Shown here: piece after piece, positions 1 to 35,294 of the stretch
Layout: each line of letters opens with the position of its first letter
How positions within the stretch are numbered: position 1 is the stretch's first letter
Source of the DNA: a virus
IMG/VR virus record: IMGVR_UViG_3300044846_000194
Span: 1-35,294 of that record
Direction: 5' to 3' (one strand)
DNA length: 35,294 nt
Program-made: the position numbers and the translations under genes
Notes under the pieces: generated by a model
Seen by the model: only the letters and a program-made list of their open reading frames with translations
Databases searched by the model: none
What the model was told of the DNA's origin: nothing

Positions 1-82
1 CAATAGCTAATTCCTGAGCATAAAACACAGTGCCGTTTTGTACGTTTGCGTTTACGTTTTCAGTTAATGAACTGCTATTCTT
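1..82. repeat. Terminal overlap closing the circle (left copy)
   Basis: Bases 1-82 match 35213-35294 with one mismatch (position 5 is a, 35217 is t). The exact part, 6-82, is 77 bases, a common assembler k-mer size, so it is more likely the overlap of a circular contig than a physical terminal repeat. The joined sequence keeps one long reading frame open across the junction. Confidence 0.93.
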
Positions 83-256
83 AACAAGTGCATATTTATA
101 GAATACTTTGCCTGCTGCCTTAGTGATAGCTGTAACAACACCTGATGCCTCAGCAACAGCTGTCACATCACCTGTGGCTATAAACCACACAGCTTTGATT
201 CCACCAATGGAATCTTTACAGTCTAACACCATGCCCTGCGTTAATGCACATGCCAT
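1..256 (-). CDS. Tail-tube-like structural protein, N-terminal 85 codons (rest at the other contig end)
   Basis: Seen: the gene starts at ATG 256 (MACALTQGMVLDCKDS) and runs off the contig start. Using the 82-base overlap it continues at 35212 and stops at 34956, giving one 170-aa protein. The fold looks beta-rich, with no membrane segment. The SSLTENVN...NGTVFYAQEL block and the later VVEDANGKYWLIGKQNG and YTLTFSGGE blocks resemble a small structural (tail tube) family of Bacteroidota phages, recalled rather than searched. It lies 61 bp after the major capsid gene, behind a hairpin, and is followed by a strong terminator, as expected of an abundant virion protein. A decoration or head-completion role is the main alternative. 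The one mismatch between the two copies is synonymous (Ala GCT versus GCA). Confidence 0.75.
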   Translation of the reverse strand, partial: MACALTQGMVLDCKDSIGGIKAVWFIATGDVTAVAEASGVVTAITKAAGKVFYKYALVKNSSSLTENVNANVQNGTVFYAQELAI

Positions 257-285
257 ATTTTTAAAATTTAATTAGTTTTAAAATA

Positions 286-309
286 GGGCAGGAAACTTAA
301 TTCCTGCCC
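286..309 (-). terminator. Hairpin between capsid and tail-tube-like genes
   Basis: A perfect 9-bp inverted repeat, GGGCAGGAA and TTCCTGCCC, with a 6-base loop. On the minus strand it is followed by the AT-rich TATTTTAAAA rather than a pure T run. It fits a leaky terminator or an mRNA 3'-end stabiliser after the capsid gene, which would raise capsid mRNA over distal genes. Confidence 0.6.
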
Positions 310-317
310 CTTAAAAT

Positions 318-1265
318 TTATACAGTGAATTTCACTATTTGCTCTGGAAATGCATACTGCACACCCATTTTGAACTTCGCTACAAATCTAATTTGATCCG
401 CTTCTTCAGCATATTTGATGCTAAATTTCGTTTCTTCGTCTAGTAAATCTGTACCTAAGAACATGTTTGAAAGACGCATTGCATAGATCTTGTTCTGACC
501 ATTTAAGCCTTGTACAGCAACAACTTTGATTGATGTACCTGGTAAAACAAACTCACTGTCAGCCTTACCATCAAAGCTGTAGTTGAACATGTTTGCATTC
601 TTTAATGCAATGGTGTAAGTTCTGAACACATCCTGACCACAGAAAATTGTGGTGTCATCTTTAGCAACAATCTCAGCAGGGATTGCTTTGTAAACTGCAT
701 CAAATACAGCCACAACATTTGCAGCAGTGATTGCAGTTGCTTGTGTAGCAATGTAAGTAGTTGTGTTTGCATCTACTACTGTATTTGCAGCACCGATCAA
801 CTTAACAAAACCATCAAACTTATTTAAGTTACCATTTGCAGATGCAGTATCACCCTGCCAAATAGCAGTTTCTAACTGTGCAGCAATTTTCTCAGCCTTT
901 CTGTTTGAATAAGCATCAGCAAAAGCTAATGAATCATACTGGCTGCCAGCTGGTAAAGCCTTTTGTAAATAAGTTCTTTCAAGATCAATTGGACATAAAG
1001 CCTCATTTACTTTGATCTTACCAACAGTCAATTGACGTTGTGTGAAAGATGTTGTGCCACTTGCAGTGAATCCGCAAGATGATCCGTCTAAGAAAAATGC
1101 ATCAGTGTCCATGATTGCAATCTTTTCAGATGACTTCACTTCTACTAAAACATTGCCTTTTGATTTGATTAAGTCAGCAGTCTTGCTACCTAATACAGAT
1201 GAAACTACTAAAAGATTCTCATTCTCTTTGGTGTAGTTTGCTAGGGTTGAAACATCAAATGCCAT
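318..1265 (-). CDS. Major capsid protein
   Basis: A 315-aa protein, the usual size for an HK97-fold capsid protein of a small siphovirus. The N-terminus (MAFDVSTLANYTKENENLL) is extended and mainly helical. The middle has an E-loop-like region, a long helix (about 120-137, with RKAEKIAAQLETAIWQGD) and a conserved-looking stretch ending in FCGQDVFRTY near 210. The C-terminus is beta-rich and ends QYAFPEQIVKFTV. It directly follows the scaffold-like and protease genes, the classic protease-scaffold-capsid order, and a hairpin follows it. No proteolytic delta domain is obvious, so the separate upstream 207-aa protein probably scaffolds. Assignment is by context and composition; no search was run. 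Confidence 0.85.
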   Translation of the reverse strand: MAFDVSTLANYTKENENLLVVSSVLGSKTADLIKSKGNVLVEVKSSEKIAIMDTDAFFLDGSSCGFTASGTTSFTQRQLTVGKIKVNEALCPIDLERTYLQKALPAGSQYDSLAFADAYSNRKAEKIAAQLETAIWQGDTASANGNLNKFDGFVKLIGAANTVVDANTTTYIATQATAITAANVVAVFDAVYKAIPAEIVAKDDTTIFCGQDVFRTYTIALKNANMFNYSFDGKADSEFVLPGTSIKVVAVQGLNGQNKIYAMRLSNMFLGTDLLDEETKFSIKYAEEADQIRFVAKFKMGVQYAFPEQIVKFTV

Positions 1266-1296
1266 GATATTTGTTTTTTATTTGTTTTAAAATTGA

Positions 1297-1920
1297 TTAC
1301 TTGTTAATGTTCTTTGCTATCTCTAGGAATCTGTTGATTTTTTCAGCCTTAGATTCAGCATGTTTGTTGAAAGAATTTTTTGCTGGTTGTGTTGGTGCAG
1401 CTGATGGTGTGTTGATTAAACCAACAATCACATCAGATAAGTCACTCACAGCCTGAGAAAACTTTGCATCTGATTCAGATACTTTGCTTTCAAATGCAGC
1501 CTGGGCAGCTTTCAATGATGATAGTTCTGCCTCTAGTTGTGCAATTCTCAATTCAGCCTCTGATGGCTCTGCTGGTGCAGGCTCAACAACTGGCTCAGAT
1601 GCTACAGTCACAGCAGTGATGATACCCATGTCATCAACAGTGATCTTTGTGCCATCTACTAATTCATGATCTCCAGCAGGTGCAGGCACTTCTGTCTCAA
1701 CTTCACTCTCAATGGTGACTTTGCCACCTACCTCAAGTTTGTCAATCATTACCTTACCACCAGCTTTCAAATCATACTCTTTTGATGCCTCTGTAGGCTC
1801 AACACTTGGTGCTGGCTCAACAGCTGGATCAGCAGCAGGTGCTAGAACAGGATCGGCAAAATTTGCCCCTGACTGTTCAAACATTGCTTTGATTTTTAAT
1901 ACAGCTTCTAATGGTGTCAT
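1297..1920 (-). CDS. Scaffold-like Pro/Ala/Glu-rich protein
   Basis: A 207-aa acidic protein between the prohead protease and the capsid gene. Residues about 20-50 are rich in Pro, Ala and Glu. A small beta segment follows (KAGGKVMIDKLEVGG..., then a DGTKITVDDMGIITAV block). Residues about 120-165 form a coiled coil (ELRIAQLEAELSSLKAAQAAF). The C-terminus is basic (KSFNKHAESKAEKINRFL-like). Low complexity, a coiled coil and a basic tail just before the capsid gene fit a scaffolding protein that binds capsid subunits and is cleaved by the protease. The role is inferred from position and architecture. A hairpin terminator and a candidate late promoter lie between it and the protease gene. Confidence 0.65.
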   Translation of the reverse strand: MTPLEAVLKIKAMFEQSGANFADPVLAPAADPAVEPAPSVEPTEASKEYDLKAGGKVMIDKLEVGGKVTIESEVETEVPAPAGDHELVDGTKITVDDMGIITAVTVASEPVVEPAPAEPSEAELRIAQLEAELSSLKAAQAAFESKVSESDAKFSQAVSDLSDVIVGLINTPSAAPTQPAKNSFNKHAESKAEKINRFLEIAKNINK

Positions 1921-1934
1921 AAATACTTTTTACC

Positions 1935-1965
1935 TAAATAGCAGCCATTGTGACTAGTTACCACA
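1935..1965 (-). promoter_or_regulatory. Candidate phage late promoter before the scaffold-like gene
   Basis: On the minus strand TGTGGTAA (1965-1958), 15 bases, GCTATTTA (1942-1935). The same two boxes, 14 bases apart, occur at 34894-34865, and both lie directly after a terminator hairpin. The boxes do not match the host-type TTTG/TAnnTTTG promoters seen elsewhere. They may be read by the phage sigma-like protein encoded at 15586-16287. Two instances only, so tentative. Confidence 0.35.
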
Positions 1966-1968
1966 TAG

Positions 1969-1999
1969 AAAAAAGGGATGGCTAAAATGCCACCCCTTT
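1969..1999 (-). terminator. Rho-independent terminator after the protease gene
   Basis: An 11-bp stem (1972-1982 with 1989-1999, one G-U wobble) and a 6-base loop, followed on the minus strand by six T. It lies 21 bases past the protease stop codon and before the scaffold-like gene, separating the tail/protease unit from the capsid unit. Confidence 0.75.
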
Positions 2000-2020
2000 G
2001 ATATTTATTTTTAGCTTTTT

Positions 2021-2920
2021 TTAGCTTTCTACCTGGCTCAGAATGTCCTGGATCTGTGACCACATATTTTCAGCCACCTTATTGATGTCCTGCTTTTCAG
2101 TGGGTTTCATTTGGAAAAGTCCCTCAACTGAGAATCCTTTTACCTTACCCTCTTTGACCATCTGCCACACCTCAGGGTTGTTCACTTTGAATGATCCAAA
2201 CCAGCTGCCATCAGGTACATCCTCAAATCCTTTCATGGCCTGGATGCCTCTTTTTTGATCTGTGATCCATGATTCAAACATGGTCAGGCCTTCTAACCTT
2301 TGACCACTGTCATGCATCAGATTCACATTTGATTGATAGCCTTTAGTGAAAAACTTTTGTGCAATCTTTTTGATGGTGTCTTTGCTAAAGATCACATAGT
2401 ATTCACCATTCTCATCATTTCTGTATATAGGTTTGTCAGCCAGCATCAATGCACCAGTGATGATTTGCTCATCCTCATCCTGTATTGCAAATGATTTTCT
2501 TTCAATTTGTTTTAGCTTTCTTTCTGCCCAGTCAATCATAGCCTCACCTCCCCAGGCATCCCACATCAATCCACCACATCCCTCTGAATATGGCACATCT
2601 TTGTTTTGCTGATGCCTCCTGAAACCACTGATCCTGGCAATAGTGTCCCTGGATATTTTCTCTTTGTTGGCAATTTGGTTTGCCCTGGTCTTTCCAGTTT
2701 GCTCACCACAGTCACCCCATCCATTTTCATCAGCCCATTTCAATGCTCTTTTGGCATTGTTCACTGCTGCCTCAGGATAGTCATTCCAGCTGTCCTCTGC
2801 AAATGCTAGAAAGTTTTTATCTATGGCAGGCCTGTCCACCAGTGCCACATAGTCCACCTCCATGTCACTTTCTACATCAGGCAATATTTCTAAATTGTAT
2901 ATTGGTAATTTTTTCTCCAT
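2021..2920 (-). CDS. XkdF-type prohead protease with an inserted Cys/Arg-rich domain
   Basis: A 299-aa protein. The N-terminus LEILPDVESDMEVDYVALVD and the C-terminal half (NLMHDSGQ near residue 200, then GSWFGSFKV and KGFSVEG near 265) match the XkdF-type putative phage serine protease family (Peptidase_S78_2), with His in LMHD and Ser in GFSVEG as likely catalytic residues. Residues about 45-140 are an inserted block (YPEAAVNNAKRALKW, CGEQTGKTRANQIANKE, ISRDTIARISGFRRH, GCGGLMWDAWGG) that I know as a recurrent insertion in Bacteroidota phage proteases; its function is unknown. It would mature capsid and scaffold. The start is preceded by the CTATTTA-N5-ATG element shared with other late genes. 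Confidence 0.75.
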   Translation of the reverse strand: MEKKLPIYNLEILPDVESDMEVDYVALVDRPAIDKNFLAFAEDSWNDYPEAAVNNAKRALKWADENGWGDCGEQTGKTRANQIANKEKISRDTIARISGFRRHQQNKDVPYSEGCGGLMWDAWGGEAMIDWAERKLKQIERKSFAIQDEDEQIITGALMLADKPIYRNDENGEYYVIFSKDTIKKIAQKFFTKGYQSNVNLMHDSGQRLEGLTMFESWITDQKRGIQAMKGFEDVPDGSWFGSFKVNNPEVWQMVKEGKVKGFSVEGLFQMKPTEKQDINKVAENMWSQIQDILSQVES

Positions 2921-2936
2921 ACTGTTAAATAGTTTT

Positions 2937-4970
2937 TTAGCTTAATCTTGCAGCCCTGTTTATTCGTGTGATTCTTTCCTGCTTATTAGTCACATCAGAT
3001 TCTACCACATAGGCTCTGTTTGTTGCAGATCCCATCTGATTGATGGATTGCTGATCTAGCTGTGTGACAGTGTTCTGAATAGGTGCAGCTGGTGTAATTG
3101 GTGCAGCTGTAGAAACACTGGGTGCAGTCACAGATCCACCACCACCGCCGCCACCACCTTTCACCTGGGAAAGAATGTTTTTGGCTTTAGATGCTGCCCC
3201 TAATACAGCAGCAATCTGTGTTGCATAGAATATAGGGAAAGCAAGTGCAGCAGCTGGGCCTGTAGCCTTTGCAGATTTCTGTGCAATATCTAAACCCTGA
3301 GCAAAGCCCACACCTGTTGAAATGGCAATCTGTGCAAGCCCTGCCACCTTACTGGCAACAGTTCCCTGTTCAAATAGTCCAGCCAATTGTCCTAGCACAT
3401 CACCAGTGGCTAGTGCAAAATCCCTTTGTGCTTGCTTTTCAGCCTCCTGGTATGCAATCCTCTGATCTGTCAATGACTTCACTTTGTCATTGTACTCTTT
3501 CTCAGTGATGATCTTATTGTTGAAAGCCTCCTGCACTGCAACCTGTTCAGCATCCAATGCAGCAAGCCTGGCCTCATATTCAACACCCCTGGCAGTTTGC
3601 ATTCTGTCCAGGTTGTCTATTTCCCTGGTGTACTTTGCCACCTGGATCTGCTGATCAAAGGAATCAATAGATAAATCTATTTCCTGTTTCTTTTCAGCAT
3701 AGGCAATCTCTGCATCAACCCTGGCCTGTGTGCCAGCTTTACTATTGTTAATATTGTCCTGTAGTCTCTTTAATTCAATAGCACCTTCCTCATTTGCAAT
3801 TGCCCTCTTTTCCTCTAGTCTCTTAACCTCATCTTTGATCAGTTCAGCATTGGCCTTTTTCCTGTCCAGCAATAGTTTGTTTTCACTGGCAGCCACTGCC
3901 TGATCTAGTGCAATCTTTTCCTTTGTAAGTGCAACAGCATTTGCCAATTGCTCAGATCTTAAACCAGCCACCTGTGCCTCAACTGCTGCCACCTCATTTT
4001 GTGCCTCAATCAATGCAGCCTGTAGATCTACATTTGTTTTATTCTGTGCCAGTTCAGCAGCAGCAGCAGCAACCTTTGCCTGTGCTAGTTTTTTCTGTGC
4101 CTTTTCCTGTTCATCTAATACCTTAGCCAATTTATTGTTGGCCTCAATTCTTTCATCAATACTCCTAAACTCATCATCTCTGACCTGCCTCAATTGTTCA
4201 GCCTGCCTGTCATATTTTTCAACCAACCCAGCTAACTGGGCAGCTGCTATCTTAGCACTGTTTTGCAGGGCAATGGTAGCCTTAGCCTGTTCATAGATTG
4301 CACCTACATTGATTTTGGATGCCTTATCTACCACACCACTCACCACACTGACTACAGACTTTGCAGCCTCACCGAAATTGTTGTAAATGTCTTTACCAGC
4401 CTGCACTGCATTTTTGCCTGTAGTTGCCAGGCTTTCTTTAGTAGCGTTTATGCTTTTGGTAAGTTCCTGAATGGTTGTCTGATCCTTATCACCCAATGGT
4501 GACTTTTCCCAGGCTAGTTGAATCTCACTGATGACTAGCTTAATACCATCAAAAGCTAGTTTCAATGGTGTGATGGCTAGTGTCAGGATGCCACCTAATA
4601 CCTTACCCAGTGCCTCAAATCCGTTTGTGCTTTTGCCTACCTCAGTGGTAACATTGATAAATATTTCCACTAAGGTGTTTACAATAGTAGCAATGGTATT
4701 GAACACAGCAGATACTGCATCAGCTACCTTTTGATTTTTGCTTAATGCCTCCTTAAAAAAGTTGAATGCACCAGCAATCACTGAGATGATTCCCAGTGAC
4801 TTGATAGCATTGCCTAGACTACCAAATGCACTAGATGCCTGTTTGGCCTCTTTCTCAGATTTTTTGGCACTGTCACCAATGTCCTCAATCTGATTTTTGG
4901 TCTGTTTTAGCTTTTTATCGGAATCACCTGTATTGACTACAATGTCTACACCTACTTTTTCATTTGCCAT
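2937..4970 (-). CDS. Tail tape measure protein
   Basis: A 677-aa protein. Hydrophobic segments lie near 55-75, 85-110 and 125-140. A long helical/coiled-coil stretch rich in Ala, Lys, Glu and Gln spans about 220-520. A second hydrophobic region (about 545-605) precedes an eight-glycine run near 615 and a low-complexity tail. This is the usual tape measure architecture. At roughly 0.15 nm per residue the length predicts a tail near 100 nm (inference). Its start codon overlaps the stop of the upstream tail gene by one base. It sits last in the tail block, directly before the protease, whereas tape measures usually precede the distal tail genes. Confidence 0.8.
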   Translation of the reverse strand: MANEKVGVDIVVNTGDSDKKLKQTKNQIEDIGDSAKKSEKEAKQASSAFGSLGNAIKSLGIISVIAGAFNFFKEALSKNQKVADAVSAVFNTIATIVNTLVEIFINVTTEVGKSTNGFEALGKVLGGILTLAITPLKLAFDGIKLVISEIQLAWEKSPLGDKDQTTIQELTKSINATKESLATTGKNAVQAGKDIYNNFGEAAKSVVSVVSGVVDKASKINVGAIYEQAKATIALQNSAKIAAAQLAGLVEKYDRQAEQLRQVRDDEFRSIDERIEANNKLAKVLDEQEKAQKKLAQAKVAAAAAELAQNKTNVDLQAALIEAQNEVAAVEAQVAGLRSEQLANAVALTKEKIALDQAVAASENKLLLDRKKANAELIKDEVKRLEEKRAIANEEGAIELKRLQDNINNSKAGTQARVDAEIAYAEKKQEIDLSIDSFDQQIQVAKYTREIDNLDRMQTARGVEYEARLAALDAEQVAVQEAFNNKIITEKEYNDKVKSLTDQRIAYQEAEKQAQRDFALATGDVLGQLAGLFEQGTVASKVAGLAQIAISTGVGFAQGLDIAQKSAKATGPAAALAFPIFYATQIAAVLGAASKAKNILSQVKGGGGGGGGSVTAPSVSTAAPITPAAPIQNTVTQLDQQSINQMGSATNRAYVVESDVTNKQERITRINRAARLS

Positions 4971-7162
4971 TATTCGTATGTTGTCTCAATTACTTTTAAA
5001 AATTCAGCCTTTGTGATGCCAGTGTCCATTGGATTGTAGTCCTGCACACTGTTCAACCTCCACAAAGCCCCATCTATATAGATCAGTCTTGCAAAGTCCA
5101 GGCTGTATATGTCTTTTGCTTTCAGGTAGACAAATGCTGATAGTAGTTTGCTGTCCTTATCTGTGATCTCTGCTATGTACTCACTCCAATATCCATTGAA
5201 TAGATTTGCTGTTGGGTATGGTGTAACCAGTTCAAAGTACAGTTCACCAGGTGTGCCAAAGTTCAAATCTGCCTGTGGTGCATCAGGATCATCAAGATGT
5301 CCAGCATATCCGTAAGTAGTTAAATTCTGCAATGTTGCCCCAGCATTCTTAACTGCATAGCTGGTGACACCTGTGATCTTTTTGGCCTGTAAGATCCTGA
5401 TCACATGCTCAGTCACATCCTCTACCCCATTGTTCAGTTTGAATATTGTGCTGAATACTTTATCCTCACCATTGTAGCCCACCAGTGGTGTAGGTGCAAA
5501 GATGATTTCAGCTGTCTGCTTTTCCTTTGCAAAGTCATACCCACTGTCCTCTATTCGTGTGCCATAGGCCTGGCTGTATTTCTTTTGATACTGATCATTG
5601 TAGTAGTCTGTATCATTTTTGTATTTGAACTCAAAATATCTACCATTCAGTTCACTCATTGGTTTCAGCCTGATAGGCTTTGATCTGTCCACCTTATATG
5701 TCCAGTCAATGTATCTGATCACCCCATCCTCTAGCAATAGATTGTCCAGGTCATTTATTTTTAATAGGCCATTAAAATCATCAATGGCTAGTAAAGAAAG
5801 CCCATCAAAATCATAGAACTCAATGTATGGTTTGATGATCAGGTGCTTTGACTTAATAGGATCTTCAACCACATACATGTTGAACATCTTGATGATGGAT
5901 GCAAAAAAGTCCTTTTGAAATATCCCCTTTGGGATGTTGTCATTGATGCTGATGGTATCACCATACTCAGCTGGCACTGTGATGCTAGTTGCATTGTCAA
6001 TCTTTAAGAATGTGCCACCGTATGATTCAACATTGCCAAATAAAAATTGCAAGCTAGGATCAAATGACATTGTGTAATTGACTTCAATCCTTAGCGTTTC
6101 ACCTGGGTTGATCACTGCATTTAGTGTGTCAGTCCATAGGTATGGAATTGCCAGTGATGGTGCTGATCCTACTGTATTGTTGAATGACTTTGTGGCCAGC
6201 ACTGTTGTCCCTTTATACAGGTCAAATCTTAATGTGGTGTAAGCTGTGCCAAATCCTGAAAATCCTAAATTCAAAACACCATACAGATTCAGATTGATGA
6301 CTGTGTTTGCCACCGCTGTGCCTGTGTAGGTGAATGATTCACTGTTGGTCTGTGTGAACTGTGCCAGTGATATGCTGTCAAATTTCAAATTTTCAGTGCT
6401 GGTGTTCTGTAAGTTCATGACAGTGTATGCACTATTCCTGTCAGCCTGCACCAGCTTTGTAGTGTTTTTGATTAGGATCTTTCCATTCTGTGGAATGATC
6501 AACCGTCTGAACACAGCTGAATTGAAAAAGCTGGATTCATAGGTGTAGCCTGATCCGTTGATGATCTTATCCATGTACTCTCTCACATACAATGCAGGTC
6601 TGAATGCCTGCACATTCCAGTCATGTTTGTTTGCTGAACTCACCAGGCCATAGTCCATCAATGGATAGTAGTAGCCTGATCCCTGCACATTGTCCCATGA
6701 TCCTGTGATGTTGGTCATATTCCAGGTATGGTCATACTGGGAAAAATCTAAGTTTTCCAGCTTTTCATTTCCTAGTGCAGCTATAAAGCCACCCAATTCA
6801 CCGAACACAGCACACTCATATTCTATTGTCCCATTGTCCAGGATGATTTCCAGCATCCTCAGAATGCCTTTAAAGATCTGCACCTTATCTACAAACACCA
6901 CACAGTTGGCTGCCTTTGATGGGTTGAAATTGTAGCCCACATTGATCAGTGCAGGATCATAATCATTTGATGATCCAAACTCAAAGATGTGTCCAAACAC
7001 CTGATTGTTTACAGCATTCCCAGGCAGGACAATAGTCTTAGAAAAGTTGGTATTGCGTGATGAAAAATCCTTAACATCATCAATGTTGTATGTGAACTCA
7101 GTTGATAGGTCTTTAGTAAGATCCAGCCTCTGATTTTCAATATATATTTCTGTCTTGATCAT
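4970..7162 (-). CDS. Large tail-tip / baseplate hub-like protein
   Basis: A 730-aa beta-rich protein without membrane segments. The N-terminal 60 residues (MIKTEIYIENQRLDLTKD, then NFSKTIVLPGNAVNNQVFG) are a block I recognise in tail-associated proteins of Bacteroidota prophages. The middle is Thr/Asn/Tyr-rich and the C-terminus carries a folded-looking domain (EFLKVIETTYE end). It overlaps the preceding 391-aa tail gene by 4 bp (ATGA) and the tape measure gene by 1 bp, so the three are translationally coupled. Likely a distal tail or hub protein touching the tape measure; the exact position in the virion is inferred from order. Confidence 0.6.
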   Translation of the reverse strand: MIKTEIYIENQRLDLTKDLSTEFTYNIDDVKDFSSRNTNFSKTIVLPGNAVNNQVFGHIFEFGSSNDYDPALINVGYNFNPSKAANCVVFVDKVQIFKGILRMLEIILDNGTIEYECAVFGELGGFIAALGNEKLENLDFSQYDHTWNMTNITGSWDNVQGSGYYYPLMDYGLVSSANKHDWNVQAFRPALYVREYMDKIINGSGYTYESSFFNSAVFRRLIIPQNGKILIKNTTKLVQADRNSAYTVMNLQNTSTENLKFDSISLAQFTQTNSESFTYTGTAVANTVINLNLYGVLNLGFSGFGTAYTTLRFDLYKGTTVLATKSFNNTVGSAPSLAIPYLWTDTLNAVINPGETLRIEVNYTMSFDPSLQFLFGNVESYGGTFLKIDNATSITVPAEYGDTISINDNIPKGIFQKDFFASIIKMFNMYVVEDPIKSKHLIIKPYIEFYDFDGLSLLAIDDFNGLLKINDLDNLLLEDGVIRYIDWTYKVDRSKPIRLKPMSELNGRYFEFKYKNDTDYYNDQYQKKYSQAYGTRIEDSGYDFAKEKQTAEIIFAPTPLVGYNGEDKVFSTIFKLNNGVEDVTEHVIRILQAKKITGVTSYAVKNAGATLQNLTTYGYAGHLDDPDAPQADLNFGTPGELYFELVTPYPTANLFNGYWSEYIAEITDKDSKLLSAFVYLKAKDIYSLDFARLIYIDGALWRLNSVQDYNPMDTGITKAEFLKVIETTYE

Positions 7163-8334
7163 CTGTATTGACTATTCATTTTTTGAGCAAATTCAACCTC
7201 TAAATCAAAGTTGAACATCTTGTCAGCAATCCTATTCTTTTCCTCCCAGTTGGTGTTTTTGATTCCAACAGGATAGTAGTAGCCACCATCCTCATAGTAC
7301 ACCTCAGGGCTGGTGATAAGATCCTTTAGCCATAAATAGTCAGTGGCATTGATATAGTCACTTGATAGTTTGAAACTCACCATCTCATTAACTGCAAACG
7401 TATTGACACCAGCATTGATCCTTTTGAATGAATCATACCTGGTCATAGATCCTGAATTATACTGCCAGTCTAGTTGCTGATAGCTTTTTTTCTCAACAGC
7501 TGCTGACCTCTTATTCACTAGCCTAAATGCAAAGCTGTCATAGCCTCCCAGCTTATTTAAGAAATGCAATGTCACTGGTGTCCATCTAGGGTTGCAAGCT
7601 AACTTGATCTTGAACTCAGGTGACTGATTGCCTCCATAGTTCACTTTCACACCATACTGGTATGTGGCTGCATTGATCAGTGAACTGCCCAGGTATGCAT
7701 TGATGGCAGCAGGTGACAGGTCAAACAATACAAATGCACTGCATGCAATACTGTTGCCTGTTGATGATGATCCGTCTGTTGCCCCACCTGGTAGATATTT
7801 TTGTACTGTCAATGTCAGGTTGGTAGTGGTTGCAGCTGTGTTCATGAAACCAGCATACAGCCTCTCTGTCAAACCTACCTCAGCTGTGGTCACATCCCTG
7901 CCTGTTAGCCAGGTGTTGATCTTTGGTTGGTAGTATGATGTTGTCCAGTCTCTGAATACTGGATTGACAAAGTTGAATGCTCTATAGTTACCTGATGCCA
8001 GGTTGGTGTATGTAGTGCCACCATAGTCCTCACCAAATCTGATCTCATAGTTGATGTACAGATCATTGCCTGTGTAGGCAAATGCAGTGGTTGTTGCATT
8101 GGGTTTGAAATATCCATTTAGGTAACTTCTGACCACACTGCCAGCATTAAAGATGCCTTTGGTAGTTGCAGGATCAGGAAACAGTTTGATCCTGGTCACC
8201 AGTGTGCCACTGATCAATATGTCAAACACATATTTGAAACCTGCCTGTGCATAGTTATTTGATGTCACCACAAAGTACAGATCATCATGTGCTGATGGAT
8301 ATGCCTCAGGTGTGCTATTGATTGTAATTGCCAT
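7159..8334 (-). CDS. Tail structural protein (distal tail/baseplate type)
   Basis: A 391-aa beta-rich, aromatic-rich protein with no signal or membrane segment. It has the look of tail-tip proteins: a Tyr/Asn/Thr-rich N-terminal domain (AGFKYVFDILISG, GIFNAGSVVRSYLNGYF), a central low-complexity loop (TGNSIACSAF region), and a C-terminal domain with paired aromatics (PEVYYEDGGYYYPVGIKNT). Its ATG overlaps the last base of the upstream stop, and it overlaps the 730-aa gene by 4 bp. Function is assigned from location between the tail-completion-like and hub-like genes. A role as distal tail protein or receptor-binding component is equally possible. Confidence 0.55.
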   Translation of the reverse strand: MAITINSTPEAYPSAHDDLYFVVTSNNYAQAGFKYVFDILISGTLVTRIKLFPDPATTKGIFNAGSVVRSYLNGYFKPNATTTAFAYTGNDLYINYEIRFGEDYGGTTYTNLASGNYRAFNFVNPVFRDWTTSYYQPKINTWLTGRDVTTAEVGLTERLYAGFMNTAATTTNLTLTVQKYLPGGATDGSSSTGNSIACSAFVLFDLSPAAINAYLGSSLINAATYQYGVKVNYGGNQSPEFKIKLACNPRWTPVTLHFLNKLGGYDSFAFRLVNKRSAAVEKKSYQQLDWQYNSGSMTRYDSFKRINAGVNTFAVNEMVSFKLSSDYINATDYLWLKDLITSPEVYYEDGGYYYPVGIKNTNWEEKNRIADKMFNFDLEVEFAQKMNSQYR

Positions 8335-9074
8335 TATTCTTTTTTATCGTTTAAATTGTTATTTGCCTGTCTTATTATGACCTTCACATCCTGCCCAACT
8401 ACTTTAGATAGGGATTCCAGGAAACTCTGCCCAAATGTTGAATTGATGGTATTGTCAAAGAATCCAGTCCGTCTGATACCTTTCTTTTTAATGTTCACCG
8501 CTGTAGCATACACAATAGATTTCATCTTTTCATCAGCTGATTTGACCTTTGCCAAACTCTTATTTTTACGCTGTCCAGCTGATAGTGGATTCTTTTTAGT
8601 ATTTCTCTGATCCTCTCTGCTGCCCATTGTGCCTCTCAACTGATACCACCTCAACAGGCTCTTTTGCATGGCAGCACCTATCAGGATGCCACCCTTTTTG
8701 TTCAGTTTCTTTTTAAAGCTGTATGGTGATCCTGGCTCACCTTTCTCAAAACCGCTGACACCTTTATTGACAAAGTCATAGTATTTAGATGCAGGATCTG
8801 ATTTATCCCATCCTATAGTGATTTCATAGCCATTGCTGTCTTTTGTCAATGCACCCTCTGAAATGCCATCCTCTATGCCACCACTGGCAACCTTTCCCTT
8901 TCTGTTTAACTCATCCTTTATGTTCTGAATAAACAATGCAGCAGACTTGATCATGAATCTTTCTACTGTAGGCAGTTCACCCACAGATGCAAAGTCAGTT
9001 GGATCATTCCCTAGTTTGTCCAGGAATCCATCATTGACCAGTTCAGCCTGTAGTTGTTTAGTTGTTTTTGCCAT
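8334..9074 (-). CDS. Head-tail joining / tail completion-like protein
   Basis: A 246-aa basic protein. The pattern FMIKSAALFIQNIKDELNRK near residues 40-60, then KYYDFVNKGVSG and SPYSFKKKLNKK, then GIRRTGFFDNTINSTFGQ, is typical of proteins at the neck or tail terminus of Bacteroidota phages, loosely like HK97 gp10. The first codons overlap the end of the -1 frame of the tail chaperone (9058-9342) by 17 bp. This makes sense only if that frame is translated, which supports the frameshift. The Lys-rich middle (about 125-185) may contact DNA or an acidic partner. Confidence 0.55.
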   Translation of the reverse strand: MAKTTKQLQAELVNDGFLDKLGNDPTDFASVGELPTVERFMIKSAALFIQNIKDELNRKGKVASGGIEDGISEGALTKDSNGYEITIGWDKSDPASKYYDFVNKGVSGFEKGEPGSPYSFKKKLNKKGGILIGAAMQKSLLRWYQLRGTMGSREDQRNTKKNPLSAGQRKNKSLAKVKSADEKMKSIVYATAVNIKKKGIRRTGFFDNTINSTFGQSFLESLSKVVGQDVKVIIRQANNNLNDKKE

Positions 9075-9830
9075 ACACTTTTTTCAGTTGTGCTTTATCG
9101 TGTTCCGCTTTGGCTTTCAAATAGGATAGGTCATTTAAAAATTGGATAGTCATGATATTGTACACATCCTCTAGTTTGATCTTTTCATGTTCGGCAACAA
9201 TGGATGCCTGGTAAATCCATCCAAAACGCTGCATAAAGCCTGATACACTATTTCCGCTTGTAGCTTGCTCATCTTCATCCTCATCATCTCCGAGATCAAA
9301 AAGTCCTTTGAAACTTTTATCCAGTGCCTGTACACTTGACAAAAAAAAACCACAGATCCCAGCACATCTGTGATGGGTGCAGTCAGCATATCATTTGCAT
9401 ATTCCTCATGACTAGATGGATCATAGGGCTGATCTACCCAAATGCCTAGCCAGTTTCTTTTCTGTGGGATGACCATTGTTGCAGCTAGCCTATGCAGGTT
9501 TTCAGTAAAGCTGGCAGCAAAGTGCTTTGTCTCTATGTACCTGCCTGCTGGCATTCTTTTGACATCATACTGGCATTTGAATCTTTTTCCATTTGCATAG
9601 ATGTAGTCTACATGCTTGACATCAAATTGCTTTTGCAGAAACTTGATTTTGTGGGCAATCTTTAGGAATTGCTTTTCAGACATATCCTGGATCTGTTGCT
9701 CAGTCTTATTTGTCAGGATGGCAATTGTCTTGATGCTCATTTCCTGTTCAGACATGCTCTCAACATTTGATTGCAGGTCATACAGTTGCTGCCACTGAAA
9801 TACGTTTATATCTTTCCATGTCATATCCAT
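9058..9830 (-). CDS. Tail assembly chaperone, long -1 frameshift product
   Basis: Reading from ATG 9830 to the U9 run at 9349-9341 and then shifting -1 gives a 257-aa product (163 + 94 residues). The added part starts LSSVQALDKSFKGLF, passes an acidic linker (DLGDDEDEDEQ) and ends in a helical domain (FGWIYQASIVAEHEKI, IQFLNDLSYLKAKAEHDK) typical of the T part of G-T tail chaperones. In lambda-like phages such fusions assemble the tail tube around the tape measure. The -1 frame has no ATG of its own; its first possible start is a TTG inside the slip site. If M3 (9824) is the true start, a CTATTTA element lies exactly 5 nt upstream, as at three other late genes. A homopolymer sequencing error joining one continuous gene would look the same. 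Confidence 0.7.
9171..9830 (-). CDS. Tail assembly chaperone, short in-frame product
   Basis: Zero-frame product of 219 aa (217 from M3). Residues 1-163 are shared with the long form (MTWKDINVFQWQQLYDLQS, then HVDYIYANGKRFKCQYDV, then LTAPITDVLGSVVFF). The last 56 codons lie opposite the acidic linker of the other frame and read as an unremarkable basic tail ending NMKRSN. It is the G-like chaperone if the shift is programmed. If the run is a sequencing error, this ending is not real. Placed between TerL and the tail genes. Confidence 0.6.
   Translation of the reverse strand: MDMTWKDINVFQWQQLYDLQSNVESMSEQEMSIKTIAILTNKTEQQIQDMSEKQFLKIAHKIKFLQKQFDVKHVDYIYANGKRFKCQYDVKRMPAGRYIETKHFAASFTENLHRLAATMVIPQKRNWLGIWVDQPYDPSSHEEYANDMLTAPITDVLGSVVFFCQVYRHWIKVSKDFLISEMMRMKMSKLQAEIVYQALCSVLDGFTRHPLLPNMKRSN
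9341..9350 (-). promoter_or_regulatory. Slippery site for -1 frameshift
   Basis: On the minus strand the zero frame reads GTG GTT TTT TTT TGT. It contains the heptamer T TTT TTT in the correct frame for tandem -1 slippage. No strong downstream hairpin is visible; only a 4-bp AGTG/CACT stem lies 3 nt after the run. Nine T can also promote transcriptional slippage. Confidence 0.6.
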
Positions 9831-9840
9831 AAATAGAAAA

Positions 9841-9861
9841 TGCCAGCTGTTTAGACTGGCA
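9841..9861 (-). terminator. Small hairpin between TerL and the tail chaperone
   Basis: TGCCAG (9841-9846) pairs with CTGGCA (9856-9861), 9-base loop, followed on the minus strand by TTTTCTATTT. The weak T tract suggests partial termination or mRNA processing. A direct repeat GATAGCTTTAC (9865-9875 and 9898-9908) lies just upstream, around the TerL stop codon. Confidence 0.45.
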
Positions 9862-9904
9862 AGTGATAGCTTTACTATTTTGGTAATAAAGTAAAGGGAT
9901 AGCT

Positions 9905-11077
9905 TTACGCAAATGAATATCTGCCTGTCCCTCTCTTTGTGTTGTGGTTATTCCAGGCCAGTGCCAATGCCATCACACAGTCATCATGGAATCCACTAGG
10001 TGCTGCATACTTGACACCAGTGTTTGTGAACTCATATTCAAAGATGTTTAGTTCAGCTGTGATTGCCCCATCAGGAAAAGCAATTTTTCTCTGTTGGATG
10101 GCTGTCTGTAGCCCTGTCATCAGTTGCTGTTTAGATGTGCTGGTGAACTTAAAGCCTGTGACATCCAGGCCTGCTGCCTGTAGATCCTCAAAGATAGGAT
10201 CACCCACACCAGTGCTGTCCATCAGGATCGGTGTCCTGGGCAGTGCTGTGATTCTTTGCTTTGTTGTTCTCCAGTCATCCTGAAACCTATCAAAGTGACA
10301 CACTGTGCCATTCTCATCCAGGCCTATGATCACTGTGTAGTCATATGACTTTGCCAGGTCAATGCCATAGCATACAGCTGGCTGATTGCTCATTGGATAG
10401 GTACACTGCTGGATGAACATAGCACCAAATGGATTTGCCACATTCTCATTGAACTCAGCCATGTATTCCTGACTGAATGCCAACTCAGGCAGATCCAGCC
10501 TAGCCTCATCTATTTCTGTTGGATCAATATAGGGATTGTCATAGGTAGACATCTGCCAGCTTACCCATCCAGCATCACCTGATTTGCCTCTCTGCCAAAT
10601 CTTATGAAAGTCATTTTTGCCCTTAGGTGTAGATAAAAAGAATGCATCACCCTTAAAGTCAGTAAGTGTAGGCCTGATGGATTCTGTCCATCTATTCCAT
10701 AGGTTTTTGACAAAGGCAGCCTCATCAATGATGTTTCTGTGGTATTTCCTGGATCTACCTGCCAGTTCATTCTCTAGTGACCAAAACTCAATTTTGCCAC
10801 CTGTGATCAGTTCAATGAATTGATGGTCATTTTTGCGTGATATGATAGGCTCTAGGGCATGCAGGCACTCATTGAATGTGCCATCCAGTAGTTTGTATGT
10901 CGGTGTGAAATAGCCAGCCAATTTGCCTGCAATAGCTGTCTCAGATAGCAGGTTGATGGCCAGGGCTGATTTGCCCCACCGTCTGCCACAGGATAGCACA
11001 GAAAACCTTTTGTGACCATCCACAACTTTCTGCTGATTGACATGCAGTTCATTCAGGTGTACTGTCTTTTCTAGCAT
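9905..11077 (-). CDS. terL: Terminase large subunit
   Basis: A 390-aa packaging ATPase and nuclease. Walker A is GRRWGKS (31-37). Walker B is IIDE (116-119), with the catalytic Glu after the Asp. The C-terminal RNase H-like nuclease shows GIDLAKSYDYTV (about 215-235), LMDSTGVGD (about 285) and HDD (364-366), the three acidic positions expected for two-metal cleavage. Length is in the compact range of TerL. Its ATG overlaps the last base of the terS stop region. Together with a gp3-like TerS it suggests headful packaging and a circularly permuted genome, which agrees with the circular contig. Confidence 0.95.
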   Translation of the reverse strand: MLEKTVHLNELHVNQQKVVDGHKRFSVLSCGRRWGKSALAINLLSETAIAGKLAGYFTPTYKLLDGTFNECLHALEPIISRKNDHQFIELITGGKIEFWSLENELAGRSRKYHRNIIDEAAFVKNLWNRWTESIRPTLTDFKGDAFFLSTPKGKNDFHKIWQRGKSGDAGWVSWQMSTYDNPYIDPTEIDEARLDLPELAFSQEYMAEFNENVANPFGAMFIQQCTYPMSNQPAVCYGIDLAKSYDYTVIIGLDENGTVCHFDRFQDDWRTTKQRITALPRTPILMDSTGVGDPIFEDLQAAGLDVTGFKFTSTSKQQLMTGLQTAIQQRKIAFPDGAITAELNIFEYEFTNTGVKYAAPSGFHDDCVMALALAWNNHNTKRGTGRYSFA

Positions 11078-11565
11078 TAATCTTTTGGTGTTTCTTTCTT
11101 TTCATACTTCACTTTGATGGTCACCTCTTTGCTACCATCCTCCTGGATCTTTTCCACCAGGCCATTCAGTCTCTGTGTGATGCTCGGATTGTAGATCCCA
11201 GCCATGCCTCCAGCCACCTGATCCTGCCTGATTTGTTCCTTTATTATAGAGCAGATATTGGCAAATTCTTTGTACCTGCCATCTTTATTCATGAAATAAT
11301 CATGCAGCCATGATGCAATCCCCTGTTCAAAACACCACACATTGAATCCCTCCAGTGTCAGTGGTTTCTCTTTCTCTCTCAGCACCTGTTTGCCCATTCC
11401 GCCCACCCAGTCTTTGACTATGAATGGATTTGCTTTGGTGTCTTTCTTATATTGCTGAAACAGATCCCACATGATCTCAGGTGTCTCAATATTCTTTGGC
11501 CTGCCCACTGGCTTTGGTTTCTGCTTTGCAGCTTTCTTAGTTGCTTTCTTTACTGCCTTTGCCAT
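11077..11565 (-). CDS. terS: Terminase small subunit
   Basis: A 162-aa protein. The first 25 residues are very basic (AKAVKKATKKAAKQKPKPVGRPKN) and may bind DNA. The core (LTLEGFNVWCFEQ, then GRYKEFANICSIIKEQI, then GGMAGIYNPSITQRLNGL) follows the P22 gp3-like DNA-packaging family (helical DNA-binding/oligomerisation followed by an alanine/glycine turn and helix). A charged tail (EVTIKVKYEKKE) probably contacts TerL or portal. It starts one base inside the amidase stop and ends one base inside terL, so the three are tightly coupled. Confidence 0.85.
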   Translation of the reverse strand: MAKAVKKATKKAAKQKPKPVGRPKNIETPEIMWDLFQQYKKDTKANPFIVKDWVGGMGKQVLREKEKPLTLEGFNVWCFEQGIASWLHDYFMNKDGRYKEFANICSIIKEQIRQDQVAGGMAGIYNPSITQRLNGLVEKIQEDGSKEVTIKVKYEKKETPKD

Positions 11566-12215
11566 TATAGTGATTTTAGCATTTGAATTAGTTTGGGATG
11601 TGGGTATACATCTATTTTGTCAGTCCTCACTGAATTGTGTGTGTATACACCAGGCACACCTGAAAGTGCATCCTTTGACAGATCCCAAATGGAATCCCTG
11701 TAAGTCAGTGGGATGTCATATCTTTCTTTCCATAGCAATAGTAATTGCCTGACACTTTCAATCTGTGCATCAGTGTAGTTGTGAAAAAACTGAAAGCCTT
11801 TGAATTTATGATCCAAAGTGCAAACCTCATTTGCTGCCACTGGTCTGTTTACATAGTTGATGAATTTGCCATCTTTAAATACTAGCTGCCCCCAGTTGCA
11901 GATTTCTATGCCTATGCTGATCCTGTCTAGTGATCTGTATGGCACACCCATTCTTTGGAATGTAGATTCTTTCAGGCCTAGATGGAATCCCCAATACTTA
12001 GAACTGAATCCCTGGACAATTTGACCATCAACATCAGCTGCCCCTGAAATTGTCACACATGTGGCCACTCTCTCACTGGTTGTTGCCCAGTATTTGAATA
12101 CGTTTTCACCTGATGCATTGCCAGCTGTGTGATGCAGGTATATCTGTTTTTTGGGATGTACTTCTTTTATGTATTGTGTTTCAGGAAATTCAACCTGTTT
12201 TATATTCATTGTCAT
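11565..12215 (-). CDS. N-acetylmuramoyl-L-alanine amidase (Amidase_2)
   Basis: A 216-aa T7-lysozyme-like zinc amidase that would cleave the MurNAc-L-Ala bond of peptidoglycan. Zinc ligands are visible as His in YLHHTAG (28-29), His193 in YTHNSVRTDK and Asp202 in KIDVYPHP. SIGIEICNWG (about 100-110) is the typical core strand. No signal peptide, membrane segment or separate cell-wall-binding domain is present. It is the packaging-side neighbour (1-bp overlap with terS) and lies far from the lysis cassette at 25.7-27.1 kb, which holds a different hydrolase. It may be a second endolysin or be used during entry. Confidence 0.88.
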   Translation of the reverse strand: MTMNIKQVEFPETQYIKEVHPKKQIYLHHTAGNASGENVFKYWATTSERVATCVTISGAADVDGQIVQGFSSKYWGFHLGLKESTFQRMGVPYRSLDRISIGIEICNWGQLVFKDGKFINYVNRPVAANEVCTLDHKFKGFQFFHNYTDAQIESVRQLLLLWKERYDIPLTYRDSIWDLSKDALSGVPGVYTHNSVRTDKIDVYPHPKLIQMLKSL

Positions 12216-12566
12216 CTAGTCTAATTTGCTTTTAAAGTGTTCACAGATCTTTTCCATCTTTCCCTGGTAGTAAGTAGCAAAGTCCTTATATCCATCAGGC
12301 TTTTGCTGATAGTTTATGTAAAGGATTGCCCTCAGTCTTTGGCTGGGTGTCTTTTCGGTTTCCAGGTCTGTCTTTAGATTCTCAATGGCATCCACCTCAC
12401 TAGCCTGGAATGATTCCTCTTTTATAGCTGCATAGCAAAATTTCTGATTCAGCTGGAATAGTTCAGCTGCCTGGGCAGGTGTCAATTCCTGTGTGCCTAT
12501 GGTGATCCTGACTGTCTTATCTTTCCTGGATGCTATGCTTTCAATCTGTGCAGGTAGTAGTATCAT
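12216..12566 (-). CDS. Conserved-looking phage protein, unknown function
   Basis: A 116-aa soluble, mostly helical protein. It has an N-terminal beta segment (KTVRITIGTQELTPAQAAELF) and helices with Glu/Lys heptad character (VDAIENLKTDLETEK, then PSQRLRAILYINYQQ). It starts one base inside the stop of the upstream 63-aa gene and is directly followed by the amidase. I do not recognise a family. The position, within the small-gene run just before packaging genes, is common for proteins of unknown role in these phages. Confidence 0.6.
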   Translation of the reverse strand: MILLPAQIESIASRKDKTVRITIGTQELTPAQAAELFQLNQKFCYAAIKEESFQASEVDAIENLKTDLETEKTPSQRLRAILYINYQQKPDGYKDFATYYQGKMEKICEHFKSKLD

Positions 12567-12757
12567 TATTTTTTACGCTTAATTTTTAAGATTGCTACAG
12601 TAGTGTAGTCGGCCTGAATATTCTTTACATCACTACTCCAGTAATAAATTCCAACTTTATTTAAGCCATCATAGTTGCATATTTCCGCAGCTGTTACATC
12701 ATTTTTGCCAATAGCCTCATCATCCATATAGTGTCCAACTTCATATCCTGGTTTCAT
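12566..12757 (-). CDS. Small hypothetical protein (63 aa)
   Basis: 63 aa, acidic N-terminal half (EVGHYMDDEAIGKND) and basic end (AILKIKRKK), no membrane segment. It starts at ATG 12757, whose A/T context is CTATTTATG: the CTATTTA element seen before several late genes here overlaps the start codon. It overlaps the next gene by one base. Unknown function; coding status is supported by tight packing. Confidence 0.55.
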   Translation of the reverse strand: MKPGYEVGHYMDDEAIGKNDVTAAEICNYDGLNKVGIYYWSSDVKNIQADYTTVAILKIKRKK

Positions 12758-12764
12758 AAATAGG

Positions 12765-12986
12765 TTATTTGATTCCGTTTACTATTTTGTTAAATTCATC
12801 CAAAGCACTTTCCTGTTCTAGAAAGTTGTTTACATCAGTGATGTGTTTGTTGATCAGTGCATCTGCCATGTTGTAGGTGTAGTGTCCTGATGTTTCAAGT
12901 TGATCACCACTCATCCCTGTTTTGCTTACAGCTAGAAACCAACACTTGTTGGACAGGATTTTCCAAATGGCTCTCAGCTTACTCAT
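12765..12986 (-). CDS. Small hypothetical protein (73 aa)
   Basis: 73 aa. The basic/aromatic N-terminus (MSKLRAIWKILSNKCWFLAV) could be amphipathic. The remainder is polar and helical (YNMADALINKHITDVNNFLEQE). Its ATG overlaps the stop of the 40-aa basic protein (ATGA). No family recognised; it belongs to the small-gene run between the methyltransferase and the amidase. Confidence 0.55.
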   Translation of the reverse strand: MSKLRAIWKILSNKCWFLAVSKTGMSGDQLETSGHYTYNMADALINKHITDVNNFLEQESALDEFNKIVNGIK

Positions 12987-13105
12987 CTGCCCTGCCCCCT
13001 GTATGCCTTAGGTTTAGGGCTGTGCTTGTTAAAACTCTTTTTTGCTGATCCTCTTTTCCGTTTTCCAAAACTTACTTTGAATGATCCATTGCTAACCTTT
13101 GCCAT
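12983..13105 (-). CDS. 40-aa very basic protein ending YRGQGR
   Basis: A short gene of 40 codons starting MAKVSNGSFKVSFGKRK and ending KPKAYRGQGR. About 14 residues are Lys or Arg, with no acidic residue, so it probably binds nucleic acid or an acidic partner. It starts 14 bp inside the end of the methyltransferase gene and its TGA overlaps the ATG of the 73-aa gene, so it is locked in the operon on both sides. The lysine/serine-rich pattern with a YRGQGR end is one I associate with a tiny gene upstream of packaging genes in related phages (memory, not searched). Confidence 0.65.
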   Translation of the reverse strand: MAKVSNGSFKVSFGKRKRGSAKKSFNKHSPKPKAYRGQGR

Positions 13106-13619
13106 ACAATTTTGACCAGTTTGTAGGATAGGCCAATGGTTTGATCAGCTTATATCCTTTGTTTAAAAAATATGCATCCCATTCAGATTGCTCTTTGATA
13201 TTGATATGCCCCCAGGCCTCATCATTTTCTGTCCGCTGTGATGTTGAACTGAATAGAATGTATGATGGCTGTATTTGTTTAAATAGTGCATCCAACTCTT
13301 TGTCAGTCATGTGTTCTGCTGTTTCAATAAATGCCAGCAGATCTGTGGTGATCGGTTTGCCCAGGATCTCAATGTGTGGCACTCTGATTTTCATGTACTC
13401 AACATGTGATTTGAACTTTTCACATGCCTTCACTTCATAGCCTGCTTTATGGAATGCATCAGAATAAACCCCAGTGCCTGCCCCAAAGTCTAGGACAGTC
13501 CTGACTGGCAGATCTGACAGCTGTTTTGCTGTAGCTGCCCCTAATTGTAAAAATGCAGGATTGTCCAGGCTGATGCCCATCTCTAATTCAATCCGTAAAA
13601 ATTCAGCATCTGTGATCAT
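13092..13619 (-). CDS. SAM-dependent methyltransferase (class I)
   Basis: A 175-aa protein. Motif I is VLDFGAGTG (42-50), followed by the beta2 acidic residue in KACEKF (about 63-67). Otherwise it has a short Rossmann-type fold without a target-recognition domain and without the DPPY or PC motifs of DNA methylases. This points to a small-molecule, sugar or protein methyltransferase. It overlaps the HNH gene by 17 bp upstream and the 40-aa gene downstream. With the nearby glycosyltransferase it could modify a glycan or modified base; that link is inference. Confidence 0.75.
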   Translation of the reverse strand: MITDAEFLRIELEMGISLDNPAFLQLGAATAKQLSDLPVRTVLDFGAGTGVYSDAFHKAGYEVKACEKFKSHVEYMKIRVPHIEILGKPITTDLLAFIETAEHMTDKELDALFKQIQPSYILFSSTSQRTENDEAWGHINIKEQSEWDAYFLNKGYKLIKPLAYPTNWSKLYGKG

Positions 13620-13863
13620 TCAGTTTCTCTTTATGCTTATCAGTTAAAAAGTCCACCCACTGTTTTTTGTCTCCGTATTCTAAGTGACAGGATCTGCATA
13701 CTGCCATCAGGTTTTCAATCTCATCTTTGTCCTTTGATCCACCCATGCCCCTGGCTTTTATGTGGTGAATATCTACTGCCTGCCTGCCACACACTTCACA
13801 GGGGATAAAGTCACTGTTTTTATACCCCATCCCCTGTAAATAAATTTGTGTGTGTTTCCTCAT
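13603..13863 (-). CDS. HNH endonuclease
   Basis: 86 aa with a complete HNH motif: CEVC (22-25), the DIHHIKARGMGG core (31-42, His33/His34), Asn51 and CRSCH (56-60). The two CxxC pairs form the structural zinc site. Small HNH proteins next to terminase genes are widespread in phages, and some are needed for DNA packaging with TerL. A homing or stand-alone nicking role is less likely given its tight placement (17-bp overlap with the methyltransferase gene). It follows the only AT-rich gap in this part of the operon. Confidence 0.85.
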   Translation of the reverse strand: MRKHTQIYLQGMGYKNSDFIPCEVCGRQAVDIHHIKARGMGGSKDKDEIENLMAVCRSCHLEYGDKKQWVDFLTDKHKEKLNDHRC

Positions 13864-13927
13864 CCTTTCCCCATTAAATTTTTCCGTTGATTAATAATTA
13901 ATTAAAAAATTTAAGGATGAGAATATC
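13864..13927 (-). promoter_or_regulatory. AT-rich gap before the HNH/packaging genes, possible promoter
   Basis: A 64-bp intergenic gap with a very AT-rich core (13884-13912) between the glycosyltransferase stop and the HNH start. In a region where genes overlap, a gap like this suggests a promoter. A partial TAAATTTT match to TAnnTTTG exists but has no TTTG at the right distance, and the late boxes found at 1.9 and 34.9 kb are also absent. Confidence 0.25.
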
Positions 13928-14935
13928 TTAAATGAGACTGCTGTACAGCTGGTGTCTCAGTTCATTAATCTTATCCAAATGGAAATATGTATTGCACCAC
14001 TCATAGTTTGCCTCACCTATTTCCTTCCTATAAATAGCATCTGTGGTGACTTTTTTGATTGCTTTGTACCAGTCAGTTTGATTGCTCACCTTCACAGTGT
14101 ATGGGCATCCTTTGTATGGATCTACATTGCTGACAATGACAGGGATCTTTTTAGTGGCTGCCTCTAATACTTTCAGGTTTGATTTCATACTGTTGAATTT
14201 GCTTTCCACCAGTGGCACAATAGACACATCAGCCTCATTGTAGAAATTCATGTATTCAGTGATGGGCAAAGCCTTTTTGACTGCCCCTGGCATCTGTAGT
14301 GCCACAGTAAAGTCATTGATCATTCTGTGCCAAACAATTTTGCTGTAGTCATTTGCTGGATCATAGCCACACAAAGTGAAATGCAGCTGATTGACCAGGT
14401 GCTTATCTGACAGCACCCTTTTGAATGGGTTGCCCAATAGTGCAACATCTTTCTGATGGGTGATTGATCCTGTATAAACTACCCTGATCCTGTCACCTGG
14501 TGTGTGTACATCAGTGAACTGATCTTTGCCGTATGGTAGGGCATTCGGCACTACATGCACTTTCTCATTGTACTTGCTGATCTGATACCTCAATCCCATG
14601 TTTGTGCAGGTAACCAGGTCAGCTGCCTTAATATGTTCAATGATAGGCTCTGCATCATATTGGCCATACAGAATATGCCAGGGATCTAAATGCCAATAGT
14701 CATCAATGTCCAGGATCAGTTTGAATCCATACTTTTCCCTGTAGGCTTTTAGGTCATCAATGTGACAGGTAGGGATGTACCTATTGACAACCACAATGTC
14801 ATATTTCTCAGAAAGGATCTCATCATTGATGGTGTCTGTAAAGAATGCAAATTCCTTTGGCATGTAGTAAATGGGCATCATCAGTCTGTGATAGCCCACC
14901 CCACTGTTCTGTTGTGTGATGACTAATATTCTCAT
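13928..14935 (-). CDS. GT-B family glycosyltransferase (GT4-like)
   Basis: A 335-aa protein of normal length for a GT-B enzyme. The N-terminal Rossmann domain begins MRILVITQQNSGVGYHR. LILDIDDYWHLDP (about 71-83) is typical of phage and cell-wall GT4-like proteins, and VHVVPNALP (about 125) precedes the C-terminal domain. RVVYTGSITHQKD (about 152) and FNSMKSNLKVLEAATKKIPVIVS (about 252-275) carry the donor-binding E-x7-E-like region. No membrane anchor. It would transfer a sugar from an NDP-sugar. In a phage the candidate acceptors are host surface glycans (receptor change in the lysogen), virion proteins or modified DNA bases. Its ATG overlaps the stop of a 33-aa membrane peptide. Confidence 0.82.
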   Translation of the reverse strand: MRILVITQQNSGVGYHRLMMPIYYMPKEFAFFTDTINDEILSEKYDIVVVNRYIPTCHIDDLKAYREKYGFKLILDIDDYWHLDPWHILYGQYDAEPIIEHIKAADLVTCTNMGLRYQISKYNEKVHVVPNALPYGKDQFTDVHTPGDRIRVVYTGSITHQKDVALLGNPFKRVLSDKHLVNQLHFTLCGYDPANDYSKIVWHRMINDFTVALQMPGAVKKALPITEYMNFYNEADVSIVPLVESKFNSMKSNLKVLEAATKKIPVIVSNVDPYKGCPYTVKVSNQTDWYKAIKKVTTDAIYRKEIGEANYEWCNTYFHLDKINELRHQLYSSLI

Positions 14936-15033
14936 TTTAGCTTTTTGATTTGCATCATTAAATCATAGATCCCTGCAAGTGAAAATGCTGTCATGACAGC
15001 TGCAATGCAAATCCAATAGATTGTAGTGATCAT
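14932..15033 (-). CDS. 33-aa single-span membrane peptide coupled to the glycosyltransferase
   Basis: A short frame of 33 codons starting at ATG 15033 (MITTIYWICIAAVMTAFSLA) with a basic cytoplasmic-type end (QIKKLK). Residues 3-24 form one hydrophobic span. The TGA overlaps the glycosyltransferase ATG (ATGA), which strongly supports translation and coupling. It could anchor or regulate the cytosolic glycosyltransferase at the membrane, as small membrane partners do in serotype-conversion systems (inference). It fills what otherwise looks like a 110-bp gap. Confidence 0.65.
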   Translation of the reverse strand: MITTIYWICIAAVMTAFSLAGIYDLMMQIKKLK

Positions 15034-15045
15034 AGTAGGTAGGTT

Positions 15046-15354
15046 TTATTTCTTTTTGGCTTTCTTTGGTTTCACCTCACTTTGTACGGTTTCCTGTACA
15101 GATTCCTGTACAGTTTGCACAACTGGCTGTGCATTCACCACATTTGTCTCATAGTAGTGCATCAGCCTTTTCATCATGTCAAACACACAGCCACCACACC
15201 AGTATGTCAGCACATACTGTGGATCTAAATACTGATGATAAATGTGTTCATACATTTGCAGGACATCCATAGGGATCTGCCTGGTGTAGCCCAGTTTGAC
15301 AGTCTCAAAGTTTATTTTGTGCTTTTCAATAAAATCAATGTGATCCTGATTCAT
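15046..15354 (-). CDS. Hypothetical protein with CGGC motif and repeat tail
   Basis: 102 aa. The N-terminal 75 residues are helical with a WCGGCVFDMMKRLMHYYE segment (CxxC near 53-56). The C-terminus is a Val/Gln/Glu repeat (TVQESVQETVQSEV) ending in KPKKAKKK. Not recognised by function. It overlaps by 20 bp the gene for a small membrane protein that also carries a CxxC (CLVC), so the two may form a metal or disulfide-linked pair (inference). Confidence 0.6.
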   Translation of the reverse strand: MNQDHIDFIEKHKINFETVKLGYTRQIPMDVLQMYEHIYHQYLDPQYVLTYWCGGCVFDMMKRLMHYYETNVVNAQPVVQTVQESVQETVQSEVKPKKAKKK

Positions 15355-15589
15355 ATGCTTTGTTCATTAATGTTTTAAATAATACTGCCAGGATTGCTGA
15401 TCCAAACATGACAATGATGATCTCTGTGACCTCTATTGGCAGCAGGTACAGTGCCAGTGCAACCCATGCAGGCAGACACACCAGGCAGTTGAATGGTTTG
15501 AAATTTAATTTCCATTTCAATGGGAATCTGCCCATTTCAATAAAATAGTAGCTGAATAGTGCTGATGCTAGAATGTTTAAAAGGATCAT
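15335..15589 (-). CDS. Small membrane protein with CLVC motif
   Basis: 84 aa with two to three hydrophobic segments (about 2-18, 38-52 and 54-75) and a CLVCLPAW motif near 35-42. No signal peptide cleavage site. Its ATG overlaps the stop of the sigma-like gene (ATGA). The length and topology would allow a holin-like or ion-channel role, but it lies far from the lysis cassette and next to a CxxC partner. Function unknown. Confidence 0.6.
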   Translation of the reverse strand: MILLNILASALFSYYFIEMGRFPLKWKLNFKPFNCLVCLPAWVALALYLLPIEVTEIIIVMFGSAILAVLFKTLMNKAYESGSH

Positions 15590-16287
15590 ATTACTTGTTT
15601 GATTTTAAGGCCTCCAATTTGTTTGATGCACACATCATCTTTGATCCTGCTTTCTACCTTTTCCCTGATAAATTCATTTACCTCATCAATGATGTCAATC
15701 AATGTGTCCATGTCTGTGTCCTTATTAATGTCAATCATGACATCCAGGCCAGCATGAATAAAATTTCCTATCAACTTTTGCTGTGTCATATCCTCTTTTC
15801 TTAGTGCTTTTGAAAGTTTCTTTTTAACCTTCGTTACAGTTTTAAATAGGGATCTGTAGGGGATTTGCGTGTCTCTGCTTAGTTTTAAAATGTTCTTTCC
15901 ATTCTCAGCATAGTTTTCAAATATGTTTTTTTCATACCAGTGCAACTCACCCATTGACTTTTTCAGCTTGCTGTCCATTTCCTCATGCACATCTGACTGG
16001 TCATCTGCCCTCTCATAGTTGTCACAATACTCACCAAATGACTTTCTGAACATGTTGAAAAATGTAGATCGGTCACTCTTTGCCATGTTCAACATTGTCC
16101 TGACTATGAAATATTTTAGATAGCCACTAGTCCACATGCCACACAACCGTTCTGAATCCATCTCACACAATACCAGGAAAATTTCCTGTCTTAGATCATC
16201 CTGTAATTCTACAGGCTGCATCTTACTGATGGCCTGGTTGATGTCCTTATCCTGGTACATCTGTGTGATTATGGTATCTTTTTTCAT
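15586..16287 (-). CDS. Sigma-factor-like transcription regulator (candidate late activator)
   Basis: 233 aa from ATG 16287, which overlaps the VRR-NUC stop as ATGA; an upstream ATG at 16305 is possible. The region near 27-60 (LQDDLRQEIFLVLCEM, then GYLKYFIVRTMLNMAKSD) resembles sigma-70 region 2 (helices with a DLxQEx motif and a promoter-melting-like basic/aromatic helix). The region near 130-165 (NILKLSRDTQIPYRSLFKTV) resembles a region 4 HTH. No region 1 or 3 is evident. It lies at the end of the replication genes and ahead of morphogenesis genes, where a middle-to-late switch is expected. I infer that it redirects host RNA polymerase to late promoters. Confidence 0.65.
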   Translation of the reverse strand: MKKDTIITQMYQDKDINQAISKMQPVELQDDLRQEIFLVLCEMDSERLCGMWTSGYLKYFIVRTMLNMAKSDRSTFFNMFRKSFGEYCDNYERADDQSDVHEEMDSKLKKSMGELHWYEKNIFENYAENGKNILKLSRDTQIPYRSLFKTVTKVKKKLSKALRKEDMTQQKLIGNFIHAGLDVMIDINKDTDMDTLIDIIDEVNEFIREKVESRIKDDVCIKQIGGLKIKQVI

Positions 16288-16604
16288 AGGGTTGGGTTTG
16301 TCCATTCTTTGATGCACACCAGTCCATTTTCCTCTGTAGCAATCAGGCATTGGCATCCTGATGTTTTTGCTCTGTTCATGAAATTGATTTGATCCTGGCT
16401 CATTCTGTCATTGATTGTTTTGACCTCACAATAAACAGCTACACCAGTAAATTTGTGGAATCCTATGATGTCAGGTACACCTTTCAGGCCTGTGAATGTT
16501 CTGCCTCTCACAGCTAGATTGTTCTGCCTCCATACAAAGCACATCCTGGTTTCCAGGATCTTCATGGCAGTGGTTGTGATATGTGATACTGTCAATTCTT
16601 TCAT
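16284..16604 (-). CDS. VRR-NUC family nuclease
   Basis: 106 aa from ATG 16604; a TTG at 16643 would add 13 residues. It is a minimal PD-(D/E)xK nuclease of the VRR-NUC type. GVPDIIGF gives the catalytic Asp, and YCEVKT gives the Glu and Lys about 17 residues later. A QINFMNR helix and a GCQCLIA strand follow. VRR-NUC proteins cut branched DNA, and phage versions act as Holliday-junction or flap nucleases in replication and packaging. It overlaps the sigma-like gene by 4 bp. Confidence 0.82.
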   Translation of the reverse strand: MKELTVSHITTTAMKILETRMCFVWRQNNLAVRGRTFTGLKGVPDIIGFHKFTGVAVYCEVKTINDRMSQDQINFMNRAKTSGCQCLIATEENGLVCIKEWTNPTL

Positions 16605-16652
16605 AGGATATTCCAAATATGTTTCTATGTTCTGATAGTACAAAATATTTTA

Positions 16653-17276
16653 CTAACTTTTTTTTGCTGATTCCTGCATGTAGCTTTTCATGGCATTTCT
16701 GAACTGTTCTTTTTCACTGGTGACATCATCACTAGATCTGTTTTGATCACCACTAGATTTGAATTGTGCATTTTGTTCATCCTTAAATCTTACATACTGC
16801 CTATGCCTTTCATCCCTGTAATTTTCCAGCATTTCAAAAAATGTAGGGATGTCCATACGGTCATAGACTTTGCCATACTTTGCTTTGATCATACCATCCA
16901 GGAATAGCATGATGTCCTCAAATGCCAGCTGATCCTCATTGGCTGAATCAATCAGCTGTAGTGACAATTCCATCACCTGATCTGCATTCATGCCTACCCT
17001 CAGGTTGAAATTTGACAAAGCCTTATTAATTGCTTTAGCTAGTATGGCAGATACTTTGTCCATGCCGTATGTAGTTACCAGGCCAGGCAGCCTGTCCTTT
17101 ACTGGGATCTGTTGGATCACCATCATAGGCAGTGGCTCTCCCTTATCTTTCCACCTGCACATCTCATTGAACACCTGTCCTGTGCTACCTACTGCCAAAG
17201 CGTTTAGCAAATGCCTCGTGTAGTTGTTGGTCTGTGATATGGCTAGATCTTGCCTGGTTTGTTTTTGTAGTTGCAT
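16653..17276 (-). CDS. Helicase-loader-like replication protein
   Basis: 207 aa, helical, no Walker motifs. It has a conserved-looking core (DRLPGLVTTYGMDKVSAIL, then LSLQLIDSANEDQLAFEDI, then LDGMIKAKYGKVYDRMDIP, then FFEMLENYRDERHRQY) and a polar tail. The FLDGMIKAKYGK.YDRMD pattern is one I know from a Bacteroidota phage replication family (DUF6633-like), found after initiator genes. A helicase-loading or primase-recruiting role is inferred. The start at 17276 overlaps the initiator gene by 92 bp, which is unusually long. A later start near 17162 would remove the overlap but lose conserved-looking N-terminal sequence. Confidence 0.55.
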   Translation of the reverse strand: MQLQKQTRQDLAISQTNNYTRHLLNALAVGSTGQVFNEMCRWKDKGEPLPMMVIQQIPVKDRLPGLVTTYGMDKVSAILAKAINKALSNFNLRVGMNADQVMELSLQLIDSANEDQLAFEDIMLFLDGMIKAKYGKVYDRMDIPTFFEMLENYRDERHRQYVRFKDEQNAQFKSSGDQNRSSDDVTSEKEQFRNAMKSYMQESAKKS

Positions 17277-17913
17277 TGTTTTCAGTTTTTAATTCAAAAA
17301 ATCCTTTCCATCCTTTTGCCATTGATTGCATGATGATATTCATGGCAGTGTCCTCATGGCCACCTGACAGTTTCACCAGTTCATTCAAACTGGCTTGCTC
17401 TGATCCAGCTGACTTAAACTTGAATTTGTGATCCTGGGATTTGTAGTCTTTCCAGGTTGCCCAATAGTTTATGAATTTTGCAGATGTCCAGGGCATTGTG
17501 ATCTCAACTTTTGGCTTTGCCTTTTTTTCATTTTTACTTTCATCTTTATTTTCATTTTCATTTTCATTTTCATTTTCCATATGTGGTGACATATGTTTTT
17601 CATATGTAGATGATATGATGGTCTTTTTACTAATTCTGTTAGCTTTTCGGCTATCAGTGAAGTTTTTGCGTTTGTTGATCTCATCTTCAACCCTTTGATT
17701 GAAGTACAAACCATTGTCATCTTTTTTGAATTTTGCGAAAATGTCCGCATCATATGTTTTGCATATGTGCATCATATGTTTTTCACTTAGTCTGCCATGT
17801 AGGTGTTGCATACATAGCAACCTGATATACTTTCCAACTTGCTCATCAGACATGAAAGCCACACCTGTGATAAAGTCACTGGAATAAAATAGGAATGCTG
17901 GATCTTTTGCCAT
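17185..17913 (-). CDS. Replication initiator-like protein (DUF1376 type) containing the candidate origin
   Basis: 242 aa. The N-terminal domain (DPAFLFYSSDFITGVAFMSD, then GKYIRLLCMQHLHGRLSE) matches the DUF1376/YdaU-type winged-helix domain of phage replisome organisers. A low-complexity charged linker follows (NENENENENKDESKNEKKAK, about 110-135). The C-terminal domain (TMPWTSAKFINYWATWKDYK) resembles the second domain of such proteins. Six CATATGT heptamers in two triplets lie within the codons for the winged-helix end and linker, a lambda-O-like arrangement of origin inside initiator gene. It is expressed from a promoter at about 18.03 kb through a structured leader with a terminator just before the start codon. 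Confidence 0.7.
   Translation of the reverse strand: MAKDPAFLFYSSDFITGVAFMSDEQVGKYIRLLCMQHLHGRLSEKHMMHICKTYDADIFAKFKKDDNGLYFNQRVEDEINKRKNFTDSRKANRISKKTIISSTYEKHMSPHMENENENENENKDESKNEKKAKPKVEITMPWTSAKFINYWATWKDYKSQDHKFKFKSAGSEQASLNELVKLSGGHEDTAMNIIMQSMAKGWKGFFELKTENNATTKTNQARSSHITDQQLHEAFAKRFGSR
17549..17779. other. Candidate replication origin: phased CATATGT repeats and TTTTCA tract
   Basis: On the + strand CATATGT starts at 17578, 17590, 17601, 17751, 17762 and 17773. Within each triplet the copies are 11 or 12 bp apart, about one helical turn, so they face the same side of DNA. The flanks share TTTTT or TTTTG after three copies. Four perfect TTTTCA repeats (17549-17572) border the first triplet and give an AT-rich asymmetric tract suited to unwinding. 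All are inside the initiator gene. Elsewhere in the window I noticed CATATG only as isolated singles. Confidence 0.55.
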
Positions 17914-17918
17914 AGGGT

Positions 17919-17955
17919 AAAAAAAAGCCCCAGTGTAGTGGATTACAAAGGGGCT
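17919..17955 (-). terminator. Terminator/attenuator just before the initiator start codon
   Basis: On the minus strand AGCCCC, an 18-base loop, GGGGCT and eight T, ending 5 bases before the ATG at 17913. It lies downstream of a host-type promoter, so it would stop leader transcripts unless it is melted. Its loop holds ATCCACTA, complementary to the first leader hairpin. This is a classic attenuator position. Confidence 0.7.
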
Positions 17956-17956
17956 A

Positions 17957-18003
17957 GGTTATTTAATAACCAATAAACTCAGAATATCATCCACTATATT
18001 CTG
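17957..18003 (-). promoter_or_regulatory. Structured leader: two hairpins upstream of the attenuator
   Basis: Hairpin 1 is a perfect 8-bp stem, CAGAATAT (17980-17987) with ATATTCTG (17996-18003), and an 8-base loop. Hairpin 2 is GGTTAT (17957-17962) with ATAACC (17966-17971), 3-base loop. The loop of hairpin 1 (17989-17996 on +) is the exact 8-base complement of 17936-17943 in the terminator loop, which allows a kissing interaction. Confidence 0.6.
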
Positions 18004-18016
18004 ACCTTAACTTTGT

Positions 18017-18048
18017 CAAATATGTTTTAAAGTTTTGAAACTACCAAA
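18017..18048 (-). promoter_or_regulatory. Host-type promoter for the replication operon
   Basis: Minus strand TTTG (18048-18045), 20 bases, CATATTTG (18024-18017), one mismatch from the Bacteroidota TAnnTTTG -7 box. Expected start near 18010, giving a leader of about 97 nt. The -33 box continues TTTGGTAGT, as at the promoter at 20.5 kb. Confidence 0.6.
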
Positions 18049-18061
18049 CAAAGTTTTGATG

Positions 18062-18328
18062 TCAGCCCAAAAAAATAGGCCTCCAAAAGTTTACAGTCCT
18101 GCCTGTTTCAAAGTCTTTGCCCCTGAATGAAAACTCAATCCTGCCAGCCTCAATCAGTTCACCTCTCCTGGGTGTCACTCTGTTAATCGGCCAGGCCAGG
18201 TGTTCTGCAATCTGATGGTCACAGCATGTGCCTAGTTCAGTGATGGCCTCCAGGACAGTCTGTTGTTTCTTATTGATGTTTTTCTGTGCCACCTGGTATG
18301 CAGGCAGGCTGGTTTGGTAGTCATACAT
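18062..18328 (-). CDS. Winged-helix DNA-binding protein
   Basis: 88 aa. Residues about 20-65 form a typical winged helix: QQTVLEAITELGTCCDHQIA (H1-H2), then NRVTPRRGELIEAGRIEFS (recognition helix and wing). Similar small wHTH proteins occur in Bacteroidota phage replication regions, possibly as control or origin-binding proteins. It follows the 60-aa gene with one base between stop and start region and precedes the replication promoter by 14 bp, so it may regulate that promoter (inference). Confidence 0.7.
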   Translation of the reverse strand: MYDYQTSLPAYQVAQKNINKKQQTVLEAITELGTCCDHQIAEHLAWPINRVTPRRGELIEAGRIEFSFRGKDFETGRTVNFWRPIFLG

Positions 18329-18329
18329 A

Positions 18330-18512
18330 TTAGATGTCTAATAAAATGGTGATGTAATACAGATTCCCTTTTGTATGGTCACAGATGTCTTTAAACTGTT
18401 TCATGAATTTTTTCATGTCATAGCGTTTAAAAAACTTTTGATCCCTGATCAATCGGTCATTTTTATACAGGCAAATGACACCCCTGACCTCGTTGCATTT
18501 TAGTCTTTTCAT
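18330..18512 (-). CDS. Small basic hypothetical protein (60 aa)
   Basis: 60 aa, strongly basic in the middle (DQKFFKRYDMKKFMKQFKDI), with cysteines at 6, 14 and 44. Unknown family. It starts 16 bp after the terminator that follows the SSB-like gene; no clear promoter of its own is visible, so it may depend on read-through. Directly followed by the winged-helix gene. Confidence 0.5.
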   Translation of the reverse strand: MKRLKCNEVRGVICLYKNDRLIRDQKFFKRYDMKKFMKQFKDICDHTKGNLYYITILLDI

Positions 18513-18520
18513 AGGTAGAA

Positions 18521-18553
18521 ATAATAAAGCCCAGCACTGTGATATGCTGGGCT
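18521..18553 (-). terminator. Terminator after the recombination operon
   Basis: A perfect 9-bp stem AGCCCAGCA (18528-18536) with TGCTGGGCT (18545-18553), 8-base loop, followed on the minus strand by TTATTATTT. It ends 6 bp after the SSB-like stop codon. Confidence 0.8.
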
Positions 18554-18559
18554 AATTGA

Positions 18560-18883
18560 TTAAAATGGTAGATCATCATCAACAATCTCTGCATCCTCTA
18601 TAGGTGCAGCTGGTGCTGACTTTTTCACTGGTACATTGGCAGCAGCAGTCTGTTGCTTTGCCTCCACAAATTTAAGGTTGCCCACATAGACTTTTGTGTC
18701 TTTGGCCTCTCTTTCCTCTTTGGTTTGATTTACCTGGATGCTGCCATTGTTTCCAAACTTGTCTGCATCATCATTGATCCACACATTGATGTTCAGATAC
18801 TGTTTTCCTGTTTTCTCTGATTTCCAAATTTTGTCCTTTGGAATGTCTGTTAGGCAGATACTGCCTGATAGCAATTTGCTCAT
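18560..18883 (-). CDS. Single-stranded DNA-binding-like protein with DDDLPF tail
   Basis: 107 aa from ATG 18883, 8 bp after the upstream stop; an in-frame longer reading would overlap the previous gene and is not preferred. The N-terminal part (SKLLSGSICLTDIPKDKIWK, then KQYLNINVWINDDADKFGNN, then VYVGNLKFVE) looks like a short OB-type beta barrel. A Pro/Ala linker follows and the end is EIVDDDLPF, which closely matches the acidic C-terminal tip by which bacterial SSBs recruit partners (DDDIPF in E. coli). It pairs with the ERF annealase in this operon. Confidence 0.75.
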   Translation of the reverse strand: MSKLLSGSICLTDIPKDKIWKSEKTGKQYLNINVWINDDADKFGNNGSIQVNQTKEEREAKDTKVYVGNLKFVEAKQQTAAANVPVKKSAPAAPIEDAEIVDDDLPF

Positions 18884-18890
18884 GTTTGTT

Positions 18891-19328
18891 TTATTTAGGG
18901 ATTTGAATTTTGAATGTTGATGTGCTGGTTTTGATCGGCAAATCACCTTTGTGATATGTCCTTTCATGATCCTCAATAGCTTTCTGCTTTTCCTTTAGTT
19001 CTGCAATCTGCTGATCCAGTTCTGACCACCCAGGCAGATGGCTGTAGTCATATTTGATGCTGGTCATTTCTGACACCTGCACCCCATTGATCTCAGCTTT
19101 CATCTTTGGGTGCTTTCCCAGTTCATCCATCACATCACTGCTGATTTTCTCTTTGACCATCTTAGTCAATGTCTCCATTGCATTCAGTCTGATCACAGCA
19201 TCCAGTGGATTGATGTAGCCCTCTTTCACCTGTTCTGCAATGGCCTCAGCCATCAGATCCAGGCCAAATTTGGTAGGGGCAATTTCCCCTACCTTAATGT
19301 CATCAAGATTAATTTTTTCTAATTGCAT
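18891..19328 (-). CDS. ERF-associated protein of unknown function
   Basis: 145 aa from ATG 19328, chosen because it overlaps the ERF stop by only 20 bp and gives a sensible start (MQLEKINLDDIKVGEIAPTK); longer frames intrude into ERF. Helical, with a central SSDVMDELGKHPKMKAEING block and a coiled-coil segment (SELDQQIAELKEKQKAIEDH). No nuclease or helicase motif seen. Its location between ERF and SSB-like genes suggests a role in annealing or recombination (Gp157-like proteins occupy similar sites in other phages, but I see no clear match). Confidence 0.6.
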   Translation of the reverse strand: MQLEKINLDDIKVGEIAPTKFGLDLMAEAIAEQVKEGYINPLDAVIRLNAMETLTKMVKEKISSDVMDELGKHPKMKAEINGVQVSEMTSIKYDYSHLPGWSELDQQIAELKEKQKAIEDHERTYHKGDLPIKTSTSTFKIQIPK

Positions 19329-19959
19329 CTTTTTTAGTTGTAAAGTGTGATTTAAGATTGTTGTCCTCAACCAGTTTAGCATTGACATGATACAGTGTGT
19401 TCAGCTGTCCAATGCTCTCACAGCTGTCCAGCACCATCAACAAGTCATCAGCTGTGGTATATGTTTTCCTGGCCAACAGATCAACCTCAGATGGCTGTGG
19501 CTCGGCCTTTGGTTTGACCTCATGTGTGTCATACTCAGTGTCCAGCTTTTCCTCTGTAGGGATCAGAAACATTTGCATCAGTGCATACTTTAATGCAGTG
19601 GACATGGCTTTGTTTGTAGACTTATCACCGCTGTCCATAGCCTCACCCTCCAGGACAGATTCAATGAATGATCCATCAGTGGTGAAAAATTTAAACTGGC
19701 ATTTGGCAATGGTGTAGATCAGCACACCACCTTTGGCTGTCTGCCTTTCCTCTCTCTTAGATTCCAGGACATTGCTGGTGATGAATACTGCATTTTTTTT
19801 GAACAGTGGCTGCAAAGCATTGTACATGTCATCAATACCTCTGAATAAATAGCCCTGTGCTTGATTCTTTTTGTTTTTACCAATGGCCTCAATTTCCTGC
19901 ATGATTGCATTGATGGCCATGTAAATGTTGTTTTGTGTCATTGCTTTAGTTGTTTTCAT
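19309..19959 (-). CDS. erf: ERF-family single-strand annealing recombinase
   Basis: 216 aa, the size of P22 Erf-type proteins. The core shows AINAIMQEIEAIGKNKKNQ, the YLFRGIDDMYNALQPLF block (residues about 37-55) and the diagnostic GEAMDSGDKSTNKAMSTALK stretch (about 105-124) followed by YALMQMFLIPT. The C-terminal part (about 145-216) is a helical, variable domain (ADDLLMVLDSCESIGQLNTL). It would anneal complementary strands for phage recombination and genome circularisation. It overlaps the upstream 66-aa gene by 14 bp and the next gene by 20 bp. Confidence 0.88.
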   Translation of the reverse strand: MKTTKAMTQNNIYMAINAIMQEIEAIGKNKKNQAQGYLFRGIDDMYNALQPLFKKNAVFITSNVLESKREERQTAKGGVLIYTIAKCQFKFFTTDGSFIESVLEGEAMDSGDKSTNKAMSTALKYALMQMFLIPTEEKLDTEYDTHEVKPKAEPQPSEVDLLARKTYTTADDLLMVLDSCESIGQLNTLYHVNAKLVEDNNLKSHFTTKKDAIRKN

Positions 19960-20146
19960 TTATGATAGTATTTATTGGTAGTATTGTGCTTTTTACATAT
20001 CCAGCTGTCTTAAAGCATTTCAGGACATCCTGGATGGTCATCACAGCCACTGGGCTGTAGATCATGGCATCAATCAACTCACCCAACAGTTGATGCCTTT
20101 CATGTGGCACTAGGTCACACCAGGTAGGTAGTTTAGTTTCTAGCAT
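19946..20146 (-). CDS. Small hypothetical protein (66 aa)
   Basis: 66 aa, helical, with no recognised motif (VPHERHQLLGELIDAMIY, then IQDVLKCFKTAGYV). It overlaps both neighbours by 14 bp, which supports translation. It lies just before ERF in the recombination operon. Confidence 0.5.
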   Translation of the reverse strand: MLETKLPTWCDLVPHERHQLLGELIDAMIYSPVAVMTIQDVLKCFKTAGYVKSTILPINTIINENN

Positions 20147-20468
20147 ACTCAGCTGTGATTTTAGTGATTGATTTTTTGATGTCTTTGAATGGATCTACAA
20201 AGTTGATCAGTATGTAGGTGTAGATGTCATGGGCAATGTACTGATGTGACATGTCCCAATACTGATCCAGTGTGTATGTGCCTGATTCCTGGCAATGTTC
20301 ACCAGTGTGATCTGACCAGTCATGCACCCAGTTCAGTCTGTCTGTCCTTTGCAGCCAGTCCTCAAAATTTGATAAGGGGATTTCACATGTAGTGTTTTCC
20401 AGTTCTACAGTCAAAGAATTTAGATTCCTTTCTGCAATAAAATCAATGATTTCAAAAAGTGTTTTCAT
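20133..20468 (-). CDS. Hypothetical protein opening the recombination operon
   Basis: 111 aa, acidic, rich in Trp, His and Asp (WVHDWSDHTGEH, then YWDMSHQYIAHDIYTYI). No membrane segment or catalytic signature I can name. The His/Asp clusters could bind metal. First gene after a host-type promoter (start near 20486), with an 18-base leader, so it is among the earliest products. Overlaps the next gene by 14 bp. Confidence 0.55.
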   Translation of the reverse strand: MKTLFEIIDFIAERNLNSLTVELENTTCEIPLSNFEDWLQRTDRLNWVHDWSDHTGEHCQESGTYTLDQYWDMSHQYIAHDIYTYILINFVDPFKDIKKSITKITAEYARN

Positions 20469-20492
20469 AGTTGTGTCGGTTAAATGACACTG

Positions 20493-20523
20493 CTAAAATA
20501 GTAAAACATTTTATACTACCAAA
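20493..20523 (-). promoter_or_regulatory. Host-type promoter of the recombination operon
   Basis: Minus strand TTTG (20523-20520), 19 bases, TATTTTAG (20500-20493). It shares TTTGGTAGTATAA and TTTTACTAT with the promoter at 23.7 kb. The 11-mer GTTTGGAAATA upstream of it also occurs in the repressor control region (21080-21070), so the repressor may act here too. Confidence 0.65.
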
Positions 20524-20552
20524 CTATTTCCAAACTTTTTTTTGAAATGTTT

Positions 20553-20579
20553 AAAAAAAAGGCAGACATGACATCTGCC
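20553..20579 (-). terminator. Terminator of the early control operon
   Basis: GGCAGA (20561-20566) pairs with TCTGCC (20574-20579), 7-base loop, followed on the minus strand by eight T (20560-20553). It ends the excisionase-like/26-aa operon, and a new promoter starts 30 bp later. Confidence 0.85.
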
Positions 20580-20592
20580 CTTTGATGGTTTT

Positions 20593-20673
20593 TCAGTCAT
20601 CTTTTATCCCTGAAAGTAGTGCTGTCACTAAGAATCCTGCCACTACACCACTCATGAAAATTAAGTACATCAT
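20593..20673 (-). CDS. 26-aa membrane peptide coupled to the HTH gene
   Basis: A frame of 26 codons (MMYLIFMSGVVAGFLVTALL, then SGIKDD) starting at ATG 20673, which overlaps the TGA of the upstream gene (ATGA), and ending 14 bp before a strong terminator. It has one hydrophobic span of about 18 residues. Position between an early regulator and a terminator makes it an early-expressed membrane peptide; superinfection exclusion or a lysogeny-linked role is speculation. Confidence 0.55.
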   Translation of the reverse strand: MMYLIFMSGVVAGFLVTALLSGIKDD

Positions 20674-20984
20674 ATGTTGTCGTATTTGTTTCCAATTGCT
20701 GTCAGCACCTCAGTTTTCAATCTCAGGATGCTTTCCCTTTTAAACATCACCCTATTGCCCTCCCTGATCCAGTCTACATCTCTGACCAGGTGACTGTTTG
20801 CATCATGTCTAGGATCTAAGTCTTTTACCATCCTGACCTGAATCCATGTCCGCTGTCTGTTGATTAAACTCATGGCCTCTTTCATAGTGATCAGATCACT
20901 GGTCACTGGCACTGCCTGGCTGTTTTTCAGCCACTCAATGTTGTCATTGAATCTTTTGATTTCTTTCAGTTGTTCTGTAGTCAT
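20670..20984 (-). CDS. Excisionase/Cro-like HTH protein
   Basis: 104 aa. After a helical N-terminus, residues about 30-95 (DLITMKEAMSLINRQRTWIQ, then DWIREGNRVMFKRESILRLK) have the MerR/HTH_17-type layout of phage excisionases and small DNA-binding regulators: a helix-turn-helix, a wing carrying REGNRVMF, and a final helix. First gene of the leftward early operon, divergent from the repressor. It may act as Cro, as Xis for the integrase, or both. The early promoter overlaps a perfect palindrome. Confidence 0.65.
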   Translation of the reverse strand: MTTEQLKEIKRFNDNIEWLKNSQAVPVTSDLITMKEAMSLINRQRTWIQVRMVKDLDPRHDANSHLVRDVDWIREGNRVMFKRESILRLKTEVLTAIGNKYDNI

Positions 20985-21003
20985 AGAATAAAGTTGAAAA
21001 AAG

Positions 21004-21027
21004 CTAACAAAAACTAAATATTGTTAG
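21004..21027. promoter_or_regulatory. Palindromic operator over the early promoter
   Basis: CTAACAA (21004-21010), 10 bases, TTGTTAG (21021-21027): a perfect 7-bp inverted repeat covering the -7 box and start region of the leftward early promoter. It is the best candidate binding site for the repressor encoded 76 bp away. Confidence 0.6.
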
Positions 21028-21041
21028 TATATTGTGGCAAA
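21009..21041 (-). promoter_or_regulatory. Leftward early promoter
   Basis: Minus strand TTTG (21041-21038), 21 bases, TAGTTTTT (21016-21009), one mismatch from TAnnTTTG. Expected start near 21002, 18 bases before the HTH gene. Overlapped by the palindrome at 21004-21027. Confidence 0.55.
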
Positions 21042-21062
21042 TCATGCTCAAATTTAAACTTT

Positions 21063-21080
21063 GTTTGGTTATTTCCAAAC
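21063..21080. promoter_or_regulatory. Second inverted repeat, in front of the repressor gene
   Basis: GTTTGG (21063-21068), 6 bases, CCAAAC (21075-21080). A TTTG at 21060-21063 could be the repressor's -33 box, but the -7 box is weak (TAGTATGC). The right half (GTTTGGAAATA on the minus strand) recurs upstream of the recombination promoter at 20.52-20.53 kb. It may be an autoregulatory operator. Confidence 0.45.
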
Positions 21081-21102
21081 ATAGTATGCAAAATTTAATT
21101 CT

Positions 21103-21522
21103 ATGCATCAGAATGAACTTTTGAATAAAGCTGTGCAGTATTTATACGGAAAGGGAATCATCACAAAGGACAAAGACATTGCAGACAAAATGGGCTATAA
21201 TAAAGCCACTGTCAGCAGCTACCTTAGTGGAAATGCAAAAGCCTCCTCAGAATTTGAAAAGAATTTTGAGAAAGCCTTTGCCATAAAACTTAAAGAATTT
21301 GCAACTGGTGGCAAACAGGAAACTATTGAAAAACCTGATGCCATTCAAATACTCACTGAATCAATATTGCAGATTAAAGCTGAGATCCAAACTAATCGGC
21401 AGATGATGATTGAGACTTTGGCTGCTGTTTCAGATCGGTCTGTGATGGATGTTCAGCTGATGGCTGAGAAACTTTTGCAGCATAATCTAGCAAAGATCTT
21501 ACACGAATTGAAACAGGGATAG
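21103..21522 (+). CDS. XRE-type phage repressor
   Basis: 139 aa, the only gene on the + strand. The N-terminal HTH spans about 8-60: ITKDKDIADKMGYNKATVSS (helices 2-3) and YLSGNAKASSEF, an XRE-type turn. The C-terminal half (about 78-139) is a long helix/coiled coil (IQILTESILQIKAEIQTNRQ) likely used for oligomerisation. No RecA-type LexA/CI peptidase Ser-Lys pair is visible, so induction probably does not use self-cleavage. It is divergent from the early operon and convergent with the integrase, the usual lysogeny-module layout. Confidence 0.8.
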   Translation: MHQNELLNKAVQYLYGKGIITKDKDIADKMGYNKATVSSYLSGNAKASSEFEKNFEKAFAIKLKEFATGGKQETIEKPDAIQILTESILQIKAEIQTNRQMMIETLAAVSDRSVMDVQLMAEKLLQHNLAKILHELKQG

Positions 21523-21535
21523 TTTTTTTGTTTTT

Positions 21536-21583
21536 CCGTTTCTCACTTTTCATAGGGCAAAAAATTAATACTGCCCCAAACGG
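21536..21583. terminator. Bidirectional terminator-like structure between repressor and integrase
   Basis: Nested inverted repeats: CCGTTT (21536-21541) with AAACGG (21578-21583), and GGGCA (21555-21559) with TGCCC (21572-21576). AT-rich runs flank both sides. It separates convergent genes, so a two-way terminator is plausible, but the stem is interrupted. Confidence 0.4.
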
Positions 21584-21607
21584 TAATTGGTTTTTATTAT
21601 TTTATGT

Positions 21608-22687
21608 TTAAACATGCATCAAGGCACTAGCCTGATATTTTATTTTATCACCTGTCAGATGGTAGTAAACTTTCACAGTATTTGCATTCACTCCCAGTAG
21701 TGCTGCTGTGGTACTTTCAGGCAAACCATTGGCTGCACACATGTAACCAAATGAATGTCTGCCACTGTGTGTGCTGATCTCTTTGTCAATGCCAGCCATA
21801 GATGCCAGGCTTTTAAGCATCACATTGCATTTCTGATTGCTCAGTGGCTTTGGTAAATCTTTTATATATACAATAATTTTTGACAGTGTTTTGCCAATAG
21901 GCAGCACTACATGTGTTTTGTTTTTCAATGCCCTCAGCTTTACATGTCCATCCTCAACATTACTCATACTGAATCTGCCCCAGTCAGAATGCCTCAGGCC
22001 AGTGTAGCACCCCAGTAAAAAATAGCACAGTGTTGCATGCATTGATTTGCTCATTGGTTTGTCCAGCAGATCCACCATCAGTTTCAATTCATGATCCACC
22101 AGGTACAGCCTATCTGTCTGCTGATACTTTGGTTTAATGTATTGATCAAATGGATCATCATGGATGATCTTTTCTTTCCTGGCCTGGGTAATGATCCTGC
22201 TGACATATTTGATTGTGGTGTGGATGGTGTTGGGTGCTAGTGGCTTTTTTCTGCACCAGGTTTCAAATTTTCTTAGCCATTCAACTGTCACATCACTGAT
22301 CAATAATTGCTCACCACCATAGTCTATGATCCTGTTCAATTTGGTCTGATCCCATTTGACCTCTTTTGCATATTGTTTGAATGACCTGGCCACTGTCACC
22401 TGGCCTTTGATGATCCTCTTTGACAGCTGCACACCCTGGATGCTGTTGTTGATTAGATCCCTTTCAATTTCGGCTATCTTTCGCCTGATGGACACATTGA
22501 TCAGCTTTGCATTTTCATGCCTGTAAACAGCTTTATTTTCATCATCCCACTGGTCTTTGTGTACCCTGTGTGATGTATTTATGTAGGTGACTTTCCTATC
22601 AACAGTGACAGCAATCTTAATTGATGCCATGCCTTTCTCATTGATTTTATGTTTCAGGATCACTGGCCTGATGGTGAACTTTTGCAT
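21608..22687 (-). CDS. int: Tyrosine recombinase integrase
   Basis: 359 aa from ATG 22687 (MQKFTIRPVILKHKINEKG); a longer frame would begin upstream of the predicted transcription start. It has an N-terminal arm-binding-type domain (MASIKIAVTVDRKVTYI), a SAM-like core-binding domain (about 80-190) and a catalytic domain. Box I Arg is in GCYTGLRHSDW, box II in THSGRHSFGY (HxxR), and the nucleophile is a Tyr in NTVKVYYHLT. The usual His of the LLGH segment is replaced: the sequence reads LLGVNANT. The fold is otherwise typical of Bacteroidota phage integrases. It lies next to a candidate attP and is convergent with the repressor. Confidence 0.88.
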   Translation of the reverse strand: MQKFTIRPVILKHKINEKGMASIKIAVTVDRKVTYINTSHRVHKDQWDDENKAVYRHENAKLINVSIRRKIAEIERDLINNSIQGVQLSKRIIKGQVTVARSFKQYAKEVKWDQTKLNRIIDYGGEQLLISDVTVEWLRKFETWCRKKPLAPNTIHTTIKYVSRIITQARKEKIIHDDPFDQYIKPKYQQTDRLYLVDHELKLMVDLLDKPMSKSMHATLCYFLLGCYTGLRHSDWGRFSMSNVEDGHVKLRALKNKTHVVLPIGKTLSKIIVYIKDLPKPLSNQKCNVMLKSLASMAGIDKEISTHSGRHSFGYMCAANGLPESTTAALLGVNANTVKVYYHLTGDKIKYQASALMHV

Positions 22688-22690
22688 AGT

Positions 22691-22723
22691 GGGTAAAACA
22701 GTGGGTAAAACAAAAGGACAAAC
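22691..22723. repeat. GGGTAAAAC repeats beside the integrase start (candidate arm sites)
   Basis: GGGTAAAAC at 22691-22699 and 22703-22711; the second is followed after 5 bases by GACAAAC (22717-22723). The same GGGTAAAAC-5-GACAAAC block recurs at 22900-22920 on the far side of the candidate attP core. Likely integrase arm-type sites; they also sit just upstream of the integrase ATG and could autoregulate it. Confidence 0.5.
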
Positions 22724-22741
22724 AAATGAACTAATAAAGGA

Positions 22742-22773
22742 TAAAAATAGATAAAAATAGCATAGCATGCAAA
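22742..22773 (-). promoter_or_regulatory. Candidate integrase promoter
   Basis: Minus strand TTTG (22773-22770), 20 bases, TATTTTTA (22749-22742), one mismatch from TAnnTTTG. Expected start near 22735, downstream of the longer-frame start and 48 bases before ATG 22687. A tandem GATAAAAATA direct repeat on the + strand overlaps the -7 box. Confidence 0.5.
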
Positions 22774-22806
22774 TGCAGTCCAGTGGCTGGAATGCAGGCT
22801 GGACAT

Positions 22807-22830
22807 AAAAAAACCACTGAAATTCAGTGG
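22807..22830 (-). terminator. Terminator before the integrase
   Basis: CCACTGA (22814-22820) pairs with TCAGTGG (22824-22830), 3-base loop, followed on the minus strand by seven T. It ends leftward transcription from the accessory operon. It lies 19 bp after the tmRNA-like sequence, as a host tmRNA terminator would. Confidence 0.8.
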
Positions 22831-22848
22831 CTTAGTTTTTGCTTTCTG

Positions 22849-22863
22849 TGGAGCTGGTGGGAT
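22849..22863 (-). other. Candidate attP core resembling the 3' end of tmRNA
   Basis: The minus strand reads ATCCCACCAGCTCCA, then CAGAAAG. The CCAGCTCCAC end matches the acceptor-stem 3' end of bacterial tmRNA (CAGCTCCACCA in E. coli), preceded by a T-arm-like AAATCCC. Phages and islands often integrate at the ssrA 3' end and carry a replacement. Location in the gap upstream of int, between two copies of a spaced repeat, fits attP. A tRNA with a similar acceptor is the alternative. Confidence 0.5.
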
Positions 22864-22899
22864 TTGCTATGTCTATGACATTCAATATTTTATATGCAT

Positions 22900-22920
22900 G
22901 GGTAAAACGTACAGACAAAC
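22900..22920. repeat. Second spaced repeat flanking the candidate attP
   Basis: GGGTAAAAC (22900-22908), 5 bases, GACAAAC (22914-22920). It matches 22703-22723 at 17 of 21 positions with identical spacing. It lies on the side of the candidate core opposite the integrase, as expected for an arm site of attP. Confidence 0.5.
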
Positions 22921-22926
22921 ATCTGA

Positions 22927-23136
22927 TCAAAATTTGACATTTGCCAGGTCTTTGCCCAGCTTTGCTGCACACTTTTGCATCTGCTTTTTTTCCTGATCAC
23001 TGAAATCAATGGGCTGTTTGTTTCCATCAAAGCCCCTCAGTTTGTGATAGTAGTTGGTGATCCCAGTGCAATACCTGGTGAAAAACTGCTTTGCAGGTAC
23101 TATCTTAAAAAATTCATCTCTAGTCATATTGTGCAT
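22927..23136 (-). CDS. Small hypothetical protein (69 aa)
   Basis: 69 aa (66 from the second ATG at 23127), basic and aromatic (PAKQFFTRYCTGITNYYHKL), ending DLANVKF. Function unknown. It overlaps the previous gene by 13 bp and is the last gene of the accessory operon before the attP region. Confidence 0.5.
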   Translation of the reverse strand: MHNMTRDEFFKIVPAKQFFTRYCTGITNYYHKLRGFDGNKQPIDFSDQEKKQMQKCAAKLGKDLANVKF

Positions 23137-23390
23137 GTCTTATAGGAATCAACATCAAATGTCTCACTTTTTGGTAACTTTTTAGGCTTTGATCTTACTT
23201 TTTTTGATGGCTCATATCCTTTCACCCTGCAATAGACATCAACATCTGTGTAGGTGATGCCCAGGATCTGTGACATCCTTTGCACTGGCTCATACTTGTA
23301 ACTCTCATCAATGTACTGTTTTTCCGCAATGGATAGCGTTTTGCTGGTTTTGCCTTTTGGCATCTCGGCCAGCCTGATAAATTCGGCCAT
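23124..23390 (-). CDS. Small protein with HTH-like segment (88 aa)
   Basis: 88 aa. Residues 20-58 (SIAEKQYIDESYKYEPVQRM, then SQILGITYTDVDVYCRVKGY) have the spacing of a helix-turn-helix like those in homeodomain/GcrA-type DNA-binding proteins. The following stretch is very basic (PSKKVRSKPKKLPK). It may regulate this accessory operon. No family name is certain. Confidence 0.5.
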   Translation of the reverse strand: MAEFIRLAEMPKGKTSKTLSIAEKQYIDESYKYEPVQRMSQILGITYTDVDVYCRVKGYEPSKKVRSKPKKLPKSETFDVDSYKTCTI

Positions 23391-23393
23391 AGT

Positions 23394-23600
23394 TTATTGG
23401 TTTTCGTTATAGGTTTGATTGTAGTATTGTTCTGCAAATTCCTGCTTTTTAAATTCCACAACAATATGGTCAAAGCCATCTTTGTGTGCTTTGATTAGTT
23501 GGTCTTTTTCCATTTCAAGTGCCTGTCTAAATACACCTGATGGCAAAGTCTCTCCCCGTTCAATGTATTGTTGTTTCAACCATTCTACTGCTGTTTTCAT
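23394..23600 (-). CDS. Conserved-type small phage protein (MKTAVEWL start)
   Basis: 68 aa. It begins MKTAVEWLKQQYIERGETLP and has EMEKDQLIKAHKDGFDH in the middle. This start and helix pattern is one I have seen repeatedly in small acidic proteins of Bacteroidota phages and prophages; their function is unknown. It follows the 31-aa membrane peptide by 6 bp under a canonical host promoter. Confidence 0.6.
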   Translation of the reverse strand: MKTAVEWLKQQYIERGETLPSGVFRQALEMEKDQLIKAHKDGFDHIVVEFKKQEFAEQYYNQTYNENQ

Positions 23601-23606
23601 GGCTGA

Positions 23607-23702
23607 CTATTTGCAGAAAGGATCTTGAAGTAAAGACAATAGGTAAAATGCAGCTGATAGGGCAATGACTGCCTGGATGGTTTTGCTTTGTAGGTTTTTC
23701 AT
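23607..23702 (-). CDS. 31-aa membrane peptide, first gene of the accessory operon
   Basis: A frame of 31 codons from ATG 23702 (MKNLQSKTIQAVIALSAAFY, then LLSLLQDPFCK). One hydrophobic span (about 9-25) is preceded by basic residues and followed by a Cys near the C-terminus. It starts about 13 bases after the predicted start of a perfect host-type promoter, so it is likely expressed in the lysogen. Superinfection exclusion or envelope modification is a reasonable guess only. Confidence 0.6.
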   Translation of the reverse strand: MKNLQSKTIQAVIALSAAFYLLSLLQDPFCK

Positions 23703-23721
23703 AGTTTGTAGGTTTAGAACA

Positions 23722-23752
23722 CAAAGATAGTAAACTATGTTATACTGCCAAA
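23722..23752 (-). promoter_or_regulatory. Canonical Bacteroidota promoter of the accessory operon
   Basis: Minus strand TTTG (23752-23749), 19 bases, TATCTTTG (23729-23722), a perfect TAnnTTTG. It shares TTTGGCAGTATAA and TTTACTAT with the promoter at 20.5 kb. It follows a terminator and no operator palindrome is evident, so it may be constitutive. Confidence 0.75.
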
Positions 23753-23779
23753 TTTATTTTAACGGTAACGTATAAACGT

Positions 23780-23807
23780 AAAAAAGCCCACCATAAAAAT
23801 GGCAGGC
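23780..23807 (-). terminator. Terminator after the zincin gene
   Basis: GCC-CCAT (from 23786) pairs with ATGG-GGC (to 23807) with a CA/CA internal mismatch and a 4-base loop; six T follow on the minus strand (23785-23780). It ends the late/lysis transcript. Confidence 0.7.
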
Positions 23808-23833
23808 CGTATTTAACCGAACTATGAAAACAA

Positions 23834-24418
23834 CTAAATTTTTTCCTCTCTGAATATCTGTTCTATATGTTTGGGCAGCACAGTGTAGTCATTTTTAAAA
23901 TGGCTAGGCATCACATCCATCAGCCTTTTGTTGTTGTATGGGCTGTTGTTTGACTTGCACCATCTTTTGCTGATCATCATCCAATTGTAGAAATAGATGT
24001 ATGTGTTTGCCTTTTTGATGTATTGCTTTTTGTCAATGGGTAGCTTAAATTTATTGATCAAAGACACTGATCTGATCTCATTGTCCAGTTCTAAATCTCT
24101 GCACAGTCCTAGATGGTGTGATAAGTTTCTGACCTTCTTACCCTCTAGCATAGCATTGAATCTGTCATATGCCCCCGCATTCATGGCATTTGTCCAGGCT
24201 GTACATTGTTCAGCCCATTGTGTAAAGTGTGCAAATTCATGCACCAGGATCTCAAAGGAATCAGGTCTGTTCATGGCACATGCCAACACAGGCACAGATT
24301 CATCAAAATATCCTGAACATCTGTTTGTGGCATCTAGTTTCAGATACTTTGTATTCTTTAGCTTGCACTGGACATTGAATGTCTTGCAGGTATTTTTGAC
24401 ATGTTCAACAAAGTCCAT
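23834..24418 (-). CDS. HEXXH zinc metalloprotease-like protein
   Basis: 194 aa. HEFAH (60-64) in the context EILVHEFAHFTQW is a zincin active site. Further acidic/His positions follow (HHLGLCRDLELDNEIRSVSL about 101-120) and may supply the third ligand. Cys residues are frequent (11, 18, 34, 47). No signal peptide, so it would act in the cytoplasm. Small zincins of this type occur in many tailed phages, usually with unknown substrate. It lies after the DUF3310-like gene cluster, past the lysis genes, and its transcript ends at a clear terminator. Confidence 0.7.
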   Translation of the reverse strand: MDFVEHVKNTCKTFNVQCKLKNTKYLKLDATNRCSGYFDESVPVLACAMNRPDSFEILVHEFAHFTQWAEQCTAWTNAMNAGAYDRFNAMLEGKKVRNLSHHLGLCRDLELDNEIRSVSLINKFKLPIDKKQYIKKANTYIYFYNWMMISKRWCKSNNSPYNNKRLMDVMPSHFKNDYTVLPKHIEQIFREEKI

Positions 24419-24420
24419 AA

Positions 24421-24609
24421 TTAAATATCTTTTAGCAGTAACTCATCAGGCCTGTCAATCTCAGGAATCACCACCCTTTGCCCACCTCTTACAGTGGCCA
24501 GCAGTCTTTTCAATTGGCTCTCTACAGAATGCACATCCTCTAGTTTTTGCACTAGCCAGGATTCCTGATCCATGACTGGCATTTTGTTAAATCCTTTAGG
24601 CATTTTCAT
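24421..24609 (-). CDS. Small hypothetical protein (62 aa)
   Basis: 62 aa from ATG 24609 (MKMPKGFNKMPVMDQESWLV). A TTG at 24615 is the longer alternative. It has a helical centre (KLEDVHSVESQLKRLLATVR) and ends PDELLLKDI. It overlaps the DUF3310-like gene by 14 bp and is followed after 2 bp by the zincin gene. Function unknown. Confidence 0.5.
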   Translation of the reverse strand: MKMPKGFNKMPVMDQESWLVQKLEDVHSVESQLKRLLATVRGGQRVVIPEIDRPDELLLKDI

Positions 24610-24838
24610 ATTCAAATTGTATTAGTAGATCAATGTAGTGTTTGGCTTTTTTCAGATCCTCAACTCCATTCTTTTCCCTGTGTCTTAGTACATACTTTAT
24701 GATGTTGCCCTCAATGAATGGAACATTGTTTTTATGTATGAACTCAGTAGGCTGGATCTTGTATTTTGCATAGTGGCCACCTCCCACCTGGATAGTGGAT
24801 GCCTTTACCACCTCAATGTTGAATTCATCTGCTTTCAT
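24596..24838 (-). CDS. DUF3310 (SaV-like) protein
   Basis: 80 aa from ATG 24838, which lies 1 bp past the phosphoesterase stop. GGGHYAKYKIQPTEFIHKN, then FIEGNIIKYVLRHREKNGVE, then DLKKAKHYIDLLIQ is the DUF3310 pattern (Y.I.P.e....n.....GN.iKYi.R...Kng..DL.KA..Y). The family is common in phages and sometimes called nucleotide kinase-like, but its activity is unproven. Confidence 0.8.
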   Translation of the reverse strand: MKADEFNIEVVKASTIQVGGGHYAKYKIQPTEFIHKNNVPFIEGNIIKYVLRHREKNGVEDLKKAKHYIDLLIQFEYENA

Positions 24839-24839
24839 G

Positions 24840-25703
24840 TTAGTCAATTTTATTTCCGTTATATACCACCCCATTGTACATGCACATCCCATCAACCACC
24901 TGGTGTGTCTGTGCGAAAAAGAAAATGTCTTTGTTTACTTTGTAGAAATGCACTGTGGCAAATCCATGTTGCCAGTCAGGTATCTTTCCTGTAGGGAAAT
25001 ATTCTACTTCTGTCCTTACCCTGCCACATCCTATTTCCATCCATGCATAGGGATTGTTTCTGTTGGTGATGGGTTTGTAGTTTAGTCTATGACTGTGGCC
25101 TGATGCACCACTGCCCATGTACTCATAGATGTTTTTCTCACCTGCATTCTTTGCCAGGCTCAATCCATGCACACCAGTGAAAATGTCAAACCAGTTTATG
25201 AAGTCTTTGCCATCCCACTCAATGCCGTATTCAGCAAATGATAGGATGTTTTGCAGTTCTGTTGATTTGTATTCTTTGAATAGAACAGCCAGTCTAGCCA
25301 ATTGGCTTTTGCTGTTCATGTGTGGCTTTGTGATCCTCTCATCATGATTGCCTGGTATAAATCTGATCTTTGCATCAGTGGACAATCTTAAAGGTTTCAG
25401 GATCTGTTCTTTGGTATATTCTACCTCTTTGATTTCGCTGTAGCCAGCCAGGATGCCATCATCAAATAGTTTCTTTTCGTGTCTTGAAACATAGGGCAGA
25501 TCCATCAGATCACCCAGCATTGCCACCTCATCAAAATGGTTTGATTGCAGCACCTTATTGATGCACCTCTGTACATTCAAATCAGTCAGCCATCCATGCT
25601 CATCTGATTTGAGTAAGACTGAATAAATCTTTTTGTCAGTTAGTTTCTTTTGCTGCCACCAATTGTACTCGGTTTCAGACAGCCTAGGTCTGTTGTTTTT
25701 CAA
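24840..25703 (-). CDS. Calcineurin-like metallophosphoesterase
   Basis: 287 aa. All metal-binding motifs are present: DEH (34-36), GDLMD (64-68), GNHDE (about 118), a GVHG His near 180 and GHSHR (about 200). It would hydrolyse a phosphoester; phage members include DNA-repair-like nucleases and protein or RNA phosphatases. The only start in the open frame is TTG 25703 (upstream in-frame TGA at 25715), an uncommon choice. It follows the endolysin by 30 bp, outside the replication module, so its role may be accessory. Confidence 0.8.
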   Translation of the reverse strand: MKNNRPRLSETEYNWWQQKKLTDKKIYSVLLKSDEHGWLTDLNVQRCINKVLQSNHFDEVAMLGDLMDLPYVSRHEKKLFDDGILAGYSEIKEVEYTKEQILKPLRLSTDAKIRFIPGNHDERITKPHMNSKSQLARLAVLFKEYKSTELQNILSFAEYGIEWDGKDFINWFDIFTGVHGLSLAKNAGEKNIYEYMGSGASGHSHRLNYKPITNRNNPYAWMEIGCGRVRTEVEYFPTGKIPDWQHGFATVHFYKVNKDIFFFAQTHQVVDGMCMYNGVVYNGNKID

Positions 25704-25733
25704 TGATAGGGATCAATAGTTTTCCAGCCGTTT

Positions 25734-26240
25734 CTAAATCAACACAAAGCCATTTTTGTCTACCTTCCCAGCAGCATGTAGGCTTTTCAATTCATATATA
25801 GATTTCCCAAAGGTTTTTTGAAAATGTGGTGCATCCACAAATTTCCAGTCACCACCCCACTCAAATCCAAATCTCTTAAAGATCTGCACTACCTCCATCC
25901 AGTCTGCTTTGCCATCCCCATCAAAATCTGATTTCAGATCCCAGGCAGCAGTTTCAAAAGTTCCGTTTTTATCTTTGTCCAGGATCAACACAATATCTAT
26001 GGCCAGGCCATAGTTGTGATATGACTGCCCACCTTTGGCATTTGTTACCACTTTACCAGGCTTTGATCTGCCCTGGGCAAATAGTGCATCCTGTTCAGCA
26101 AAAGTCCTTAAAGTGTACGCAAAACGGCAAATGGCAGCACCTGTCAGTGATGCCACTATCTCATCATAAAGTTCTAGTGCCTCATCCCTCAATTTTGGGT
26201 GCAGCAGCTGAATCCTCTCCAGTGTCTTTTGATCTTTCAT
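25734..26240 (-). CDS. M15-family endolysin with Ca-binding-like loop
   Basis: 168 aa from ATG 26240; a TTG at 26258 is possible. It is a VanY/Ply500-like peptidase. Zinc ligands are His75 (QSYHNYGLAIDI), Asp82 and His139 in FVDAPHF, with Asp136 as likely catalytic base and WGGDW before them. Between them sit DKDKNGTF and DFDGDGKADW, EF-hand-like Asp/Gly loops that may bind calcium. It would cut the peptide stem (L-Ala-D-Glu or D-Ala type). No signal peptide, so a holin is needed. The start lies within the small holin-like gene (59-bp overlap). Confidence 0.88.
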   Translation of the reverse strand: MKDQKTLERIQLLHPKLRDEALELYDEIVASLTGAAICRFAYTLRTFAEQDALFAQGRSKPGKVVTNAKGGQSYHNYGLAIDIVLILDKDKNGTFETAAWDLKSDFDGDGKADWMEVVQIFKRFGFEWGGDWKFVDAPHFQKTFGKSIYELKSLHAAGKVDKNGFVLI

Positions 26241-26430
26241 TGTTCTTAAATTTTTCAAATGCAGTTACTCCAAACACAGCAGCTGAATACAGTAGGAATC
26301 CCTCAAATACAAACTGCTTTGTATTAGGCAGGTAGCCCATCACAATAGCATTGATGAAAGCAGTGATGCCAGCAAACCGCTTGCTACTCACCAGCCCATC
26401 ATCCGATAGTAAGTTTTTTAAGAATTTCAT
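26182..26430 (-). CDS. Holin-like protein with two hydrophobic segments
   Basis: 82 aa. Residues about 18-34 (FAGITAFINAIVMGYLP) and about 40-58 (FVFEGFLLYSAAVFGVTAF) are hydrophobic. The N-terminus is short and basic, and the tail charged (EKFKNNERSKDTGEDSAAAP). This is class II-like topology. It lies directly before the endolysin with a 59-bp overlap, and overlaps the spanin-like gene by 32 bp. Role as holin or pinholin is inferred from place and topology. Confidence 0.65.
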   Translation of the reverse strand: MKFLKNLLSDDGLVSSKRFAGITAFINAIVMGYLPNTKQFVFEGFLLYSAAVFGVTAFEKFKNNERSKDTGEDSAAAPKIEG

Positions 26431-26890
26431 ATATCCGTTTCCTGGATATATATAGCACCAGGCCAGCTATTATCACAATGATCCAAAACCAGCTGATCCT
26501 CATTTTTTCTACAGTCTTTGTCACCTTTTTTTCAGAAACTGTGACAGATTGCTTTTTGTCATTCAGGATGGCCACATCTTTGGTGATGCTGGTTGATTCC
26601 TGTTTGTCCTTTCGTTTATTTCGTTTATAGCGGATCTCTTTGATAGCCTGGGCAGGTATGCTGACACTGTCACCCTTTAAAATAAAAAACCCAGTGGCTG
26701 TGTCTTTTAACACCACCACCAGGTCTGTAGTTTCTATTTCTTTTGTAGATGTGTTTGCTGAACTGTCTGACTTTACAAACTGCTTTGACTGATCTATTGC
26801 CACAGCTGAACTGTCTTTGATTTGCTTATTGGTAGCTTTTTGCACCAATGAACATGATGTGAACAGCATTGCCAATATGATCAACCTCAT
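26399..26890 (-). CDS. Unimolecular-spanin-like lipoprotein
   Basis: 163 aa with both ends membrane-associated. It has an N-terminal lipoprotein signal (MRLIILAMLFTSCSLV, lipid Cys13), a polar Ser/Thr/Lys/Asp-rich periplasmic middle, and a C-terminal TM (about 132-150, ISWFWIIVIIAGLVLYI) with a basic cytosolic tail. An outer-membrane lipid anchor plus an inner-membrane span in one chain is the u-spanin architecture (phage T1 gp11 type), which disrupts the outer membrane at the end of lysis. It lies in the lysis cassette between two holin candidates, as expected. Confidence 0.75.
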   Translation of the reverse strand: MRLIILAMLFTSCSLVQKATNKQIKDSSAVAIDQSKQFVKSDSSANTSTKEIETTDLVVVLKDTATGFFILKGDSVSIPAQAIKEIRYKRNKRKDKQESTSITKDVAILNDKKQSVTVSEKKVTKTVEKMRISWFWIIVIIAGLVLYISRKRIYEILKKLTIG

Positions 26891-27105
26891 TCTCTGTCTT
26901 GTTTGTTTTGCATGGATATTGCCAGCTTGTTGATAGTCTCAATAATATTGTCCAGCTTTTTAGCAATGCTGTCCTCATTCTTTTCAACCATGCTCACTCT
27001 GACCTCTAGTTCTTTTAATTTCAAACTTACTTTCACATAAATGCTAATCAATCCAACTATGATGGCAATGGCCTGGCCTGCTAAAAAAACTACAATACTT
27101 GTCAT
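26887..27105 (-). CDS. TM/coiled-coil holin candidate
   Basis: 72 aa: one hydrophobic span at residues 3-25 (IVVFLAGQAIAIIVGLISIYV), then a coiled coil (KLKELEVRVSMVEKNEDSIA, then KKLDNIIETINKL) and a charged tail. This resembles XhlA-type lysis proteins. It overlaps the spanin-like gene by 4 bp. Confidence 0.65.
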   Translation of the reverse strand: MTSIVVFLAGQAIAIIVGLISIYVKVSLKLKELEVRVSMVEKNEDSIAKKLDNIIETINKLAISMQNKQDRE

Positions 27106-27107
27106 GT

Positions 27108-27524
27108 TTACTTACTATCAATCAATTTTAAAAATACTGGATAGATTTCATCAGTCTCAATGCTGCCTATTGTGTCAATGGTGATTTCACCTGACCACAA
27201 ATTCACAACATCAATGTCCTTTTCAGCTGTCAGCATGTCCTCTTTTTCTTTCTGCAATTCAGGCCATTTTTCTTTTGACACAGTGATCATTCCGTCTTTT
27301 TCCTCACCGTACTTTTTAAATAGTTCCTGTTCAGCCTCAGAATAAAGTTTGAACTCAGGTGCTACCACATTATTCAACCGCTGTAAATACAGCTTTGTTT
27401 TCATGTTCACCTTTTGTTTCAACAGCCCCTGACTGATGATCTCATTTGATCCGTCTGCTTTTTGCTTTGTGATTCCGTTCAATTCATAGTGAAGTGAAAC
27501 CACTTCATGTAGTTTTAGTTTCAT
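27108..27524 (-). CDS. Tail-lysis junction protein, unknown (138 aa)
   Basis: 138 aa, acidic, helical first half (KLHEVVSLHYELNGITKQKA, then MKTKLYLQRLNNVVAPEFKL), ending with a conserved-looking acidic strand. DUF1617-like proteins in other phages occupy the same place between fibre and holin genes with a similar MKLK start, but I cannot confirm membership. It precedes the holin candidate by 2 bp. Confidence 0.55.
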   Translation of the reverse strand: MKLKLHEVVSLHYELNGITKQKADGSNEIISQGLLKQKVNMKTKLYLQRLNNVVAPEFKLYSEAEQELFKKYGEEKDGMITVSKEKWPELQKEKEDMLTAEKDIDVVNLWSGEITIDTIGSIETDEIYPVFLKLIDSK

Positions 27525-27566
27525 GCTTTCGTGTTTTTTTATATATAGCTTTTATGCTATTTTTTA

Positions 27567-27818
27567 TCAAGTAAGTGTCAGCCCTAATTCACCAGCAGCC
27601 CAACTCCATGTGTAGGTGTTGCCTGTCCTGGATGTGTAGTCAGATCCTGACATGATCAGATTGCCCTGGGCAACCTTCACATCTGCTGATGTCCTTAATT
27701 CATAGTAGTAAACTGATTCAGTGTCCAGGTCATCATCTATGCATTTCAAAAACAGCTTTGTGGCTGTTGCAGCTGCACCATTGATCCAGGTGCTGACTGC
27801 ACTGATTGTCTTTGTCAT
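27567..27818 (-). CDS. Small fibre-region protein (83 aa)
   Basis: 83 aa, beta-rich, no membrane segment (MTKTISAVSTWINGAAATAT, then SVYYYELRTSADVKVAQGNL, then YTWSWAAGELGLTLT). Likely a small virion-surface or fibre-accessory protein by location between the fibre and lysis genes. Not recognised as a named family. Confidence 0.5.
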   Translation of the reverse strand: MTKTISAVSTWINGAAATATKLFLKCIDDDLDTESVYYYELRTSADVKVAQGNLIMSGSDYTSRTGNTYTWSWAAGELGLTLT

Positions 27819-27862
27819 TCCGTCTTATTTGTGGTGTGCATCATCACACACCTGGTGAAAGT

Positions 27863-28198
27863 TTATTCTGTCACTGGCTGTTCTGCCCAGGGTAGTGGTA
27901 GATTCACTATTGGTGGATTCTTAATGTATGCAATTTTTGCAGCCACATTTGCTTTCTCAGCATCCACATCCAGCCCTGCCTCTATCCAGCTGATCACTTG
28001 ATCCTCTGTCAGATCAGGATAGGCTGTGAAGTCTATTTCTGATGGTGTAGCACATGCCATTGCACCGTATGTGTCAGCATAGATGTCACCATCTGTGCCT
28101 GCCAGCCTCCAGTGAATTGTTTTCACTACATCTAAAAGTTCACCATCCTGTGGTGCTGTGTCCATTGCACTGATGATCCAGTTGTATTGTATTGCCAT
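27863..28198 (-). CDS. Tail-fibre-associated protein (DUF7936-like)
   Basis: 111 aa, acidic. The pattern WIISAMDTAPQDGELLDVVK, then IHWRLAGTDGDIYADTYGAM, then DLTEDQVISWIEAGLDVDAE and KNPPIVNLPLPW resembles a small family found beside tail fibres in many phages (I believe DUF7936). Its exact role is unknown. It follows the fibre gene by 3 bp. Confidence 0.65.
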   Translation of the reverse strand: MAIQYNWIISAMDTAPQDGELLDVVKTIHWRLAGTDGDIYADTYGAMACATPSEIDFTAYPDLTEDQVISWIEAGLDVDAEKANVAAKIAYIKNPPIVNLPLPWAEQPVTE

Positions 28199-28201
28199 TT
28201 T

Positions 28202-31200
28202 TTAAGGTGTTGAACTGTTTAAGTTTATATAATATATTGTTCCGTCTACGCTTACAGGTAAATAACGTGTCACGTTAAATGCTGCTCCACTTACACTTGC
28301 TCCTATCTTGATTGCTGCTCTACCCCAACCAGTGTCAGGCTCACCTGTTTTGATTGATCCTATGTTCATTTCCATATTACCATTTGCCTTTAAAGTCATA
28401 TTTCCAGCACCTCCACTACCTCCTACTGCCAAAACAAAATCTTTAGTTGTGTTACCGCCTTCTGTAGCATAAAATGCAAAACTTGAATTTGAGTTTTCAA
28501 TTAATCCAGATGCTAAACTATTTGTAGAAAAGCCTTTTATTGCAATAGCCCCCCCACTTGTTATCCTCATTCTCTCAGATCCTGATGTATTCCATGCTAT
28601 ATAGTTATATGCAGCAGTTACAATTGGGGATGAATTCCAACTTTCAATGTATCCAATACCTGACTCATAAGACATTGTCAGACCGCCAACCTGAGTTGCT
28701 AGCACTGTTCTGCCTATAGCTTTAATTGATCCATTTACTTCAAATCTTTCACCTGGTGTAGTAGTATTTATCCCAACATTACCACCAGGTAAGATGGTCA
28801 TTCTTTTACTAAACGTAGTGCCATCATTTGTATAGAATACAAGTTCACCCTGATTGCCGACTTTGTTTTCTGTGCCAATCAATCCAACAGCTGCTGATGT
28901 ATTTCTGAATGATATTGCACCGCCACCATAAACATCTCCAGCATTGTATGTGCTACCTACTAATTCAATAATAGGTTGTATTGATGCTTGCAATGTGATT
29001 ACTCTAGCACCGCCATAGCCTGCTATGTTTGCTGATGTTGTATTGATAGCCACATTGCCACCATCAATTGTAAAAACTCCACCGCTACCACCTAATTGAT
29101 TTAATCTTACTTTAAATCCTGTATGATTATCAATATTCAAACCATTTGCCTCCAATCCACTTGCCCCATTGCCTCTTAATATTCTACCTGCAACAAAACC
29201 AGCACCATTTCCAAAGTCTTGGTAATATTGAGCAATTCCACTTATCCCTGAACTATTATAAGCATTGAATGATGAACTTGTTGCAGCATTTCCATAAGCT
29301 GTCACAGTGCTGCTAAAACTTGCAGATGTACCATTCAATGCACCAGTCAATGTGCCACCTGCTAGTGGTAAGTAAACACCTGAAACAGATGCTGATGTCA
29401 AATAAGTATTTGAATCAACAGATCCATTTGCTTTTAAAAACTGACTAGATGTGCCACCTGATTTTACAAATGAATTTGCAGTCACTGATGAACTAAAAGA
29501 TGCAGCAGCATTTGATGCAATTCTTAAAACCTCAGCACCACCTGCATATATTGAAACAAATCTACCTGATGGTGCAAATAAATATAAATCTGTTGCAGTA
29601 GCATAAACACCATCACTTTGTAATTCAGTGTAGTCACTTGCCCCTGATGTAATCTTTCTTATGTTACCAGTAAAGGTTGCAGTAGTACCATTCAATGCAC
29701 CTGTAAGTGTCCCACCTGCCAATGGTAAGTAAACACCTGCCACAGATGGGATGTCATCAGTGAATGCTATTGTGCCACTCTTTGCAGGGAATGAAACACT
29801 ATATTCACTGCCAGCTGCTAATCCAGCAGGCCTTAAATTTATGATCCTGCTGCCACCGCTTTGCTTATCCCATGCTCTTATAAATGATGTACCAAAGTAG
29901 GTTTTCTCACCACCTGTCTCAACATTCAAATAGTCTGTTGTGCCACCTGAAATTTGGATGCCACTATTTGATACAACAATGCCACTGCTAAATGTCTTTG
30001 TCGCTGTGATGGTTTGTGCAGTGTCTAGTGTTACATATCCACTCAATGATGGGATTGCCTGTGTAGACATCACACCATTTGCATCTGCAACCACCATCCT
30101 AGATCCTGTGCCACCTAGATCAGCCACTGTCACAATACCTGCATGGCTGACAGAAAATTTCTTTTGATTTGAATTTGTAAAAATTGCCAACAAATCACCG
30201 CTGGTCTGATTGTATGACTGTGTAAATGTGAAACCGTTTGTAGTTGAATTTGCATTCAATCTGAATCCGCTAGCTGCAACAGTTGAAATGTTTGGTGTAG
30301 TACCAGTGATGGTCACACTGCCTGTTGTGGGTGATAGCCTGATATTTGATGCTGACAGTTGAAGCTGATCCTGCCCAGCTGCCCCAAATCCATCCAATAT
30401 GATCTGACCAGTCTGCACATTTCCTGTGCTACCCAATGCCCTTAAAATTAATGCCCTGCTATTGCCATTGTTTGCACCATCATCCCACATTGTCAAATCA
30501 TTGCTGATCCTGACAGTGCCATTGACATCTAATTTGTAACCTGCATCTGATGCACTTGCAGGGCTTGCACCTATGTAGGTGTTTCCTGTACTTGCAAAAG
30601 TTTTGATCTGTCCAAGTAAGTTTGACAAACCAGCAGCTGTCACAGATCCTACAGTGATGCTGTTGGCCGTTGTGTTGCCTCTGCCTGTAACACTGTCAAG
30701 TGTGTCAGTCTCAGTATAACTCGTTAAATAGTTTGGTGTCCAGTTTTCCCACTTTGATGTGGTGCTGTTGTATCTTAACAGCTGATTGTTTGCTATTGAT
30801 GAAATTGCCACATCAGTCAATGCAGCTAGTGTAGTGATCACTGTTGCTGTAGATACAAGTGTCACCCTGCCTTTTGCATCAACTGTAATCACTGGGATGG
30901 ATGTTGATGATCCATATGATCCAGCAGTCACACCACTGTTTGCTAAAGTCACAGCAATTGATGTAGTGCCTGATCCTGTTGCATCACCACTCAAAGTGAT
31001 GGCTTGATTCCCTACCAAATAATTTGGTGTCCAGTTCACCCAGTTTGATCCGTTGTATTGCAACAACTGGCCATTGCTTGCACTGGTGATGATCACATCA
31101 CCCAATTGTGTCAATGTGTAGTCACCCTCAGCAGGATTGACTGTGCCAAATCTGCCATTGAAAGAAACCACCCCAGCACCTGTCAAAGTCTTTAGGTCAC

Positions 31201-31309
31201 TGATGGTGGTCTTATATAAATATCCAGTGCTGGGATCACCCACAGCCATCAGGTCACTGAGACTAAGGGATGCCCTGGATTCTAATTCTGATATTTTCTT
31301 ATTTGCCAT
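28202..31309 (-). CDS. Long tail fibre / receptor-binding protein
   Basis: 1035 aa, the largest protein here, rich in Gly, Ser, Thr, Asn and Ala. The N-terminal 60 residues (MANKKISELESRASLSLSDL) form a typical virion-attachment start. Repeated modules follow: SGVYLPLAGGTLTGALNGT occurs twice (near 525 and 650), NLGVNTTTPGERFEVNGSI-type and GSGGxxT beta-helix repeats. The C-terminal 120 residues (GGNTTKDFVLAVGG, GWGRAAIKIGASVSG) are the likely receptor-binding tip. No intramolecular chaperone motif was noted. The start has CTATTTA 5 nt upstream. Confidence 0.8.
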   Translation of the reverse strand: MANKKISELESRASLSLSDLMAVGDPSTGYLYKTTISDLKTLTGAGVVSFNGRFGTVNPAEGDYTLTQLGDVIITSASNGQLLQYNGSNWVNWTPNYLVGNQAITLSGDATGSGTTSIAVTLANSGVTAGSYGSSTSIPVITVDAKGRVTLVSTATVITTLAALTDVAISSIANNQLLRYNSTTSKWENWTPNYLTSYTETDTLDSVTGRGNTTANSITVGSVTAAGLSNLLGQIKTFASTGNTYIGASPASASDAGYKLDVNGTVRISNDLTMWDDGANNGNSRALILRALGSTGNVQTGQIILDGFGAAGQDQLQLSASNIRLSPTTGSVTITGTTPNISTVAASGFRLNANSTTNGFTFTQSYNQTSGDLLAIFTNSNQKKFSVSHAGIVTVADLGGTGSRMVVADANGVMSTQAIPSLSGYVTLDTAQTITATKTFSSGIVVSNSGIQISGGTTDYLNVETGGEKTYFGTSFIRAWDKQSGGSRIINLRPAGLAAGSEYSVSFPAKSGTIAFTDDIPSVAGVYLPLAGGTLTGALNGTTATFTGNIRKITSGASDYTELQSDGVYATATDLYLFAPSGRFVSIYAGGAEVLRIASNAAASFSSSVTANSFVKSGGTSSQFLKANGSVDSNTYLTSASVSGVYLPLAGGTLTGALNGTSASFSSTVTAYGNAATSSSFNAYNSSGISGIAQYYQDFGNGAGFVAGRILRGNGASGLEANGLNIDNHTGFKVRLNQLGGSGGVFTIDGGNVAINTTSANIAGYGGARVITLQASIQPIIELVGSTYNAGDVYGGGAISFRNTSAAVGLIGTENKVGNQGELVFYTNDGTTFSKRMTILPGGNVGINTTTPGERFEVNGSIKAIGRTVLATQVGGLTMSYESGIGYIESWNSSPIVTAAYNYIAWNTSGSERMRITSGGAIAIKGFSTNSLASGLIENSNSSFAFYATEGGNTTKDFVLAVGGSGGAGNMTLKANGNMEMNIGSIKTGEPDTGWGRAAIKIGASVSGAAFNVTRYLPVSVDGTIYYINLNSSTP

Positions 31310-31323
31310 ACTGATAAATAGCT

Positions 31324-31785
31324 TTAGCTAGGATATTGGTAGTTTGTTGGTACTTGACATCTGTCAGCTGTGAATGGTAGCTGTAAGCTGATGTCAGCCT
31401 TAACAGCCACTAGATTGTCAGGTGTGTCCTCAGTGATAAATGTCAGCTGCACATTGTCCTGCATTTCAAACTCAAATTCCTCATACAACATCTGTGCAAT
31501 GATGTCCTGTGCCACACTGAGCATGTCACTCACTGCCTCTGTTTCATTGATTTTCTCAGGCAGCATTCTGTCAAAGAAATACAAACTGAAATTCAGGGAA
31601 AGTGTCCTGGTAGTGATGCTGGCATTGGTTGAATCAAAGTACATGGCAGGATATACATTGTCTGCACTCTCACCCAAAAACTCATCAAAGTCACCGTAGT
31701 AAACAGTATTAATTTGCTCGTGTGCCTCTGCTATTGCTTTGATTTGTTGCACCACTTGATTTAGTGTCAATGTTCTTGCTGCCAT
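31324..31785 (-). CDS. Tail terminator/neck-like protein (153 aa)
   Basis: 153 aa, acidic, alpha/beta (LNQVVQQIKAIAEAHEQINT, then TLSLNFSLYFFDRMLPEKIN, then VQLTFITEDTPDNLVAVKAD). The length, the alternating strand pattern and the place after a head-tail connector gene resemble tail terminator (gpU-like) proteins. Not certain. Confidence 0.5.
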   Translation of the reverse strand: MAARTLTLNQVVQQIKAIAEAHEQINTVYYGDFDEFLGESADNVYPAMYFDSTNASITTRTLSLNFSLYFFDRMLPEKINETEAVSDMLSVAQDIIAQMLYEEFEFEMQDNVQLTFITEDTPDNLVAVKADISLQLPFTADRCQVPTNYQYPS

Positions 31786-31844
31786 TTTTAAATTTTTTCT
31801 CCAGGTAGATTTTCAATTTCTCCTGATTCTTTTTTGAATATGTT

Positions 31845-32438
31845 TTATTCGCCATCACAGCATTGGTTTGTGTCTTTTAGCCAGTTGTCTAAGTTCTTTG
31901 GATCTTTACAGCAGTAGTCATCACCCAACCAAATAGTAGTTGTGTATGAATCTCTCTCAGGTTTGATGATGTCCACACCTATTCCTGGGCTGTTGTATAA
32001 AGGAAATTTCACAGTAGTTGCCACCTGTTTCAAATATTTCACCAGTCTTTGGCCGTAAAATTCAGCCCTGGATCTGTACCTGTTGGCCACATCAATCATG
32101 TCCTGTGCAGATGGCAAATCAGTATTGTCACTGCTTTTTCTCACCACACCTTTGTTGTAAAACTGATATGACAGTCCCATTGGCAGTTCACTCATCACAT
32201 AGTACACCAGGCAGTTTGTGATGTAGGTGTCCAGCAGATCTGATTCATCAGCTGTCAGGTTTCCTGCATCAATGCCATCCTGCAATCTGTTGTAAAGGCC
32301 AGTGCCTAGTGCTGGCAATATGTACATGTCCTGTGCTGTCAGGATCTCAGGCAGGATCAGTTTCTCATCCACATTTGCATGCAGGCCTGTCCTTTCTTTT
32401 ATAGTTTTAACCGAAATAAAAAGTGTATTTCTGCTCAT
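31845..32438 (-). CDS. DUF6712-like head-tail connector protein
   Basis: 197 aa, helical: TLFISVKTIKERTGLHANVD, EKLILPEILTAQDMYILPAL, then GTGLYNRLQDGIDAGNLTAD. This resembles the DUF6712 family next to portal genes in Bacteroidota phages and, loosely, HK97 gp6-like connectors. Cysteines cluster near the C-terminus (DDYCCKDPKNLDNWLKDTNQ followed by CC). It starts 2 bp past the portal stop. Confidence 0.65.
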   Translation of the reverse strand: MSRNTLFISVKTIKERTGLHANVDEKLILPEILTAQDMYILPALGTGLYNRLQDGIDAGNLTADESDLLDTYITNCLVYYVMSELPMGLSYQFYNKGVVRKSSDNTDLPSAQDMIDVANRYRSRAEFYGQRLVKYLKQVATTVKFPLYNSPGIGVDIIKPERDSYTTTIWLGDDYCCKDPKNLDNWLKDTNQCCDGE

Positions 32439-32439
32439 C

Positions 32440-34482
32440 TTATTTATCTTTTTTTATTACAACATTACTCACCCATGTGTGTCTACAGCTAGGGCTATGC
32501 TCACCATTTGGCATTGTCCACCAGCCACCTCTCCGATCAAACACACTGTAGCCCAGTCTCTCACTAAGCTGTTGGATGTCTGATCTGCTGTACAGCTTAT
32601 TCATAGCCATTAACTTTTTACAGAATGACCTGGATGTGGCTGAATTGGCTTTTGCACCCTCTGCTGCTAGTTTCCTATAGTCCCAGTCATATTTGTACAT
32701 CAATTTGAAACTGGTAGTCTGTGCAGGCTCACCAGGTGTCAGTTTACTCAGTGGCTCTTTTGCCTCCCTTTCAATTGTACCACCTACCACCTTTGCTCTA
32801 AGTATGCCATTCTCCACTAGTTTTTTCATCACCTCATTGATGATTATTAGATCAGTCTTTGTGACCTTAGCAATCACCTCAGGTGTGATCCTCTTATCTT
32901 TAGTAACTAGATCAATCACATTTTTTTCAATCTCACTAAGGATCACATCCTTAAATTCCATCATCATGATCTCATCATCACCCAACAGTTCAACAGACTT
33001 AAATCCTACATTCTTTTTTTTTAAAATAGCATAGTTGTCTGCATCCTCACCGAACTGAGCAAACACACTAAGCACCTCATCCTCACTGAACATCTGTTTG
33101 CTGAATGCTGCACTTTCCTCATCAGATCCTAGCCAGGTGTTGATCTCATCATCTGATAAAGCATACCCACCTTTCAGCATTGCTGTGGCCTGATCCCTGG
33201 TGATTTTGCCTTTTGTGAACTCTCTGATGATTCTTTGCATGTTCTGCCATTCCCTGCCTTTAAGCCCCTTTAAATGCTCATTAACAGATGCAGCCTGCTG
33301 CTGTTCTACTGGATCAGTAGGCATGCCGTATTTAGTAGGATCAATTCCCATCTTTTCCAAAATCCACTCTTTAGGTGCTACCTGGGCAATGATGTTTTCA
33401 CTGAACTCAAAACCTATTGGCTCAACTGGTTGGATGTACATGTCCTGTGTTGCACCCTTTAACCTGGCCAACATGTTGAACACACTTTCCAAAAATTGCT
33501 GTTTGTCATTGCAGTATGTAGATTTGAAAATCTCATATCCATCCCTCATCTCAGTTCTAGTTCCCATCTTTCCAGGCTCACTAATACCAAACAATGATGG
33601 TGTAGTGATCTGATGACCTGCAAAGATGTTTTGCTGGATCATAGAATCTACCCTGCTAAAATCCTCTTTTGTCAGATCTGATGTGCCTAGATCCTCAACA
33701 ATAGCCTTTCTGTCTGCACCAGTAACAAAGTTTAAAATGAACTTTTTACCATCAGCCCCAGTGAAACGCTTTTCAAAACGCTTTTCAATGTTTCCTTTTT
33801 CCTCATTGCTAGGCTCACCATTTGGTAGTGTGATAAGTTTACTGGCAGAAAACCCTGTCTGAGCATTGCCCAAAACATGCTTTGAAACCTCAATATCACT
33901 CAGGATGTAATTCAATGCACCCATGTAGCCAGGCAGTGAATAGGTGTCCATCCCTGGTCTGTATTCTTTAATGTACAGGATCTGTTTGCCCTGTCTTACC
34001 TGTGTATTGAATGCAGCTATTTCAATTGGCTTTTCTCTGCTGTCTTTCCAGTCTTGTTTGTACCAAAATGATGTATTGTCTTTGTTTGATCTGATCTTTG
34101 TATAATCAATGTGATTGACAGTTGTAAGCATGCCACCCACCTCACTCCAAATCACCTCCAGGTAAGCACCACCAAACACCTCAATGTCAATAGACACCTT
34201 TCTAGTCAAATCATTCAGATTCTCATAGTCATTGGCCTTTTTGATGAACATCTCAGCAGCAGGATCAGCCTCTTTGGTAGCCCAGCCATTGCCAGTGATG
34301 TAGTTTACTTTGCCTCTTACAATAGCATTGTGCTTTGCACTCTTATTGTACATTTCTAAAAGGTAGCTGGGATAGTCATTGTTGTTTCCAAATTCAATGT
34401 AGCCAGCACCTCTTTTTTCCATAAACTCAGGCTGCTTTGCCTCAGCAAAGGTCAGCATGAACATGTTATCTGTTAGTTTCAT
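32440..34482 (-). CDS. Portal protein with C-terminal extension
   Basis: 680 aa, longer than the usual 400-550 aa portal. The first 400 residues carry a portal pattern: NDYPSYLLEMYNKSAKHNAI, then GKVNYITGNGWATKE, SIDIEVFGGAYLEVIW, RQGKQILYIKEYRPGM and ITTPSLFGISEPGKMGTRTE. The extra 230 residues include two HTH-like stretches (DKRITPEVIAKVTKTDLII) and a terminal domain (RSFCKKLMAMNKLYSRSDIQ, then FDRRGGWWTM and PSCRHTWVSNVVIKK). Its CRHxW end resembles the C-terminus of MuF-type minor head proteins. This suggests fusion of a portal with a head-protein domain. The upstream neighbour overlaps it by 4 bp. Confidence 0.82.
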   Translation of the reverse strand: MKLTDNMFMLTFAEAKQPEFMEKRGAGYIEFGNNNDYPSYLLEMYNKSAKHNAIVRGKVNYITGNGWATKEADPAAEMFIKKANDYENLNDLTRKVSIDIEVFGGAYLEVIWSEVGGMLTTVNHIDYTKIRSNKDNTSFWYKQDWKDSREKPIEIAAFNTQVRQGKQILYIKEYRPGMDTYSLPGYMGALNYILSDIEVSKHVLGNAQTGFSASKLITLPNGEPSNEEKGNIEKRFEKRFTGADGKKFILNFVTGADRKAIVEDLGTSDLTKEDFSRVDSMIQQNIFAGHQITTPSLFGISEPGKMGTRTEMRDGYEIFKSTYCNDKQQFLESVFNMLARLKGATQDMYIQPVEPIGFEFSENIIAQVAPKEWILEKMGIDPTKYGMPTDPVEQQQAASVNEHLKGLKGREWQNMQRIIREFTKGKITRDQATAMLKGGYALSDDEINTWLGSDEESAAFSKQMFSEDEVLSVFAQFGEDADNYAILKKKNVGFKSVELLGDDEIMMMEFKDVILSEIEKNVIDLVTKDKRITPEVIAKVTKTDLIIINEVMKKLVENGILRAKVVGGTIEREAKEPLSKLTPGEPAQTTSFKLMYKYDWDYRKLAAEGAKANSATSRSFCKKLMAMNKLYSRSDIQQLSERLGYSVFDRRGGWWTMPNGEHSPSCRHTWVSNVVIKKDK

Positions 34483-34859
34483 TCTCTTACTTTAAATGTA
34501 TTATCTGTGTCATATTCGGTGAATGCAAAATTGCTATTGTCATCCAGCCTCAAAATGCCAGTCTCCAAAAGACTAGTGGCCTGGGCAGGATTTGTATTGT
34601 TTGTGCTAGTTTGCTCATAGATGTAGTATGTCCATTCACCTGCCAGCTTATTGTGGATCTCATGCTGGGCATCAATACTGAATTTGTTGTATCTGTCTTT
34701 GTGTGTAGATATGTCAGTATTGTTCAACTTCACAAACTTCACCACCTCATTGCTAGTTCTATTGATAAAATAGAATAAGTAATTTGGTGCAGCTAGTGTC
34801 TGCTTTTCTTTCAAAGTCAGGATCACACTACTGGTTTGGCCTTTTGTCAGGTATATCAT
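34479..34859 (-). CDS. Small structural protein (126 aa)
   Basis: 126 aa, beta-rich, Thr/Asn-rich (QTSSVILTLKEKQTLAAPNY, then FYFINRTSNEVVKFVKLNNT, then WTYYIYEQTS). It is the first gene after the terminator that follows the tail-tube-like gene and overlaps the portal gene by 4 bp. Such proteins are common before portals in Bacteroidota phages; function unknown, probably a head or vertex component. Its start is preceded by CTATTTA at 5 nt and by a candidate late promoter. Confidence 0.6.
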   Translation of the reverse strand: MIYLTKGQTSSVILTLKEKQTLAAPNYLFYFINRTSNEVVKFVKLNNTDISTHKDRYNKFSIDAQHEIHNKLAGEWTYYIYEQTSTNNTNPAQATSLLETGILRLDDNSNFAFTEYDTDNTFKVRE

Positions 34860-34864
34860 ATTGT

Positions 34865-34894
34865 TAAATAGCTTTTGCCGTATGTTTTACCACA
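34865..34894 (-). promoter_or_regulatory. Candidate phage late promoter before the 126-aa gene
   Basis: Minus strand TGTGGTAA (34894-34887), 14 bases, GCTATTTA (34872-34865), then 5 bases and the ATG. The same boxes, 15 bases apart, occur at 1965-1935. If the GCTATTTA box is a -10 element the transcript would begin at or next to the ATG, i.e. leaderless. Confidence 0.35.
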
Positions 34895-34925
34895 AAAAAA
34901 AGCCAGCCCCTGAATAGAGACTGGC
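34894..34925 (-). terminator. Terminator after the tail-tube-like gene
   Basis: Minus strand GCCAG (34925-34921), 14-base loop, CTGGC (34906-34902), then eight T (34901-34894). It lies 31 bp past the tail-tube-like stop codon and would raise capsid and tube mRNA over the portal. Confidence 0.7.
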
Positions 34926-34955
34926 CGACTACCTACTATTGAAAACCACGAAAGC

Positions 34956-35294
34956 CTATGCTGTCAATCCAGCAATGATTCCGCTAGTCACCTCAGGTGC
35001 TAGTTCTTTCTCACCACCGCTGAATGTCAATGTGTAGCCATTACGGTCTGCCTGTGCAGTACCTGTTGCAGATGATCCAGCAGAAAGGTCTAGGCCATTT
35101 TGTTTGCCTATTAACCAGTATTTGCCGTTTGCATCTTCAACTACAGCCATCAAATTGTTTTTAGCCAATAACAAGATTTCGTTTCTTGTATTTGCTTGCA
35201 TCTTGTTTAGAACAATTGCTAATTCCTGAGCATAAAACACAGTGCCGTTTTGTACGTTTGCGTTTACGTTTTCAGTTAATGAACTGCTATTCTT
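34956..35294 (-). CDS. Tail-tube-like structural protein, C-terminal part (continues from 256-1)
   Basis: C-terminal part of the 170-aa structural protein whose start is at 256 on the other contig end. It includes the KMQANTRNEILLLAKNN, VVEDANGKYWLIGKQNG and YTLTFSGGEKELAPE blocks and stops at 34956. On its own it seems to start at 35240, but the true ATG is at 256: the frame is open through the overlap. See the entry at 1-256 for function. Confidence 0.75.
   Translation of the reverse strand, partial: KNSSSLTENVNANVQNGTVFYAQELAIVLNKMQANTRNEILLLAKNNLMAVVEDANGKYWLIGKQNGLDLSAGSSATGTAQADRNGYTLTFSGGEKELAPEVTSGIIAGLTA
35213..35294. repeat. Terminal overlap closing the circle (right copy)
   Basis: Matches 1-82 except at 35217. 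Removing one copy gives a 35,212-bp circle. The mismatch falls in a third codon position of Ala (GCA here, GCT in the left copy). Confidence 0.93.

Follow-up and report, generated by a model that had tools for sequence, protein, structure and literature searches.

Intragenic replication origins as such are already known, namely from lambda O, SPP1 gene 38 and pSK41 rep. In phage lambda the gene that follows O (P) loads the helicase, and the iterons have a length of about 19–20 bp. Four iterons, each of which is an inverted repeat, form one array; both this array and an AT-rich tract are found within gene O, which encodes the initiator, in the middle of the coding sequence (PMC7466680). Gene 38 of SPP1 harbors oriL, with direct repeats and an AT-rich unwinding element inside the initiator gene, and a loader and a DnaB-type helicase belong to the system (PMC6316719). 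The origin of pSK41 is placed centrally within rep, a gene of the RepA_N type; the N-terminal winged helix-turn-helix (HTH) domain reads the Rep boxes, and the C-terminal domain of Rep contacts the replisome (DnaG) (PMC5703833).

The window, i.e., the whole stretch of DNA that was analyzed, is a complete virus record of 35,294 bases. A sequence-only reading had proposed that six CATATGT heptamers inside one of its genes form an iteron origin, which is read by the product of the same gene. As in lambda, the repeats and an A+T-rich tract reside within the initiator gene; in contrast to lambda, the window gene has cores of 6–7 bp every 11–12 bp, arranged in two clusters, the first of which lies in HTH codons. 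Repeats and an A-rich tract within the initiator gene are also shared with the SPP1 gp38-gp39-gp40 system, and the G39P loader family of SPP1 was matched by 3 of 103 downstream genes of relatives. SPP1 has a second origin, oriR, at a distance of 13 kb, whereas a 7-mer scan of the window found no second array. The similarity to pSK41 rep consists of centrally placed repeats, and possibly of the predicted winged-helix-like N-domain and the proposed replisome contact of the C-domain, while the phage setting and the presence of two clusters are different. Neither the O family of Pfam nor the RepA_N domain was matched by any of 118 family members. By analogy, the element would work like the origins of lambda, SPP1 and pSK41, and it is not placed in the O or RepA_N families.

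The initiator gene and its neighborhood

The initiator gene (17185–17913, minus strand, 242 aa) was delimited as an open reading frame and characterized with profile searches and structure models. DUF1376 (PF07120) is a family of unknown function. It matched the window protein with an E-value of 0.0034 and 18.2 bits, which is below the Pfam gathering cut-off of 30.1 bits, and it was matched by 48 of the 118 relatives at E≤0.001. The replication initiation profile phrog_678 (O-like) matched with E=1.4e-6, over aa 76–230 only. Most family members matched PHROGs named primosomal protein, replication initiation or O-like (phrog_9327 in 80/118), and the generic "replisome organizer" PHROG was matched by 5/118. 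Annotated phage records yielded only four matches, all of them partial. The gene had been called a DUF1376-like initiator; gene context and the replication PHROGs spoke for the initiator function, while the DUF1376 assignment stayed under the cut-off.

The models predicted a winged-helix-like N-domain and a helical C-domain, which are separate and joined by a disordered linker. The N-domain (residues 1–98, codons at 17620–17913, minus strand) is the proposed reader of the repeats, and it was modeled confidently by AlphaFold (pLDDT 90), while the linker that holds the A-rich tract had low confidence. The fold matches of the N-domain were weak yet consistent, and comprised the winged helices of ORC2, MarR, ArsR, IclR and Z-alpha (best Z 5.3). 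The plasmid-type initiator structures 4pt7 and 4pql were found with Z 3.2–3.4, among many other winged helices. Structures of lambda O and DnaD were absent from the fold-search matches, which excludes neither, and a sequence search of solved structures with the initiator protein gave no convincing match. The C-domain (residues 139–239, codons at 17197–17499, minus strand) is the proposed replisome contact, and relatives carry unrelated C-domains. The 3′-ends of the initiator gene in L015, L016 and L065 encode near-identical C-terminal ends (EPANRDQARIDYWNHMVDTFGTDEEKATRKI) and the N-domains differ, which suggests from the sequences that C-terminal domains of relatives were recently exchanged.

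The next gene (16653–17276, minus strand) overlaps the initiator gene and has the position of lambda P and SPP1 gene 39. Its function is putative: nothing beyond DUF6633 was matched, it is not a recognized helicase or loader, and it was not retained as a candidate helicase loader. DUF6633 was also found in 13/103 downstream genes of relatives; others encode DnaB helicase domains (22/103) or IstB/DnaA-type ATPases. An ERF-type single-strand annealing recombinase (19309–19959, minus strand; PF04404, E=7e-20) is encoded upstream of the initiator gene, and a VRR-NUC/Holliday-junction-resolvase-like gene (16284–16643, minus strand) is situated shortly downstream. The change of the GC skew that had been predicted near 17.6 kb was absent; nearly all genes are co-oriented, which can mask a switch, and the skew was dropped as origin evidence.

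Phased heptamers and the adjoining A-rich tract

The positions and spacings of the heptamers were verified. On the plus strand, the CATATGT sites start at 17578, 17590 and 17601 (cluster B, 17578–17607, steps of 12 and 11 bp) and at 17751, 17762 and 17773 (cluster A, 17751–17779, steps of 11 bp), and the distance between the triplets is 150 bp (17601 to 17751). Since the initiator is encoded by the minus strand, each site appears as ACATATG in the coding direction, and all three frames are used. Cluster A coincides with the codons of residues 45–55, which belong to the helix 44–51 and the turn of the predicted HTH, and cluster B lies in linker codons. Cluster B is continued by a fourth, degenerate copy (GATATG, 17612–17617) 11 bp past the last full one; GATATG was also met as a repeat variant in relatives.

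The rest of the window contains one CATATGT (20671) and four more isolated CATATG cores, in agreement with the sequence-only reading. The total of 11 CATATG is not raised in comparison to the expected 18.8; the raw count was dropped as evidence, and the clustering is the unusual part. CATATG is rarer than expected in the window, six of the 11 fall into the two clusters, and the core may be avoided outside of them. A motif-free scan of the 35 kb for any 7-mer that occurs three times with 10–12 bp steps revealed exactly two places, i.e., clusters A and B, while triplets of the same layout had a mean and a maximum of 0 in 60 sequences of a Markov null. Codon-preserving shuffles kept all six sites in only 32 of 20000 cases when shuffled within the gene (0.16%) and in 8 of 20000 with the codon usage of the phage (0.04%).

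An A+T-rich element with fixed codons is present beside the repeats. This tract (17525–17577; GAAAAT in gene sense, TTTTCA on the plus strand) codes for ENENENEN, was detected by TRF as an array of 8.8 copies, and is the proposed unwinding element. Its TTTTCA part (17549–17577) had been described as touching the first triplet, and it does abut the first cluster B site at 17578. The tract is among the most easily melted places of the window, yet it is not the easiest. About 20 of the 85 genes in the unbiased sets of relatives carry a G-rich element, GGGG(N1–8)GGGG, typically AAAGGGGGTGTGGGGGAAAA, on the coding strand after the GAAAAT tract, 30–58 nt past the tract start and in three frames (L084:4403–4415, and matching places in L085, L087, L101, L104, L109, L115, L138–L141, and L143). 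Synonymous shuffles contained it in 2.8 genes on average (maximum 7), and none were found on the reverse strand. It may be a G-quadruplex, a primosome element or a recombination element, and it was not seen in the window gene.

Conservation and covariation of the repeats in relatives

The first set of relatives was biased, as it had been found via the patterns EKHMMHIC and HMENENEN. Because these patterns overlap the clusters, relatives were re-collected with residues 1–41 only (alignment A1) for the phasing and covariation tests. The unbiased sets comprised 66 loci from genomes of bacteria, for the most part Bacteroidota and Clostridia, and 80 viral loci that were kept out of at least 572 confirmed candidates. 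The statistics were based on 74 genes with a recognizable tract, from which near-duplicates had been removed.

In these 74 genes the self-match of the DNA peaked at 11 and 22 bp in clusters A and B, above the level of codon-preserving shuffles, while no peak was found in the first 105 nt and in the region after the tract. Codon structure alone cannot yield a peak at 11 bp, because 11 is not a multiple of three. A phased-repeat score of at least 7 was reached by 82% of the B regions and 47% of the A regions; among control windows the share was 0% for N-terminal and 5.7% for C-terminal ones. A clear repeat in cluster A was missing from about half of the relatives. For B, the favored step was 11 bp (42 genes) or 12 bp (19 genes). 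Relatives retained the heptamers and their spacing, or they had another phased repeat at the same places, often common to both clusters. Such alternative repeats were ATACCAAA (L085), ATACCACGGTA (L098), GCCGTGGCA (L100), GATAACCCAAAA (L109), GGTCATATGACA (L135), AGCGACCCTTGAA (L133), AAGCTATGCTT (L123, L128), ATACGAACGTA (L174, L188) and ACAATCGTATA (L155). These lineages encode quite different peptides, yet they keep the layout of 11–12 bp. Over the whole family, hundreds of related phages would share this layout with an altered signal.

Clusters A and B matched one another better within a gene than between genes (13.6 versus 9.6; 0 of 5000 permutations). The same was true for genes without CATATG (12.0 versus 8.4; 0/5000), and for 25 genes without ATATG-type sites in a GC-stratified permutation (12.96 versus 8.56; 0/5000), while control region pairs had little or no within-gene excess. 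Among 45 strong A/B matches, 20 shared the reading frame, 15 differed in frame, and 10 involved opposite strands. In L109, for example, 25 identical bases are read as IKITQKITQ in A and as KDNPKDNPN in B. The likeness across frames and strands indicated that it does not stem from protein selection, and that one DNA-binding activity would read both clusters.

Codon usage was compared at sites with identical residues in the first, pattern-found set, in relatives with 45–85% protein identity; the codon identity was 0.996 for ACA in ACATATG sites versus 0.506 elsewhere, and 1.000 for CAT versus 0.680. In the E-N tract, which was delimited from the protein sequence for this count, the codon shares across relatives were 0.98 for GAA versus 0.756 elsewhere in the same genes, and 0.993 for AAT versus 0.646. 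All of these codon figures are descriptive, since related sequences are not independent. Furthermore, the similarity of the B repeats tracked that of the N-domain once the C-domain was accounted for (r 0.233, 1/1000), and hardly the reverse (0.074, 47/1000). This signal was located in residues 59–88 and not in 4–39, and the nearness of residues 59–88 to cluster B may contribute to it. Judged from these sequence comparisons, the repeats are almost certainly DNA sites that are read by a cognate protein, and part of the sequence of the initiator protein appears to be dictated by a DNA element.

Proposed origin, rival explanations and implications

Considering the observed repeats, their phasing, their conservation at the DNA level, the A/B covariation and the gene context, the two triplets, together with the GAAAAT tract beside them, are probably an iteron replication origin inside the initiator gene. 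A DNA-binding domain, iterons, an A-rich tract, an exchangeable C-domain and a gene for a helicase or loader are laid out as in the known intragenic origins. The product of the initiator gene would bind one CATATGT repeat per turn of the helix via its N-terminal winged-helix domain, and a nucleoprotein complex would be assembled on clusters A and B. The complex would then open the neighboring A-rich tract, and the replicative helicase would be recruited via the C-terminal domain and probably the product of the next gene. The sequence-only reading had named similar clusters in codon-preserving shuffles, or relatives that keep the protein and lose the phased heptamers, as results against an iteron origin; the shuffles rarely gave such clusters, and relatives had the phased heptamers or another phased repeat in their place, so that neither test refuted the reading.

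It is unlikely that the repeats are instead an operator, at which the initiator protein or another phage regulator controls transcription while replication starts elsewhere. A single DNA-binding activity on A and B would account equally for phasing, codon freezing and covariation; however, both clusters are inside the gene, at about 130 and 310 bp, rather than at a promoter, and the A-rich tract with its fixed codons always follows B. In addition, the family and its neighbors are replication genes, and the window is devoid of any other array that could serve as origin. The chances are smaller still for another cis element, be it a site for partition or packaging, or a hot spot of recombination at which the exchange of C-terminal domains is aided. 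C-domains have clearly been swapped among relatives, and the G-rich element is often present after the tract; but no partition genes were seen beside the gene, with one ParB_N match in 103 downstream genes, and the repeat type follows the N-domain of the same protein, which would be needless for such sites.

It is extremely improbable that the repeats are a by-product of a peptide that is kept for protein function and is itself repetitive, with HM/TY units and the E-N linker. Synonymous shuffles did retain part of the 11-bp signal, which is carried by the peptide itself. Against this stand the matches in which A and B share the same DNA while frame or strand differs, the frozen site codons where residues are identical, and the lineages with other peptides and an unchanged layout; the frame and strand test ruled this explanation out.

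The location of cluster A in HTH codons might have the consequence that a change of the repeat type simultaneously alters the reader, and a new origin specificity (compatibility type) could possibly be generated when one short block recombines. It is tempting to speculate that the approximately ten or more repeat types of the family, often common to both clusters, are a record of such joint changes of reader and signal. The two separate clusters, the short cores per helical turn, the location of one cluster inside HTH codons, and the large number of repeat types, with joint changes of both clusters, are new here. The origin had been called undescribed, and this holds for the literature that could be searched, in which no paper was found that links DUF1376 to an origin.

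Taken together, the analysis offers a probable origin and a probable mechanism for a large phage gene family of unknown function, mostly from Bacteroidota and Clostridia, and the HMENENENEN peptide signature is explained as a disguised DNA sequence. The many natural pairs of initiators and repeats could reveal how initiators read DNA and how origin specificities arise, and the compact origin might serve replicating vectors for Bacteroidota and Clostridia.
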